Source of the DNA: Bartonella sp. 220B | GTDB taxonomy: Bacteria; Pseudomonadota; Alphaproteobacteria; Rhizobiales; Rhizobiaceae | Length of the DNA: 64,000 nucleotides | Reading direction: 5' to 3' | NCBI RefSeq assembly: GCF_026930205.1 | Contig: NZ_JANHOI010000003.1 | Span: 1 to 64,000 of the forward strand | Part shown: positions 1 to 64,000 of the stretch, piece after piece | Position numbering within the stretch: the first letter of the stretch is position 1 | Layout of the letters: every line of letters begins with the position of its first letter | Made by a program: the position numbers and the translations under genes | The notes under the pieces: generated by a model | The model's input: only the letters and a program-made list of their open reading frames with translations | Told to the model about the DNA's origin: nothing | Database searches by the model: none

Positions 1-60
1 TTGAGCTCTCCATTTTCTATCCAAATAAAGGACTAAGTTAAAAATTAATATATAATCAAA

Positions 61-2145
61 TCACGCGTATTTCTTTTGAATCTCCAAAGCAACAGCCGAA
101 GGAACAGGCTCATAATGATCAAACTGCATTGTATATTGCGCACGCCCCTGACTCATTGAACGAAGAGTATTCACATAACCAAACATATTCGCCAAAGGAA
201 CCATTGCATTCACAACTGTAGCAATACCACGCGCCTCAGTCCCTGAAATTTGACCGCGACGAGAATTGAGATCACCAATAACATCACCAACATAATCTTC
301 CGGCGTTACAACCTCTACCTTCATAATTGGCTCGAGAAGTTGTGCACCCGCTTTTTTTGCTCCATCACGAAAAGCTGCACGAGCAGCAATCTCAAAAGCC
401 AAAACGGAAGAATCAACATCGTGATAACCACCATCAATCAGTGTAGCCTTTACACCAAGCATAGGGAAACCCGCAAGAGGGCCTGATCCCATGACACTTT
501 CAATCCCCTTTTGAACACCAGGAATATATTCCTTAGGAACAGCACCACCAACAATCTTTGACTCAAAGAGGAAATCATCACCATCATGAGGTTCAAAAAT
601 AATTTTAACACGAGCAAACTGCCCAGCACCACCAGATTGCTTCTTATGCGTATAATCAATTTCTGCTGTTTTGGTAATCGATTCACGATAAGCAACTTGA
701 GGCTGCCCAATATTTGCCTCAACTTTAAATTCGCGCCGCATACGATCAACAATAATATCAAGATGAAGCTCACCCATTCCAGCTATAATGGTTTGCCCCG
801 ATTCTTCATCAGATTTCACACGGAATGAAGGATCTTCAGCAGCCAAACGATTGAGAGCTATACCCATTTTTTCCTGATCTGCCTTCGTTTTAGGTTCAAT
901 CGCAATTTCAATAACAGGCTCAGGAAAATCCATCCGCTCCAAAATAATAGGCTTCAAAGGATCACAAAGAGTATCGCCTGTTGTAGTCTCTTTAAGTCCC
1001 GCAAGAGCAACGATATCACCAGCAAACGCCTCTTCAATATCCTCACGAGAATTTGAGTGCATCTGAAGCATACGCCCCAAACGCTCTCTCTTTTTCTTCA
1101 CAGTATTTTCAAGAGAAATACCTTTTTGAACCTTGCCAGAATAAATGCGACAAAAAGTCAACGACCCAACAAACGGATCGTTCATAATTTTAAAAGCAAG
1201 CATAGAGAGCGGAGCATCATCCGAAGATTCACGGGTTGCTTCAGACTCAGTCTTCACATCAACACCACTAATTGCGGGAACATCAACCGGAGAAGGAAGG
1301 TAAGAAACAACAGCATCCAAAAGCGGTTGAACTCCTTTGTTCTTAAAAGCAGTACCACAGAGAACTGGATGAAACTGAACCTCTATCGTTCCCTTACGAA
1401 TAAGAGAAACAAGCTGTTCATTTGTTGGCATAACACCTTCCAAATACGCCTCTGTCGCAGCTTCATCAACCTCAACGGCCATCTCAATTAATTTCTCGCG
1501 ATACTCTTCTGCCTTCTCCTTCAAATCGGATGGAATCTCACTTACAACCGCCGAAGCACCAATGGAGCCATCCCATTTTAATGCCTTCATCTCAACAAGA
1601 TCAACAACCCCTTCAAAATCATTTTCAGCCCCGATTGGCAATTGCAAAACAAGTGCCCTAGCCCCCAATCGAGAACCAACCATCTCTACACTACGATAAA
1701 AATCGGCGCCTATCTTATCCATTTTATTAACAAAAACCATACGCGGCACACGGTATTTCTCAGCCTGCCGCCAAACAGTCTCCGTCTGAGGCTCCACACC
1801 AGCATTTGCATCCAACAATGCTATCGCACCATCAAGAACACGCAAAGAACGCTCAACTTCAATCGTAAAATCAACGTGCCCTGGCGTATCAATGATATTA
1901 AAACGCCGCTTCCGCCCATCACGCCCTTGCCAAAAGGTCGTTGTCGCAGCAGATGTAATCGTAATACCACGCTCCTGCTCCTGTTCCATCCAGTCCATTG
2001 TAGAAGCACCATCATGGGTTTCACCAATCTTATGATTCTTACCCGTATAAAACAAAATACGCTCAGTCATAGTGGTCTTACCCGCATCAATGTGCGCCAT
2101 AATACCAAAATTACGATAATCTTCAATTTTATATTCGCGAGCCAT
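61..2145 (-). CDS. fusA: Elongation factor G
   Basis: This GTPase translocates tRNA and mRNA on the ribosome and helps recycle it. The 694-residue product has the expected G motifs: AHIDAGKTT at residues 17-25, the RGITI switch near 59, DTPGH at 86-90 and NKMD at 140-143, followed by the usual EF-G domains II to V. The start is placed at the methionine beginning [12 protein letters not shown], which matches EF-G proteins. An in-frame methionine eight codons upstream would lie in the 26-base gap after rpsG. It is the third gene of the str operon (rpsL-rpsG-fusA) read leftward, and a tuf gene would be expected beyond the left edge. Identification is secure. Confidence 0.98.
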
Positions 2146-2171
2146 TATATTTGCCTTATCCTTAAACACGC

Positions 2172-2654
<483 letters not shown>

Positions 2655-2660
2655 TCAATA

Positions 2661-3032
2661 TTATTTTGGACGCTTCGCGCCATATTTTGAACGACGCTGT
2701 TTACGATTCTTAACACCTTGGGTATCAAGCAAACCACGAATAATGTGATAACGAACCCCGGGCAAATCCTTCACACGACCACCTCGAATCATTACAACAG
2801 AGTGCTCTTGAAGATTATGCCCCTCTCCAGGAATATAACCTATCACCTCAAATCCATTTGTCAAACGGACTTTAGCAACTTTACGAAGTGCAGAATTCGG
2901 TTTTTTTGGCGTCGTTGTATAGACACGCGTACAAACCCCACGCTTCTGCGGATTCGACTGAAGAGCAGGAACTTTATTACGCTTAACTGGCGCTACACGC
3001 GGCTTGCGAATCAACTGATTTACGGTAGGCAT
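2661..3032 (-). CDS. rpsL: 30S ribosomal protein S12
   Basis: S12 sits at the decoding centre and controls translational accuracy. The product is 123 residues and carries the near-invariant [12 protein letters not shown] segment. Lys43 and Lys88 (in GGRVKDLPG), the two positions where streptomycin-resistance substitutions usually occur, are both lysine, so the allele reads as wild type there. The start is fixed at [11 protein letters not shown] by family similarity and by a good ribosome binding site (GGAAGG) just upstream. The longer in-frame extension to position 3134 does not resemble S12. It is the first gene of the operon, about 265 bases downstream of a likely promoter. Confidence 0.98.
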
Positions 3033-3297
3033 ATAACCTTCCTCTTTTCGATCTAAGTTCGTCTTACCCACTCGGGCTTTATCATTTCTATTTATTTCGA
3101 TAGGATCAAAATAAATATCTAAGCTTACACACAAAATCGGGCACGCCTGCTATAAACAGCTTACCCGACTACAAGCAGAGAAGGCACGAGCCTTTTGCAT
3201 TGGCATTTGCTTTTAATCTTTTATAAACCTGTTTAAATGTCTCCTTCGAGCAAATACCCGAAATCATCAATCACTCTCACATCGGTTATAGTGGTCT

Positions 3298-3326
3298 CTA
3301 ATAGCGAGAACACATACATTCGTCAA
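3298..3326 (-). promoter_or_regulatory. Probable str operon promoter
   Basis: Reading leftward, TTGACG (3326-3321) is followed by a 17-base spacer and TATTAG (3303-3298), a good sigma-70-type pair. It is the best candidate in the gap and would give rpsL a leader of about 260 bases. The leader contains no other convincing gene. Transcription start is inferred, not shown. Confidence 0.55.
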
Positions 3327-3544
3327 GAACTAAACATCAGAAAGTTTTTAAAAATAAAAATAAATTAAATGATAAGGCTTTAGTTTGGCTTTTACAGAAG
3401 TTCTTGATAAACTAGTTTTCCATAGTAATATCTCTACATAAAAAGCAGCAATCTAATTCAAAGAGCACAAATTTGCCGGATATTTATTAAGACATTTTAA
3501 CGATGCAATAAAAAATTACACCGGTAACATTTAAAATATTTAAG

Positions 3545-4336
3545 ATGAATACCATGAAAATAGTAACATGGAATATTGCGGGAATAAAAGCGCGACATGA
3601 AACATTGTGTCAGTGGTTACAGAAAAATCAGCCCGATATAGTCTGTCTACAAGAAATAAAAAGTACCGATGAAAATTTTCCCCGCGGTGCAATTGAAGGC
3701 TTAGGGTATCATATAGAAACACACGGACAAAAAAGTTTTAATGGTGTTGCGATTCTCTCTAAAAAAACACCTGATGAAGTTATGCGCCGATTACCAGGCG
3801 ATGATAATGATGAACAAACACGATACATTGAAGCCGTTTATTCAACAAATAAAGGTGTTATTCGTGTTGTATCCCTCTATTTGCCAAATGGAAACCCTAT
3901 CACAAGCGAAAAATATTCTTATAAAATAGAATGGATGGAGAGATTGTACGCACATGCAAAATCATTGCTTGCATATGAAGAACCCCTTGTCCTAGCTGGT
4001 GATTATAATGTTATCCCTGCCCCATTAGACGCCAAAAATCCTCAAGAATGGAATCATGATGCCTTATTCCTTCCACAAACAAGACAAGCCTTCCAACGCA
4101 TGATTCATTTAGGTTTTTATGATGCTATTCGTAATGTCACAGAAACCCCCTCATTCAGTTTCTGGGATTTTCAAGCTGGTGCCTGGCAGAAAAATAACGG
4201 GATTCGCATTGATCATTTGCTATTATCACCAGAAGCTGTTGATCAACTTATCTGTGCTTATAGCCAGAAAGAAGTAAGAGGGTATCAAAAACCATCGGAC
4301 CATACGCCTGTTTGGGCACATCTTAATTTCAATTAA
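3545..4336 (+). CDS. xthA: Exodeoxyribonuclease III family nuclease
   Basis: This is a member of the endonuclease/exonuclease/phosphatase fold used in base-excision repair to cut at abasic sites and trim 3' ends. The 263 residues show the family motifs: VTWNIAGIKA at residues 7-16, CLQEIKS with the metal-binding Glu37, LAGDYNV in the middle with the catalytic Asp and Asn, and SDHTPVWA near the C-terminus with the catalytic His. The start could instead be the second ATG at 3554 (MKIVTWN), which fits many homologues. No strong ribosome binding site distinguishes them. It stands alone between the divergent str operon and the glt operon. Confidence 0.93.
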   Translation: MNTMKIVTWNIAGIKARHETLCQWLQKNQPDIVCLQEIKSTDENFPRGAIEGLGYHIETHGQKSFNGVAILSKKTPDEVMRRLPGDDNDEQTRYIEAVYSTNKGVIRVVSLYLPNGNPITSEKYSYKIEWMERLYAHAKSLLAYEEPLVLAGDYNVIPAPLDAKNPQEWNHDALFLPQTRQAFQRMIHLGFYDAIRNVTETPSFSFWDFQAGAWQKNNGIRIDHLLLSPEAVDQLICAYSQKEVRGYQKPSDHTPVWAHLNFN

Positions 4337-4469
4337 CGAGGGTACAACAGCTGATTTATTGAAATAAAAAAATATCCCACCCCAAATATAATTCGTGCTA
4401 CACCGTACGTGACAATATATCTTAAACAATAAAACAAGAACAAAAAACTATAAATGAATGGAGGACATC

Positions 4470-5372
4470 ATGAAAAAATCATTGTTAATATTTATTGCAG
4501 CAACGGCGATCGGGTTCACCAGTATAGCACACGCTGAAAATGATACACTCGAAAAAATAAAAAAAACAGGAGAGGTCACGCTGGGCGTTCGCGAATCATC
4601 AGGTTTAGCCTATGCCCTCGGGAATGACAAATATGTAGGTTTTCACACAGAAATGGCAGAGCGTATTATTGACGATATTTCAAAAAAAATTGGTAAACCA
4701 ATCAAAATTCATTATCTTCCCATCACATCGCAAAATAGAATCCCTCTCTTAAAAAATAGCACCTATGATTTTGAATGTGGATCAACAACAAATGATATTG
4801 CACGTAGTAAAGAAGCCGCATTTGCTTATACCACTTATGTTGAAGAAGTTCGAATTGCTGTAAAGAAAAACTCCAACATTAAGTCTCTTGATGATTTAAA
4901 TGGAAAAATAGTTGCAACCACTACTGGTACAACATCTGTTCGGCTTATCCGCAAAAATAAACGTGCAAAAAATATTCACTTTAATGTTGTAAAGGGCAAA
5001 GATCACGGAGATAGTTTCTTATTATTAGAGTCTGGCCGTGCGGATGCATTTGTTATGGATGCTTCAATTCTGGCTGGGCTGATTGCAAAATCAAAAAAAC
5101 CATCTGATTATGTCATTCTTGATACAGTGCTTTCAGTCGAACCCATCGCTTGTATGCTCCGATTAAATGACAAAAACTTTGAAAAAGAAATAAATGACAG
5201 CATTGTGCGCCAAATCAACAACAAATCACTTGAAAAACTTTACGATAAATGGTTTATGAAACCGATTCCGCCCGCAAATACTATTGTTAACCTTCCTTTA
5301 TCTCAAGCAACAAAATACGCTTGGGAGCATCCCAATAATAAACCTCGTGAAAACTATACAGAAAATAAATGA
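4470..5372 (+). CDS. gltI: Glutamate/aspartate-type ABC transporter, substrate-binding protein
   Basis: This is the periplasmic receptor that delivers acidic amino acids to the GltJK membrane complex. The 300-residue product starts with a signal peptide (MKKSLLIFIAATAIGF, likely cleaved after AHA) and continues as a family 3 solute-binding protein. Motifs such as GEVTLGVRESSGLAYALG and ECGSTTND are typical of the GltI/AatJ group. The start at 4470 is chosen because GGAGGA lies just upstream; an in-frame ATG four codons earlier is less well placed. It is the first gene of gltI-J-K-L and is separated from gltJ by an 88-base gap containing a hairpin. Substrate is inferred from the family. Confidence 0.9.
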   Translation: MKKSLLIFIAATAIGFTSIAHAENDTLEKIKKTGEVTLGVRESSGLAYALGNDKYVGFHTEMAERIIDDISKKIGKPIKIHYLPITSQNRIPLLKNSTYDFECGSTTNDIARSKEAAFAYTTYVEEVRIAVKKNSNIKSLDDLNGKIVATTTGTTSVRLIRKNKRAKNIHFNVVKGKDHGDSFLLLESGRADAFVMDASILAGLIAKSKKPSDYVILDTVLSVEPIACMLRLNDKNFEKEINDSIVRQINNKSLEKLYDKWFMKPIPPANTIVNLPLSQATKYAWEHPNNKPRENYTENK

Positions 5373-5386
5373 TAGAATTTAAAAAA

Positions 5387-5420
5387 ATAACCACACTTCT
5401 TGAAAATTGAGTGTGGTTAT
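5387..5420 (+). promoter_or_regulatory. Intercistronic hairpin between gltI and gltJ
   Basis: A perfect 11-base-pair stem (ATAACCACACT with AGTGTGGTTAT) with a 12-base loop lies 15 bases after the gltI stop codon, and a T-rich stretch follows a few bases later. Hairpins here are common in binding-protein-dependent importers. They stabilise the upstream message or cause partial termination, so the binding protein is made in excess over the membrane parts. The structure is seen; the role is inferred. Confidence 0.7.
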
Positions 5421-5460
5421 ATTGGGGTTTATTTTTTAATAAATTCAGGAAAATCAATTA

Positions 5461-6213
5461 ATGGACTTTTCTTTTCTTTGTACAGATGACCTTGCCCAAA
5501 CGTTCGTGGCTGGATGTCTTGGAACCCCTGGTGTAAGTCATACCTACTTAGATACACTACTTGATGGCTTTAAAAATACGGTGATATTATCTGTTTCTTC
5601 ACTGATCTTAGCTGTATTTTTGGGCATCATTATAGGAACAATACGCACCCTACCAAATACTTCCGTGATCCGTTGCTTATTGCGTTCTATCGGAAGTATC
5701 TGGGTCGAGATTATGCGTAACATTCCCTTGCTTGTACAAGTGTTTTTATGGTATTTTGTTGTGCCTAAAATTTATCCACCAGCGATGAGCTTTTCACCTA
5801 TTCTTCTCATAACATGTGCCTTAGGTTTCTTTACATCCGCCCGCATTGCGGAACAGGTACGTTCAGGTATTGAGGCCATTCCTTCTGGACAACGCTATGC
5901 AGCTATGGCAATGGGATTTACGACCTATCAAATTTATCGCTATATCATATTACCGCGTGCTATGCGTACGATCATGCCCCCACTTACTTCAGAAGCAATG
6001 GGTATTGTGAAAAATTCATCTATAGCATTTGCCGTTTCGATAAATGAATTGATGCAGTTTCAGTACCAAACAATCGAAGAAATAAGCCATGTTTATGAGA
6101 ACTATTTAATTGTCACGATTCTTTACATTTTTATAGCTTTGTTCGTATTCATTATCATGACAATTATTGAACAAATACTCAAAATTCCGAATATTCAAAC
6201 AGAGGAACGCTGA
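5461..6213 (+). CDS. gltJ: Glutamate/aspartate-type ABC transporter permease 1
   Basis: This is an inner-membrane permease of the polar amino acid (HisM/GltJ) family, forming the channel with GltK. The 250-residue protein has an N-terminal periplasmic stretch, then about five membrane helices. The EAA loop (GIEAIPSGQRYAAMAMG, about residues 138-154) contacts the ATPase. Its stop codon is two bases before the gltK start, so the two are translationally coupled. The long N-terminal region before the first helix agrees with the GltJ rather than the GltK side of the pair. Confidence 0.9.
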   Translation: MDFSFLCTDDLAQTFVAGCLGTPGVSHTYLDTLLDGFKNTVILSVSSLILAVFLGIIIGTIRTLPNTSVIRCLLRSIGSIWVEIMRNIPLLVQVFLWYFVVPKIYPPAMSFSPILLITCALGFFTSARIAEQVRSGIEAIPSGQRYAAMAMGFTTYQIYRYIILPRAMRTIMPPLTSEAMGIVKNSSIAFAVSINELMQFQYQTIEEISHVYENYLIVTILYIFIALFVFIIMTIIEQILKIPNIQTEER

Positions 6214-6215
6214 AG

Positions 6216-6932
6216 ATGATAAATTTCATAACCTCCAAGTTTGAATTTTCTTTTCCTTTCAATTTTTCAGACTTTGATTTTTCATTTTTTACTTTTGATA
6301 TATTCTGTTCTTATATCCTGTCAGGTTTACTCTTTAGTGTTTTTTTAACTCTTTTTGCGACAATATTAGGACTTATATTCGGCACTCTCTTAGCAATGAT
6401 GCGGCTTTCTTCTATGAAGTTGCTCTCTTGGTTTGCAATAATTTACATAACTGCCATGCGTTCAATACCGCTTGTTATGGTTATTTTATGGTTTTTTGTC
6501 CTTTTACCTTTCCTCACTGGAACATCAATTGGTGCAAATAAATCAGCGCTTATCACCTTCACCGCTTTTGAAACCGCTTATTTTGCCGAAATTATGCGCG
6601 CTGGTATAAATTCTGTTGCCAAAGGACAAAAACATGCAGGACAAGCGCTCGGAATGACATATTGGCAAAATATGTACATCGTCATTCTTCCCCAAGCTTT
6701 CCGAGATATGTTGCCAGTTTTTTTAACTCAAGTTATTATCCTCTTTCAGGACACAACGCTTGTTTATGCAATCAGTGGACATAGCCTTTTGAACGGTTTT
6801 GATATTGTTGCTAACAATTTTGGTGTAAAGCAAGAAGCCTATATCTTAGCGGCACTTTTCTATTTTGTTATCTGTTTTACACTGTCGCAGATGGTCGTGT
6901 ATCTGCAGAAAAAAATATCCATTATTCGCTAA
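6216..6932 (+). CDS. gltK: Glutamate/aspartate-type ABC transporter permease 2
   Basis: This is the second inner-membrane permease of the importer, 238 residues. After an unusually Phe-rich N-terminus it has about five membrane helices and the EAA signature [19 protein letters not shown] in the loop that binds the ATPase. It begins two bases after gltJ and ends 11 bases before gltL. The Phe-rich first 30 residues are unusual but do not interrupt the family fold. Confidence 0.9.
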
Positions 6933-6943
6933 TAGGAAAAAAA

Positions 6944-7690
6944 ATGACTACTCATATGATCGAAATAAAAAATGTTTCCAACTGGTATGGCGAGATTAAT
7001 GTTCTTAAAAACTGTACAACCAATATTAACAAGGGAGAAGTTGTTGTGGTGTGTGGACCATCTGGTTCAGGTAAGTCAACACTTATTAAAACCATTAACG
7101 CTCTCGTTCCTTTTCAAAAAGGTGAAATTTGGATTAATGGAATACCAGTTCATTCAAAACAAACGAATTTGCCTAAATTGCGTAGTCAGGTAGGAATGGT
7201 ATTTCAACACTTCGAACTTTTTCCCCATCTATCCGTCACAGAAAATTTGACAATTGCACAAATTAAAGTCTTAAAGCGCAGCAAAAAAGAAGCTCTCGAG
7301 CGTGGTTTGTTATATCTTGAACGCGTTGGGCTTATCGATCATAAAAATAAATACCCTGGTCAACTATCTGGAGGACAACAGCAACGCGTTGCTATCGCAC
7401 GTGCCTTAACTATGGATCCGCTTGTTATGCTTTTTGATGAACCAACATCTGCTCTAGATCCTGAAATGGTGGGTGAAGTACTTGATGTCATGATCAGCTT
7501 AGCAGAAGAAGGTATGACAATGATTTGTGTAACACATGAAATGGGATTTGCGCAAAAAGTCTCTGAACGTGTTATTTTCATGGATCAAGGAAAAATCCTT
7601 GAAGACTGTTCGTCAAAAGAGTTCTTTTCTGATCCACAAGCCAGAATCCCACGTGCACAGGATTTCTTGTCTAAAATCCTTAGCCACTAG
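6944..7690 (+). CDS. gltL: Glutamate/aspartate-type ABC transporter ATPase
   Basis: This is the cytoplasmic ATPase that powers the GltIJK importer. The 248 residues contain Walker [10 protein letters not shown] (about 38-46), the Q-loop [13 protein letters not shown], the ABC signature LSGGQQQR, Walker [15 protein letters not shown] and the H-loop VTHEMGFA. These are characteristic of the polar amino acid subfamily (GlnQ/HisP/GltL). It is the last gene of the operon and is convergent with exoR after a 90-base gap, in which no clear terminator was seen. Confidence 0.93.
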
Positions 7691-7779
7691 CAGCATATTA
7701 TAACCAAAAACCACTTCTTTATAACAAAAAAGGTCAAAATTTATATCAAGATACACAAAAAAATATTATAACGAGATAT

Positions 7780-8571
7780 TCAAAAACTGTTATTTTTTAA
7801 AATATCACCAACCAGCGAGAGTGCTTTACGCTTTTCGAATTCATTACAAAGGGCAAAAGCATGCTCTTGCAGAGAGCGAATCCAATCTCGATCTTTTACA
7901 TCAGCTTTTTGATAGGCTACAGTTAACATTGCTGTACCACGAGCAATTTTTCCTTCCTGAACCAGCATATTTCCAAGCATTGCTTGAGCTGAAGGATTTC
8001 CTTTTCTTGCTGAAAGCTGAAACCATCGTGCTGCCTGCACAAGGTTTTTCTCCTTTCCCTCGCCCTTTAAAAACATTTTTCCTAAATGGTACTGAGCTTT
8101 AGAATTTCCATAATTCATTGCAGCCTGCATATAAAGGCGAGCAGCGTAAGAAGGATTAGGTTTTATAGGTGATTGAGGAATGCCTTTTTTTATATACCCT
8201 GCAAGTCTAACCAATGCATCAGAAATATAGCTTGCATCTTCTGAACCTAGATCAACATCTTTTTCAACGATAGATGCAAAAAAATTGTATGCCTTATAAT
8301 CATCTTCAGGGACACCATCGCCCTCTGCATAAATAGAGCCAAGCTTCCAGCGCGCATCGATATTTCCCATATCGGCAGCACAACGTAATGCTGAAAGTGC
8401 CTGATTTATTTGCCCATTTTTATAAGCAGACATACCGCGTTTTAAAAAATAAAACGAATCATTAATAACTTTTTCCTCACTATTTATATCTATGACATAA
8501 GCATTAGCAAGAACTCCCCCCAAAGTAATAATAAGGGCAGCTTTTTGCCACGCTTTAAACCTGTTCATCAT
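7780..8571 (-). CDS. exoR: ExoR-like periplasmic Sel1-repeat regulator
   Basis: The 263-residue product has an N-terminal signal sequence (helix ending ITLGGVLANA) and several Sel1-type repeats, for example ADMGNIDARWKLGSIYAEGD and MNYGNSKAQYHLGKMFLKGE. The middle segment RLAGYIKKGIPQSPI and the GSED motif match rhizobial ExoR, as do length and layout. ExoR binds the sensor ExoS in the periplasm and restrains the ExoS/ChvI two-component system, whose Bartonella counterpart is BatS/BatR. A strong GGGGGAGG site precedes two adjacent ATGs (8571 and 8568). Fold and resemblance are seen; the regulatory role here is inferred from the family. Confidence 0.8.
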   Translation of the reverse strand: MMNRFKAWQKAALIITLGGVLANAYVIDINSEEKVINDSFYFLKRGMSAYKNGQINQALSALRCAADMGNIDARWKLGSIYAEGDGVPEDDYKAYNFFASIVEKDVDLGSEDASYISDALVRLAGYIKKGIPQSPIKPNPSYAARLYMQAAMNYGNSKAQYHLGKMFLKGEGKEKNLVQAARWFQLSARKGNPSAQAMLGNMLVQEGKIARGTAMLTVAYQKADVKDRDWIRSLQEHAFALCNEFEKRKALSLVGDILKNNSF

Positions 8572-9049
8572 CTAAACCTCCCCCATTCTCTCATTTTTAA
8601 TCATTACTTTTGCTACAAAATGCTTTGTATGAACTCAAAATCTTTTTAGTACAAGAAAATCTCTTGAATATAAGAAGGTTAACAGAAAGATAAATAAATG
8701 GAAAACGCAAAAAGCATCACCTTAAAATAATCTTTTAATTTTATATCTAACAAATTGATTTTTAATCATAAATCAAAATTCTGTATTTCATAATAGATTG
8801 CTTTATATTAAAGTATATGGTTATTTCAACCTTCTTATTCCGAAATAGCAGACACTGCTCAAGAGAGAAATTGTGTGTACTGAAAAAGAGTTTTAAAATG
8901 GATAAAATATCAAGAAACCGTTTAAATCTTAAAAACAGTAAGCAACATTAAAAATAAACTAACAACTTATTTTATCAAAACAAAAACGATAAAGTTCAGT
9001 TGTATTTACATGATAATACTCACCAGTAGAACAGAGAATAAAAGACCAA
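8572..9049. other. Intergenic region exoR-valS
   Basis: This AT-rich gap lies between the exoR start and the valS stop. It should hold the exoR promoter, but I could not pick a convincing one. I see no gene, RNA or repeat. Confidence 0.6.
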
Positions 9050-11773
9050 TTACGTCAAGCGTTCTAAAGCAACAGATATTTTCTTCTGTGTAGCATGCAA
9101 CTCTACAATCCTGTCACGCTCAATCTCAACAATTTCCGGCTTTGCATTTGCTACAAATTTAGGGTTGTTTAATTTAAACGATATTTTTTCAATATCCTGT
9201 TCAATTTTTCTCATATCTTTCATCAAACGAGCACGTTCAGCTTCCAAATCAATCAACTGCCCCAATGGTAAACAAAAAATCGCCTCTCCCAAAATCATTT
9301 GTGCTGATATAGCTGGAATTTTATCAGAGAAATGAATTGTTTCAATACGCGCTAATTTTTTAAGAAGAGTATCATAGCGTTGCACACGCTCTCGCGTTAT
9401 TTCTCCTCCTTCGACAATAACAAGAGGTGCTAACGTGCCGGCGGGAATATTCATTTCAAAACGCACAGATCGAATCCCACTAACAACATCAATAAGCCAA
9501 TTAATATCAGCAGCAGCCTTTTCATCTGCAAACATTTCCTCTGGCCATTGTATCAATGCCAGCATATCCTGACGCTTCATGTTTGGTGTTTCTGTCAGAG
9601 ACCACAACTCCTCTGTCATATGAGGCATAAAAGGATGAAGAAGCTTATAAACTTCATCTAAAACCCAAGCGGTACAAGCCTGAGCCTCATTTTTAGCTTC
9701 CTCATTTGAGCCTTGAAATATGGGTTTGAGAAGCTCCAAATACCAGTCACAAAGTGTATTCCAAATGAAGCGGTAAAGTGCACTAGCCGATTCATTAAAT
9801 TTATAATTTTCAATACCAGTAGTGACTGCTGAAACAGTTTTAGAGAGCTCTGTTAAAACCCAACGATTAAGCGCAAGTTTTGCTTTTTCTGGCTTAAAAT
9901 CTGGATCATGCTTAACACCGTTCATCTTTGCAAATCGGGTAGCATTCCATAATTTCGTAGCAAAATTACGATAACCTGCAATACGGGAAGGATCAAGTTT
10001 GACATCACGCCCTTGCGCCGCCATAATAGCTAAAGTAAAACGGAGTGCATCTGCACTATATTGATCAATGAGCTCTAATGGATCAATAATATTCCCCTTC
10101 GACTTTGACATCTTTGCCCCCTTCTGATCTCGGACCAAAGCGTGCACATAAACCGTTGGGAAAGGAACCTCACCCATAAAGTGCAGTCCCATCATCATCA
10201 TACGAGCAACCCAGAAAAAGATAATATCAAATCCCGTAACCGATAGAGATGTTGGATAAAAAGTAGCTAATTCAGGTGTTTTATTTGGCCAACCTAGTGT
10301 TGAAAAAGGCCAAAGAGCAGAAGAAAACCATGTATCTAAAACATCTTCATCACGCGTTAACGCAACCACTTCACCATAATAAGAAAGAGCTGCAGATAAA
10401 GCTTCTTCTTCACTTTTTTCAACAAAAACCGTACCATCAGGACCATACCAAGCCGGTATCTGATGTCCCCACCATAATTGCCGCGAAACGCACCAAGGTT
10501 GAATATTTTGCATCCAATTGAAATAGGTTTTCTTCCAACTATCAGGAACAAATTGTGTTTTCCCTTGACAAACAGCCTCTATCGCTGGCTTAGCTAATTC
10601 CGCTGCATGAACATACCATTGATCTGTCAAGAATGGTTCAATAGGCACCCCACTACGATCTCCATGAGGAACAGTGTGTGGATGATCATCAACCGCTGCT
10701 AAATATCCTCCCTTTTCCATTAAAGAAACAATACGATCACGCGCAAAAAAACGGTCAGATTGATCTAATTTTTCCACTAAGAGCTTTAATTCATCTGATA
10801 AAACCAGCCCCTCAAAAAATGCTTCATTCTCACGAAGAAAAATCTCAGCCTTTTTTGTAAAAATATTAATCAAACGTAGATTGTTGCGTTGCCCTACTTC
10901 AAAATCATTAAAGTCATGTGCTGGTGTGATTTTTACAGCACCACTCCCTGCATCAGGATCTGCGTAAGAATCACCAACAATTAACAATCTACGTCCAACA
11001 AGCGGCAAGATAGCATTTTGACCTATAAGATTTTTATAACGATCATCTTCAGGATTAACTGCAATTCCCGTATCACCAAGCATTGTTTCTGGACGTGTTG
11101 TCGCTACTGTAATAAAAGTTGTAGCATCATTCGGATCAAAAACTCTACCTTCAAGTGGATATCTAAAATGCCACAAATGACCTTTAACTTCTTTTTGCTC
11201 AACTTCAAGATCCGAAATAGCCGTTAACAGTTTAGGATCCCAATTAACCAAACGTTTATCTCTATATATCAACCCTTGCTTATAAAGCGTAACAAAAACT
11301 TCACAAACAGCTTGGGATAAACCTTCATCCATTGTAAACCGCTCACGCGACCAATCACACGAAACACCAAGTCTGCGTAGCTGGTTTGCAATAATCCCAC
11401 CAGCCTCATGACGCCATTCCCAAATACGCTCAACAAATTTTTTTCTCCCCATTTCTTGGCGCGTTGGCTCTTGACGCTCTGCAAGTTGCCTTTCAACAAC
11501 CATTTGCGTAGCAATTCCTGCATGATCCATACCCGGCTGCCACAATACATTTTTACCTCGCATCCGCTGAAACCGAACGACAATATCCTGGATTGTCGTA
11601 TTCAGTGCGTGTCCCATATGCAATGAGCCGGTAACATTGGGAGGTGGAAGCATAACACAAAAGGGCTCTGCATCACTTTTCGAACCTACTCCCGCTTCAA
11701 AAGCACCACGAGCTTCCCATCTTTTTGCAACCCGTTGCTCTATAGAAGCAGCATCATAGTTTTTTTCTAACAT
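9050..11773 (-). CDS. valS: Valyl-tRNA synthetase
   Basis: This enzyme charges tRNA-Val in the cytoplasm and edits misactivated threonine. The 907-residue protein has the class I signatures PPPNVTGSLHMGHAL (the HIGH box) near the N-terminus and KMSKSKGN in the catalytic domain. The CP1 editing domain lies between them, an anticodon-binding domain follows, and a C-terminal coiled-coil arm spans roughly the last 65 residues. The start is placed at MLEKNYDAASIEQR; an upstream in-frame extension of 29 residues looks unlike ValS. It follows popZ on the same strand, an order conserved in rhizobia. Confidence 0.97.
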   Translation of the reverse strand: MLEKNYDAASIEQRVAKRWEARGAFEAGVGSKSDAEPFCVMLPPPNVTGSLHMGHALNTTIQDIVVRFQRMRGKNVLWQPGMDHAGIATQMVVERQLAERQEPTRQEMGRKKFVERIWEWRHEAGGIIANQLRRLGVSCDWSRERFTMDEGLSQAVCEVFVTLYKQGLIYRDKRLVNWDPKLLTAISDLEVEQKEVKGHLWHFRYPLEGRVFDPNDATTFITVATTRPETMLGDTGIAVNPEDDRYKNLIGQNAILPLVGRRLLIVGDSYADPDAGSGAVKITPAHDFNDFEVGQRNNLRLINIFTKKAEIFLRENEAFFEGLVLSDELKLLVEKLDQSDRFFARDRIVSLMEKGGYLAAVDDHPHTVPHGDRSGVPIEPFLTDQWYVHAAELAKPAIEAVCQGKTQFVPDSWKKTYFNWMQNIQPWCVSRQLWWGHQIPAWYGPDGTVFVEKSEEEALSAALSYYGEVVALTRDEDVLDTWFSSALWPFSTLGWPNKTPELATFYPTSLSVTGFDIIFFWVARMMMMGLHFMGEVPFPTVYVHALVRDQKGAKMSKSKGNIIDPLELIDQYSADALRFTLAIMAAQGRDVKLDPSRIAGYRNFATKLWNATRFAKMNGVKHDPDFKPEKAKLALNRWVLTELSKTVSAVTTGIENYKFNESASALYRFIWNTLCDWYLELLKPIFQGSNEEAKNEAQACTAWVLDEVYKLLHPFMPHMTEELWSLTETPNMKRQDMLALIQWPEEMFADEKAAADINWLIDVVSGIRSVRFEMNIPAGTLAPLVIVEGGEITRERVQRYDTLLKKLARIETIHFSDKIPAISAQMILGEAIFCLPLGQLIDLEAERARLMKDMRKIEQDIEKISFKLNNPKFVANAKPEIVEIERDRIVELHATQKKISVALERLT

Positions 11774-11931
11774 TCTACCCACCCATAACGCCGCTAAAAA
11801 ATTCAGGAAATGATCTGAAATCCGATCACACTCCCTACAAACCTCATCCATTGATGTCAAGTTTGCAAAACCGCAAACAGAATTTCATATAAAATTAAAA
11901 CGGAGAACGCAAAAAAATAATAAAAAAATAA

Positions 11932-12498
11932 TTAAGAAGATTTCTTAATTGCCTTAACAATCTCTTCACGTAAAATATTCTCAAGCAAAACGGGTAATTT
12001 ACATTGTAACCATTCTGCTATAGCCGGACGCAAGACATCCTTTGCAATCTTCTCCGCAGAAGAAAGACAATATTCAGATAATTCTACACGAGTAGTCGCT
12101 CTATTTCCTTCCTGTGAGACACGGCTCTCATCATTATACTCTTTTGTTTTATGAACAGGGTGTTGTTCCTCAGAAGAAAACTTTACCTTTTGTATATTTA
12201 CGCCAACCGTACCATTTTCTGGCTCTACATTCTCTTTTTCTTGCATTGACAAAGAATCTTGGTTTTCAGAAGAAAGCCCAATACGATCAGCCAAAGCCCT
12301 CATTGCATCATCAACCGATAAAGTAGTCTCATAACCAGCTCTCACAGTTCCTTCTAAACGATCTGCAGAGGTATTCATTGCACCACCTTCATTTAAAAAG
12401 TGATCAGGTTGAACCGCATTTTCTTCGATTATTTCACGAATAGATGTCAAAATTTCATCCATACTTGGCTCACGTAACACGCTTGAACTCTGTACCAT
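11932..12498 (-). CDS. popZ: PopZ-like polar organizing protein (DUF2497)
   Basis: The 188-residue product has the N-terminal signature REPSMDEILTSIREIIEEN (residues about 9-27). It then has a polar, low-complexity acidic middle and a conserved helical C-terminus ending KAIKKSS. That is the layout of PopZ, which forms a polar matrix anchoring the chromosome origin through ParB and recruiting cell-cycle regulators. Its place directly upstream of valS and downstream of tolC is the standard rhizobial order. Function is inferred from family and position. Confidence 0.85.
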   Translation of the reverse strand: MVQSSSVLREPSMDEILTSIREIIEENAVQPDHFLNEGGAMNTSADRLEGTVRAGYETTLSVDDAMRALADRIGLSSENQDSLSMQEKENVEPENGTVGVNIQKVKFSSEEQHPVHKTKEYNDESRVSQEGNRATTRVELSEYCLSSAEKIAKDVLRPAIAEWLQCKLPVLLENILREEIVKAIKKSS

Positions 12499-12750
12499 AC
12501 TTAAAAACCTCTCAAAGACGCAACAACAAAGAGAATCACACCTTTAGTGTAAGCAAAAGAATCATAAGATCAACACACCTCTCACTATATTTTCAAAGGT
12601 GATTGTCATGAATAAGGCACTACACACAACTTTCTTTATTGATAAAACAACATCTAGACTAGATTTTCTAGAGATTCCCAACGATCAACAGTCCGCCCCG
12701 TATAGACTGAAATTATTTGCAGATTTAATTTAAAAAGCTACTTTTATGCA

Positions 12751-14076
12751 CTATCGGATATGTTTAACCATTTTCAAACCTAAATAATTTGCAGTCAATT
12801 TACCAATGAAAGATTGAACACTATAGCTCGCAACAACAGCATTACGCTCTGCTGTCGCAAGTGCAATTTGAGCATTAATTAACTGAGTACGAGAATTTAA
12901 AACATCTAATGTGGTAGCTTGTCCCACACGATTTTCTTGAACACGCCCCTTAAGCGCAATTTCAGCAGCACGAACACTCTCGCGGTAAGCGATGACAGAT
13001 GCGCGAGCACCCTCCAACTGAAACCAAGCAGAAGTAAGTGCTTGTCTTGTACTACTCTGAGCTAAATCAAGGTGAAGGCGAGCCTGCCCAAGTTGTTCCT
13101 TGGATTGGCGAATTTGAGCAGAGGTACGCCCACCTTCAAAAATAGGGACACTGACTGATAACCCTATTGATTTAGAAACGCCATCCTCCCCAGCACCACT
13201 GTAAACACGATTATAAGATGCTGTTGCAGAAAAATCAACTTTAGGAAGTAATGCTCCTTCTTTAGCCTTTACATTATAAAGCCCAGCGTCAACCAAATAT
13301 TTTGCATAAAGAATTGCCGGATGCATAAGTACACTCAGTTGATAAGCTGCATCAAGATTCATCGGCAAATTTTTTGCCACTGGTGGACGCTGTAATTTTT
13401 CAGGTTCAAAACCAATAACTTGTCTATAGGCTGCTTCTGCTGATTTTACTTCAGCACGTGCAAGACTCAGTTCTGAAACAGCTACAGAACGTGCAGCTTG
13501 TGCTTGGGCAAGATCAACACGCCCTCCCTCTCCCACATCAAATTTTGCTTTATTCGAACGAACTTGCTCCTCAAGAGCAGCCAAATTTTCTCTACGAAGA
13601 TCAGCAATACGGCGCGCTTGATACACATTAGCATAAGCTGTTACAGCATCGAGAAACGTATTTTGCTCAGCATTACGAAAATATTCATGCTGAGCCTGTA
13701 ACTTAACCTGAGCTGAAGAAAACATATTCTGCGTGACAAAACCGTCAAACAATCTTTGATTTAATCTTATTCCTATAGATCCAGAAGTGGTATAAGGACC
13801 CACCATAGGCTTACTCCGCCCATAGCTTCCAACCCCTTCAATTTGTGGTAAGAGCCCGGAGCGTGCAATAACCACATCATCACGCGATATACGTACAGCG
13901 GCACGTTCACTTTTTAACTTAGCATTGTGTATATAAGCTTTAGCAAAAGCATCCATCAATGTTTCAGCACAAACAGCCCCTGATAGAAAAACACTCAAAA
14001 CCAGCAACAAACTTGCCTGAATTTTTTTGTTTATTTTGAACACACTACACACAATAACAAATCCCACATTAATCAT
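12751..14076 (-). CDS. tolC: TolC-family outer-membrane channel
   Basis: This is an outer-membrane efflux and secretion duct that docks onto inner-membrane pumps or type I exporters. The 441 residues include a signal sequence (QASLLLVLSVFLSGAVCA) followed by two outer-membrane-efflux repeats of long helices, with conserved pieces such as LNQRLFDGF and VPIFEGGRTSAQIRQSKEQL. Length is close to Brucella BepC. The start is uncertain: the first ATG is used, but a GTG eleven codons downstream (VFKINKK) would still keep the signal peptide. It lies 33 bases downstream of pcm and may be co-transcribed with it. Confidence 0.92.
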   Translation of the reverse strand: MINVGFVIVCSVFKINKKIQASLLLVLSVFLSGAVCAETLMDAFAKAYIHNAKLKSERAAVRISRDDVVIARSGLLPQIEGVGSYGRSKPMVGPYTTSGSIGIRLNQRLFDGFVTQNMFSSAQVKLQAQHEYFRNAEQNTFLDAVTAYANVYQARRIADLRRENLAALEEQVRSNKAKFDVGEGGRVDLAQAQAARSVAVSELSLARAEVKSAEAAYRQVIGFEPEKLQRPPVAKNLPMNLDAAYQLSVLMHPAILYAKYLVDAGLYNVKAKEGALLPKVDFSATASYNRVYSGAGEDGVSKSIGLSVSVPIFEGGRTSAQIRQSKEQLGQARLHLDLAQSSTRQALTSAWFQLEGARASVIAYRESVRAAEIALKGRVQENRVGQATTLDVLNSRTQLINAQIALATAERNAVVASYSVQSFIGKLTANYLGLKMVKHIR

Positions 14077-14109
14077 AAAATTATCTTTTACCTACAAACA
14101 AAACAAATA

Positions 14110-14784
14110 CTAAAATATAAAATCAGGCGTTTTTAAAAAACCAAGCAAACCTTTTACAGCGAGGTTAAAAGCTCGACGCGACGCAATAATCCCATTTTCT
14201 TTTATATAAATCCGCGCAACACCGGAATTACCATGTCCTTCAACCACAATGAGACGCCCACCGTCTCTCACTTGATCAAAAATACCCTCTGGAACAAAAT
14301 CAACAGCACCTTCGATAAAAATAAGATCATAAGGCCCTCCCATAACATACCCCTGCTCCAAAGGTCCATGAACCACAGCCACATTGTCACACTGATGACG
14401 TTTTAAAACTTCAATAGCTCGCTCTGAAAGAGCTTTATTACTTTCTAACGCAATCACAGAGCCTGCAAGTTTTGAAAGCAATGCTGCACAATAACCACTC
14501 TTCGCACCGATATCCAAAACAATATCCGATGGTTTTACAGTTGCAAGCTGTAGCAATTTTGCTAAAGAGACAGGTCCCATCGAATAGCATGCAGGGAGCC
14601 CATTTTCCGCTGGATATACAACAATATCAGTATCAAGATAACTTAAAGCTTTCATATCTTCTGGTACAAAGTCTTCACGCGGTACCGTTAAAAATGCTTC
14701 AAGAACTGATAAATCCGTTACATTTACTGTACGAATTTGATTGTCAACCATTTTGCGACGAAGCTCTGCAAAATCTGCAACCAT
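14110..14784 (-). CDS. pcm: Protein-L-isoaspartate O-methyltransferase family protein
   Basis: This is a 224-residue SAM-dependent methyltransferase of the PCMT family, which tags damaged isoaspartyl residues for repair. The SAM-binding motif I reads VLDIGAKSGYCAALLSKLAG (about residues 88-107), preceded by MVDNQIRTVNVTD and the REDFVPE segment typical of the alphaproteobacterial form. The glycine loop is slightly divergent (GAKSGY rather than GTGSGY), as in other rhizobial proteins beside tolC, so true isoaspartate activity is not certain. Confidence 0.85.
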   Translation of the reverse strand: MVADFAELRRKMVDNQIRTVNVTDLSVLEAFLTVPREDFVPEDMKALSYLDTDIVVYPAENGLPACYSMGPVSLAKLLQLATVKPSDIVLDIGAKSGYCAALLSKLAGSVIALESNKALSERAIEVLKRHQCDNVAVVHGPLEQGYVMGGPYDLIFIEGAVDFVPEGIFDQVRDGGRLIVVEGHGNSGVARIYIKENGIIASRRAFNLAVKGLLGFLKTPDFIF

Positions 14785-14995
14785 AACGACACTTTTCTCC
14801 TACACATAATAAAAACTATAATAAAATAGCGATAATGAGAACCTAAAATCTTTCACTGTGGGTGTTACAAAAAAGGACGCTACCGTCAACAATGAGATTC
14901 TAATCGCACTATTTTTCATGCAAAAACACTTTACCATGAAGAGAAGCAGTTTACTTGCGCATATTATCCCCAAAAGCCATTTTATTTAAATTGGC

Positions 14996-15069
14996 TGGAG
15001 GCCTCGCCCGGAATCGAACCGGGATACAAGGATTTGCAGTCCTCTGCGTAACCATTCCGCCACGAGGCC
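14996..15069 (-). tRNA. tRNA-Cys (GCA)
   Basis: The 74-base sequence folds into a cloverleaf. The acceptor GGCCTCG pairs with CGAGGCC, the discriminator is T (U in the RNA) and CCA is encoded. The T-arm contains GGTTCGATTCC, and the anticodon loop reads CTGCAAA, giving GCA. A small open frame running across it on the same strand is ignored. Confidence 0.95.
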
Positions 15070-15220
15070 TCATCAACAAAAATATTAGAGTGTCAATAAG
15101 GGAAGGCAACGCATCCGTCAAGCTATAGAAATCTTCTCTGTTCTTTTTTCCTCTTCTTCTGTAGTTTGTGGTATTTTTTTTAAAAAAAAGTAATTTTACT
15201 CTTTGCAAATCAGTATTGCT

Positions 15221-15247
15221 TTGCTATAGCCCTTGCAGCTGTATAAT
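15221..15247 (+). promoter_or_regulatory. Possible promoter of tRNA-Asn
   Basis: TATAAT at 15242-15247 lies 10 bases before the mature tRNA 5' end, which suits a very short leader. The best upstream match is TTGCTA at 15221-15226, with a short 15-base spacer. The -10 element is good; the -35 element is weak. Confidence 0.4.
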
Positions 15248-15257
15248 TCGGCACTGT

Positions 15258-15332
15258 TCCCCGGTAGCTCAGCGGTAGAGCAACCGGCTGTTAACCGGTT
15301 GGTCGCTGGTTCGAATCCGGCCCGGGGAGCCA
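15258..15332 (+). tRNA. tRNA-Asn (GTT)
   Basis: This is a 75-base cloverleaf. The acceptor TCCCCGG pairs with CCGGGGA, the discriminator is G and CCA is encoded. The D-arm is AGCTCAGCGGTAGAGC, the anticodon loop CTGTTAA gives GTT, and the T-arm has GGTTCGAATCC. Confidence 0.96.
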
Positions 15333-15440
15333 TATTTCTCCTTATTATATATAATCTACTGTTTTTGTTAGACTTTTTTTAAGTAAGGGATTGGAATTTT
15401 CGAATTTGCTCTATAAATACATTCTTTTTGCAAGAAATCT

Positions 15441-15720
15441 TCAAATTTTTAACAAACATGCCAGCATATCATGAGCTCAACGAATCAACTGAGAGATAAT
15501 GATTAAGAGCATATAATGAATTAGTTTATCAAATGCCGCGTATATTCCCAATGGAACAAACTGCTGATTATTGGATAATCCTCCTATACGGCCAACATAA
15601 CAAAAGATTCCTGTAACTTAGAAAGCTATGGAATAAATTGAAAATTTAAATCTTATTCCTGTTTCAGATGCCATGCCAATATAAGCGACACCATACTGCA
15701 TACTGTTTTTTCCATTGCAA
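15441..15720 (-). pseudogene. Degraded membrane-protein-like coding remnant
   Basis: Reading leftward from an ATG at 15701, one frame gives 87 codons interrupted by only three stops (one TAA, then TGA and a terminal TGA). It contains protein-like stretches such as YGVAYIGMASETG and VGRIGGLSNNQQF, and a hydrophobic LIHYMLLIIISQLI. A second frame just upstream also reads plausibly. This suggests a decayed gene for a small membrane protein, family unknown. The rest of the gap from 15333 to 16140 shows nothing else I can support. Confidence 0.3.
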
Positions 15721-16140
15721 TGCGTGACGAACAAAGGGCAAAATCCATCTCTATTTTCTACAGATGTATTAACATACAAGTGTAGGTAAGTGGGTATTTA
15801 TAAAATTCTCATCAACCATAACGTTCTCTCCTTTAGAAATTAGATTAAGGAAATAAAACGTACCTTTTATTTAAATAAGGGTGTTTTTATTTAAATGCAG
15901 CAAGAAATATATAATAGAGCTTTCAAAGTCGCGTCTAAAGCGCCATATGGAAGATAATTTCTTTTCAAGATATTTTTAATGATACCATATATTCAAACTG
16001 TTCCCGCTGCTCAAAAGTTGAAATCTTTGAAATCCTCTCTTATTGAGCAAGAGCGCTCTTTATATATCTTCTGCTATATTTCAAACTGAGAAGAAATCAA
16101 AAAGAGAAAAATACTCCGCGATCTCTTCTCAAGATTGTCC

Positions 16141-17520
16141 TCAAGCAGCCTTCTTCACTGACTTGCGAAAACGAAAAGGCTTTGCACGTTTTGCGGCTGC
16201 TTTTGCTTTTTTATGTCTTTCATTGGGAGAAGGAGATTTCTTACCCTGTAACTGTTCCGCTTTATCTTTACAACTTGAAAATTGCTTCTGACGTTTAGAT
16301 TTTCTAAAATGGAGTTCCTTACTGTTTTCTTTTTCTCCACCTTCTAATACAATCGACTTTTCTGGAAAAGCAGCAAACTGTTCTGGAACAGTTTCACGTA
16401 CTAATCGCATACGAGTCAAGCGTTCTACAGCGCGCAATCTTGCCCCTTCAGCACCTTCATCAAAAAGTGTTATCGCTTCACCAGAAGCACCATTGCGTCC
16501 TGTACGACCGATACGATGCACATAACTTTCAGCTTCATCTGGTAAATCATAATTAATAACATGGCTTATTCCTGGTATATCAATACCGCGCGCTGCAATA
16601 TCTGTTGCAACAAGAATCTGTACGGCTCTTTCACGAAAAGCTTTTAAAGCAGACTGCCGAGCATTTTGTGATTTATTTCCGTGAATTGTCGCCACAGAAT
16701 ACCCGCTCTTTGCTAAACTACGTGTGACAGCATCAGCACCGTGTTTAGTCCGAGTAAAGACAATCACGGAAGCAAAAACCGGATTTGTCAAAAGTTTACC
16801 TAAAACACTCTTTTTTTCACGCGTAGAAACACAATAGAGCTTTTGGATAATCTCCGCAGCTGTTGTCCCTTGAGGAGAAACCTCTATTTTAACTGGATCA
16901 TTGAGCAAACACTTTGCAAGTCCCGCAATTTCTTTCGGCATTGTTGCAGAAAAAAGTGCTGTTTGACGCTCTTGATGTAAAAGTTTTGCAATATCCCGTA
17001 CATCATTAATAAACCCCATATCTAACATACGATCTGCTTCGTCTAGAACTAAAAAACGAGATTGGGAAAGATTAACGCATTTTTCACGTACAAGATCTCT
17101 TAAACGCCCTGGTGTTGCTATCAAAATATCTACCCCAGCACTCATGCGCTTAATTTGTTTTAAACGTGATACCCCACCAAAAACAAGACAGGTCGAAAGA
17201 TGCGTTCCTTTCGCAACAGCACGAATTGTTTCATCAACTTGAACAGCAAGTTCACGTGTCGGAACCAAAATCAAAGCACGCGCAGTTTTAGGGGAACGTT
17301 TATCACCCATAGCCAAAATCTGATTTAAAATAGGTAAACCAAATGCCAAAGTTTTTCCCGAACCTGTCTGTGCAATCCCTAACACATCATGCCCTTTTAG
17401 CATCACGGGAATCGCTTGTTCCTGAATAGGCTTAGGTTTACTCATACCTGCAATGAGCAAGTTCTTAATCAAAAGAGTAGATAAACCCATCTTTGTGAAA
17501 ATATTTTCTTTATTATTCAA
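16141..17520 (-). CDS. rhlE: DEAD-box RNA helicase, RhlE type
   Basis: This is an ATP-dependent RNA helicase of the DEAD family, likely in ribosome assembly or mRNA turnover. Motifs appear in order: Q-motif KPKPIQEQAIPV, motif I AQTGSGKT, Ia PTRELAVQ, Ib TPGRL, II VLDEADRMLDMGF, III SAT, then in the second domain VATDIAARGIDIP and HRIGRTGR. A Lys/Arg-rich tail of about 90 residues ends the protein, as in RhlE. The start is uncertain. TTG at 17520 follows GAGGAAAG at a suitable distance and is used; a TTG at 17553 is also in frame. Confidence 0.9.
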   Translation of the reverse strand: MNNKENIFTKMGLSTLLIKNLLIAGMSKPKPIQEQAIPVMLKGHDVLGIAQTGSGKTLAFGLPILNQILAMGDKRSPKTARALILVPTRELAVQVDETIRAVAKGTHLSTCLVFGGVSRLKQIKRMSAGVDILIATPGRLRDLVREKCVNLSQSRFLVLDEADRMLDMGFINDVRDIAKLLHQERQTALFSATMPKEIAGLAKCLLNDPVKIEVSPQGTTAAEIIQKLYCVSTREKKSVLGKLLTNPVFASVIVFTRTKHGADAVTRSLAKSGYSVATIHGNKSQNARQSALKAFRERAVQILVATDIAARGIDIPGISHVINYDLPDEAESYVHRIGRTGRNGASGEAITLFDEGAEGARLRAVERLTRMRLVRETVPEQFAAFPEKSIVLEGGEKENSKELHFRKSKRQKQFSSCKDKAEQLQGKKSPSPNERHKKAKAAAKRAKPFRFRKSVKKAA

Positions 17521-17832
17521 AATAAAATCTTTCCTCAGCTCAACAACTCTCAACGAGTAACAAGCTGAACTCTGTTCCTCAAGAATCCGCGCAAAAGAGA
17601 TCTTGATATTTCAAATTTGTGAAGCAACGCTTGAAAGAGCGATTTGCGCAACCTGTGAACACCCTGAAATCAAGGTAAAGGCACATAAATCTTACTTATG
17701 TAAATCTTAATTTATAAAAAGCCAGTGAACTAGCTTAAACACCTTCATGGATATTATCGTTGGAATATGATCAAAAAGCAAGAAGTTTAAAAAAGTGATT
17801 TGTCATAAATAAAAAAATAATATTTTTATCTT

Positions 17833-18363
17833 TTATTTCTTTATTATGATTTCCTTCGGTAAATGTAACCTATTCAAATCAGGATAAATCTCTTGAAAAA
17901 CCGGATTTTGTATAGTTTTCTGACCACCATAAATTAAAAACCATTGCATTTTACCAAAAATTGCCAAAGTTTTATATTGAATAATGCGGTCATCCGTCTC
18001 AAGCGTAGTCGGAATCAAAGCATAAAAAGTTCCTTTATCAGTCTGCAAATATTCTATATTTTTTTCATCCAAATGGTAAGCACCAGCAGGCAAATTTTCA
18101 AATTGAACATGCAACTGTTTAAGAAAACTGTGACGTAAATTGTCCTCTGTCGTATTCAACCGACGCGCTATTTCCTTATAGAGTCTATCAGGCATATAAG
18201 AAGCAATAAGTGCAAAATTCCCATTTTTTACAGCATTATTGACATCAATAATTAATCTTGAAAGTTCAGATTTTTGTATTGTCTGTAGCTCAGATGCTAT
18301 ACTTTGTTTACCAATACTCAAAAACAAAAATAGTCCCAGTAAAAAATAAAAAACAACTTTCAT
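17833..18363 (-). CDS. Exported protein of unknown function
   Basis: The 176-residue product starts with a clear signal peptide (MKVVFYFLLGLFLFLSIG, cleavage near SIASE), so it is exported to the periplasm or envelope. The mature part has no motif I recognise; it is mixed polar, with segments such as MPDRLYKEIARRLNTTED and KMQWFLIYGGQK. The start at 18363 is preferred over an in-frame ATG at 18417, because that would overlap ilvA and put 18 polar residues before the signal sequence. It lies 37 bases downstream of ilvA and may be co-transcribed. Confidence 0.75.
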   Translation of the reverse strand: MKVVFYFLLGLFLFLSIGKQSIASELQTIQKSELSRLIIDVNNAVKNGNFALIASYMPDRLYKEIARRLNTTEDNLRHSFLKQLHVQFENLPAGAYHLDEKNIEYLQTDKGTFYALIPTTLETDDRIIQYKTLAIFGKMQWFLIYGGQKTIQNPVFQEIYPDLNRLHLPKEIIIKK

Positions 18364-18400
18364 CCCTAATATCTCTCGTTTTTGCAAAAGCCTTAACTTG

Positions 18401-19690
18401 TCAAATGACAAAATCAAATAATGTTTGATCGTCGGTAATATCGCGATAACGCCAACCTAAAGCTTGAAACTTCTTCTCTAAGAGACAAAAATTATCGTAT
18501 TTTTTTGTCTCAATTGCGATCAATACAGAACCAAAGCTTCTAGATGATTTTTTAAGATATTCAAAGCGCACGATATCATCATCTGGAGAGAGTTGAGCAA
18601 GAAAATGACGTAATGCACCAGGATGTTGCGGAAAACTAAAAATAAAATACTTTCTCAAGCCCTGAAAGCGTAAAGAGCGCTCTTTAATATCTGGCAAACG
18701 CTCAAAATCGAAATTACCACCTGAAATAACGAGAAGGACTTTTTTGCCTTTTAACTCTTGAGGGGAAAGGCTTTTAAGAGCATCAATTGATAAAGCCCCT
18801 GCTGGTTCCAAAACCACACCTTCAACATTAAGCATCTCAACCATTGTAGAACAAACACGATTTTCAGGAACTGTAATAACAGAATCAGCTGAAAATTGCT
18901 TAAGCATTGTATAATTTAACGCACCAATTTCCGCCACAGCAGCCCCATCTACAAATGTATCGATATTTTCAAGTTTGACACGTTTTCCACTCTTCAAACA
19001 AGCAAGCAAACTCGCCGCTCCTTGCGGTTCAACAAAACGAATCTCTGTTTTCCAACCATATTCATGTAAAAACTTACTCACTCCACTCGCCAAACCACCA
19101 CCACCTACGGGGACAATGATTAAATCTGGTGCGCTCTCCCCATTGAGTTTTTTCCATTGCAAAACAGCCTCATTAAGAATTGTCGCTTGTCCTGTAATAA
19201 TGCGAATATCGTCAAAGGGTGGAGCCATGATACCACCACCTTGTGAGACAAAAGACTGAGCTGCTGCATAACATTGATCAAATGTTTCACCAACTAAACG
19301 GATATCAACAAACTCTTCACCAAAAATGCGTGTCTTATCAATTTTCTGTTGCGGAGTCGTCACAGGCATAAAAATCACGCCTTTACGTTTAAAATAGCGA
19401 CAAACAAAAGAAACACCCTGCGCATGATTCCCTGCTGATGCACAAACGAATGCAGAATCTTGAGATATCTTATCAAGCATTTCTGAAACAAAATTAAAGG
19501 CACCGCGAATCTTGTATGATCGCACTGGTGTTAAATCTTCACGTTTCAAATAAATCTCTGCGTCATATTTTTGACTCAAAAAATCATTTCTCTGAAGTGG
19601 TGTTTCAGCAAACACATTATGCAAAGCCACCATAGCTTTATTGACGTCTCGAATAAATTTACTCATAACACCAGTCATTTCATGCTTCAT
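18401..19690 (-). CDS. ilvA: Threonine ammonia-lyase (threonine dehydratase)
   Basis: This PLP enzyme converts threonine to 2-oxobutanoate, the first committed step to isoleucine. The PLP-binding lysine lies in VRSYKIRGAFNF, the glycine loop is VGGGGLASG, and the C-terminal region from about LRKYFIFSFPQHPG is an ACT-like regulatory domain. The size (about 430 residues) fits the one-ACT-domain form. The exact start is uncertain: ATGs at 19690, 19678 and 19666 are all possible, and a TTG at 19726 is also in frame. With ilvC and ilvB elsewhere in the window it supports retained branched-chain amino acid synthesis. Confidence 0.92.
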   Translation of the reverse strand: MKHEMTGVMSKFIRDVNKAMVALHNVFAETPLQRNDFLSQKYDAEIYLKREDLTPVRSYKIRGAFNFVSEMLDKISQDSAFVCASAGNHAQGVSFVCRYFKRKGVIFMPVTTPQQKIDKTRIFGEEFVDIRLVGETFDQCYAAAQSFVSQGGGIMAPPFDDIRIITGQATILNEAVLQWKKLNGESAPDLIIVPVGGGGLASGVSKFLHEYGWKTEIRFVEPQGAASLLACLKSGKRVKLENIDTFVDGAAVAEIGALNYTMLKQFSADSVITVPENRVCSTMVEMLNVEGVVLEPAGALSIDALKSLSPQELKGKKVLLVISGGNFDFERLPDIKERSLRFQGLRKYFIFSFPQHPGALRHFLAQLSPDDDIVRFEYLKKSSRSFGSVLIAIETKKYDNFCLLEKKFQALGWRYRDITDDQTLFDFVI

Positions 19691-19825
19691 TAATGTTACA
19701 TAGGTTTCTTCTAGCTCTAAAGGCAAACATTGTCAGTCAAAAATTGAATAAAATACGAAAAGTTCTACTCTTAATCATTAATTCTTGATTCAACAAAAGA
19801 TATAGCTTATGAGAGAGCTCTTATC

Positions 19826-19911
19826 GCGGACGTGATGAAATCGGTAAACATAGCAGACTTAAAATCTGCCGGTCTAAGACCTTGCGGGTTCAAGTCCCGC
19901 CGTCCGCACCA
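19826..19911 (+). tRNA. tRNA-Leu (TAA)
   Basis: This 86-base class II tRNA has the acceptor GCGGACG paired with CGTCCGC, discriminator A and encoded CCA. The anticodon stem GCAGA/TCTGC encloses CTTAAAA (anticodon TAA), followed by a variable arm and the T-arm GGGTTCAAGTCCC. Confidence 0.96.
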
Positions 19912-20156
19912 CCACAATCGGATTTTCCTTTTAAGAGCTGCTAGAGAATGATAAATTGAGCTGCTTCAGCAGTTTCTATAATGCATTTTATGCTACCAAA
20001 GAGCTCCATAATAACAATTTCAATTGCGAATCATAATTTCTTTGAACATGCATTTTAGAAGGACCAATAATCTCACAGCTCTTCCGCACCTCAACACAAG
20101 CAATGAAAAATTAATGCCCTCCTCTCTCAGCATAAAGGATAATATTTTATAGAGAG

Positions 20157-20187
20157 CAAAAAAGGTCCTATCAAAAGATAGGACCTC
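20157..20187 (-). terminator. Rho-independent terminator of the hbp-type gene
   Basis: A perfect 10-base-pair stem (AGGTCCTATC with GATAGGACCT) encloses a 4-base loop at 20163-20186. Read leftward it is followed by a run of T. It begins 27 bases after the stop codon of the outer-membrane gene. Confidence 0.9.
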
Positions 20188-20212
20188 TTAAACAAATTTA
20201 ATCTCACAAAAA

Positions 20213-21076
20213 TTAGAATTTGTAAGCTAAACCAATACGCAAATCATTCGCTTTATACTTAAGTTCAATCTCATCTTTAAATTTCTTTTTACCAAAATCT
20301 GAATAACGATATTCTGCACGCGCAATAACTTTATCTGTCATTGCAAAATCAACACCACCACCAAGAGTATAACCAATCATTGCTCTCGTAACATCTGAAG
20401 TAGCATTAAAGGGCTCTGCTCCCGTAATTGACGTCGACAAAATATCTTGAAACTTTCCATAAGCGACACCACCAGAGATATAAGGCATAATACGACCAGC
20501 AGAATAACCAACACGCACCCGTGTAGCACCATTCCATTTTTGTTTTAAAGTATGAGTAAAAGTTATACTGCTTTTCTCTGCACTTTCTCCTGTTCTTGGC
20601 TTAGCTCTCATTACATAGCTCTGAGCTTTCTTTTCCAAGTTTCCTGAAACTTCACTTTCCTCAGACTCTTCAGATTTAAAAAGAGTTTTTGTATCTTTTC
20701 GGCCAATTAAAAGGAGATCCGTATCAATTCCCCAAATAAAATGATTACCGAGATCAAAATTGATACCTGCATAAAAACCACCTGTAAAACCAGAAGGTTC
20801 AGGCATATACTTTTTCTCAACAGGTATCCACTCTTTCTTTCGAGCCTCCTCATCAGGATAAAGAGGAACATCAAGATTAGGCGTAAGTGCAGAGGTTTTA
20901 CTCGAAAAACCACCAATTTGGCCTCCGAAATAAAAACCTTCCCAAGAAAAAGGTGAAGCAACAATAACTGATGAAGCAACATGTTCTGACGGTTCAGAAA
21001 TCACCACATCTGCTGCCTGTACCATAGAAGTTGAAACAAAAGCAAAAACGGATGCTGTTATAAATTTTGTATTCAT
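20213..21076 (-). CDS. Hemin-binding-type outer-membrane protein (Hbp/Omp31-like)
   Basis: The 287-residue product has a signal peptide (MNTKFITASVFAFVSTSMVQAAD) and a small beta-barrel of the Omp25/Omp31 family. Evidence is the N-terminal SWEGFYFGGQIGG strand, alternating barrel strands such as GFTGGFYAGINFDLG and RAEYRYSDFG, and a C-terminal strand ending LAYKF. In Bartonella this family forms the hemin-binding proteins HbpA-E, which coat the surface and help heme uptake. Which paralogue this is cannot be told. The start follows a GGGG site; a GTG five codons upstream is less likely. A strong terminator follows the gene. Confidence 0.82.
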   Translation of the reverse strand: MNTKFITASVFAFVSTSMVQAADVVISEPSEHVASSVIVASPFSWEGFYFGGQIGGFSSKTSALTPNLDVPLYPDEEARKKEWIPVEKKYMPEPSGFTGGFYAGINFDLGNHFIWGIDTDLLLIGRKDTKTLFKSEESEESEVSGNLEKKAQSYVMRAKPRTGESAEKSSITFTHTLKQKWNGATRVRVGYSAGRIMPYISGGVAYGKFQDILSTSITGAEPFNATSDVTRAMIGYTLGGGVDFAMTDKVIARAEYRYSDFGKKKFKDEIELKYKANDLRIGLAYKF

Positions 21077-21091
21077 AAAATTATACCCCAC

Positions 21092-21735
21092 TGCTATTAT
21101 TCAAATATAATAAAAAATCATATTTAACAAAAACAAAGTTTTACAAAATTCTATGCTTTAAACTTACACATACTTCTTTGCCTTTACACTAAAAATCAAC
21201 TTTAGTAAATAAATTTTAATTATTTAAGAAATAACTAATACTTATAAATATAAAATTTTAATCTAAAACATAAGTTATATTTATTTTAAAATAATTATAT
21301 TAAATAACATTAATGACTTTTATTGAATGACTTTTATTGCATTATTATTTATGATAATATTTCCATAAACAGATAGAAAACAACTTACCTTATTATAAAT
21401 ATAATTTATTAAATTATGAAAATAAGTTTCAATAAAAAATGAATAATAAAATCATTTTATACGAAAAATATTTCAACAAATATTATCGAAGGATAAGAAA
21501 TAACTGATTGTATTTCAGTTCTTTGCTTTTAGAAATGTTTAAAGATTCTTACACTGAAAACACAATTTCAAGTGCTGCACCTAGAAAAGGCTGCCTCTCT
21601 CACTTTTCCAATGTGAAATCTGACATTAAGATCATATTTTTCTACCAGCTTCTCACCAGAACATTTTTCAACGAGTCCAAGAATAAGATCTTTGCCTTTC
21701 CAAATCTTATCTCGTAATCAAAACCTTAAACAATT
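21092..21735. other. AT-rich upstream region of the hbp-type gene
   Basis: This is a very AT-rich gap between two leftward units. It must contain the promoter of the outer-membrane gene at its left side, and it contains a perfect 14-base tandem repeat listed separately. A 69-codon open frame on the plus strand lacks a ribosome binding site and looks accidental. Confidence 0.5.
21312..21339. repeat. Perfect tandem 14-base repeat upstream of hbp-type gene
   Basis: AATGACTTTTATTG occurs twice back to back, about 235 bases upstream of the outer-membrane gene start. Paired direct repeats at this distance could be an operator for an iron or heme regulator, but I know of no matching consensus. Confidence 0.6.
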
Positions 21736-22008
21736 TTATTTAAAAATTGCTCTACCCTCACTGATTTCTATATTATCTTCTGCCTTGATTGCAAAACGAT
21801 CTTTATTAGGAAAAGTGATAAAACACCCCTTCATACAAATTGTAACTGTTTGATGCGTATTTAACGAAATATTTAAGGGAATACTCCCTTCAACAATGGT
21901 AAGAGATTGTACCTTTAAATCAGTGTTTTTCACAGTTGCTGCAAAAGTTGTTAGAGTTAAAATATCAAACAGAACAACCGCAATAAAAACATACACATAT
22001 CTTAGCAT
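21736..22008 (-). CDS. Small exported protein of unknown function
   Basis: The 90-residue product has a hydrophobic N-terminal signal (MLRYVYVFIAVVLFDILTLT, likely cleaved after TFAA). The mature domain of about 65 residues has two cysteines close together (TICMKGCFITF), which could form a disulfide in the periplasm. It overlaps the end of the upstream channel gene by 7 bases, and its ribosome binding site (GAGGAGGGA) lies within that gene. Translational coupling is therefore likely, with an envelope role linked to the channel. No family recognised. Confidence 0.7.
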   Translation of the reverse strand: MLRYVYVFIAVVLFDILTLTTFAATVKNTDLKVQSLTIVEGSIPLNISLNTHQTVTICMKGCFITFPNKDRFAIKAEDNIEISEGRAIFK

Positions 22009-24371
22009 TCCAAGATTCCCTCCTCAACAAAACGTTTATATAATACAAAACGAAGAGCATTGGTCACCTTAGAAGGTGAAGTAATGTTAGGTACATAAAT
22101 AGCCAAATTAAATGAAAATTTTTTACTATCAAATGCAGTAAAACTCACCTGTGGTGCAGGATTTTTTAATATTCCTTCTGTTGCTGACGCAATTTCTAGT
22201 AGAATTTCAACAACACGCTCTGGAGCAAGATGAGAAGAAACAGTAAGAGGGATATCAATCCGCCCCATTTTACTCCGTCGAGTCCAATTACTGACATTAT
22301 TATTGATAAGACATGAATTAGGAATAATAATTGTCTTGCGCTGAAATGTTTCCAATTCCGTTGCACGGACACTGATACGTTTGACAATACCACCTACTGA
22401 CCCAGATTCTATATAGTCTCCTAATTTAAAGGGTCTCCCAACCAAAATAATAAGCCCAGATACAAAATTTTGAACAATATTTTGTAAACCAAAACCTATC
22501 CCAAGCGAAAGCCCACCAGCAATGAGAGCAAAATTTCTAAGATCCAAACCTGCCATTGACAATGCTATCAAAGCAGACACAACAACACCAGCATAACTTA
22601 TAACCGTTTTGATAGAATTACGCACACCAATATCGAATTCTCCATGCGCCAATATCGTGCCATCCAACCAACCAATAAATCGACGAATGACGAAAAAACA
22701 GGCGAAAAAAATAACAATTCCTATGAAGAGAGAAATCAAAGAAATAGAGACATTTCCAATTTGAAAACCGGTCATCAACTGCCACAACACGGCTCTCAAA
22801 TCAGAGTACGAAAAACCAAACTGCACAGCTATTGGCATTGCGCAAAATACAATAACAAACAAATTGAGAAAAATACTCAGAACACCCCCTAATTGATTCA
22901 TCATTTTCTCTTCTAAATGCAACCATTGCATCAAAGTATGGCCAACGATCGTTTTCATAAATTGGCCTTTAGTTCCAAGTGCTTGTGCACTTTTTATCCC
23001 CAAATACATGAGAACTAAAAATGCACCACCAATGATAATTTGCTGCATAATAAAACGCGCCAAACCAACATAACCCCAAAAATTCATCACAATGAGCAAT
23101 AATCCTAAGAGAATGAAGGAAATGCGTATATAAAATGGCCAAAAGTGTGGTTTTCTTTCTTCATCCTGCAAACGCCCACGTCTGAAACGCCAAGGGACAA
23201 ATGCAATGACAAAAAGCAGTATCGCTACAAGAAAAACAGCAATAAAACTTTTTGCAATTGTCAGAGATAGAGAAGCTGAAATTATTTGATAAATACTATC
23301 GAAGACAGCATCAAGTGCCAAGATTCCACCTAAAACAGTGAGTAAAATCACTAACTGATATGACGCTGACGGCGCAATATTGAAAAGATGTAGCGTATCC
23401 GATGATAAAAGAACAACTGCTAAACGATGAATCAAAAAGACTAAAATAATTTGATACCCTATCGTATCAAATACTGTTATGAGCTTTCCTGGATCCAAAT
23501 TAAAACTACGAAACAAAAATAATACAAGATAAACGCAAACAACACATATCAGCGAAGGAAGAAGAACCGAAATAAAAGCAACGAATAAACGTTGTAGATA
23601 AGATATTTCCTCATTGTTCTTGGCCAAATGGGTGTGCACATATGCAAGAACTTTACGAGAAAAATAAGAAAGTCCCAAAGCAATAAAAAGTGGAATAAAA
23701 AAGGAAAGAAATAGTTGTAACAGATTGAAATAAAATATAAAATTCCACCAAGAACTCAACAGAAAAAGAAAATCAGATGAAGCCTCTTTTGTTTTCTCAA
23801 TGATATGTTTAACCATTGGGGTTGAAAACTCAAGCTTGTGCGTAAGTGTACGTTTAAAAAGCTCTCGAGATTGAGAAATAGCAAGTTCGGATATTCTATT
23901 TGTAGCCAAAAAGATTGCTTCAAACCGAAGTACTATACTATTAATCTGAGCTTTTTTCTTTATCAAGTGAGAACGCTCCTCATCTATTTTTTTTACATTT
24001 TTTAAGTCACTATGGAGCTCTGTTAATTGATCAAGAAGTGCATTAATATCATTAAGAGGAGCACGTAAAACAAACGCTGCTTCTAAAGCACGTTTACTGA
24101 TATCTTGTGCACGCAAGCGCAGTTCTGTCAAAGCACGCTCATCTTCTCTTTTATTTTCAAGGTCTCTTTTTAAAGTTTCTGTATTTTGTTCAAGACTCTT
24201 AATAATAAGCTGTTGTTGTTGAATAATTTTATCAATTGACTGAGAAGTGATTGCTTGTTCAACGACTATATTTTGTGCCCCAAGCTGCCCCAAAGCACAA
24301 AAGTGAAATACAACGATAATCCCAGAAATAAAGAAAACTATGCGTAATTTTTTTTCCAAAAATGAATACAT
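22002..24371 (-). CDS. Large MscS-family mechanosensitive channel (MscK/YbdG-like)
   Basis: The 789-residue membrane protein begins with a signal sequence. It continues with a periplasmic coiled-coil region rich in Gln, Glu and Lys (about residues 30-200), then about ten membrane helices, and ends with an MscS core. The core shows the pore helix ALIAGGLSLGIGFGLQNIVQ and the beta-domain segments GRPFKLGDYIESGSVGG and IPNSCLINNNVSNWTRR. Such channels open on membrane tension and protect cells from hypo-osmotic shock. The ATG at 24371 follows AAGGCAG. It is translationally coupled to the small exported protein downstream. Confidence 0.88.
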   Translation of the reverse strand: MYSFLEKKLRIVFFISGIIVVFHFCALGQLGAQNIVVEQAITSQSIDKIIQQQQLIIKSLEQNTETLKRDLENKREDERALTELRLRAQDISKRALEAAFVLRAPLNDINALLDQLTELHSDLKNVKKIDEERSHLIKKKAQINSIVLRFEAIFLATNRISELAISQSRELFKRTLTHKLEFSTPMVKHIIEKTKEASSDFLFLLSSWWNFIFYFNLLQLFLSFFIPLFIALGLSYFSRKVLAYVHTHLAKNNEEISYLQRLFVAFISVLLPSLICVVCVYLVLFLFRSFNLDPGKLITVFDTIGYQIILVFLIHRLAVVLLSSDTLHLFNIAPSASYQLVILLTVLGGILALDAVFDSIYQIISASLSLTIAKSFIAVFLVAILLFVIAFVPWRFRRGRLQDEERKPHFWPFYIRISFILLGLLLIVMNFWGYVGLARFIMQQIIIGGAFLVLMYLGIKSAQALGTKGQFMKTIVGHTLMQWLHLEEKMMNQLGGVLSIFLNLFVIVFCAMPIAVQFGFSYSDLRAVLWQLMTGFQIGNVSISLISLFIGIVIFFACFFVIRRFIGWLDGTILAHGEFDIGVRNSIKTVISYAGVVVSALIALSMAGLDLRNFALIAGGLSLGIGFGLQNIVQNFVSGLIILVGRPFKLGDYIESGSVGGIVKRISVRATELETFQRKTIIIPNSCLINNNVSNWTRRSKMGRIDIPLTVSSHLAPERVVEILLEIASATEGILKNPAPQVSFTAFDSKKFSFNLAIYVPNITSPSKVTNALRFVLYKRFVEEGILEC

Positions 24372-24553
24372 ATCTGCCTTAAATCTATAAAGAGGAATCC
24401 ATCCCCCTCTTAGAAAATATGATATGGAAAAAATATTTTCAACTTTTATAAAATAAGCTTATAAAAGCTTCCCCTTATCCTATAATACTGATAATAAGAG
24501 AATGGATATTTGTAAGCTGTAAACTCAACAAATTTAAAGAAGGCGCCTCTAGC

Positions 24554-24928
24554 ATGTTTTTTTTGCACCTCTCTTGCAAAAAAGAAAATTTTTTATCCTT
24601 TACAATTTGGCTTCTTCTGTCAAGTTTTGGGGTGTTATTGACAAGCAGCCTAGGAACGCGTCCTTATCTAATCAAAAGATCACAAGAAAATAATATAGTG
24701 AAAACAGAGACGCTTTATCCACAAAATAAGCGCGAGCAATTGAATGTTACAACAACCAAAAACACAAAACTTATAACATTCCATACAAATCCTGTTTTAC
24801 CTATCGATACTTTTCAAAACCCTCTCACATTAAGTCTCTTTCTCATAATTACCACAATTATTTACACACAACTTAAAAACCTTCAAACGCAATATTTTTC
24901 AAATAAACGCGCTCCTCCTCTTACTTGA
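24554..24928 (+). CDS. Hypothetical membrane protein upstream of secDF
   Basis: The 124-residue product has one hydrophobic helix near the N-terminus (SFTIWLLLSSFGVLLTSSLG), a polar middle rich in Thr, Asn and Lys, and a second hydrophobic helix (LTLSLFLIITTIIYT) near the C-terminus. The middle would therefore face the periplasm or cytoplasm as one loop. It lies 72 bases before secDF on the same strand, where many bacteria have yajC. It does not look like YajC, which has one helix and a distinct basic tail. No family recognised. Confidence 0.55.
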   Translation: MFFLHLSCKKENFLSFTIWLLLSSFGVLLTSSLGTRPYLIKRSQENNIVKTETLYPQNKREQLNVTTTKNTKLITFHTNPVLPIDTFQNPLTLSLFLIITTIIYTQLKNLQTQYFSNKRAPPLT

Positions 24929-25000
24929 ATTATAAAACTATCATTTTATCTCAGCCTTTAACTTTTAATACTCTTAAGATTGCCTATAGCGGAATATATC

Positions 25001-27508
25001 ATGCGTACACCCGGTTGGTTAACTACTCTTTATTGTTTTATCCTTTTAAGCAGCATTTACATTGCCTTGCCCAATTTATTTTCGCCAGAACAGGTTAAAA
25101 ACACACAATTCTTACCCAATACCCGTGTAACACTTGGGCTTGACCTTCAAGGAGGCTCTTCTCTCCTCCTCGAGGTCGATAGCAAAACGCTAAAGCGCGA
25201 TCAATTACACATAGTTTTAGCAAATGTACGTAATACACTCCGCGAAAAACAAATCCCTACATCGAGTGTTCGTATTATCGAAAATAGCGTCGTTGCAGTT
25301 ATTTCTGATCCACTACAAACTGAAAAAGCACTCTCTGCTTTAAAGACATTGATAACCCCTATACATAATAGCTTTGGTGCCACAGCGCATGATATCGCTA
25401 TCAGTTCTCAAAATGAGACTATCCATGTCATATTAACCGAAGCTGGTATAAAAGATCGTATAAGCAATGCTATTGAACAAAGCTTAGAAATCATTCGTCG
25501 CCGTATAGATCAAGTTGGTGTTACGGAGCCAGCTATCCAAAAGGTAGGAACTGATCGTATTATGGTTCAATTGCCAGGATTACAAGATCCAAAGCAGCTG
25601 CGTGATCTTTTAGGAACAACGGCTAAAATGTCCTTTCATCTGGTACCCTCTAACGTGGATATTAATACCCCCCCTCCAGGTGTTTCAATCCTTCCTGGAT
25701 ATACTGATGAAACGCAACGTTACGCAATTTATGATCAAATCGCCTTAGATGGAAATGTCCTGAAAGATGCCCGTGCAGGTTTCGACCCGCAAATGCCAGG
25801 ACGTTCTCTTATTTCATTCACCATGAATTCTGCTGGTGCAAAAATATTTGCGGAAATAACACGACAAAATATTAATCGTCCTTTTGCAATCGTTCTTGAC
25901 AATAAAGTTTTGACTGCCCCTACTATCAATAGTGTTATTCCCAATGGACAAGGTCAAATTACAGGGAACTTTAATCCCAAAGAAGCCTCGACCTTGGCGG
26001 CTCTCCTCCGCGCTGGTTCTTTACCTGCACCACTTACTGTGATTGAAGAGAGAACTGTAGGTCCAAATCTTGGTGCTGACGCAATCCGAATGGGGCTTTA
26101 CACTGGCATAATTGGCTTCGTTCTTGTTACGATTTTTATTTTTCTTCTCTACAGAGTTTGGGGTATCATTGCGAATATAGCATTAGCACTCCACACGATT
26201 TTAACATTTGCTGCACTCAGTCTCTTGGGTGCAACCCTCACACTTCCAGGTATTGCTGGTATTATTTTAGGCATAGGTATCGCCGTTGATGCCAATATTC
26301 TCATCAATGAGCGTATTCGTGAAGAAAGTCGAAAGGGTGTCAGCGCCTTTGCAGCCTTAGATCGTGGATTTAAACACGCTTTTGCAACCATTGTTGATGC
26401 CAATGTTACTGCAATTATTGCAACTATTTTACTGTTTTGGTTTGGTACCGGTCCTGTCCGCGGTTTTGCTGTCACAATGTTGCTTGGTATTATCATCTCC
26501 ATGTTCACAAATATCACTATTGTGCGCATCATGATGATTTGGGTAATCCGTAAATGGAAAATTAAAACTCTGCATCTTCACTCTGTTTTCAATATCATCC
26601 CACAAAGTACATCTTTTCACTTCATGAAAGCGCGCTTCGTCGGTATTGGCGTTTCAATTGTTTTATCACTTGCTTCAGTTTTTCTGTTTTTTAAGCCTGG
26701 CTTAAACTTTGGAATTGATTTCATTGGCGGAAGCCAAATGAGTATTACCACAAAAGCACCAGCAAACTTAGCAACCTTGCGTTCTAAGCTTTCTGCCCTT
26801 AACATTGGTGAAATTACACTACAAAATATTGACAATGCAAACACTGTTCTGATTCGTATGCAAAAACAAAGCGGCAGTGAAGCACAACAAAGCATTGCCA
26901 TTGATAAGGTCAAAGCAGCAGTACACACCATCTATCCAGATGCCACATTCGATCAAATAGAGGTTGTGGGTCCCAAAATTTCAGGGGAGCTTGCTACAGC
27001 TGCCTTTACTGCTGTTATTCTTGCTGCAATTGCTATGTCCCTCTATATATGGTTGCGCTTCGAATGGTTCTTTGCCGTTGGGGCGATTGTAACACTCATT
27101 TTAGACACCACAAAAATGATTGGTTTTTTTGCTTTATTTCAATTTGATTTCAATTTAACAGCCATCGCTGCTCTTTTAACAATTGTTGGTTATTCGATAA
27201 ATGATAAGGTTGTTGTCTATGACCGAATGCGCGAAAATATGCGCCTTTATAAAAAAATGCAGTTACGTGAACTCATTGATCTCTCAATTAACCAAGTTCT
27301 TGTTCGCTGCCTTTTTACATCTGCCACCACAATTCTTGCGATGTTACCGATGGCAATATGGGGTGGAAGTGCGGTCCATAATTTTGCAGTTCCCATGGTC
27401 TTTGGAATTATTATTGCAACATCGTCCTCTATCTTTATTGCCGCTCCTATTTTACTCCTGCTAGGAAATTGGTGGCAAGAACGGAGTAATCGTAAAAACA
27501 CTCAATGA
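25001..27508 (+). CDS. secDF: Protein translocase subunit SecDF (fused)
   Basis: SecD and SecF use the proton gradient to pull exported proteins out of the Sec channel on the periplasmic side. Here they are one 835-residue polypeptide. The SecD half has GLDLQGGSSLLLEVD near the N-terminus and the large P1 domain, then GIGIAVDANILINERIREE in the membrane domain. The SecF half begins near residue 540 with NFGIDFIGGSQM and ends with GYSINDKVVVYDRMREN. The ATG at 25001 (MRTPGWLTT) is used; an upstream TTG seven codons earlier is unlikely. Fusion is usual in rhizobia and Bartonella relatives. Confidence 0.96.
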   Translation: MRTPGWLTTLYCFILLSSIYIALPNLFSPEQVKNTQFLPNTRVTLGLDLQGGSSLLLEVDSKTLKRDQLHIVLANVRNTLREKQIPTSSVRIIENSVVAVISDPLQTEKALSALKTLITPIHNSFGATAHDIAISSQNETIHVILTEAGIKDRISNAIEQSLEIIRRRIDQVGVTEPAIQKVGTDRIMVQLPGLQDPKQLRDLLGTTAKMSFHLVPSNVDINTPPPGVSILPGYTDETQRYAIYDQIALDGNVLKDARAGFDPQMPGRSLISFTMNSAGAKIFAEITRQNINRPFAIVLDNKVLTAPTINSVIPNGQGQITGNFNPKEASTLAALLRAGSLPAPLTVIEERTVGPNLGADAIRMGLYTGIIGFVLVTIFIFLLYRVWGIIANIALALHTILTFAALSLLGATLTLPGIAGIILGIGIAVDANILINERIREESRKGVSAFAALDRGFKHAFATIVDANVTAIIATILLFWFGTGPVRGFAVTMLLGIIISMFTNITIVRIMMIWVIRKWKIKTLHLHSVFNIIPQSTSFHFMKARFVGIGVSIVLSLASVFLFFKPGLNFGIDFIGGSQMSITTKAPANLATLRSKLSALNIGEITLQNIDNANTVLIRMQKQSGSEAQQSIAIDKVKAAVHTIYPDATFDQIEVVGPKISGELATAAFTAVILAAIAMSLYIWLRFEWFFAVGAIVTLILDTTKMIGFFALFQFDFNLTAIAALLTIVGYSINDKVVVYDRMRENMRLYKKMQLRELIDLSINQVLVRCLFTSATTILAMLPMAIWGGSAVHNFAVPMVFGIIIATSSSIFIAAPILLLLGNWWQERSNRKNTQ

Positions 27509-27609
27509 AAAAAATGCTATGCTCATTCACAAACTATTCTCTCTCTTTTCATAAAAAATTATCGTCATTTCAATTCACTCATTTTTTGATAAAAAGTCGT
27601 AAATAATCC

Positions 27610-29379
27610 ATGCTCCATGACACACCACTCATTACAACTATCGTTGCAGGTTTATGTTTAGCATTTCTTTTAGGAATGGTTGCTAGCCGTTTGCGTATTT
27701 CACCACTTGTGGGGTACTTGTTAGCAGGTGTTATTGTAGGGCCCAATACAGGCGGCTTTAAAATAGATTCTGTTATTATCAACCAACTTGCTGAAATTGG
27801 TGTGATTTTGCTGATGTTTGGTGTAGGGCTCCATTTTTCATTAAAAGATCTTTTATCTGTAAAAGCTATTGCTATCCCTGCTGCCATTGCACAGATGGCA
27901 TTTTCTACTTTTCTAGGCTTGTGTCTTGGTCTGATCATGGGATGGGGATTTGGCGGCAGTCTAGTCTTCGGTTTAGCTTTATCAATAGCAAGTACTGTTA
28001 TCCTCCTGCGTGCTTTGCAAGAACGCCATCTTATTGAAACAGAAAAAGGACGCATTGCGGTTGGTTGGTTGATTATTGAAGATTTAGCGATGGTTCTTAT
28101 ACTCGTTCTCATACCATCACTAGCAAATATCCTTGGCAATACAAAAAAAGAAGCGGTTGATCCTCTTGTTCAATGGTTAGATTTAAGTATTGGGGGAATT
28201 TTTTGTCTCACCATCTTGAAAGTTCTCATCTTTATCGCCCTTATGCTTGTTATTGGACGGCGTGTTATCCCATGGTTATTAAAAGTGAGTGCACAATCGG
28301 GGTCACGAGAATTATTTCGTCTTAGCGTTTTTGCGATTGCACTAGGTGTAGCATTTGGAGCAGCCCATTTATTTGGTGTTTCTCTTTCTCTTGGTGCTTT
28401 TTTTGCAGGCATGGTTATGAGTGAATCAGAATTAAGTCATCGTGCAGCGGAAGAATCCTTACCACTACGAGACGCATTTTCTGTTCTCTTCTTTGTTTCT
28501 GTAGGCATGTTATTTGATCCAGGAAAACTATTCACCCATTTTTTTCCTCTTTTAGCAACGCTCTCCATTATTATATTAGGAAAATCTGTTGTTGCATTTT
28601 TCATCGTTAAAGCTTTTCGCTATTCTAACACAACAGCCTTGACCATTTCTGCAAGCCTTGCCCAAATCGGAGAATTTTCTTTTATCCTTGCAGGTTTAAG
28701 TTTGAGTTTAGGACTTTTAAACAACGACGCCCATGATTTAATCCTTGGAGGTGCGATTCTTTCTATTTTGCTCAATCCTCTTGTTTTTATTGCCTGTGAT
28801 AAAATTAAAAAACGTCTAGAACATTTGCCTATGAATTTACAAGATACACAAAAAATCAGTGATGTTGATCCGCAAGATTCTGACCAAGATTTTTTACCAA
28901 CAACTTTAACAAACCATATTGTGATTATTGGCTACGAACGTATTGGTAAATCTGTTGCATTATCCTTAAAAAACAGAGGTGAACCTATAGTGATTGTTGA
29001 AGAATCAAAACGCCTCGCTGATAAAGCAATTGCAGACGGGTTCGAGGTCATTTGCGGTAATATTATTCAACAAGAAATAATGAACGCCGCAAATATGAGT
29101 GCTGCATATAAAGTTGTTATTACAATGCGAAGTACCATTGAAGTAGGAGAATGTATAGTGAATATACGTGATATGAAGAAAGATATTCAGATAATCACGC
29201 ATGCATTATCCGATGTAGAAACAACTTATCTCATTGATTTAGGTGCAAATGTTGTAGTAACGGATGATGAGGAAATTGCCAATGGTATTATCGAGCATAT
29301 AGAGGAACAAAGATCTGTCAAAAATATGCACAATCATGAACTAAATTTAAGAAAACATGAAATGGGTAAAGAAGCGTGA
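27610..29379 (+). CDS. CPA2 cation:proton antiporter with RCK domain (KefB/YbaL-like)
   Basis: The 589-residue membrane protein has a sodium/hydrogen exchanger domain of about twelve helices (residues about 1-395). Typical segments are SPLVGYLLAGVIVGPNTGG and SLGAFFAGMVMSESELSHRA. A cytoplasmic TrkA-N/RCK nucleotide-binding domain follows, starting at HIVIIGYERIGKSVA. This is the layout of YbaL and Kef potassium-efflux systems. Sodium or potassium specificity cannot be read from sequence. The stop overlaps the start of the next gene by four bases, so the two are coupled. Confidence 0.88.
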   Translation: MLHDTPLITTIVAGLCLAFLLGMVASRLRISPLVGYLLAGVIVGPNTGGFKIDSVIINQLAEIGVILLMFGVGLHFSLKDLLSVKAIAIPAAIAQMAFSTFLGLCLGLIMGWGFGGSLVFGLALSIASTVILLRALQERHLIETEKGRIAVGWLIIEDLAMVLILVLIPSLANILGNTKKEAVDPLVQWLDLSIGGIFCLTILKVLIFIALMLVIGRRVIPWLLKVSAQSGSRELFRLSVFAIALGVAFGAAHLFGVSLSLGAFFAGMVMSESELSHRAAEESLPLRDAFSVLFFVSVGMLFDPGKLFTHFFPLLATLSIIILGKSVVAFFIVKAFRYSNTTALTISASLAQIGEFSFILAGLSLSLGLLNNDAHDLILGGAILSILLNPLVFIACDKIKKRLEHLPMNLQDTQKISDVDPQDSDQDFLPTTLTNHIVIIGYERIGKSVALSLKNRGEPIVIVEESKRLADKAIADGFEVICGNIIQQEIMNAANMSAAYKVVITMRSTIEVGECIVNIRDMKKDIQIITHALSDVETTYLIDLGANVVVTDDEEIANGIIEHIEEQRSVKNMHNHELNLRKHEMGKEA

Positions 29380-30329
29380 AAATAAAGCAATTTATATGGC
29401 CATTTGTTGGCATCCTAGCAATGCTGATTTCTATCCGCATTCTTTATGTGAAACTTTCGGCCATTTCTTTTGGTGATGTACTGGAACGCTTGAGTAATTT
29501 AAATGCACAAGACTGGTTGTTAGCCTGTTTGTGCTCTCTTCTAGCTTATGCTGCTCTTGCCGGATATGACCGAATTGCCTTGCAACATCTGGGCCATAAA
29601 ATTTCTTGGATTTTTATCGCTATATGTTCGTTTACTACTTATGCACTTTCGCATAATATCGGCGCTTCCGTTTTTTCTGGTGCAGTTGTACGTTATCGTG
29701 CCTATAAAATGAAAGGATTAAATGGAACAGAAATCGCAATATTGGTAGGTTTTTGTTCTTTTACTTTTGTGATAGGTACAATCTTACTTTTTGGAATTGT
29801 TTTGATTCTGAAACCTGAAATTATTACTCTCATTCATGATGAGCTTCCTAAATGGCTTGGAACAACAATTGGGTTAATTCTGCTTAGCTGTATAGCACTT
29901 TATACTTTTGGCAGCTGGCTTCAATTAAAACCGTTACACTTGAGTAAAAAAATTCAGCTTTCTTACCCGCAACTGAAGATTGTCATTCAACAGCTTCTCA
30001 TTAGCCCTCTAGAACTTTTAGGAGCAGCAGGAATTATATACGCTGTCCTCCCGCATAATACAGATATTCATTTTATTTCTGTGCTCGGTGTTTTTCTCGC
30101 ATCTTTCACGATAACTCTTCTTTCCAATGCCCCTGCTGGAGGGATTGGTGTTTTGGAAGCTTTATTCATAACAGGTATGCCCAGTATAAATCCAACGGAT
30201 GTTATTGTAGCACTTATTGTCTTTAGAATGCTTTATTTGATTATACCACTCATCATTTCATTATTTGTCGTAGCAATTTTTGAAACGCAACAATATTGGA
30301 AACAGAGCCCCAAAGCACCACCTAAATAA
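29376..30329 (+). CDS. YbhN/UPF0104 (lysylphosphatidylglycerol synthase TM) family membrane protein
   Basis: The 317-residue protein has about eight membrane helices and the family segments SHNIGASVFSGAVVRYRAYK and SNAPAGGIGVLEALFITGMP. It matches the membrane half of MprF-like proteins (YbhN/AglD group) without a synthase domain. Members are thought to move or modify lipids, but no reaction can be assigned here. It starts with GTG inside the stop codon region of the antiporter gene (GTGA overlap), implying co-expression. Confidence 0.8.
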   Translation: MKIKQFIWPFVGILAMLISIRILYVKLSAISFGDVLERLSNLNAQDWLLACLCSLLAYAALAGYDRIALQHLGHKISWIFIAICSFTTYALSHNIGASVFSGAVVRYRAYKMKGLNGTEIAILVGFCSFTFVIGTILLFGIVLILKPEIITLIHDELPKWLGTTIGLILLSCIALYTFGSWLQLKPLHLSKKIQLSYPQLKIVIQQLLISPLELLGAAGIIYAVLPHNTDIHFISVLGVFLASFTITLLSNAPAGGIGVLEALFITGMPSINPTDVIVALIVFRMLYLIIPLIISLFVVAIFETQQYWKQSPKAPPK

Positions 30330-30586
30330 ATAAAGGGAAATCATGCCTTTCTTTTTCGTGTACGTGTAATAACAACAACTACACAGAATTTAATTTTGTG
30401 TATCAATCAAGTTGCTATCTTTTTGATATTATAATTCTTCTTCAAAGAATCATTCATAAATCCACCAAATGAATCTCTGTATAGAAAAACAACTTCTTCT
30501 GTAACTATTCAAATTGATCATTGCTATTTTATAATAGAAAGTGTTTTTCTATCACCTTACTTATAAAGTAATGCGCTTTTTTCTTG

Positions 30587-32140
30587 TCATACAAGTGGAG
30601 AAATAAGAATTTTAGATAAATTCCGGCGATCCATTTCGATGACTTTAAAACACAAACCATCAGCTTCAAAGCTTTCCCCCTCATTCGGCAAATGACCAAA
30701 CCGCCAAAGCATAAATCCTGCCAAAGTCGTATAACGATCTGCTTCATCAACAAGATTACGCCCCAGATAACTACTTAGACGACGGATATCAGCATATCCT
30801 TCAACAAGAAGGCTCCCATTTTCAAGTTGTTCAGCTATCATAGGTTCTTCATCATCATCAGGAAAATCACCAGCAATAGCTTCAAGAATATCTGTTGGTG
30901 TTGCAATTCCTTCAAAAGATCCATGTTCATCAACAATAATTGCAAGCTGGATTGAAGAATGACGTAATTGCTCCATCAATCGCAAAACACTTGTATTTTC
31001 GTGAACGACGAGGGGTTCCCGCATAGCTTTTTTCCAATTGATTTTTTTGCCCTCAGCCAAGTTTAAAAGAAGATCTTTTGTCAAAGCAACACCAACAAAT
31101 TCATCTACTTTTTCACGTGCTAAAATTAAGCGACTATGTTTAACTTGTTGCAGTTCTTCACGCATTTCATTCTCATCGCTGTTTAAATCTAACCACTCAA
31201 TTTCATTGCGTGGCGACATAATAGAACGAACAGGACGATCAGCCAAATCGAGAACACCACGAATCATTTCCTTTTCTTCTGGTCTAAATAATTCAGAAGC
31301 TGCGGCCTGTTCAGCAATAACATCTACAGTCTCACCAAAATTTCCGTCTTTGTTTCCCCCACCTAAGAGTCTCAAAACAGCATCAGCTGTTCGACCACGC
31401 AGATCATTTGTTGTAATCATCTTCTCACGATTACGACGCCCAATTTGATTAAAAGCTTCAATGAGAACGGAAAAACCAATAGCAGCATACAAATATCCTT
31501 TTGGAATATGAAAGCCAAATCCTTCAACAATGAGGGTAAAGCCTATCATCATCAAAAAGCCAAGACAAAGAATGACTATAGTGGAATGACGATTAATAAA
31601 ACGCATAAGCACGCCAGATCCACACATCATCACCCCCATAGCAGCAATAACTGCTATATACATAACCACTGCCTGTTCTTTGACAATCATACCTGTTGCA
31701 GTAATAATACTATCTAGAGAAAAAACAGCATCCAGCACCACGATTTGAACAATGACCTGCCAAAAAACCGCATAAGCAATGCCTGTTTTTCTTTCATGCG
31801 ACACTCCTTCTAATCTTTCATGTAATTCTAGCGTTGCCTTTGCCAGTAAAAAACCCCCACCACCAATTAAAATAAGACTATGCCAACTAAAAACAAAAGA
31901 TGAGAATGAAAAAATGATCGTATCAAAATTCATCACCCATCCAATAACCGTGAGAAGAAAAAGCCGCATAACTAATGCTAAAGTGAGACCTATCAATCGT
32001 GCACGATCACGCAAATGCAGTGGCAATTTTTCAGCTAAAATCGCAATAAAGATGAGGTTATCTATTCCTAAAACAATTTCAAGAAAAACCAACGTGACCA
32101 AGCCAAACCACGCATGGGGATCAGTGATCCAATCCATCAT
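30587..32140 (-). CDS. TerC-family membrane protein with CBS and CorC/HlyC domains
   Basis: The 517-residue protein has an N-terminal TerC domain with about seven helices and conserved acidic motifs in the membrane (EIVLGIDNLIFI, residues 21-32, and LDAVFSLDSII). A pair of CBS domains (about residues 300-420, MSPRNEIEWLDL and IVDEHGSFEGIATPTD) and a C-terminal CorC/HlyC transporter-associated domain follow. This is the YoaE/YegH layout; the family is linked to metal (manganese) export and envelope integrity. The start ATG-ATG follows AGGGTGA. Substrate is not known. Confidence 0.87.
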   Translation of the reverse strand: MMDWITDPHAWFGLVTLVFLEIVLGIDNLIFIAILAEKLPLHLRDRARLIGLTLALVMRLFLLTVIGWVMNFDTIIFSFSSFVFSWHSLILIGGGGFLLAKATLELHERLEGVSHERKTGIAYAVFWQVIVQIVVLDAVFSLDSIITATGMIVKEQAVVMYIAVIAAMGVMMCGSGVLMRFINRHSTIVILCLGFLMMIGFTLIVEGFGFHIPKGYLYAAIGFSVLIEAFNQIGRRNREKMITTNDLRGRTADAVLRLLGGGNKDGNFGETVDVIAEQAAASELFRPEEKEMIRGVLDLADRPVRSIMSPRNEIEWLDLNSDENEMREELQQVKHSRLILAREKVDEFVGVALTKDLLLNLAEGKKINWKKAMREPLVVHENTSVLRLMEQLRHSSIQLAIIVDEHGSFEGIATPTDILEAIAGDFPDDDEEPMIAEQLENGSLLVEGYADIRRLSSYLGRNLVDEADRYTTLAGFMLWRFGHLPNEGESFEADGLCFKVIEMDRRNLSKILISPLV

Positions 32141-32593
32141 AGTTCACCCTTTAAAAACCTAAAAGTGCACAATTGATAAAACAGATTCATGAGCTTTCAT
32201 TCGCACAATTGATCAAGAAAATTGAGTGCAAAAAAATTGCGTTAGCAGAAAGAAACACACTTCCTAGACGCGCGCAGTTACTGATAAAATTTACAAAATA
32301 GTACAACAGCCTACACTTCTTACAATCACAAGAAGGCTCTTCTGAATTTTTCTCGGGCATTACGCTCGATGATCCTCCAACTATAGTCCCATAATAATCA
32401 GAACATTTATTTACAGGGCCTTTTATAATGGGTCTATTTTGATCTAAGATCAAGAGGTCTGTATCATATTTTTAATTGTATAACCAATCTCGTTATAAAC
32501 GAGAGCATTTTCAGATAAAAAACAAGAAAATCATCTAGACTTCCTTTCTTAGGAACGTTATAGAATTGTTATTCTTATCTTTCAAGAAGCATT
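32141..32593. other. Intergenic region before tRNA-Lys
   Basis: This region should hold the promoter for the leftward TerC-family gene and for tRNA-Lys. An 88-codon open frame (32187-32453, minus) starts with TTG, lacks a ribosome binding site and is probably not a gene. I see nothing else. Confidence 0.5.
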
Positions 32594-32669
<76 letters not shown>

Positions 32670-32858
32670 TACGCTTTTAAGATTCATGTAACTTATTGAT
32701 TTTCCATATACTTTTTAAAGGTGTGGGGTGCATAAATAAAAGTGAGGGAATAGGATTTTCAGATCATGTTTCTACAACGGGGGATTTTTTCTTTTCTCTT
32801 TGTAGATTGTCAGCGGGTTTTGTATATTTTGACACGAGGTTTTGTACCAATTTATTTT

Positions 32859-32919
32859 TCAAAGGTTTTTAAAGAGGCTCTCAAAGGGTCTTCAAAGATC
32901 TTTCAAAAGTTATTTAAAG
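32859..32919. repeat. Helically phased TYAAAR array
   Basis: The hexamer T(C/T)AAAG, once TCAAAA, recurs six times at 32859, 32869, 32881, 32892, 32903 and 32914, about 11 bases apart. Spacing close to one DNA turn suggests a bent segment or a decayed short tandem repeat. It lies inside a 64-codon open frame (32766-32960) that lacks a ribosome binding site. The rest of the gap from 32670 to 33029 is otherwise featureless. Confidence 0.5.
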
Positions 32920-33029
32920 TCTCTTTCATGAATCTTTTTAAAACGTACAATTTGAAATGATCAACTCCTTAGAAGAAGCTCTCCATTAAGACCACATGAA
33001 ATACTCGTTATCATGATAAATGCATATTC

Positions 33030-34181
33030 TCACTGAGATTTTTTGAGAGTTTCTTCTAAAAAACACACTGCAAACAAATAAACAGATAAATAAATACCCA
33101 AAATATAAACTAATGACAAAAAACCAAATATATTCACCATATACGCACTAAGGTAAAAAAATACCAATAAGCTAAGCCTCCCAACAGTTGACAAGAAAGA
33201 TTCATATGTGTCCCTGAGATTATCGCTAATGCTATCATGCAGGACAACTTCTACACGAAGGGATGTGTACTTAATTAAATAAAAAATCATACAGACTAAA
33301 AGAACAGCAATTTCTTTTCTTGGATCAAAGAAAGCAGCTGTAAAAATCATAGAAGCTGAAAGAAACAGCAATAAAACAAAATTCATCCTCTCACTCAGTT
33401 TTGTAAAGAGGAAACTTGCCAATAACTGAGAAAACAATATAAGAGAAAATATCACACCAAGATAAAAATAAGTAACATGAATATCATAATCTTTAAATAT
33501 CCACTGCCAATACTGCGAAAATATATTGAAAAAAATAAGCGAAAAATAAAAACATAGAGAGATATAAGGAACTTTAACAAAAAGAGAGAACATCTCTCTT
33601 GCGTCAGAAATTAAAGAATTGGCTTTTCTTAACTTTTGCTCTCCTTTGAGATCATCCAAAAAAAATAAACCAAATATTGTTGTTATCATCATTAAAAATG
33701 CCGAGATATACCATATATATTGACGAGAGTAATCGGCAAAATATGCACCTATCAAACTAAATATAAACATGCCAATGTAATTATATTGAGAGCTTGAACC
33801 AAGTACTTTTTTAGTAGATGTAAGTTTTGTTTTCGCATATTGAACAAGTAAAGCATTATAGGCACCAGCAATCAATGTAAGTGATAATGCATTAAAAAAT
33901 TCTGCCAAAAGAAAACCATTAAAGCTTGTAGAAACTCCCATGAGAAATAGCCATGTGGCTGCAAAAGCTGCCGCTAAAATGATAGATAATTTATAACTTT
34001 TTCTATCTGCAAAATATCCAAGAGGAATATCTGTCACCATCATAATAAAAGCTTGAAATGACTTAATGATACCTATATCGATAAGAGTTAACCCTTTCTC
34101 AAACATATAAAATACAATAAAGGCACCTGTTAAAATTCTTATACCGTTAAATAAAAATCCAAACGCTAATATACTCGTCAT
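33030..34181 (-). CDS. MFS transporter
   Basis: The 383-residue protein has about 11-12 membrane helices and the MFS loop signature between helices 2 and 3, reading PLGYFADRKSYKLS. This places it in the major facilitator superfamily, drug/sugar-porter-like, substrate unknown. The ATG follows GGGGA. It is Phe- and Ile-rich and more AT-biased than the housekeeping genes around it. It lies 360 bases from tRNA-Lys and beside a decayed gene, which hints at horizontal acquisition. It appears intact. Confidence 0.82.
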   Translation of the reverse strand: MTSILAFGFLFNGIRILTGAFIVFYMFEKGLTLIDIGIIKSFQAFIMMVTDIPLGYFADRKSYKLSIILAAAFAATWLFLMGVSTSFNGFLLAEFFNALSLTLIAGAYNALLVQYAKTKLTSTKKVLGSSSQYNYIGMFIFSLIGAYFADYSRQYIWYISAFLMMITTIFGLFFLDDLKGEQKLRKANSLISDAREMFSLFVKVPYISLCFYFSLIFFNIFSQYWQWIFKDYDIHVTYFYLGVIFSLILFSQLLASFLFTKLSERMNFVLLLFLSASMIFTAAFFDPRKEIAVLLVCMIFYLIKYTSLRVEVVLHDSISDNLRDTYESFLSTVGRLSLLVFFYLSAYMVNIFGFLSLVYILGIYLSVYLFAVCFLEETLKKSQ

Positions 34182-34355
34182 TTATTCCCCAATAACGCCG
34201 ATAAAGTAATCAATACATCACTTTAATATAAAAATTTATCTTTTATTACAAATATGGCAACAGCCGCTATACAGATCTCCAATCCTAACCATTTGATATC
34301 CGGAAAAATGCCGGAAAAATGAATGAATAATGTCCTTATCATAATTTGACATTTA

Positions 34356-34560
34356 TCAAAACCAGTTAATTGTATGATATGTGCCATAAAAGCATGGACA
34401 ATCCAATTCTAGGCCTTCATCGGCTTGTCCGTATAAATCTGGATAAATAATACGCAATTCATCGCCAACGATTTCTTACAAAAAAAGATTTTCAGAAACT
34501 GCTAGCAGCATTCTCTTTATTACCTTGCACCATAATGGCATCAATTTGGCCATAATTTAA
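34356..34560 (-). pseudogene. Decayed gene remnant in two frames
   Basis: Reading leftward, one frame gives a protein-like piece (NYGQIDAIMVQGNKENAAS) ending in a stop. A second frame from 34466 to the TGA at 34356 gives 36 codons (GDELRIIYPDLYGQADEGLE and onward). The two fit together as one coding sequence broken by a frameshift. Family not recognised. The rest of 34182-34683 has no gene. Confidence 0.4.
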
Positions 34561-34683
34561 AATCTCAAAAATAGCATATGTAAACACTCAATTTCTGAAG
34601 AATTCTTTTTTATGAAATGAAAAATACTTTTCACAAAAAAGATATATCCTATATATACATAAAATAACTGTGGAGATATTTTT

Positions 34684-35328
34684 ATGTTAAATTTACAAAC
34701 TGCTTCAATGATACCTAATTCTTCTATGGTTAAAATGTTAAGACGATTTTCAATCGCTCTTTTTTTAGTATTTTTAATACCATTTTTAAGTGGCTGTGGA
34801 TTTAATACAATACCAACAAATGAAGAAAAAGCACATGCGGCATGGAGTGAAGTTCTGAACCAGTACCAACGTCGTGCAGATCTCATTCCTAATCTTGTAG
34901 AAACTGTCAAAGCTTATGCTGCGCATGAACAAGCTGTTTTTACAAATGTTATTGAAGCACGTGCCAAAGCAACACAAATCAACATTAATGCTGATATGTT
35001 GAATAATCCAGAGATAATGAAGCAATATCTCAACAATCAAGCCAATTTATCAAGCGCACTTTCACGTCTTATGGCTGTTGTCGAAAACTATCCTGATCTT
35101 AAAGCAAATCAGAATTTTCTTGCTCTGCAATCGCAATTAGAAGGCACTGAAAATCGGATTTCTGTTGCACGGCGTGATTATATCGAAACCGTACGCATCT
35201 ACAATACGGCTCTCAAGACAATGCCAACAATGCTTTGGGCAAAACTATGGTTTCGTGATGCTAAGCCTATGCCAACATTTACGATTGACACCAATAACCA
35301 ACAAGCACCGCAGGTCCATTTTAATTAA
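34684..35328 (+). CDS. lemA: LemA family lipoprotein
   Basis: The 214-residue protein has an N-terminal helix with a lipobox (FLSGCGF), then the LemA four-helix domain with the signature WSEVLNQYQRRADLIPNLVE. LemA proteins are membrane-anchored and of unclear function, and usually sit beside TPM-domain genes, as here. The ATG at 34684 has GGAG at a good distance, although it leaves about 30 residues before the signal helix; an ATG at 34729 or 34738 is also possible. Its stop overlaps the next start (TAATG). Confidence 0.88.
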   Translation: MLNLQTASMIPNSSMVKMLRRFSIALFLVFLIPFLSGCGFNTIPTNEEKAHAAWSEVLNQYQRRADLIPNLVETVKAYAAHEQAVFTNVIEARAKATQININADMLNNPEIMKQYLNNQANLSSALSRLMAVVENYPDLKANQNFLALQSQLEGTENRISVARRDYIETVRIYNTALKTMPTMLWAKLWFRDAKPMPTFTIDTNNQQAPQVHFN

Positions 35329-36179
35329 TGAAATCGTTTCGACATCCTATACAACGCAGTGTTCCCCCATGCTTATGGGCTTTTTTAAGCGCTCTCTGTT
35401 TGGTTGTCGCATTGGGAAGTGTCACTTACGCGCAGATTAAGTTTCCTTCGCTAACAGGCTATGTTAACGATTTAGCGCATTTGCTCGATAATGCAACAAA
35501 ACAAAATCTAACAGAAAAACTAGCGGAACTCGAAGAGAAAACAGGAGATCAGATTGTTATTATCACTCTTCCTACTCTTTCAGGAAACGATATAGAGACC
35601 TATAGCAATGCTCTTTTCCGCACATGGGGATTAGGCCAAAAACAGCTTAATAACGGTGTATTATTGGTCATTGCGCCAAATGAACGCGAAATGCGTATTG
35701 AAGTGGGATATGGTTTGGAAGGCGTGCTAACAGATGCTCTTTCTTCAGTTATCATTAATAGCTTTGTTCTTCCCAATTTTCGTGAAGGAAATTATCAAAA
35801 AGGTGTTATTGAAGCAGTTCATGCAATTATCAACATTCTTACAGAAAGTGATTCTGAATTTTCTTTTAGAATGAGAGAAAAAGCTAAAATTGTCGAAGCG
35901 CAACGAAAACAAGCCGAAAAAGAACAAATGATAGCCAATACAATCATATTTTTAATTCTTTTTATTGTGTTTGGTTTGCCTATTCTCGCAATGATTTTTG
36001 GAAAAAAAGTAGGACCACAGAAATATCTCTGGATGGGGATCGTCTTCACACCTTGGTTTCTTAACTTAAGAGCCGGTGGTAGATATCCTCCTGGAAGATT
36101 TGGTGGCCCTTCAGGAGGAGGAGGTTTCAGGGGTGGTGGTGGCTCATCTGGTGGTGGTGGTGCAACAGGAAGATGGTAA
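35328..36179 (+). CDS. TPM-domain protein (YgcG-like)
   Basis: The 283-residue protein has an N-terminal signal helix and then a TPM domain (about residues 38-160), with TGYVNDLAHLLDNATKQ and the motif REMRIEVGYGLEGVLTDA. A linker with a membrane helix (IFLILFIVFGLPILAMIFG) follows, and the tail is Gly-rich (GGPSGGGGFRGGGGSSG). TPM proteins are found in the envelope and are often encoded next to lemA, with roles proposed in membrane protein repair or respiration. It is coupled to lemA by a one-base overlap. Confidence 0.87.
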   Translation: MKSFRHPIQRSVPPCLWAFLSALCLVVALGSVTYAQIKFPSLTGYVNDLAHLLDNATKQNLTEKLAELEEKTGDQIVIITLPTLSGNDIETYSNALFRTWGLGQKQLNNGVLLVIAPNEREMRIEVGYGLEGVLTDALSSVIINSFVLPNFREGNYQKGVIEAVHAIINILTESDSEFSFRMREKAKIVEAQRKQAEKEQMIANTIIFLILFIVFGLPILAMIFGKKVGPQKYLWMGIVFTPWFLNLRAGGRYPPGRFGGPSGGGGFRGGGGSSGGGGATGRW

Positions 36180-36328
36180 AACGCGTGTCACTTCTAAACA
36201 GAGTGTATTTTCTTTAAAATGAAATTTATTGCTGTATAATCTTCATTGTAATAAAAAATTCTATATTCTACTCTGCAATTCTTTTACTGATTATAACAAG
36301 AACGCGAACATCAACGTAAATATTGCTC

Positions 36329-37066
36329 ATGAAATATGAATTAAAACATATTAATCGTAACCACTTACCGCATCACTTTAAAACACGCCCTGGAAGTCCA
36401 CCAGTTGAATGGAAAATAAGTCATAACTTGGTCGAATATCCTGAAGCACTGTGTTATATGCAAAAGCGTGTAGAAGATATTCTTGAAAAAAACGCCCGTG
36501 AACAGGTTTGGCTTCTTGAACATCCTTCACTTTATACAGCTGGGACAAGTGCCAATAAAAAAGATCTTTTAACACCTGATGTATTTCCTGTTTATGAAGC
36601 AGGACGTGGTGGTGAATTTACCTATCATGGTCCAGGACAACGTATTGCTTATATTATGCTTGATCTCAAACGCAGGAAACAAGACATTCGCGCTTTTATT
36701 AGCGCATTAGAAGAATGGATTATACAAACTCTTGCAAAATTTAATATAAAAGGAGAACGTCGTGAAGATCGCGTTGGAGTCTGGATTAAAAGATCCAATT
36801 TCCCATCAACACAAAACAATATTGCTTCGGAAGATAAAATTGCGGCTATTGGCATTCGAGTGCGCAAATGGGTAAGCTTTCATGGAGTCTCTATTAATAT
36901 TCATCCTAATTTAGCGCATTATGCAGGAATTATTCCCTGTGGAATTACAAAACATGGCGTAACCAGCTTTCTTGATTTAGGTGTTCCTGTAACAATGGAT
37001 GATATTGATATTGCTCTACAACAAGCATTTGAACAAATTTTCGGTCCAACAATTGATGTTTCCTAA
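36329..37066 (+). CDS. lipB: Octanoyl-[ACP]:protein octanoyltransferase
   Basis: This enzyme moves octanoate from acyl carrier protein to the E2 subunits of 2-oxoacid dehydrogenases, the first step of lipoate synthesis. The 245-residue product has [20 protein letters not shown], the catalytic lysine in [13 protein letters not shown] and the active-site cysteine in GIIPCGI. The ATG at 36329 is used; a TTG two codons upstream is in frame but unlikely. It appears to be a single-gene unit between the TPM gene and parE. Confidence 0.95.
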
Positions 37067-37149
37067 CTGCATTGATTTTTAAATAAAAAACAGGCATAAA
37101 ATTCATTCTAATGAATAATTTTATTTTATGAGGTGGATAATCAAACGCT

Positions 37150-39216
37150 ATGAGCGATAACAGCAAAGATCTTTTTAGTATTTTAAATAATGCGCAGTCT
37201 CGGGTAAATACAAACGCAAAAAATCCGCAATCTCCCGTGAACTCAGAAAGAAGAGCTTCAGAAAAAAAGACAAAAGATACACAAGAAGATAGTTATAATG
37301 CCCTCTCTATTCGCGTACTTGAAGGCTTAGAGCCTGTGCGTTTACGCCCTGGAATGTATATTGGTGGAACAGATAGTAAAGCACTGCATCATTTGTTTGC
37401 TGAAATTATTGATAATGCCATGGATGAAGCTGTTGCTGGTTACGCAGACTTCATTGATGTATCGTTAGATAAAAATGGTTATTTAACGGTTACAGATAAT
37501 GGGCGCGGTATTCCTGTCGAAAATCACCCTCAAATGCCTGACAAATCTACTCTTGAAGTCATCATGACACAACTCCATTCAGGTGGAAAATTCGATGGAA
37601 AAGCCTATCAAACTGCTGGTGGGCTACATGGTGTAGGAATTTCTGTCGTCAATGCTCTTTCTGATGATATGGAAGTCGAAGTAGCACGAGATCGAAAACT
37701 TTATCGACAACGCTTCTCACGTGGTATTCCTCAATCTGAATTGGAAAATTTGGGTGATGTTTATAATCGTCGTGGCACACGCGTTCGTTTTCACCCTGAT
37801 AGTGAAATTTTTGGTGAAAAAGCAGCTTTTGATCCAGAAAAAATTTATAAGATGGCACGCTCCAAGGCCTATCTTTTTGGCGGCGTAAAAATTCGATGGA
37901 ATTGTGATCCTATCATCCTTGAAGGCACAAAAAATATTCCTGAAAAAGCTGTTTTCCATTTCCCCGATGGACTCAAAGATTATTTGCTCTCATCATTGAA
38001 AGATGAATATCGGGTAACGTCAGAAGTTTTTTCTGGCAAAACAAAACAATGTAATGGCCATGGCTCCGTTGAATGGGCGATTGCTTGGCATGGTGGCGAT
38101 TCTTGCGTACAGTCTTACTGTAATACCATTCCTACTGGAGAAGGCGGAACACACGAAATAGGACTACGGCAAGCTCTTTTGCGCGGATTGAAATCCTATG
38201 GTGAATTAATAGGAAACAAACGTGCTGCTATCATCACCTCTGATGATGTTATGATTTCAACAGTTGCAATACTTTCAGTTTTCATCAGAAATCCTGAATT
38301 TGTTGGACAAACCAAGGACCGATTAGCAACAATTGAAGCACAACGTATCGTTGAAAATGCAATACGCGATCCTTTCGATCATTGGCTAACAAATTCTCCA
38401 CAAGAATCAACAAAACTTCTTGATTGGGTTATTGAACGTGCTGAAGAACGCGTAAGACGGCGCCAAGATAGAGAAATAAATCGTAAAACGGCTGTCCGTA
38501 AATTACGTCTGCCAGGTAAACTCGCAGATTGTAGCCAAAACAGTGCTACTGGTGCTGAATTGTTTATTGTTGAAGGTGATTCAGCTGGTGGTTCCGCTAA
38601 ACAAGCGCGCAACAGAGCAAACCAAGCAATTTTACCTCTTCGTGGAAAAATCTTAAATGTAGCCAGTGCTGCCCATGAAAAAATGAACGCAAGCCAAACA
38701 ATTAGTGACCTCATACTTGCCCTTGGATGTGGGACACGCTCTAAATATCGCGAAAAAGATCTCAGATATGAACGTATTATTATTATGACGGATGCAGATG
38801 TCGATGGTGCTCATATTGCCTCACTTCTCATTACCTTCTTTTTTCAAGAGATGCCCGATCTTATTCGTCAAGGACACTTATACCTTGCCGTGCCTCCTCT
38901 TTACCGAATATCGCAAGGAGGAAAAGTTGCCTATGCACGTGATGACACCCATAAAGATGAATTGCTTAAGACTGAATTCACTGGAAAAGCTAAAATCGAA
39001 ATTGGGCGTTTTAAAGGGCTTGGTGAAATGCGTGCTGAACAACTTAAAGAAACAACTATGCATCCTCAAAAACGTACACTGTTACGCGTTTCTATTGATG
39101 CAATGGACATGCAAGAAACGAAAGATACCGTGGAAAGTCTTATGGGAACAAAACCAGAAGCGCGGTTTCGTTTTATCCAAGAAAACTCTACTTTTGCCTC
39201 CAATCTAGACATTTAA
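37150..39216 (+). CDS. parE: DNA topoisomerase IV subunit B
   Basis: This ATPase subunit works with ParC to unlink daughter chromosomes. The 688-residue protein has the GHKL motifs IIDNAMDEAVAG, DNGRGIPVE and TAGGLHGVGISVVNALS in the N-terminal half. The Toprim motifs FIVEGDSAGGSAKQARNR and TDADVDGAHI follow in the C-terminal half. About 45 polar residues precede the ATPase domain, as in other rhizobial ParE proteins. PGMYIGG and the overall fit favour ParE over GyrB. It is convergent with recJ, only 19 bases apart. Confidence 0.94.
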   Translation: MSDNSKDLFSILNNAQSRVNTNAKNPQSPVNSERRASEKKTKDTQEDSYNALSIRVLEGLEPVRLRPGMYIGGTDSKALHHLFAEIIDNAMDEAVAGYADFIDVSLDKNGYLTVTDNGRGIPVENHPQMPDKSTLEVIMTQLHSGGKFDGKAYQTAGGLHGVGISVVNALSDDMEVEVARDRKLYRQRFSRGIPQSELENLGDVYNRRGTRVRFHPDSEIFGEKAAFDPEKIYKMARSKAYLFGGVKIRWNCDPIILEGTKNIPEKAVFHFPDGLKDYLLSSLKDEYRVTSEVFSGKTKQCNGHGSVEWAIAWHGGDSCVQSYCNTIPTGEGGTHEIGLRQALLRGLKSYGELIGNKRAAIITSDDVMISTVAILSVFIRNPEFVGQTKDRLATIEAQRIVENAIRDPFDHWLTNSPQESTKLLDWVIERAEERVRRRQDREINRKTAVRKLRLPGKLADCSQNSATGAELFIVEGDSAGGSAKQARNRANQAILPLRGKILNVASAAHEKMNASQTISDLILALGCGTRSKYREKDLRYERIIIMTDADVDGAHIASLLITFFFQEMPDLIRQGHLYLAVPPLYRISQGGKVAYARDDTHKDELLKTEFTGKAKIEIGRFKGLGEMRAEQLKETTMHPQKRTLLRVSIDAMDMQETKDTVESLMGTKPEARFRFIQENSTFASNLDI

Positions 39217-39235
39217 TTCTCAGAAAATATCCTTC

Positions 39236-41020
39236 TCACACCACTGCTGCCGCGTCAATCACGCGCAGCTGTGGGGTGATCGTTCCATTCCAATAATTCA
39301 AACTCAGATGACCGGCCAAATGAATCATTTCACCAATATTTTCAGAAAGAAAATGACCAAGTGATGTCCCCACAGCACGAAAAGCTATTCCTCGCAGTTT
39401 TTTTCCTTCAAGATTCGAGACAACAAGGCGCAAATGCCCTTTACCAACCTCACACAGATTAATTAACCGGTGAGAGGGAAAAACAAAAACAGGGGTAGCA
39501 TTTCCTGAACCAAATGGCCCTGCTTTTTCGATCATCTCAAAAAGCGTTTGATTAGCACCAGAAGCAGAAAGGCAACCATCTATCCTCAGAGACTTTTCAG
39601 CATGCAACTGCGAAACCATTAAAGAGACTTTTTCTTCTAGCCATTCTCGAAAAACTTCAATTTTTGTCGCTTGGATTGTGATCCCTGCTGCCATACTATG
39701 CCCTCCCCCTTTTTCTAATAGATTTAATGTCACAGCCTCACGAACAAGTGCACCTAAATCTATGCCATTAATTGAACGCCCCGATCCCACACCGCTTCCA
39801 TCTTCTTTCAAAGCAATTGTAAAAACAGGGCAAAAAAAACGCTCTTTTAAGCGGGATGCAAGAATACCAATAACACCTGGATGCCATTCTTGATGCGCAA
39901 TAACAATTGATAGAGGAGTATCCTGATTTTGATAAAGAGAATCAATATAAGATTCTGCTTGCGCCAATTGAATACTCTCCATCTCTTGACGCTCTTGATT
40001 AAGCTGATTCAATTGTTCTGCTATTTTTTCAGCTTCCTCTTTATCCTCACAACAAAGCAAACGTGCTCCTAAAGCTTGGTCGCCAATACGCCCTCCTGCA
40101 TTAACTCTAGGACCTAATAAAAAACCCAAATGAAAACTATTAAGCGGCTCACCTATCCGTGCAACCTTTGTTAGAGCCACTATACCGTGATTATAAAGAG
40201 AACGTGCAACTTGGAGCCCTTTAACCACAAAGGCACGATTCACACCCTGTAATGGCACAACATCACAGATGGTTGCTAACGCAACAAGATCGAGCATACT
40301 GAGAAGATCAGGAAGATTTTCTCTCAACTTCTTTTTCTTCAACAAATGATTAACCCATGCTAACGTAACAAAGACAACGCCAGCAGCACACAAATGCCCT
40401 TGTCCAGAAAAATCATCAGGGCGATTAGGATTAACAAGGGCAATAGCCTCTTGATGAACCTCAGACATTTGATGATGATCTAAAACCACAACATCAGCGC
40501 CTTCAAGCCTTGCTGCTTTAACCGCCTCTGGACTGTTTGCCCCACAATCAACGGTAATAATGAGATGGGCACCTTCTTGCACGAGCATCCTCATCGCTTG
40601 CTCATTAGGGCCATATCCTTCCACAATCCGATCCGGAATATAAATTTTTACTTCTACACCCAAACAACGGAGAAAACGTGCCACGAGTGCTGATGAACAG
40701 GCACCATCGACATCATAATCACCAAAAACCGCCACCTTCTCTTTCTGCAAAATGGCCTCAACGATGCGCTCTGCCGCACATTGCAAATCGGCAAAACTTT
40801 CTGGATTAGGCATGAGTGTACGCAATGTTGGGTTGATAAAAGCAACCGCTTCAGATTCATCCACATCTCTTGCCGAAAGAACACGAGCAAGCTCATCTGG
40901 AAAACCAAATTTTTGGGAAATCGCACGCGCGTTATTTACCCCTTGAATATCAAGAGCATCCAACCACGCTTGCCCACAAGCAGAAGATTTAACATTGAGA
41001 AAATAACGAGACTGCTGCAT
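39236..41020 (-). CDS. recJ: Single-stranded-DNA-specific exonuclease RecJ
   Basis: RecJ is a 5'-3' single-strand exonuclease in recombination and mismatch repair. The 594-residue protein carries the DHH-family motifs VFGDYDVDGACSSAL, ITVDCGANS and VVLDHHQMS in the N-terminal half. The DHHA1 glycine motif GGGHSMAAGI lies near residue 460, and an OB-like domain is at the C-terminus. The ATG at 41020 is used; a GTG immediately before it is in frame. It is convergent with parE, with no clear terminator between them. Confidence 0.94.
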   Translation of the reverse strand: MQQSRYFLNVKSSACGQAWLDALDIQGVNNARAISQKFGFPDELARVLSARDVDESEAVAFINPTLRTLMPNPESFADLQCAAERIVEAILQKEKVAVFGDYDVDGACSSALVARFLRCLGVEVKIYIPDRIVEGYGPNEQAMRMLVQEGAHLIITVDCGANSPEAVKAARLEGADVVVLDHHQMSEVHQEAIALVNPNRPDDFSGQGHLCAAGVVFVTLAWVNHLLKKKKLRENLPDLLSMLDLVALATICDVVPLQGVNRAFVVKGLQVARSLYNHGIVALTKVARIGEPLNSFHLGFLLGPRVNAGGRIGDQALGARLLCCEDKEEAEKIAEQLNQLNQERQEMESIQLAQAESYIDSLYQNQDTPLSIVIAHQEWHPGVIGILASRLKERFFCPVFTIALKEDGSGVGSGRSINGIDLGALVREAVTLNLLEKGGGHSMAAGITIQATKIEVFREWLEEKVSLMVSQLHAEKSLRIDGCLSASGANQTLFEMIEKAGPFGSGNATPVFVFPSHRLINLCEVGKGHLRLVVSNLEGKKLRGIAFRAVGTSLGHFLSENIGEMIHLAGHLSLNYWNGTITPQLRVIDAAAVV

Positions 41021-41188
41021 CACGACTTACTCTTACAATGAAAGCCAATGAAATACAATCGGATGTTCAGGACAAAACACTCTTTCGCAGTATCTATTTT
41101 ACAGTAAAATATGCATAAGCACCTTTCAATATGAAGTATTATAATACCTCAATTGTAAGATACTGTTTTATTAAGTTTTTATTTTCTC

Positions 41189-41217
41189 TTGACGCAATTC
41201 GAAAGACATTATATCAG
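41189..41217 (+). promoter_or_regulatory. Probable rplM-rpsI promoter
   Basis: CTTGAC-type -35 (TTGACG at 41189-41194) is followed after 17 bases by TATCAG (41212-41217). A TATATC at a 15-base spacing overlaps it. It would start transcription about 90 bases before rplM. Alphaproteobacterial promoters often read CTTGAC, which fits. Confidence 0.5.
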
Positions 41218-41313
41218 AGCAAATAATACGCGTTAAATATTTCGCTATGGTAACAACTTTCAACGCAAAACAACAAAATACCCTCATAAAGGGTCTCAAT
41301 AAAGGATACTTCT

Positions 41314-41778
41314 ATGGCAACTTTTTCACAAAAGCCAACTGAAGTGGTGAAAAAATGGGTTATTATTGACGCAGAGAACCTTGTCTTAGGTCGTCTAGCC
41401 ACGTTCGTTGCTAACCGTTTACGGGGCAAACATAAAGCTACATTTACACCACATGTTGATGATGGTGACAATGTTATTGTGATCAATGCAAACAAAATAT
41501 CTCTCACCGGCAAGAAATATACAGACAAAAAATATTATTGGCATACCGGTTATATTGGTGGAATCAAAGAACGTACAGCGCGTCAGATTCTTGAAGGCCG
41601 TTTTCCTGAACGCGTTGTTGAAAAAGCTGTAGAACGCATGATTCCTCGTGGCCCCCTTGGTCGTCGCCAATTAAAGAATCTACGTGTTTATGCTGGGAGC
41701 CAACACCCGCATGCGGCACAACAGCCCGAATCTCTTGACGTTGGTGCTTTAAACCGCAAAAATAAAAGGACTGCTTGA
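41314..41778 (+). CDS. rplM: 50S ribosomal protein L13
   Basis: L13 is an early-assembly protein of the large subunit. The 154-residue product has the family segments [20 protein letters not shown] and [20 protein letters not shown]. The ATG follows AAAGGA. Its stop lies two bases before the rpsI start, so the two form the usual rplM-rpsI operon, closed by a terminator at 42291. Confidence 0.98.
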
Positions 41779-41780
41779 TT

Positions 41781-42266
41781 ATGGCTGAAATTAATTCTCT
41801 TTCTGAGCTTAACGTTGTAACAAGTATTGCAGAAACACATGAAAATGTTGCTCCGGTTCATGTGCAAAAGCTCGATGCACAAGGACGTGCCTATGCAACA
41901 GGAAAACGTAAAGATGCCGTTGCTCGTGTATGGATCAAACCAGGTTCTGGAAAAATTACCATTAACAATAAAGAATTCGACAAATATTTTGCGCGTCCTG
42001 TTCTAAGAATGATTCTTCGTCAGCCAATCGTTGCAACAAATAGGGATACACAATTTGATATTGTTGCAACTGTTGCAGGTGGTGGTCTTTCTGGACAAGC
42101 TGGTGCTGTACGCCATGGTATTTCTAAAGCTTTAACCTATTACGAACCAGAACTTCGCACAATCTTGAAAAAGGGAGGCTTCCTCACTCGTGATAGTCGT
42201 GTTGTCGAACGTAAGAAATATGGTAAAGCGAAAGCGCGTCGTTCTTTTCAATTCTCAAAACGTTAA
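41781..42266 (+). CDS. rpsI: 30S ribosomal protein S9
   Basis: S9 binds the small-subunit head and its C-terminal tail reaches the P-site tRNA. The 161-residue product has an N-terminal extension of about 35 residues typical of alphaproteobacteria, then [20 protein letters not shown] and the basic C-terminus RRSFQFSKR. The ATG at 41781 is used; a TTG two codons upstream overlaps the rplM stop. It is co-transcribed with rplM. Confidence 0.98.
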
Positions 42267-42290
42267 TTTCAATTTTTATGCACTCTATAG

Positions 42291-42315
42291 AGCCCCGTCA
42301 AAACGGGGCTTTTTT
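42291..42315 (+). terminator. Rho-independent terminator of rplM-rpsI
   Basis: A perfect 8-base-pair GC-rich stem (AGCCCCGT with ACGGGGCT) with loop CAAA is followed directly by six T. It lies 24 bases after the rpsI stop. Confidence 0.95.
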
Positions 42316-42601
42316 GCTTACCAAAACAGATTTTAAAAACAGAACGACCAATTTGTATTATATCTTTAGATTATACCTGTCAGGAAAAATAAAAATATAA
42401 AACAACAAATTCCTTTTTAGAAAAGAGCGAACAAAAATTTCTCTAAAAATCCTTGTATGCTCAATGTATGCTCAATTTCGATCTCTACAATCTACCCTTT
42501 GTTCATTCAGAGAGAGCCGTACGCTTGTCCCCTCAAAGACTTTTATCACTAATTATATCAAGAGTTTTTCAATTTCTTTTTCCATCATCATTTAGCAAGT
42601 T

Positions 42602-42967
42602 TCAGTCTAAGAAGTGCTTTACCATTGAGATAAAATGAGGAACAGAAATAGGCTTTGACATGTATTCTTCACATCCGCTGGCACGAATCCGTTCTTCATC
42701 CCCTTTCATAGCAAAAGCGGTTACAGCAATAACAGGAATAGATCTCAGTTCCTCATCCTCTTTTAATTGTTTAATAACGTCGATCCCTGATACTTCTGGT
42801 AACTGGATATCGACAAGGATAAGAGAAGGCTTTGATGAACGCGCTAAATCCAATGCCATAAGACCATTACGCGTTTCAACTGTTTCATAGCCACTCGCCT
42901 CGACAAGATCACGGAATAACTTCATATTTAGTTCATTATCTTCCACGATCATAACTTTTTTTGACAT
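42602..42967 (-). CDS. divK: Single-domain response regulator DivK
   Basis: The 121-residue product is a lone receiver domain with acidic residues in [10 protein letters not shown], the phospho-acceptor Asp53 in LILVDIQLP, Thr in [13 protein letters not shown] and Lys in MSKPIS. This matches DivK, which is phosphorylated by PleC/DivJ-type kinases and controls the CtrA cell-cycle pathway in alphaproteobacteria. In many relatives pleD follows divK in an operon. Here divK ends against the rplM-rpsI terminator with no pleD adjacent. Confidence 0.92.
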
Positions 42968-43946
42968 TCGTATAATTCCACCCTTTTGAGATAAAAGATA
43001 AGATACCTTACCTTTTCACTAAGATAAAATGATAAAAAAAATTGTAAACCAGAAAGAAACGCAACAACGCATGCTAAAAGCATTTTTTCGCAAATATTTG
43101 TCATTTTAAACGTGATGTTTTTTCCGTTCCTAAAGGAAATCTAGAATAATCCTAAAATTTTGGTACCATATAATTTTTCATTGGCATTATTTTTCAAGTT
43201 AGCCAAAGTTTACAGATATAAAAATCAACAGTGAAGTCTTTTCAGCTTAGAAAAGATGTAAAACATTGCAAATCAATTCACATATCAGTTTTTGAAGAGA
43301 GAAAATTCAAGAGGAGCAATGTTATGCGTAGATTATTTGAGCTTTAAACAATCAATCTTTTTCTCTCAAGTAAGAAGATTGTTATCATATTTTGTTATTT
43401 CAAATGCTTTTACTATACAGCTATTCAGTAACAAATTAAAAAGTTATCTATGAATTTTCAATGAAATTTTATAATAAATTACCCTTACAATAAATGCATT
43501 GTTAAATGCAAAAGCGGTAGCAATAATAGCAAGTAAAAAAATTTTATTATAAATTATTACTCTTTTCTCACCATTTCTGAGTTCTTTTATTATTTTTTTA
43601 AGCTATTGGTAAGAAGAGACAAATTACATACAAACACTCTTTCAGCCTTTTGTCATCTTTATCCTATCAATCAGATGTATTTTATCACCGATAAGCAACA
43701 ATATTTGTACAACCATCGATTTATTTTTAATATTAAATGAAAAGATTAGGTCTGTATATTGAAAGAGAGGCTGTTGGCTTTACTTTACGCTTTACAGCTT
43801 CAGCAAAATACAAAGATAAGAACACTCTATAAAAATTTATTGTATAATAAAATATAAAAATTGCGATAAAATAGCTTATATCAATTATAACTTATATCAA
43901 TTAAATAATATGTATAATATATTTTAATTATTAACAATTAAACAAT
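42968..43946. other. Long AT-rich gap between divK and the small-protein array
   Basis: Almost 1 kb lacks a convincing gene. The only item of note is a strong ribosome binding site (GAGGAG at 43311-43316) in front of overlapping short frames: ATG at 43324 opens only 7 codons, and ATG at 43319 opens 44 codons to 43453. This could be the start of a decayed gene or a very small protein. The divK promoter should lie near the left side. Confidence 0.45.
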
Positions 43947-44153
43947 TTAGTGCAATTTAAAAACGTCAAAAGTATAAAATACTATAAAAAATAATATAAA
44001 AAACATTACAAAAACTAAAATCGCTATCATTAGCAGATTTTTTTTACTATAACCTTTATATCTCAAGTAAAAATATAAATAAAATAAAATCGTAGTTACG
44101 CTTAGTATCGAAAAAAGCATATTTACAATAAATATGCTAAAATTATCCCACAT
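43947..44153 (-). CDS. Small two-helix membrane protein, family A, copy 2
   Basis: The 68-residue product has two hydrophobic segments separated by a short basic loop containing RYKGYSKK. It is the second copy of the protein at 45032-45280: the start region MW(M)D-F, the SIL-V-T-IL stretch of helix 1 and the KGYSKK loop align. The ATG at 44153 is chosen because GATGGA-N8-ATG matches the upstream sequence of the other copy; a TTG two codons earlier is also in frame. It is the last gene of cassette 2. Function unknown; immunity or a membrane partner of the glycine-zipper proteins is inferred. Confidence 0.7.
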   Translation of the reverse strand: MWDNFSIFIVNMLFSILSVTTILFYLYFYLRYKGYSKKNLLMIAILVFVMFFILFFIVFYTFDVFKLH

Positions 44154-44174
44154 AAACAATGTCCATCATAATAA

Positions 44175-44360
44175 TTAATAATATTTTATTATATAATAAA
44201 GTCCAAAATATATCAAAAAATATACGATAGTTATATTAATTCCTAATTTTATATCCTGCCACCAAGTAGGAAATTTTAATTTATAAAAAAATATACTTAA
44301 AACAATAAAAATATTTGTCGCAAGTAATGCATTTGTAATATTAAATATAATATCAATCAT
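44175..44360 (-). CDS. Small two-helix membrane protein, family B, copy 2
   Basis: The 61-residue product has two hydrophobic helices joined by a short loop (FYKLKFPTWWQDIKLG). It is clearly paralogous to the 59-residue protein at 45318-45497: both begin MID-IF, share NALLATNIFI/V-LSI-FYK-FPT and end YFGL-Y--K. Conservation of the reading frame between copies is strong evidence that these tiny frames are real genes. No family recognised. Confidence 0.75.
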   Translation of the reverse strand: MIDIIFNITNALLATNIFIVLSIFFYKLKFPTWWQDIKLGINITIVYFLIYFGLYYIIKYY

Positions 44361-44380
44361 AATAAATTACATTTAAAATA

Positions 44381-44641
44381 CTAAGTTATATAAAAATTAA
44401 CTAAAGAAAATAAGAAAAAGAACAATATAAAAAATGAACTTATCATTATAAAGGATCTTTTTTTAATTTCTAGGAATGACCTTTTTTTAATATCTCTTTT
44501 TACAGAATCTCTAGATTCATAATAAAATTCAAATAAAGATATAAATATAATTAAATAAGTAATTATATAAATTAAATCAGAAAAAGTATTAAAAATATAC
44601 ATAAAACATAAAATTCCAAAATCAAATAGAATATTAATCAA
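44381..44641 (-). CDS. Small membrane protein, family C, copy 2 (5' end altered)
   Basis: The 86-residue frame begins with TTG at 44641. A conserved ATG at 44602 (MYIFN) aligns with an internal ATG of copy 1 and may be the true start. It has two hydrophobic segments flanking the basic loop FYYESRDSVKRDIKKRS. Against copy 1 (45563-45820) the segment LI-FISLF--YY is conserved. The part corresponding to the first codons of copy 1 is present upstream (MFTNIYKIRF) but ends in a TAG, so this copy's N-terminus differs from copy 1. Function unknown. Confidence 0.65.
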   Translation of the reverse strand: MINILFDFGILCFMYIFNTFSDLIYIITYLIIFISLFEFYYESRDSVKRDIKKRSFLEIKKRSFIMISSFFILFFFLFSLVNFYIT

Positions 44642-44670
44642 TATATTACTAAAATCTAATTTTATAAATA

Positions 44671-44702
44671 TTTGTAAACATATTAATAAATATGTCTACA
44701 AA
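44671..44702 (-). promoter_or_regulatory. Intercistronic hairpin, cassette 2
   Basis: As minus-strand RNA, TTTGTAGACATATT pairs with AATATGTTTACAAA around a 4-base loop. The only departure from a perfect 14-bp stem is a G-U wobble, which holds in the minus-strand transcript but would be an A-C mismatch on the other strand. It lies 39 bases after the glycine-zipper stop, the same place as in cassette 1. No T-run follows, so it is probably a processing, stability or translation-control structure rather than a terminator. Confidence 0.65.
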
Positions 44703-44740
44703 ATTACCATAGTTTTAGAGATGGATAAATATTTTATAAA

Positions 44741-45001
44741 TTAATAATAGCATGCGTCATACCGAGAGCCAAAGCCTATAACTCCTCCTACTCCATAGCC
44801 AATGCCGCTACCGATTGCTGCCCCACCTATAGCCCCAGGCACGATCCCTGCTCCACCTGATGAAAGCCCTTCACCTACATCTCCAATAAATACTCCGGCA
44901 CTGCGTCCTATATTAGCTCCTACTACCCCCGATGAATTTGCTGACGACAAATAATCTCCAACAGTACACCCAGCCTGTGAACCACTTCTTGAAAAATTCA
45001 T
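44741..45001 (-). CDS. Glycine-zipper small protein, copy 2
   Basis: The 86-residue product is very rich in Gly, Ala and Ser. Its second half contains the GxxxG-type run GGAAIGSGIGYGVGGVIGFG. It has exactly two cysteines, C12 and C84, one on each side of the zipper. It has no signal peptide and no double-glycine leader I can recognise. The motif GAAIGxGIGxxVGGxxG is shared with the protein at 45884-46195. The architecture resembles pore-forming glycine-zipper bacteriocins. It lies 31 bases downstream of the family A gene, so the whole array is probably one operon. Confidence 0.75.
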   Translation of the reverse strand: MNFSRSGSQAGCTVGDYLSSANSSGVVGANIGRSAGVFIGDVGEGLSSGGAGIVPGAIGGAAIGSGIGYGVGGVIGFGSRYDACYY

Positions 45002-45031
45002 CGATGAAATATTAGAGAAAGTAGAAAATAT

Positions 45032-45280
45032 TTACTTTATAAAATTTAGTAAAGTATTAAATAAGTTAAATTTATAAAATATAAGAATAAATAGTGTTAT
45101 AACAGACGTTATGAAAAAAACTATAAAACATAACTTTATTATTGATGATAATTTTTTCTTAGTTTCTTTTTTACTGTAACCTTTGGATTCATAGTACAAA
45201 ACAATTAATAATATAACAGTAATTACAATTAAGATTGAACGCAAAAATTCTATAATAAAATCAACAAAATCCATCCACAT
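45032..45280 (-). CDS. Small two-helix membrane protein, family A, copy 1
   Basis: The 82-residue product starts MWMDFVDF and has two hydrophobic helices joined by a basic loop, YYESKGYSKKETKKK. It is paralogous to 43947-44153. The YYES-K loop also resembles the loop of family C, so A and C may share an origin. The start at 45280 follows GGTGGA at the same spacing as copy 2; an ATG three codons upstream is in frame. Function unknown. Confidence 0.72.
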   Translation of the reverse strand: MWMDFVDFIIEFLRSILIVITVILLIVLYYESKGYSKKETKKKLSSIIKLCFIVFFITSVITLFILIFYKFNLFNTLLNFIK

Positions 45281-45317
45281 CAATAACATCCACCATAAAA
45301 ATAAAAAATTATAAACG

Positions 45318-45497
45318 CTATTTTAGCAAATAAAAGAGTCCAAAATACATTACAAAGTAACTAATAATAATCATCAATCCTAATTTGATAGACTGAAACA
45401 ACGTAGGAAAATTTACTTTATAAAAATATATACTTAAAAGTACAAAAATATTTGTTGCAAGCAATGCATTCTTAACAGTAAAAATAACATCAATCAT
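45318..45497 (-). CDS. Small two-helix membrane protein, family B, copy 1
   Basis: This 59-residue gene is easily missed because of its size. It opens MIDVIFTVKNALLATNIFVL, has a short loop (YKVNFPTLFQSIKLG) and ends with a second helix and MYFGLFYLLK. It aligns along its length with the 61-residue protein at 44175-44360. AGGA lies six bases before the ATG. Two helices with short ends predict an integral inner-membrane protein. Function unknown. Confidence 0.75.
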   Translation of the reverse strand: MIDVIFTVKNALLATNIFVLLSIYFYKVNFPTLFQSIKLGLMIIISYFVMYFGLFYLLK

Positions 45498-45562
45498 AAT
45501 ATATCCTATTTAAAAATGATAAATATTTATTACAAAATTATCATACTTTTATAAAAAAGTTA

Positions 45563-45820
45563 TTAAAACAAAATATCAATTACATAAAATTTAACATAAT
45601 AAAATAATATAAAAAATGAAATTATTGTTATTAATGATTTTTGTATAATAAAATTGCTACTACAATCCTTATAACCGTAATATACTTTAAATAAAGATAT
45701 AAATACAATTAAATTAGAGAATGCTATCAACAAAAAATTAATAATATTTAATTTATCCATAACACATAAAATTTCTAAATTTAAATCTATAAAATTTATT
45801 TTATCAACATTTGTAGACAT
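45563..45820 (-). CDS. Small membrane protein, family C, copy 1
   Basis: The 85-residue frame starts at an ATG located in the descending arm of a 14-bp hairpin (45810-45841). An internal ATG at residue 21 (MDKLN) aligns with the ATG of copy 2 and is an alternative start. There are two hydrophobic segments around the loop KVYYGYKDCSSN. It aligns with 44381-44641 over the helices. If the first ATG is used, translation would depend on the hairpin opening. Confidence 0.68.
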   Translation of the reverse strand: MSTNVDKINFIDLNLEILCVMDKLNIINFLLIAFSNLIVFISLFKVYYGYKDCSSNFIIQKSLITIISFFILFYYVKFYVIDILF

Positions 45821-45841
45821 ATTAATAAATATGTCTACAAA
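45810..45841 (-). promoter_or_regulatory. Intercistronic hairpin, cassette 1
   Basis: TTTGTAGACATATT and AATATGTCTACAAA form a perfect 14-bp stem around a 4-base loop, 43 bases after the glycine-zipper stop. The first ATG of the following gene sits in one arm. The near-identical element in cassette 2 at the equivalent place argues that it is functional. Confidence 0.7.
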
Positions 45842-45883
45842 ATTATCATAAATTTAAAGATATACCGCTAAATAGTTGATAAA

Positions 45884-46195
45884 TTACCTTTTTAGACAAA
45901 GATAACCATGATGTATGGCTCCTACAGCTCCCCCTATTAAAGTGCCGTTAAAAGCTCCCCCTACTGCACCTATTGCAGCACCACCTGCAAAAGTCGCTAT
46001 GACAGTCGGTGCAGCAACACCACCTGTTGCAACTGTTGCAGCTCCTCCTGCCACTGCTCCAAGCGCTCCTCCCACTGGCGCTCCAATGCCTGTTCCTATA
46101 GCCGCCCCTAATTGTGCTGTTGATTTCATCTCATCCCAATAACCTGAAGGGCTACATGAAAGGCTTGAATCACGCGATGAGCTTGAACTACCCAT
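45884..46195 (-). CDS. Glycine-zipper small protein, copy 1
   Basis: The 103-residue product has a Ser-rich start (MGSSSSSRDSSLSC), then long Gly/Ala zipper runs such as GAAIGTGIGAPVGGALG (residues 30-46) and GGAAIGAVGGAF (71-82), and a short basic end. Only two cysteines are present, C14 and C100, bracketing the zipper. There is no signal peptide, which separates it from the OmpA/17-kDa-antigen glycine-zipper lipoproteins. The ATG at 46195 is used because GAGA lies just upstream and because ATGs further up fall in the operator. It is the first gene of the array. A bacteriocin-like, membrane-inserting role is inferred. Confidence 0.75.
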   Translation of the reverse strand: MGSSSSSRDSSLSCSPSGYWDEMKSTAQLGAAIGTGIGAPVGGALGAVAGGAATVATGGVAAPTVIATFAGGAAIGAVGGAFNGTLIGGAVGAIHHGYLCLKR

Positions 46196-46220
46196 TATTA
46201 TTCTCATTTCTATTACAAAA

Positions 46221-46237
46221 CGTATCATTATGATACG
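46221..46237. promoter_or_regulatory. Perfect palindromic operator before the array
   Basis: CGTATCATTATGATACG is an 8-1-8 perfect palindrome located at about +3 to +19 from the predicted transcription start and 26 bases before the first gene. This is a classic position for a dimeric repressor. No matching regulator gene is next to it. Confidence 0.7.
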
Positions 46238-46245
46238 GAAAATTC

Positions 46246-46273
46246 ATTATCATGCATTCCAGATCAATGTAAA
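46246..46273 (-). promoter_or_regulatory. Predicted promoter of the small-protein array
   Basis: Reading leftward, TTTACA (46273-46268), a 16-base spacer and GATAAT (46251-46246) make a good sigma-70-type promoter. It points into the array, with the palindrome directly downstream. Confidence 0.6.
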
Positions 46274-46494
46274 ATACATTTTTTTATAAATAACATAATA
46301 ATTCTATAAAAATAATAAATATATTATGTATTAATAATAAAATGCAAAATGTATACTTTAATTAAATAATAATATTATTTATAATACTATAAAATCTGAA
46401 ATATTAATCAGAACTTTCTCTTAACATAATCATAAAAGCAAATGAATCATTCATCAGAAAGTTTAGTATCTTTCTCTTGATTAAGAAAAAAATA

Positions 46495-46596
46495 TCAAAA
46501 AATGTATTTCACACCGACATCTAACTCACTATTGTTTCTATTATCATGCACATACTGGTTATTTCTTTTATTTTTCAGATAATTATCGATCGTACC
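46495..46596 (-). pseudogene. C-terminal remnant of an outer-membrane barrel gene
   Basis: A 34-codon minus-strand frame ends with ELDVGVKYIF and a TGA. The terminal aromatic residue and alternating pattern are typical of a last beta-strand of an outer-membrane barrel. Upstream in this frame there are immediate stops, so only the 3' end remains. Family not assignable. The rest of 46274-47013 has no gene, only short palindromes (AATGCTTAGCATT; ATTCTACAGTAGAAT at 46951-46965). Confidence 0.4.
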
Positions 46597-47013
46597 TTAC
46601 TATATCAACGCGTTGACTTATAAAAATAATCATTGTTGTGCATGATGAATGAGAGTCCCGAATACAGTAAGATCTTTTCATTGCAGCCCCTCTTATAATC
46701 AATCAAAAAAATATTCGCTTGTATATTACATGCAGAATCTGTGTGTGGATAAAAAAACGTTTAAGAAAGGAATAAAATTTCTCTTATAAATCATCTCAAT
46801 GCACAGACACTCACAACATCTCGTCGCGCAAAAATCCTCTATACTATCTGTTAACCCGATGATTACTACATTCTTTAGCACAATGCTTAGCATTATGTTA
46901 GGCATTTTAAGAGCTTATTCTACTACACTTTGCGCATTTTATACTTAACCATTCTACAGTAGAATAAACACACCATAAGCTATAATCTTACTTATGATTT
47001 TTCAAAGGATTGA

Positions 47014-49740
47014 TTAAAAACGATAGCGTACCCCACCAGAAAAACGAATTCCAGAAAAACCAGCCTTGGTAAGCTTATACTGGTAGATTAAATCACCGTG
47101 AAGCGCAATCTTTGAAGACAGTTTTGCATGAATACCAAATCCCGTTTCTAAAGAAGAACCAAAAGAACCCAACGGAAAAGTATCTTTAAAACGCACCAAT
47201 TGTTTGCCTCCAAAACTATGCGTAAAATGAAGTTTTCCATGAAAAGAGGTAATGCGATCCTCTTGAGAAGTGGCAAGGGTTTTGGTTAAATGCCCACCAA
47301 CGCGTATCACCCATTGATCAGGTTTTCCCATTTCAATATCAAAGTAATCAATATCACGAGCATTATCAAATCGGAGATACTGATAAATAACTTGAGCCTG
47401 CGGATCAAAAATAAGCCCCCTATCCCCTATCATAAATGCTTTACCAGCAGACAAAGAAACATTCAGAGGCGTCCCTTTTAATGACGCCGTCTTACCTCTT
47501 GCAACAGTAAAGACATCACCTTTAAACAGCCCATAGGATAAAAGTCCATTCGCATAAAAACCCGTATCATATTCTATACGACCATATGCTGTCATTGACC
47601 ATTTATGAAATACACTTTTTTGACTTTGCTCAACATCCCGAGGGCGCAAAGAAAGCTTTCCATAAGTTCCCACGATCCCTAAAAACGTTTTACTATATAC
47701 ACTTTCAATCGTCTTCAACGAAATGCCAGCCTCTATAGCATTATAATTAAGATTGCCTCCATAACCATATTCAAGTGCGGAAAGATCTGAAACATAACGG
47801 TAACTTCCACCATACCCTTGAACAAATAAAGCAAAATCTTTATTCGTTTCTAAAAATTTACCAGAAACAGATCGCATGATCTCCAACCGCTTATTTTGGT
47901 TACTGATATCTATCAGCCCAGTATGGAATAAGGCATTCTGCAAGAGAAGATAAGTTGGAATTTGTGGAACAACCTCTCTTATTTTTGTTTCAACAGGCTC
48001 CTCTGGAACAGGTTGGATATATTTACTTTCGAGACGAAAATCCCAAAAATTGTCATGACCTTCCACTAATCTTTGATCAGTACGTGCATTGCCAAGAGAA
48101 GAACTTGGACCATAAGCATGGAGATAGTATTGATAAGGCAAACCTCCCCATGTGATATAAGGGCTACTCAGCTGGAAAGAATCTTCTACGGCTTTTCCAG
48201 AAACTTGAATGAGCGAAATACTGTGCGTATTTCCATTGCCTGCCTCATCCCCTTTATTTCCTGCGATAAACTGCACATGAATTGTCGTTTTTCCAGAAAC
48301 ATCACCATAAATCAAAAGCCTATCAGTCTTCTGATCATTGAGTGAACCATCATCATTGAGAAACGTATTAAGATAGAGATGTGCATTCCCCTGTGCACTG
48401 TAAGCTTCTTCCTTTCCATTACCAATATGAAGTGCCTGATACTCTTCGTCCGTTGGAGTTTCGAAAGCGATAATACTATCAGAAAGTTTTACAAACGAAA
48501 GAGAGGAAATGACACGGTTCGAGTCCTGCAAATTTATTGCTTTTCTCTTCGTTAAAAACCATTTTGAATCTCTTGTCAAATAAAGCTCGGCAGTAGAATC
48601 ATCAACAACGCGCGCACCCCCTATCAGTGAAGAAGATTCAATCAACACCGCCATAGAAGATCCGTTTTCAGCTGTTAAAAATAAATCTCCAGAAATCTTT
48701 GTACCTTCTGTGACGCCAATATAACCACTACTCTTATGACTATGAATAGCCGTACCATCAGGAACCTCAAAAGTTGTCTTTTTAAAAAAGACAATTCCTT
48801 GTTCGTAGCCATTAGCTCCTTTGTCCATATCAAAATGCACACCATGCTTGTTACCTGTCAACGTAATCTTTGAATCCTCAATATTAACTCGAGAAACTAA
48901 AATACGCCCGTCCTCTCCAGCATTTGATCGCGCATTAGAATCTAATCCAATCCACAAACCACGAACATCGCTAGCAACAACATTGCTATTCTTTAGAAAA
49001 AGAGAACCATTCTGATTTACACTTAAAACTGCATGAGCAATGCTATCTTCTTCATTTATTTTTTTACCTTTTGAAGTAATGGTAACATTATCTAAAGCTA
49101 CACGTCCCCTTATTCCTACATAAGCCGCAGCGACATCCGTCACATCAATCGCTCCCCCTGTCATCTTAATACTTGCATCAACACCACTGAAAAGAGCAGC
49201 CTTCTGCCTGATGTTTTGACCTTCGACTTTAATTTTTGTATCTGTTAAAATAATAGATGCTCCCTGTTTGTCGGCATGAGCACCTAGTTGAGTAACCTCT
49301 ACCAATCCACGATTGATCTCAATCGTTCCACTCTCAGCCTTGAGTCCTATAGAAAAACTCTTTAAAGTTGAATCGCTTAAAACAACCTTTCCACTTTGTG
49401 AGGCAACTACACCATAGGTATCTTCTGTATTATTGGCAGTTTCAACCTTCACACGCGTTGCGCGGATAATTGTATTTTTTTGCTGCGCGACTATAGCAGC
49501 TGACGATAAAAAAGAATTATCATCCTTTTTTTCAGAGGAGATCATAAACTGGTATGATTGATCAGCAATTATATGCTCTGTAGCATCACTACATCTATAA
49601 GGTAATTTGCTCTCACTGCACGAAAGTGAGACGGATGAAAGAGAACGTGCCTCAACATTTTCTATATTTGATAAAAAAGAAAAAACAGCCCCTATAAAGA
49701 CACATGAATATAAACGATTTTTAGATATTTTGATCACCAT
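47014..49740 (-). CDS. Autotransporter (type V secretion), Bartonella Iba/BafA-like
   Basis: The 908-residue protein has a signal sequence (SCVFIGAVFSFLSNIENVEA) and a beta-helix passenger of about 550 residues with repeated strand-turn units. A Pro/Glu linker (PVPEEPVETKIREVVPQ) follows, and a C-terminal barrel of about 280 residues ends in GVRYRF. The C-terminal Phe and this layout are diagnostic of classical autotransporters. Bartonella species carry families of these (Iba, BafA), with adhesion or angiogenic roles. Which member this is, and whether the passenger is released, cannot be told here. It forms a single-gene unit beside the small-protein array. Confidence 0.88.
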   Translation of the reverse strand: MVIKISKNRLYSCVFIGAVFSFLSNIENVEARSLSSVSLSCSESKLPYRCSDATEHIIADQSYQFMISSEKKDDNSFLSSAAIVAQQKNTIIRATRVKVETANNTEDTYGVVASQSGKVVLSDSTLKSFSIGLKAESGTIEINRGLVEVTQLGAHADKQGASIILTDTKIKVEGQNIRQKAALFSGVDASIKMTGGAIDVTDVAAAYVGIRGRVALDNVTITSKGKKINEEDSIAHAVLSVNQNGSLFLKNSNVVASDVRGLWIGLDSNARSNAGEDGRILVSRVNIEDSKITLTGNKHGVHFDMDKGANGYEQGIVFFKKTTFEVPDGTAIHSHKSSGYIGVTEGTKISGDLFLTAENGSSMAVLIESSSLIGGARVVDDSTAELYLTRDSKWFLTKRKAINLQDSNRVISSLSFVKLSDSIIAFETPTDEEYQALHIGNGKEEAYSAQGNAHLYLNTFLNDDGSLNDQKTDRLLIYGDVSGKTTIHVQFIAGNKGDEAGNGNTHSISLIQVSGKAVEDSFQLSSPYITWGGLPYQYYLHAYGPSSSLGNARTDQRLVEGHDNFWDFRLESKYIQPVPEEPVETKIREVVPQIPTYLLLQNALFHTGLIDISNQNKRLEIMRSVSGKFLETNKDFALFVQGYGGSYRYVSDLSALEYGYGGNLNYNAIEAGISLKTIESVYSKTFLGIVGTYGKLSLRPRDVEQSQKSVFHKWSMTAYGRIEYDTGFYANGLLSYGLFKGDVFTVARGKTASLKGTPLNVSLSAGKAFMIGDRGLIFDPQAQVIYQYLRFDNARDIDYFDIEMGKPDQWVIRVGGHLTKTLATSQEDRITSFHGKLHFTHSFGGKQLVRFKDTFPLGSFGSSLETGFGIHAKLSSKIALHGDLIYQYKLTKAGFSGIRFSGGVRYRF

Positions 49741-49829
49741 TCTTTTTCAAACTTTCTTTCTTCTCAACAAAAACAAAAATGCAGGCAAAAAGAATATTTA
49801 TCGATCACCTCACTACGTATGTTACGCAT

Positions 49830-49844
49830 AATACGTTTCGTATT
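49830..49844. promoter_or_regulatory. Palindrome upstream of the autotransporter
   Basis: AATACGTTTCGTATT (6-3-6) lies about 90 bases before the autotransporter start, in a TACG-rich stretch. Its position suits an operator near the promoter. No regulator can be named. Confidence 0.4.
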
Positions 49845-50466
49845 TTATGTAAAGATAGAATAAAAATCAGCAGGAAAATAGCCTTCACAAGCTTATGATG
49901 ATAAAAACTACAAACAAGATAAAATCTGCATAAGAGACGGAATAACACGCGTTTCTTCGTGAGATCTTTTTATTAGCAAGTGAAAATCTAAAAATGCCCA
50001 TACACAATACATAACATATATCTCATTTTGATCTCCAAACTTTATATCTTTAAAAAAGCCACTTTGAATTTTGTTATTTATACTGGAATCCTTCTTTACT
50101 CATGCATTCATAAACTAAAACACGTAAGCACATATCTTCAGAAAAAAGCCAGAATGATATCCAGACACATTTAAAAACTGCTTTTAATTATGAACTTATC
50201 AACACTTAAAGCTTTTACCACAACGCTATATGGAGAAGACTGGTTAGTACATTCCACCATATTTAAGAAAGCTATTGCACTCAAATTTTATGATTTTCTT
50301 TTGAAGAGATGAGCTCACAATAAAAGAGTTTAAAAGCCTATTGATATTTTTTACTTATTTTTGGAAACAAGAAACACAATATTTTGATAGTAGAATGAGG
50401 GAAAAATCCCACCACCCAAGCAAAAGCAAGAATATCAGGATTGTTGTTTTATAACCAGCAAAAAAC
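49845..50466. other. Intergenic region
   Basis: This AT-rich gap separates the autotransporter from the lipoprotein gene. I see no gene, tRNA or strong hairpin in it. Confidence 0.6.
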
Positions 50467-50901
50467 CTAAGGTTGGCATTCCGGCTGATCTGCATTTTCT
50501 TTACAATAAGGACTATTCAAACGTTTTTCGACACTTCGCTGAGGAATGACAGCATCAGGTTGACAAATGGGAAGTTTAGCATCTTTATACTTCTCACACC
50601 ACTTCATCGCCCCCAATCTATGATGAAAACCTGCTTGTATCAAGCAAGCATCAATGGATGCATCCGCGTTGATTTTTTCATGGATATCAGAATAACCTTC
50701 TGAGACATTCAAGTTATTTTCTGAGGAAATACCAGAAGGGGTCGGCATTCCACATTCTAGTAATGCTTTCTTTATCTCAAGGCTATCTGCACCAGGCTTT
50801 TCCCACACATCTACAGTCGTTAGAGGAGCCTGATCTGAGCCACATCCAGTCATAGTGAACAAAACTATCCCAGTGAATAACAATTTTAAGATTTGTTTCA
50901 T
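50467..50901 (-). CDS. Small lipoprotein of unknown function
   Basis: The 144-residue product has a lipoprotein signal (MKQILKLLFTGIVLFTMTGC, lipobox MTGC at about residue 20). The mature part has seven further cysteines, including CLIQAGFHHRLGAMKWCEKY and the C-terminal CKENADQPEC, and is rich in Pro and acidic residues. Paired cysteines suggest a disulfide-bonded periplasmic domain. It lies downstream of a decayed gene on the same strand and may be a survivor of the same locus. No family recognised. Confidence 0.75.
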   Translation of the reverse strand: MKQILKLLFTGIVLFTMTGCGSDQAPLTTVDVWEKPGADSLEIKKALLECGMPTPSGISSENNLNVSEGYSDIHEKINADASIDACLIQAGFHHRLGAMKWCEKYKDAKLPICQPDAVIPQRSVEKRLNSPYCKENADQPECQP

Positions 50902-51089
50902 TTTTTTCTTCCTGAATCATTTGAATAAATTGCTAAATAATGAAGTGATCATACATATTCTACAGATTTTATTCCCATGTCCATAACCATATAGACACGG
51001 GAAGAACCCTTCAATATTTTTCCATTCCTCTGTATTTATATTACTATCAGAGTAGATCTTATAGAAAATATAAGAATTTTTATCAAAAT

Positions 51090-51960
51090 TTATATTAACA
51101 ATATTGTATTTTTATGAATTTTCAAATTAATATAGTTTTTCTTTTCTTTACTCAACTCATTTAATGTATTTTCCACGGTTTGTGCATTAGAAACTGGCCC
51201 ATAAAAACGAAGCTCTGTTTTATCTGTATCCCATGAATACCATGTTTTTTAAATCCAGAAAACAACTGCCCACCGTCATGTTACCACGGGGGTATACCTC
51301 AATAATTATACCAGAATTACCGTTCAGTCACCAAAATCACTTTCCCTCTATTTCTGATAAATTTCTATCCCAAACTCTACTTCTCCTATTTCAGCTTGTG
51401 GGAAACCTGTAAAAGAAAAAGGATCATTCTTATTATCAGCAACCTAAACCTTATAGAGCACCACATTATCTGGTAAGATAAAAATGCCATTATAGAACAT
51501 ATGGTAATGCCATCAGAGCCTGCTTTTAGCTTCTGCTCTTTTTCAGCTGTTAAATAATCATATTAAAAAATGTATTTTTCATCTTCTAAAAGTTTTTCAT
51601 TAGCTTTTAGAAGAATCTGATGTGATATCACTACACTACCCTCTTACGAAAAAAACAGCGGGAATGATGAATTAAAAACTCCTCAAAAAAATGAAGAAGA
51701 ACGGTATCTTAGTGGACACAGAAAGGGATAAAATCCTAAATGGTTTTGATTGCTTTAAAAGCATCTCAGCAAAAATCCTGAATTCCACCTATTCTCTGAT
51801 GTTTCACCTGTAAGCCACCAAGTAACCACCCTCTCAATACAGCTTGGAAAAAACAATAATAACTGGCTATCATTAAGATTGAGAATGTACCCCACACAAT
51901 GCGTATTTTTCAGAAAATCCTCTATCGATATAAAAAAAGATGTTGTTTCCGTAATTATAT
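51090..51960 (-). pseudogene. Extensively frameshifted gene of unknown family
   Basis: Protein-like stretches follow one another leftward in changing frames: VTWWLTGETSENRWNSGF (near 51800), SHQILLKANEKLLEDEKYIF, YDYLTAEKEQKLKAGSDG, NDPFSFTGFPQAEIGEVEFG, then from 51242 a 50-codon piece starting WYSWDTDKTELRFYGPVSNA and ending at 51090. Stops and at least three frameshifts separate them. Together they look like one gene of roughly 280 codons that has decayed. I do not recognise the family. Its strand and position link it to the lipoprotein gene downstream. Confidence 0.55.
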
Positions 51961-52006
51961 TTTTCCTATACAAAAAGAAAAATGAAAAACTTAAAGGGCT
52001 TTTCCT

Positions 52007-52615
52007 ATGATGAATAATATTTACTGTGTTGGATACAATTATGTTGAACATGCTTATGAACTGGGCAATGTTGTTGAAAAAGAACCCGTTATATTTAGCA
52101 AGCCGAATAGTTCTCTTATCTTAGGAAATGAAATTTATCTTCCCGATTTTTCTAAAGAAATACATTTCGAAACTGAAATTGTGCTACGGATCTCAAAGGA
52201 CACGTTTATGGTTACTGAGGTGGAAGCTGAAGAATGCTATGATGCCATAGCAGTAGGTCTTGATCTCACAGCGAGGGATTTGCAAACAAAACTGAAAAAC
52301 AAAAAGCTTCCTTGGCTTTTGTCTAAAGGATTCAAAGGAGCCGCATACGTCTCTGACTTCATGGACAAGGAAAAAATAAAAAATCCAATAACCTTTGAAA
52401 TGAAGCTAAATGGAAAAACCAGACAACTTGGCAATACGGAAAATATGATCTTTAGCTTTAGAAAAATAATATCATTTTTGAGTAGCTACATTCAGCTAGA
52501 GAATGGCGATATAATATATACAGGCACTCCACAGGGAGTAGGTAAACTTTCTCAATTTGATAGAATAGAATTATATATCGAAGATAAATTAATTTCAGAA
52601 ATAAAGGTAAAATGA
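52007..52615 (+). CDS. Fumarylacetoacetate hydrolase family protein
   Basis: The 202-residue protein has the FAH-fold motifs: YCVGYNYVEHA at the N-terminus, PVIFSKPNSSLI, the metal-binding acidic cluster HFETEIVL with DLTARDLQ, and IYTGTPQGVG near the C-terminus. Members hydrolyse or decarboxylate acylpyruvates and oxaloacetate; the exact substrate cannot be read. It is shorter than most family members but covers the catalytic core. AAAGGGC precedes ATG-ATG. It is an isolated gene between a decayed locus and a long gap. Confidence 0.82.
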   Translation: MMNNIYCVGYNYVEHAYELGNVVEKEPVIFSKPNSSLILGNEIYLPDFSKEIHFETEIVLRISKDTFMVTEVEAEECYDAIAVGLDLTARDLQTKLKNKKLPWLLSKGFKGAAYVSDFMDKEKIKNPITFEMKLNGKTRQLGNTENMIFSFRKIISFLSSYIQLENGDIIYTGTPQGVGKLSQFDRIELYIEDKLISEIKVK

Positions 52616-53715
52616 ATCATCAAATACTGACCTTTTTTATAGTTTCATTTTTTTGGTTATATCACCTGGGCCGAATATGGCCCTTATAATTGATAATGCA
52701 ACGAGACTGGGGAAAAAAGAACGGATTTGCTAACATTGCAAAGTTGTGTACAGCAACATATGTGCATGGTTTACTTTTATGACCATTTTTATATCATTCA
52801 CTCATATAATTTTAAAAAGCAACGAGTAAAAGGATATAAATACAGCAATGGAAACAGTTTTATCCGTATTTTCTTTTTTCATTGTCTTGGGATAACCTCA
52901 TCTCTCTCATAATAAATTGTAAAGCTGACAGATTAATCTTCCTATAGTTTTATCTGTCTATCACTCTTAACAGCGATATCACTCCTCTGTCAGAGCTCAT
53001 ATTTCTACTGGTTTTTCCTCATTTTCTCTGTGTAGCACAACAATAAATTAATCTAACAAACTCTTCAAATTTTAATAATAAAAATTAAGGATGATCTATT
53101 GAGAAATAATTGTAGCTATCCTATTTGCTTCCCTACCACCAAGGTGCTATAAATTACAGAATATTATCACTCATATATCTATAAAAAGTCCGCTGCTCAT
53201 AGCTGTTTCCAATACTGACTTAAATGAAACAGCTAGAGGTTTTTTACTGCCTTTGTACAAAATAAAGCAACGACCTTCTCTTTATGATATCCAATAAAGT
53301 GGTGAGGAAATCATTTAACATTTCCATTTTCTTTTAAACGAAGATGACAACTCTATACTCTATTCGACTGAAAAAACGCTTCTTCATTATAAGATCTAAA
53401 ACAACTACAGCACTCACTTATGGGCTTCTCGTAACCCATAAATGTCCCCTCATAACTGTTTAAAACGACTGCCAATATGAGAAATCATGAACCATTTATC
53501 TGTTATCTAAGCGACAACTAAACTCTGTCCGGAAATATCTATTACGTTGCTTTAGAGTAAAACAGCTTACCTTTGTTGAGTTCATATGCTTTTATCCACA
53601 TGAAAACACAAAAAATGTTTTTTCCCTTTACTCCTCATTTATATCATGCTTCGATATTAAACATTACCTTTTTCAGGGTAAGAATCTTAAATAATTAAAA
53701 GGGAACCCCTAAAAA
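52616..53715. other. Long non-coding gap
   Basis: This 1.1-kb gap lies between the FAH-family gene and the cycA-like permease. Short open frames lack ribosome binding sites and family resemblance. I see no clear remnant, tRNA or repeat. The permease promoter should be near the right side. Confidence 0.5.
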
Positions 53716-55116
53716 ATGAGCTATACACAAAATTTAGAAGATAATCCTCGACAAAAATTGCAACGTGGATTAGATAACCGTCATGTACAACTTATAGCCC
53801 TCGGTGGTGCTATTGGAACAGGTCTCTTCATGGGATCAGGGAAAACAATTAGCGTAGCGGGCCCTTCCATCATACTGGTTTATGCTATTATAGGTTGTGC
53901 CTTATACTTTGTAATGCGTGCTATGGGTGAATTATTACTTTCTAATTCACAATATCGATCTCTTATTGATTTTTCAACCGATATGCTAGGACCAGGAATT
54001 GCCTTTTTTGTTGGCTGGAGCTATTGGTTGAGTTGGGTTGTAACTGGAGCCGCAGATATTATTGCGATTATCACTTATATGCACTTTTGGTGGCCCACAC
54101 TTAATCCATGGATTACCGTTTTTGCTTGCATTGGTTTTTTCCTCATCTTTAACCTCTTTGCCGTAAAAATGTTTGGTGAACTTGAGTTCTGGTTTGGTCT
54201 TATCAAGGTTGTAGCAATTTTAGCATTAATCACTGTTGGATTTTATATGATCGCGACAGGCTTTACCTCTCCAAATGGTACTGTTGCTTCTCTCAGTCAC
54301 GTATGGAACAATGGAGATATCTTTCCTCGAGGGATTACAGGTTTTTTTGCTGGATTTCAAATTGCCATTTTTTCTTTTGTTGGTATAGAAATTGCCGGAA
54401 CAACTGCAGCGGAAGTCAAAAACCCTAAAAAAGTTCTTCCCAAAGCTATTAATGCAATACCGGTTCGTATTGTATTCTTTTATATTTTTTCTCTGGCTGT
54501 AATTATGTCCGTTACACCATGGGATCAAGTTGTTCCAGATAAAAGCCCTTTTGTCTCAATGTTTTGGCTTGCTGGCATTCCAATAGCTGCTGGTTTGGTA
54601 AATTTTGTCGTTCTCACCTCGGCGGCCTCTTCAGCAAATAGTGGCATTTTTTCTACCAGCCGTATGATATATGGACTTGCAACACAAAAAGGTGCTCCTT
54701 GCCTTTTAGGAAAACTTTCCAAATACCACGTTCCAGCAAATGCTCTATTCTTTTCTTGCTTATGTATTTTATTAGGATATGCAATTACATCGCTCTCTCC
54801 AAGCATCATAAGTGCTTTTACAATCGTAACGAGCATTTCAGCTATCGCATTTTTATTCGTATGGTCTGTAATTTTAATTAGTTATATTGTGTATCGTCGC
54901 AACCATCCCCACCTGCATGCAGAATCTGTCTACAAAATGCCAGGAGGCGTTATCATGTGCGGAATTATTTTAGTTTTTTTTGCTTTCATGCTCTATTTAT
55001 TGACATTAGAAACCGATACCTTCATAGCTCTACAATATAGTATATTATGGTTCATGTTCTTAGGTATAATGTATTTTATGTTTGTAAGAAAAAAATCAGC
55101 TAAAGAAAATCAATAA
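53716..55116 (+). CDS. cycA: D-serine/D-alanine/glycine-type amino acid permease
   Basis: The 466-residue protein has 12 predicted helices and the amino-acid-permease signature region QLIALGGAIGTGLFMGSGKT followed by SVAGPSIILVYAIIG. The N-terminus RGLDNRHVQ and segments such as MRAMGELLLSN match CycA. It would import D-alanine, D-serine or glycine by proton symport. The specificity is inferred. A GGGA site precedes the ATG, and a bidirectional terminator follows. Confidence 0.87.
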   Translation: MSYTQNLEDNPRQKLQRGLDNRHVQLIALGGAIGTGLFMGSGKTISVAGPSIILVYAIIGCALYFVMRAMGELLLSNSQYRSLIDFSTDMLGPGIAFFVGWSYWLSWVVTGAADIIAIITYMHFWWPTLNPWITVFACIGFFLIFNLFAVKMFGELEFWFGLIKVVAILALITVGFYMIATGFTSPNGTVASLSHVWNNGDIFPRGITGFFAGFQIAIFSFVGIEIAGTTAAEVKNPKKVLPKAINAIPVRIVFFYIFSLAVIMSVTPWDQVVPDKSPFVSMFWLAGIPIAAGLVNFVVLTSAASSANSGIFSTSRMIYGLATQKGAPCLLGKLSKYHVPANALFFSCLCILLGYAITSLSPSIISAFTIVTSISAIAFLFVWSVILISYIVYRRNHPHLHAESVYKMPGGVIMCGIILVFFAFMLYLLTLETDTFIALQYSILWFMFLGIMYFMFVRKKSAKENQ

Positions 55117-55136
55117 AATCTGTATATAAAAACATA

Positions 55137-55162
55137 AAAGGGTAACTTTAGTTACCCTTTTT
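55137..55162. terminator. Bidirectional terminator between cycA-like gene and ilvC
   Basis: A perfect 10-bp stem (AAAGGGTAAC with GTTACCCTTT, loop TTTA) has T-runs in both readings. It lies 20 bases after the permease stop and 55 bases after the ilvC stop, so it can serve both convergent genes. Confidence 0.9.
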
Positions 55163-55216
55163 GATATCTGTACATAAAGCATAAAAGCTTTTTACAGAGT
55201 ATCTGATATTGAGATT

Positions 55217-57108
<1,892 letters not shown>

Positions 57109-57843
57109 TCACACCAATAACTGAAGAAAACGCTGAACCGTATCATGCATTCCATATTCTAAGGCATCCGCAATAAGCCCATGACCAATAGAAACTTCAT
57201 CAAGCCAAGGAATGTGATGGACAACAGCAGGAAGATTTGTAACTGTCAGATCATGGCCTGCGTTAACACCTAATTGCAACTCTTGAGCTCTTCTTGCTGC
57301 GAAAACAAGTTTACTGAGTTCTTGATCTTGTTTTGTCTTATCCTGAAATGCACCACCGTAAGGTCCAGTATAAAACTCCACACGATCAGCGCCGATTGCC
57401 TTAGCAACATCAAGACCATCAACAACAGGGTCTGCAAATAATGATACGCGAATTTTTTTTGCTTTCAAACATTGAATAATAGGTGCTAAAAATTCTGCAT
57501 TATGAGCAAAATCCCAACCATGATCAGAAGTTAACTGAGTTGGATCATCGGGCACAAGAGTAATCTGATCAGCATATTTTTCTGCTATGTTCAAAAATGT
57601 ATCACTTGGATAACCTTCAATATTAAATTCAGCAGTAGGAAATGTACTGTTCATTAAACAACGTATATCCGGCAAATCTGCAAAACGAATATGTCGCTCA
57701 TCGGGACGTGGATGGACTGTCAAACCAGCAGCACCTGCTGTAAGTGCGATATGCCCAATATGATTGATATTTGGCCAAGGAAGATTACGCCGATTGCGCA
57801 AAACGGCAATAGCATTCAGATTAACCGAAAGTTTTATGGCCAT
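57109..57843 (-). CDS. pdxJ: Pyridoxine 5'-phosphate synthase
   Basis: PdxJ condenses 1-deoxyxylulose 5-phosphate with 3-amino-2-oxopropyl phosphate to give pyridoxine 5'-phosphate, the last ring-forming step of vitamin B6 synthesis. The 244-residue product has [15 protein letters not shown] at the N-terminus, [11 protein letters not shown] and the C-terminal [13 protein letters not shown], all typical. The ATG at 57843 has AGGAG five bases upstream; a GTG two codons earlier is not needed. It is followed leftward by a long gap. Confidence 0.96.
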
Positions 57844-57919
57844 GTTCACTCCTATTTTCAGACACAGCTCTCAAAACAAAAATATATTTGCCAATATAAT
57901 AGCAGAGAATAAAATTTTC

Positions 57920-59041
57920 CTATCGAACAATTGTTAAACGCTCTGCTGCACGTGTAATTCCGGTATACAGCCAGCGTGCATACATATCACGAAATGCAAA
58001 ACTTTCATCAAATAAAACCACATTATCCCATTGAGATCCTTGTGCTTTATGAACAGTTAATGCATACCCATAATCAAAATCATCATATCTTTTTTTCAAT
58101 TGCCATGAAATCTCACTATCAGGATTTTCAAACACAGCTTTTAAAAGCTTAATTTTCGCTACTCCACGATCGCTTTCTTCTGGTTTAACGAGAAGATTAA
58201 TACTTGGTTTAACAGTTTCTTTCTGTGAAGTCATGACTTTCCATAAAGATCCATTTAACAAACCTTTAGTGGGATCATTACGCAAACACACCAGCTTATC
58301 TCCCGCTTGTGGATAATCTGCCGTAAACTCCTTCAAAGCGCGTAAACGCCTATTATAAAGATGCCGTGTTCGATTCACCCCTACCAACACCTGATCAGCA
58401 TCTAAAACCAATTTCTGATCCACCTCTTTGCGTGGAATAACGCGCGCCGCTCCATAATCACCATAAACAATATCACGTCCTTCACGCACATCCATAGCTA
58501 AACGAACAATTGGATTATCATGCGCTTGTCGATGAATTTCAGAGAGAAGAAAATCTGGTGCAGCATTGGAAAAAAAACCACCCCCTGATATAGGAGGCAA
58601 TTGACCTGGATCACCAAGAACAAGAATTGGCGTTCGAAAACTCATTAAATCACGCGCTAATTGTTCATCGACCATTGAACACTCATCAATAATGATAAGT
58701 TTAGCGTGTGCAGCAGCACTTCTTCGATTTAAGGCAAATGTTGGTGCAAGAGACTTTTTTCCTGTGATTTCATCAGAAACTTCTTCTTCTCCACGCGGAG
58801 AGTAAATCAATGAATGAATAGTACAAGCATTACTTGCACCTTTAGAACGTAAAACCTGTGCTGCCTTTCCTGTAAACGCAGCAAACTGAACAGAACCATC
58901 AACTGTTTCTGCGAAATAGCGTGCAAGTGTCGTCTTACCCGTCCCCGCATAGCCAAAAAGGCGAAAAAGTGGTGAACGCCCTTCCCTTAACCACGCGGCA
59001 ACAGCCTTCAATGCTTTATCCTGTTCCGGTGAAAACTGCAT
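57920..59041 (-). CDS. RecD-like superfamily 1 DNA helicase
   Basis: The 373-residue ATPase has Walker A GYAGTGKTT (about residues 29-37), motif Ia FTGKAAQVLR, Walker B IIDECSMVD, motif III GDPGQLPPI, and the C-terminal UvrD_C_2 motifs ALTVHKAQGSQWDNVV and LYTGITRAAERL. This is the core of RecD2/Dda-like 5'-3' helicases without the N-terminal extension of RecD. A DNA repair or replication role is likely. It lies 77 bases upstream of pdxJ on the same strand. Confidence 0.88.
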   Translation of the reverse strand: MQFSPEQDKALKAVAAWLREGRSPLFRLFGYAGTGKTTLARYFAETVDGSVQFAAFTGKAAQVLRSKGASNACTIHSLIYSPRGEEEVSDEITGKKSLAPTFALNRRSAAAHAKLIIIDECSMVDEQLARDLMSFRTPILVLGDPGQLPPISGGGFFSNAAPDFLLSEIHRQAHDNPIVRLAMDVREGRDIVYGDYGAARVIPRKEVDQKLVLDADQVLVGVNRTRHLYNRRLRALKEFTADYPQAGDKLVCLRNDPTKGLLNGSLWKVMTSQKETVKPSINLLVKPEESDRGVAKIKLLKAVFENPDSEISWQLKKRYDDFDYGYALTVHKAQGSQWDNVVLFDESFAFRDMYARWLYTGITRAAERLTIVR

Positions 59042-59811
59042 AGCTTACCAACATAAGATTTGTATAAAAAGAGCAAGAATTTTGAAAAAAAAGACTATCA
59101 AGAAAAACTTTTTTATTAAGAATTGCTGACACACGCTCATCTAACAACTTTCGTAGCACAATTATCAATCATTTACCCATATAGTTTTTCAAGATATTCT
59201 AACAATCTAAATTTTATTTCTACATTGATCCTCAACGTAACACATTATACTTAATCAAATAAAATATCATTTTTTGCATATGCATATCTTAAATTTAAAA
59301 TAACACCTTTATATGCTTTTTCTAACCAAAATTTAGAATGAGAAAAAGAGCATTGCAATTGCAAAACCATCGCTAGAAAAAATGTCCTTAACAGGATAAA
59401 AATAATGTAATTTCATGAACACTATTTTACACAATCAATCAGCTTTCTTGCACATAAAAATAAAGTATATCCCCTATTACGAAATAATCATTAAATATAT
59501 CAAAAACCTTTTGGCGGAAATAGAAATAGCTCGCAACAAAAAGACTTAATCCTATGATGATGCTACACCTATAAAGTTCTTCCCTCTTATCATGTGTTTA
59601 ATAAATTTACTCTTATCGCTAGCCTATCGAATTTGCACCACACATCATCACTTATTTTCTTAAATTAAGCATATTTCTTAGCTTTTATCTTCATACCAAT
59701 CGCGTATGACAGATTTTTATGTAATTCGCATAAAATACCTCATTTAATTGTTGCAATCATTATTTAAAAAAACTACTTCATTGGAATAGACTTTAGTTGG
59801 AGGGGGGCATA
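59042..59811. other. Intergenic region
   Basis: About 770 AT-rich bases between the divergent helicase and MFS genes. It should contain both promoters. I see no gene or strong structure except the GGAGGGGGG ribosome binding site just before the MFS start. Confidence 0.5.
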
Positions 59812-61020
59812 GTGGGCAATAATAAATTTATAGAAAAAAATTATTATAGATGGATTGTATTGCTTGTTGCCACTATCGCTCAAGCATCAGCCTGCTTCTT
59901 TGTTCAAGGAATTGGTCCTTTAGCTGAATTTTTTAAGAAGGATTTCTCGCTTAGTGACTCTCAGATAGGTTTGCTGTCTTCAGCTGCGCAGTTCCTACCT
60001 ATTATTGGGTTACTTATAGCTGGCGAATTGCTAGACAAGTTTAACGAACGCTATATTGTTGGAGTTGGCGCGGTCGGCGTTTCTGTCGCTCTTTTGTTGG
60101 GAGCAATCGCAGATAACTATATTTCCCTTTTGGTTTGTTTGCTCATTGTAGGGGGATTTTATAGTTCTGCTCAACCTGGTGGTGCTAAATCTGTTTCTTT
60201 ATGGTTTCCACAATCGCAGCGCGGATTTGCAATGGGAATAAGGCAAGCGGGACTACCCTTAGGTGGGGCATTAGCTGGGATAGTTCTGCCTGCTAGTGCA
60301 CTTGTCTATGGCACACAAGGTGCGTTTTTGGTCGGTGCCATAGTTTCTTTTTTAGGTGGATGCATATTTATTATTTTTTATCACGCACCAGCAAAAGTTG
60401 TAGTTATCGTTCCAGAAAACAAGGCAAGAGTTTCATTCTATGCAAATGTACGGTCTCGTCTTGCGATGTTAGCGGCGCCACATATGAAGAATATTATTTT
60501 TTCAGGCGTTTCACTTGTGATAGTTCAATATGTTTTAACCATTTTTATAACGGTTTATTTTTATAGAATCTATCACCTATCTTTAGATAAAAGTGCTTAT
60601 TTGTTCTTTGTTTCACAAGCTTCTGGTGCCTTAGGGAGAATTATTTTAGCAGCGTGGAGTGATCATTGTAAAAAAGGACGATTTTTTCCTGTCTTGTTTT
60701 GCATGATTGCAGTCGTTTTTGGATTTTTAATATTAATTTTGGGCATGAGTGGATCCATAATTTATCTCACTATTTTATCTGCTTGGTTAGGTTTTTTTGG
60801 AATGGGATGGTATGGCCCTTGGGTTGCTTATATTGTAGACTCTTCGCCAAAAGAAAGCGTTGGCTTTTCTCTGGGGCTAGCAATGTCTGTAAATCAAATC
60901 GCAATTATTACTGCTCCACCATTATTTGGATTAATCCAAGATTTTACAGACACTTATTTACTAACATGGCTGATTTTAATTTTAATGATTGTTGCTTCAC
61001 TTTTCTTAATAAAAAAGTAG
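59812..61020 (+). CDS. MFS transporter
   Basis: The 402-residue protein has 12 helices, the MFS loop signature region (GELLDKFNERYIVG) and the helix-5 motif GFAMGIRQAGLPLGGALAG. This is common in the cyanate/nitrate-type and oxalate-type porters; substrate unknown. Translation likely starts at GTG 59812 behind GGAGGGG; a TTG five codons earlier is in frame. It lies 27 bases upstream of a broken oxygenase gene that has its own GGAGG site, so the two once formed an operon. The protein itself appears intact. Confidence 0.85.
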   Translation: MGNNKFIEKNYYRWIVLLVATIAQASACFFVQGIGPLAEFFKKDFSLSDSQIGLLSSAAQFLPIIGLLIAGELLDKFNERYIVGVGAVGVSVALLLGAIADNYISLLVCLLIVGGFYSSAQPGGAKSVSLWFPQSQRGFAMGIRQAGLPLGGALAGIVLPASALVYGTQGAFLVGAIVSFLGGCIFIIFYHAPAKVVVIVPENKARVSFYANVRSRLAMLAAPHMKNIIFSGVSLVIVQYVLTIFITVYFYRIYHLSLDKSAYLFFVSQASGALGRIILAAWSDHCKKGRFFPVLFCMIAVVFGFLILILGMSGSIIYLTILSAWLGFFGMGWYGPWVAYIVDSSPKESVGFSLGLAMSVNQIAIITAPPLFGLIQDFTDTYLLTWLILILMIVASLFLIKK

Positions 61021-61047
61021 GGGAATATAATTGGGAGGAAAATTATA

Positions 61048-62048
61048 ATGATCAATGAAAATACTTTTGAGTTGAGCAATGTCGAAAGAGACAAACTTTG
61101 GGAGGCTTTAAACCATGTTATTTATGATCCATATGGTGGTCTTGAATATTCGGTTGAGCTAAAAAAATAGTATTTTCGCTGCTACCACAGAGAATATTGA
61201 CAATTCTTATGAATCAAAAGGTGTTTATTACCCCGAGACCATATTTAATCTTTGAAAACCTTCCAATTGATAGACAAATTAATACGTCACCTCATCCCTA
61301 TAATTTAGATGCGTCTTGTAAAAGTGGCTATATGAGCGAAAATTTAATTATGATGTTTTCTTTATTGATCGGAGAGCCTTATTCAATTCAGTTTGAAGGC
61401 GGACATATAGTAAATAACCTAGTTCCTTTAAAGGATAATAAAAAAGATGATACAGGATTAGAATCTGAAGTTGAGTGAGGTTTTCATATAGAAAATGCTG
61501 CACTAAAATTTATAAGTGGTTTTAATTTATCTTCTAAAGGGATATTTTTATCTGGTGTTCGCAATGATGTTAATGGTCCGTTGTTGAGAATATCTGATGC
61601 ACGTCTCACTTTAAAACTTTTAAGTGAGGAGAATGTGCGTAGCTTAAGGGATAATTTATATATCATTAATGTTCACTATAGATGGAAAAAAAATGGGGTA
61701 GCCTCTACAAGTAAAGTGCCGCTAGTTCAAGGGAGCGGTGAATTCCCAGATATCAGCGCTGTTTTTTATCCGGGCATGTTAGAGCCACAGTCAAAAAAAG
61801 CCAAGGAAGCTTTAGATCATTTTTATGAAGCTATTAAGTCCGTATCTTTTGGAATTGATGTACAACCAGGAAGATTATTATATATTGATAACAGAATGGC
61901 TCTACACTCTAGAGATAAATTTTTTGGATCATTTGATCGTTATGAAAATCCAATGCAGTGGATTCAAAGAGTGTTTGTGTCTGCAGATTTATGGAATCAT
62001 CGATATGTAGAACAAATAAAAGAAAGAGTATTTGATTTTCAATGTTAA
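61048..62048 (+). pseudogene. Broken Fe(II)/2-oxoglutarate oxygenase (TauD/AsnO-like)
   Basis: Three pieces join into one clavaminate-synthase-like oxygenase. Piece 1 (61048-61170) ends at TAG just after a run of seven A (61161-61167); adding one A restores ELKKIVFSLLPQRIL and leads into piece 2. Piece 2 ends at an in-frame TGA (61476-61478). Piece 3 follows in the same frame with the iron-binding FHIEN and, further on, RLLYIDNRMALHSRDKF, typical of asparagine and arginine hydroxylases. The start has GGAGG upstream. Substrate unknown; two lesions make it almost surely inactive. Confidence 0.75.
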
Positions 62049-62063
62049 TGTCTTGACAATGAT

Positions 62064-62270
62064 ATGATGTCGAATATTATTCCGGCTTATCTAGACTACA
62101 CATCTCATATGTATAGACTTCTCTGGCATAACCAGGTGAGGTTACTACCTGATTATAAGCTACGGTGGCCAATTGATTTTCTATGGTTGCATTTGATCTT
62201 TGTTATTTTTACCCTTCCTTTCAAGCTATTAGGGGAATTTTTCTATCAAACCCTTGAAAAAGCGATTTGA
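62064..62270 (+). CDS. Small hypothetical membrane protein
   Basis: The 68-codon frame begins 15 bases after the broken oxygenase. It has one hydrophobic helix (FLWLHLIFVIFTLPFKLLG) and Trp/Tyr-rich ends. There is no good ribosome binding site. It could be a real small gene of the former MFS-oxygenase operon, or the remnant of a longer one. No family recognised. Confidence 0.35.
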   Translation: MMSNIIPAYLDYTSHMYRLLWHNQVRLLPDYKLRWPIDFLWLHLIFVIFTLPFKLLGEFFYQTLEKAI

Positions 62271-62642
62271 AGTCATCTCATAATGCAAAACCAAAACATA
62301 GTGATAAACTTTTCTATTGTTTTCATAGACATAACGGTTCGCATGGTTGCACCTTTCAAGCACGGTAGCTTTTTTCTTGCACGATGGAAACTTTCATATA
62401 TCAGACAACATCATTAATTTATAATAGATAACTCAATGTCTTATCTAAAAAGTGCAAAGAAATAGCTATTAATGTAAACAGATAAATTAAAAAACAAAAA
62501 CCACGCACAAATAAATTCAAACATAATTGGACACACAACTTATAATATTTTTTGAGAGAAACAAATAATCTTCCCATTTCTTTAAACAAAGAATGAACAT
62601 CATAAAATGAGCTCTAAGAATAATAGGAATCTTCATAAAGAA

Positions 62643-62678
62643 GAGACAGAGATGAAGACTCCAAAAACTTCATCTCTG
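62643..62678. terminator. Strong hairpin downstream of ilvB
   Basis: A perfect 13-bp stem (GACAGAGATGAAG with CTTCATCTCTGTC) with a 10-base loop lies 30 bases after the ilvB stop. The T-run is better on the plus strand, but it is the only candidate terminator for the leftward ilvB gene. Confidence 0.65.
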
Positions 62679-62708
62679 TCTTTTCTTTATTTGATTAACA
62701 TATTCATT

Positions 62709-64000
62709 TTATACAAGAATATGACCATCAGCAGAAATAGCATTTGCAATTGCTTCATCATTAGCCTCATCAGGCAACAACATATCATTATGGGCACATC
62801 CCGATGGGATCATGGGAAAACAATTTTCTAAATGATAAACACGACAATCGAAGAGAACTGGCTTATCACAAGCAATCATTTGCTGAATTTTATCATCAAG
62901 TTCATCTGGTTTTGAACAACGAATACCAACAGCTCCATAAGATTGGGCTAATTTTACAAAGTCAGGCATAGATTCTGTATAAGAGTGAGAAAGACGATTA
63001 CCATGCAACAATTGCTGCCATTGGCGAACCATACCCATATATTGATTATTTAAAATAAAAATTTTCACCGGGGTATTATGCTGCATTGCTGTTGCAAGCT
63101 CTTGAATATTCATCTGAATTGAAGCATCACCGGAAATACATATGACAAGTGCATCAGGATGTGCAATTTGAACACCAATAGCAGCAGGAAGACCATACCC
63201 CATCGTTCCAAGACCACCAGAAGTCATCCAATGTTTTGGTTCATCAAAGCGATAATACTGAGCTGCCCACATCTGATGTTGTCCAACATCCGTTGTGATG
63301 TAAGCATTTGCATCTTTGCTAAATGCATAAAGCCGTTGAAGAGCATATTGTGGCATAATAGCATCTTTTCTCTCAGTATATGCCAATGAATTACGTGCTC
63401 TCCAGCCATTAATTTGTGCCCACCATTGATCACGGCTTTCGCTTTTAAATATTGGTTTGTGCATATGCAAACGCCGATTGATCTCTTCTAAAATATGCGC
63501 CACATCGCCTATAAGTGGAACTTCTACTTTTACGATCTTATTGATAGAAGAAGGATCAATATCAATATGGATAATGCGCGCATGAGGTGCAAACGCATCA
63601 AGTCGTCCAGTGATACGATCATCAAACCGTGCCCCAATCGCTAACATAACATCACAATCATGCATGGCCATATTAGCTTCATACGTTCCATGCATTCCAA
63701 GCATTCCAAGCCAATTTTTACCAGAAGCAGGATAAGCCCCAAGTCCCATGAGTGTTGAAGTGATTGGAAAATCTCCTAGTTGGACCAATTCACGCAAAAG
63801 CTGTACAGCTTTAGTCCCCGATGAAATAACACCACCACCAGTATAAATAACAGGGCGTTTTGCTCCTACTAAAAGAGAAACAGCATTTTCGATAGCCTCC
63901 CCTTTCAACTGTAAATAAGAATGCATAACTGTCGCAACTTGAGGCGCTCTATAAAGACCTGAAGCGAATTGAACATCCTTAGGAATATCAATCAAAACCG
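62709..64000 (-). CDS. ilvB: Acetolactate synthase large subunit (3' part; gene continues past the right edge)
   Basis: This thiamine-diphosphate enzyme makes acetolactate and acetohydroxybutyrate, the first common step of valine, leucine and isoleucine synthesis. The visible 430 or so residues cover the middle and C-terminal domains. They include [10 protein letters not shown] at the edge, the FAD-binding central domain ([24 protein letters not shown]) and the thiamine-diphosphate motif region SGDASIQMN with [12 protein letters not shown]. The first ~150 residues lie outside the window. An ilvN small subunit, usually downstream, is not present here: a hairpin follows directly. Confidence 0.95.

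What the first reader, a model, noticed from the sequence alone, without database searches (positions are those of the whole stretch)
43947..46195. Tandem duplication of a four-gene small-protein cassette: glycine-zipper protein plus three tiny membrane proteins
On the minus strand the order is glycine-zipper (45884-46195), C (45563-45820), B (45318-45497), A (45032-45280), then again glycine-zipper (44741-45001), C (44381-44641), B (44175-44360), A (43947-44153). Each member of copy 1 aligns with its partner in copy 2, and reading frames are conserved despite DNA divergence, so selection has kept these genes. The set fits a two-component glycine-zipper bacteriocin with immunity or partner membrane proteins, as in Caulobacter Cdz (CdzC, CdzD, CdzI), but I know of no such description for this locus. 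No exporter gene is adjacent; the chromosomal TolC at 12.8-14.1 kb could serve a type I exporter elsewhere.
Basis: partly seen in the sequence, partly recalled or inferred. Interest (0 to 1): 0.9.

Follow-up and report, generated by a model that had tools for sequence, protein, structure and literature searches.

The report
Orphan glycine-zipper bacteriocin and immunity cassettes
Two small gene sets in a Bartonella genome each look like a tiny membrane-active antibacterial peptide plus its own protective membrane proteins, and they appear to be detached pieces of a larger weapon-like system whose export genes resemble those of haemolysin toxins.

Summary
The eight ORFs are real (8 ORFs of at least 59 aa against a resampled mean of 0.48, maximum 4). 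A, B and C pair between copies, but the two glycine-zipper (Gz) proteins do not align. This does not look like one tandemly duplicated cassette: the two Gz belong to different types, each followed by C-B-A in other Bartonella.

In relatives such cassettes sit divergently beside an HlyB-like ABC transporter without its N-terminal domain, an HlyD adaptor and an HlyC-type acyltransferase. Gz type and downstream membrane-protein family go together (37 pairs, mutual information 2.06 bits, shuffled maximum 1.12).

The window has lost that exporter and keeps a stop-bearing fragment at 46442-46617. The genome holds the exporter elsewhere, its ABC gene split in this assembly, and a further dispersed cassette with a near-identical promoter dyad.

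Best reading: orphan toxin-immunity cassettes of a Bartonella type I-secreted glycine-zipper bacteriocin family. It works like Cdz or class II microcins but is not a tested member of either. Export, acylation, killing and protection are untested; structure prediction never ran.

The parts
45884..46195 (-). Gz1: 103-aa glycine-zipper protein, type V, N-terminus MGSSSSSRDS, one Cys after the Ser-rich stretch and one near the C-terminus
   Evidence: relatives L107 (50% id), L100, L105
45563..45820 (-). C1: small membrane protein of the A/C/G group; start codon uncertain
45318..45497 (-). B1: 59-aa two-TM protein of the B/D/E/F/H group, best immunity candidate; Leu where most aligned relatives have Trp
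45032..45280 (-). A1: small membrane protein of the A/C/G group (frame open from 45289)
44741..45001 (-). Gz2: 86-aa glycine-zipper protein, type IV, without the N-terminal part of its relatives and without a promoter dyad of its own
44381..44641 (-). C2: small membrane protein (TTG start)
44175..44360 (-). B2: 61-aa two-TM protein with the Trp
43947..44153 (-). A2: small membrane protein
46246..46273 (-). promoter-like TTTACA-16-GATAAT before Gz1 (one of 37 consensus matches in the region, 26.6 expected; supported by a TTGACA-like box at the same distance in relatives)
46221..46237 (-). 17-bp dyad CGTATCATAATGATACG plus T-run, about 40 bp before Gz1; operator or 5' mRNA hairpin
45810..45841 (-). 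14-bp-arm inverted repeat between the Gz1 stop and the C1 start
44678..44695 (-). shorter counterpart of that inverted repeat in copy 2 (7-bp arms)
46442..46617 (+). fragment of the exporter ABC gene (about residues 1-60, with stops), divergent from Gz1
12751..14076 (-). TolC-family outer membrane protein, possible outer-membrane part of the exporter (inference)

Best explanation
The window carries two orphan cassettes of an antibacterial system found in part of the genus Bartonella. In its complete form (relatives) one divergent promoter region drives, on one side, a type I exporter (HlyB-like ABC lacking the N-terminal domain, HlyD adaptor, HlyC-type acyltransferase) and, on the other, one or more small glycine-zipper proteins, each followed by small membrane proteins of a matching type. 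Proposed mechanism: the Gz protein, with a Ser-rich N-terminus and a Cys pair that may close the zipper into a loop, is exported without leader cleavage, possibly after acylation by HlyC, and inserts into the inner membrane of related cells; the cognate B/D/E/F/H-group protein, with A/C/G-group helpers in some types, blocks this in the producer. Shown here: gene order, family relations, type-to-family pairing, shared promoter module, loss of the exporter at this site, a split ABC gene at the second site. Inferred: export, acylation, toxicity, immunity, disulphide. In this strain the cassettes may act mainly as immunity or be in early decay.
For: Homologous cassettes: B in 13 of 61 Bartonella genomes sampled; 12 of these 13 also have HlyC, which occurs in 24 of 61 (Fisher 1.6e-5, relatedness not corrected). 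Linkage: in each of 21 HlyC loci fetched (19 of the 24 genomes) a Gz ORF or fragment lies divergently within 1.3 kb of the ABC gene (18 by script; L098, L104 and L106 at 253-257 bp from coordinates). Pairing of Gz type with the first downstream family: 37 pairs, 2.06 bits, shuffled mean 0.67, maximum 1.12 in 10,000. Profile comparison: A-C-G pairs at 97%, B/D/E/F/H pairs at 58-96%. Promoter module: 28 sites, stem pairs 4 and 5 formed in 28 of 28, T-rich tail, TTGACA-like box 29-33 nt before the dyad in 24 of 28. Site: L100 and L104 have autotransporter, exporter, Gz, C-B-A, response regulator in order at the window's place. Own genome: locus L007 with exporter, and an orphan cassette on C1 with dyad, Gz-like ORF and two B/F-related genes, found by following an ABC remnant. 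L099 has no open Gz ORF but open C, B and A. No RTX repeats in 12 of 12 HlyC genomes tested (of 24), while the control rang in 2 of 14.
Against: No experiment. Gz genes without an intact B exist: L105 and L107 have an open type-V Gz but B with stops. An ABC ORF of at least 555 aa is present in only 9 of the 21 exporter loci, and G000's only close copy is split. In G019 (L113) the window's cassette is degraded and HlyC is absent. The candidate acylation Lys (K-[YFLWV]-x-x-C near the C-terminus) is in 14 of 29 Gz ORFs listed and not in the two window Gz. Profile comparison does not split the two membrane-protein groups cleanly: C-E scores 80%. dN/dS is indecisive, and the B tree does not separate the copies. 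Gz types and families were defined by me on the loci then counted, and window Gz1 was set to type V by hand in the script. The HlyB model is matched below its NCBIfam cut-off, and no NCBIfam model matched HlyC at 1e-5. The structure server was busy each time.
Confidence: 0.68

Rival explanations
1. The cassettes are relics: with the exporter gone from this site and split at the other, they are decaying leftovers without present function in this strain. (Compatible with the best explanation for the family, so the odds overlap.)
For: Exporter deletion at the site, split ABC, Gz2 without N-terminal part and promoter dyad, degraded orthologue in G019.
Against: All eight frames are open here, and the Gz1 promoter module and dyad are intact. 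A split ABC in a draft assembly may be a sequence error. Other ABC genes of 26-29% identity with open frames are present.
Confidence: 0.3
2. The Gz proteins are surface amyloid or adhesion proteins exported by the type I system, and the small membrane proteins are chaperones or anchors rather than immunity proteins.
For: Glycine zippers occur in amyloids, and CdzC itself aggregates on the cell surface (PMC5380434, passages read); an autotransporter gene adjoins the locus.
Against: Type-specific pairing with diverse small proteins, and C-B-A blocks kept without an open Gz of their own (L099, L106), fit immunity better than a chaperone.
Confidence: 0.13
3. The system acts on host cells as an acylated membrane-active toxin, in the manner of RTX haemolysins.
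For: HlyC-type gene and HlyB/HlyD-like exporter.
Against: Paired, type-specific small membrane proteins are not needed against a host target; no RTX repeats in the 12 HlyC genomes tested.
Confidence: 0.08

Closest known systems
Cdz system of Caulobacter crescentus (PMC5380434; passages, including part of the abstract, and section 13 read)
   Same: Small glycine-zipper proteins (84-86 aa in Cdz), two divergent operons with type I exporter genes, small multi-TM immunity protein, TolC encoded elsewhere
   Different: Cdz-like proteins were defined with a leader ending in G[G/A/S]; many Bartonella Gz start MGSSSSSxDS and the exporter has no N-terminal peptidase-sized region. The Cdz paper judges CdzC/D probably unmodified; here an acyltransferase gene ends the exporter operon. 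Arrays of up to four Gz types (L104) with matching partner families. 'Bartonella' occurs 0 times in that text
Class II microcins, including siderophore (IIb) microcins (PMC13101503, passages read)
   Same: Small type I-secreted peptides, mostly unannotated immunity genes, one described cluster with a gene similar to toxin-activating lysine-acyltransferase and a microcin with many C-terminal serines
   Different: Exporters there are peptidase-containing (PCAT); here the ABC aligns to HlyB from residue 139 onward. The Ser-rich part is N-terminal, not C-terminal
RTX toxin operons (HlyC-HlyB-HlyD; ApxC structure 4whn)
   Same: HlyC family E 3e-32, ApxC E 9e-19 with the His of SPLHRRW and the Asp of WFID kept (their catalytic role is recalled), HlyB best PDB match, HlyD model above cut-off
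   Different: ABC lacks the first about 120-138 residues of HlyB; no RTX repeats in the 12 HlyC genomes tested; neighbouring candidate cargo is about 80-280 aa Gz proteins
Polymorphic toxin-immunity arrays in general (recalled)
   Same: Variable toxins with matching immunity genes, orphan immunity genes, cassettes spread by recombination
   Different: Membrane-active zipper peptides rather than enzyme domains (inference)

Membership tests
Cdz-like contact-dependent system | Gz protein of 60-151 residues | tested here: met
   Gz1 103 aa, Gz2 86 aa; some type I relatives reach 281 aa
Cdz-like contact-dependent system | glycine-zipper motif | tested here: met
   GxxxG excess P 0.0044 and 0.0048 for the window proteins; of 10 proteins tested 2 were above 0.05
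Cdz-like contact-dependent system | leader peptide ending in G[G/A/S] | tested here: inconclusive
   N-termini read by eye show no conserved double-glycine leader; the exporter ABC is 555 aa and aligns to HlyB only from residue 139; no leader predictor was run
Cdz-like contact-dependent system | type I exporter genes in the cluster | tested here: not met
   absent at the window locus except a fragment; present in relatives
Cdz-like contact-dependent system | small TM immunity protein that protects | not testable with these tools
   small TM proteins present and type-paired; protection needs an assay
Cdz-like contact-dependent system | contact-dependent killing, surface aggregates | not testable with these tools
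   experiment needed
RTX toxin system | HlyC-family acyltransferase | tested here: met
   PF02794 E 3e-32 and ApxC match, in G000 on contig C33; no NCBIfam model at 1e-5
RTX toxin system | RTX Ca-binding repeats in a cargo | tested here: not met
   PF00353 in 0 of 12 HlyC genomes tested (of 24), control rings in 2 of 14; the PF02382 search rang in no control and says nothing
Class II microcin | exporter with N-terminal peptidase domain (PCAT) | tested here: not met
   ABC lacks the N-terminal region
Known defence or phage family | profile match | tested here: not met
   no Pfam or NCBIfam match over cut-off, no PADLOC match at 0.01, PHROG matches weak, best E 0.0018

The most novel reading that the evidence does not exclude
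Bartonella species have turned an RTX-haemolysin export and activation machine (HlyC, HlyD and an HlyB shorn of its N-terminal domain) into the delivery system of a polymorphic arsenal of tiny, lipid-acylated glycine-zipper bacteriocins. Cassettes of toxin plus cognate immunity are exchanged and dispersed through a constant divergent promoter region that drags a piece of the ABC gene along, giving kin discrimination between strains that share a host or vector.
Probability: 0.3. Interest if true: 0.82.

Novelty: new variant of a known kind. Interest (0 to 1): 0.62.

Why it matters
It would add a type I-secreted, possibly acylated peptide weapon to a genus better known for type IV and V secretion. 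It would also give HlyC-type acyltransferases a candidate substrate that is not an RTX protein. The several types with matching partner families make toxin-immunity specificity testable with pairs of short genes, and the dispersed cassettes show how such arsenals may be built and lost.

Tried and rejected
Simple recent tandem duplication: set aside, since Gz1 and Gz2 do not align and A1/A2 fall with different rows; the B tree does not decide. Known domain families: none over a cut-off. Plasmid or phage origin: B has no tblastn match at 1e-3 in 72,556 plasmid and 50,697 phage records. Occurrence outside the genus: HlyC matches at 1e-15 in 3 of 297 genomes of the order and 7 of 385 of the class, G000 counted in both. 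Of nine such loci fetched, five have an ABC gene near HlyC, of 707-747 aa; seven Gly-rich ORFs were flagged (two overlapping an ABC gene), none with the Bartonella N-terminal signature by eye. The terminator reading of the inter-gene hairpin was set aside for lack of a T-run. dN/dS was only roughly usable; YN00 ran for 6 of 16 pairs. The exact 17-bp dyad also occurs once in G023 (C4:191308), which I did not examine. Structure prediction of alignments A3 and A4 was asked for 12 times; the machine was busy each time, so no fold search was made. A second further Gz-like ORF of this genome (L135:4679-4990) has the start MGSSSRSHDY but no dyad and large neighbouring membrane ORFs; left unassigned.
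Full report
What is there. All eight ORFs exist on the minus strand at the stated places. Eight ORFs of at least 59 aa in 43900-46250 compare with a mean of 0.48 and a maximum of 4 in 2000 resamplings. The Gz genes are 48% G+C, the small membrane-protein genes 14-23%. None of the eight proteins reaches a curated cut-off in Pfam or NCBIfam and PADLOC gives nothing at 0.01; PHROGs gives weak matches, best E 0.0018. The genus rests on the 'same genus' kinship of 60 sampled genomes and on the titles of four named relatives, all Bartonella.

The two copies. B, A and C align between copies (64%, 42%, 38% identity), but the Gz proteins do not. Both Gz proteins have a GxxxG excess over shuffles. In an alignment of 16 Gz proteins, Cys14 and Cys100 of Gz1 are nearly invariant. 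Gz1 belongs with proteins I call type V, Gz2 with type IV; both types are followed by C-B-A in other Bartonella genomes. The A tree separates A1 (with L100 and L099) from A2 (92/93), the C tree does so weakly (78/86), and the B tree leaves both window copies in one unresolved group. Gz2 lacks the promoter dyad and the N-terminal part of its relatives; an in-frame relic of that part precedes its ATG (read by eye). So the window most likely holds two different cassettes in series, the second probably served by the first one's promoter (inference). NG86 dN/dS is below 1 in all 16 pairs computed (0.21-0.90), but YN00, where it ran (6 of 16), gave 0.21-1.58 with four values above 1.

The rest of the system. 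A search of the window's own genome found a related promoter region on contig C33. There a 145-aa Gz gene with its own small membrane protein faces an ABC transporter, an HlyD adaptor and an HlyC-family acyltransferase. In the genus sample HlyC is in 24 of 61 genomes, B in 13 of 61 and relatives of the C33 Gz in 15 of 61; 12 of the 13 and 13 of the 15 share a genome with HlyC. I fetched 21 HlyC loci from 19 of the 24 genomes; the HlyC contigs of G010 and of four genomes with fragmentary or stop-bearing HlyC (G022, G033, G047, G057) were not fetched. In each of the 21 a Gz ORF or fragment lies divergently within 1.3 kb of the ABC gene: 18 by script, and L098, L104 and L106 from the coordinates, where ABC remnants misled the script.

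The exporter. An intact ABC is 555 aa. Its best solved relative is HlyB (E 1.2e-92), aligned from HlyB residue 139 onward; the NCBIfam HlyB model is matched from position 120 of 694, below its cut-off. The N-terminal domain is therefore missing. The acyltransferase matches ApxC and keeps the His and Asp that I recall as catalytic. RTX repeats were found in 0 of 12 HlyC-bearing genomes tested, while the control rang in 2 of 14 named genomes. The outer-membrane part could be the TolC-family protein at 12751-14076.

Toxin type and partner type. Sorting 39 Gz-like ORFs into seven types and the small membrane proteins into eight families gave 37 Gz-to-first-downstream-family pairs: I to D 12, I to G 2, II to F 4, III to E 2, IV to C 7, IVb to G 3, V to C 4, V to A 1, VI to H 2. 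Mutual information is 2.06 bits against a shuffled mean of 0.67 and maximum of 1.12 in 10,000. Loci share ancestry, the classes are mine and window Gz1 was typed by hand, so the number is descriptive. Profile comparison joins A, C and G at 97% and B, D, E, F and H at 58-96%, but C-E also scores 80%, so the two groups are not cleanly apart. Aligned B, D, F and H members share a nearly invariant Trp and an invariant Lys in the loop between the helices. C-B-A blocks without an open Gz of their own occur (L099, L106), but so do open type-V Gz genes whose B has stops (L105, L107).

Regulatory DNA. Of 31 Gz starts inspected, two had Ns and window copy 2 had no dyad (best 10 of 17); the other 28 have a dyad of the form GTATCA-N3-TGATAC, 12 to 17 of 17 positions matching, 38-62 bp upstream and followed by a T-rich stretch. 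A TTGACA-like box lies 29-33 nt before it in 24 of 28. The exact 17-mer occurs at two places in the window's genome, both before Gz genes, once in G023 at a place not examined, and in none of the other 59 genomes. Its place near the expected transcription start fits an operator or a 5' hairpin. A second inverted repeat lies between Gz and the first membrane gene in 3 of 4 type V loci, in some type IV loci, and in the one IVb and one III locus looked at. In L110 it is GATATATT/AATATATC where the window has GACATATT/AATATGTC, a change on both sides.

How the window came to be. L100 and L104 show the fuller order at this site: autotransporter, exporter, Gz, C-B-A, response regulator and onward. 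The window lacks the exporter between about 46617 and 47014 and keeps ABC residues 1-60 with stops at 46442-46617. L113 (genome G019) shares the deletion, has only the copy-1 cassette, and its Gz and B are degraded; G019 has no HlyC. ABC fragments upstream of Gz genes (L098, L103, L104, L105, L106) suggest that cassettes move or multiply together with the divergent promoter region. Testing this, I followed two weak ABC remnants of the window's genome. One, on C1, lies beside a Gz-like ORF with two B/F-related genes and a dyad at -44 that differs from the consensus at one of 16 specified bases. The other, on C33, lies beside a Gz-like ORF without dyad or small partners.

State of the exporter. 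The only close ABC copy of this genome is split into two overlapping frames with a TAG; other ABC genes with open frames over most of the query share only 26-29% identity. Only 9 of the 21 loci have an ABC ORF of at least 555 aa. Draft assemblies can break genes falsely, so this is not proof of loss.

Function. The arrangement (secreted-type zipper peptide, matching membrane partner, export operon) is what a bacteriocin with immunity predicts, and I put it at 0.68. Acylation by HlyC is an inference from gene linkage and from the lack of RTX cargo; the C-terminal K-x-x-x-C motif that might be its target is in 14 of 29 listed Gz ORFs but not in the two window proteins.

Print. Eight paper searches in an open-licence PMC library showed no description of this locus in what I saw. 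The broadest, Bartonella with bacteriocin, found 108 papers, of which 15 were listed; one search found 60 and listed 20. I read passages of PMC8386478, PMC13101503, PMC3610622, PMC2697382 and PMC9336547, and passages and section 13 of PMC5380434; the rest I saw only as listings. Subscription papers are mostly not covered.

Noticed in passing
L136 (G000 contig C1:326000-336000), 4047-4853 minus strand: A further orphan cassette of the same genome: 87-aa Gz-like ORF, two B/F-related membrane ORFs, promoter dyad at -44, ABC remnant upstream.
   Followed up: partly
L135 (G000 contig C33:168500-178857), 4679-4990 minus strand: 103-aa Gz-like ORF starting MGSSSRSHDY beside an ABC remnant, followed by 312-, 254-, 295- and 304-aa membrane-like ORFs instead of small ones; no dyad.
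   Followed up: partly
type I Gz genes in L007, L097, L111, L114, L115, L116: Type I Gz proteins hold one to several Cys-bounded zipper units ending in DKYNQC or similar, so length varies (145 to 281 aa for the full-length ones in these loci).
   Followed up: no
window 47014-49740: Autotransporter gene adjoins the former exporter site here and in L100 and L104; an adhesion role beside a short-range weapon is conceivable.
   Followed up: no
L007 4704-6614 minus strand: 636-aa ORF with a weak TPS secretion-domain match (below cut-off) close to the C33 exporter locus.
   Followed up: no
window 46613-46697 and G000:C1:352333-352418: About 85 bp of 77% identity between the start of the former exporter region and another chromosomal place.
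   Followed up: no
G023:C4:191308-191324: The 17-bp dyad pattern occurs here too, on a contig other than those of the two G023 cassette loci fetched.
   Followed up: no
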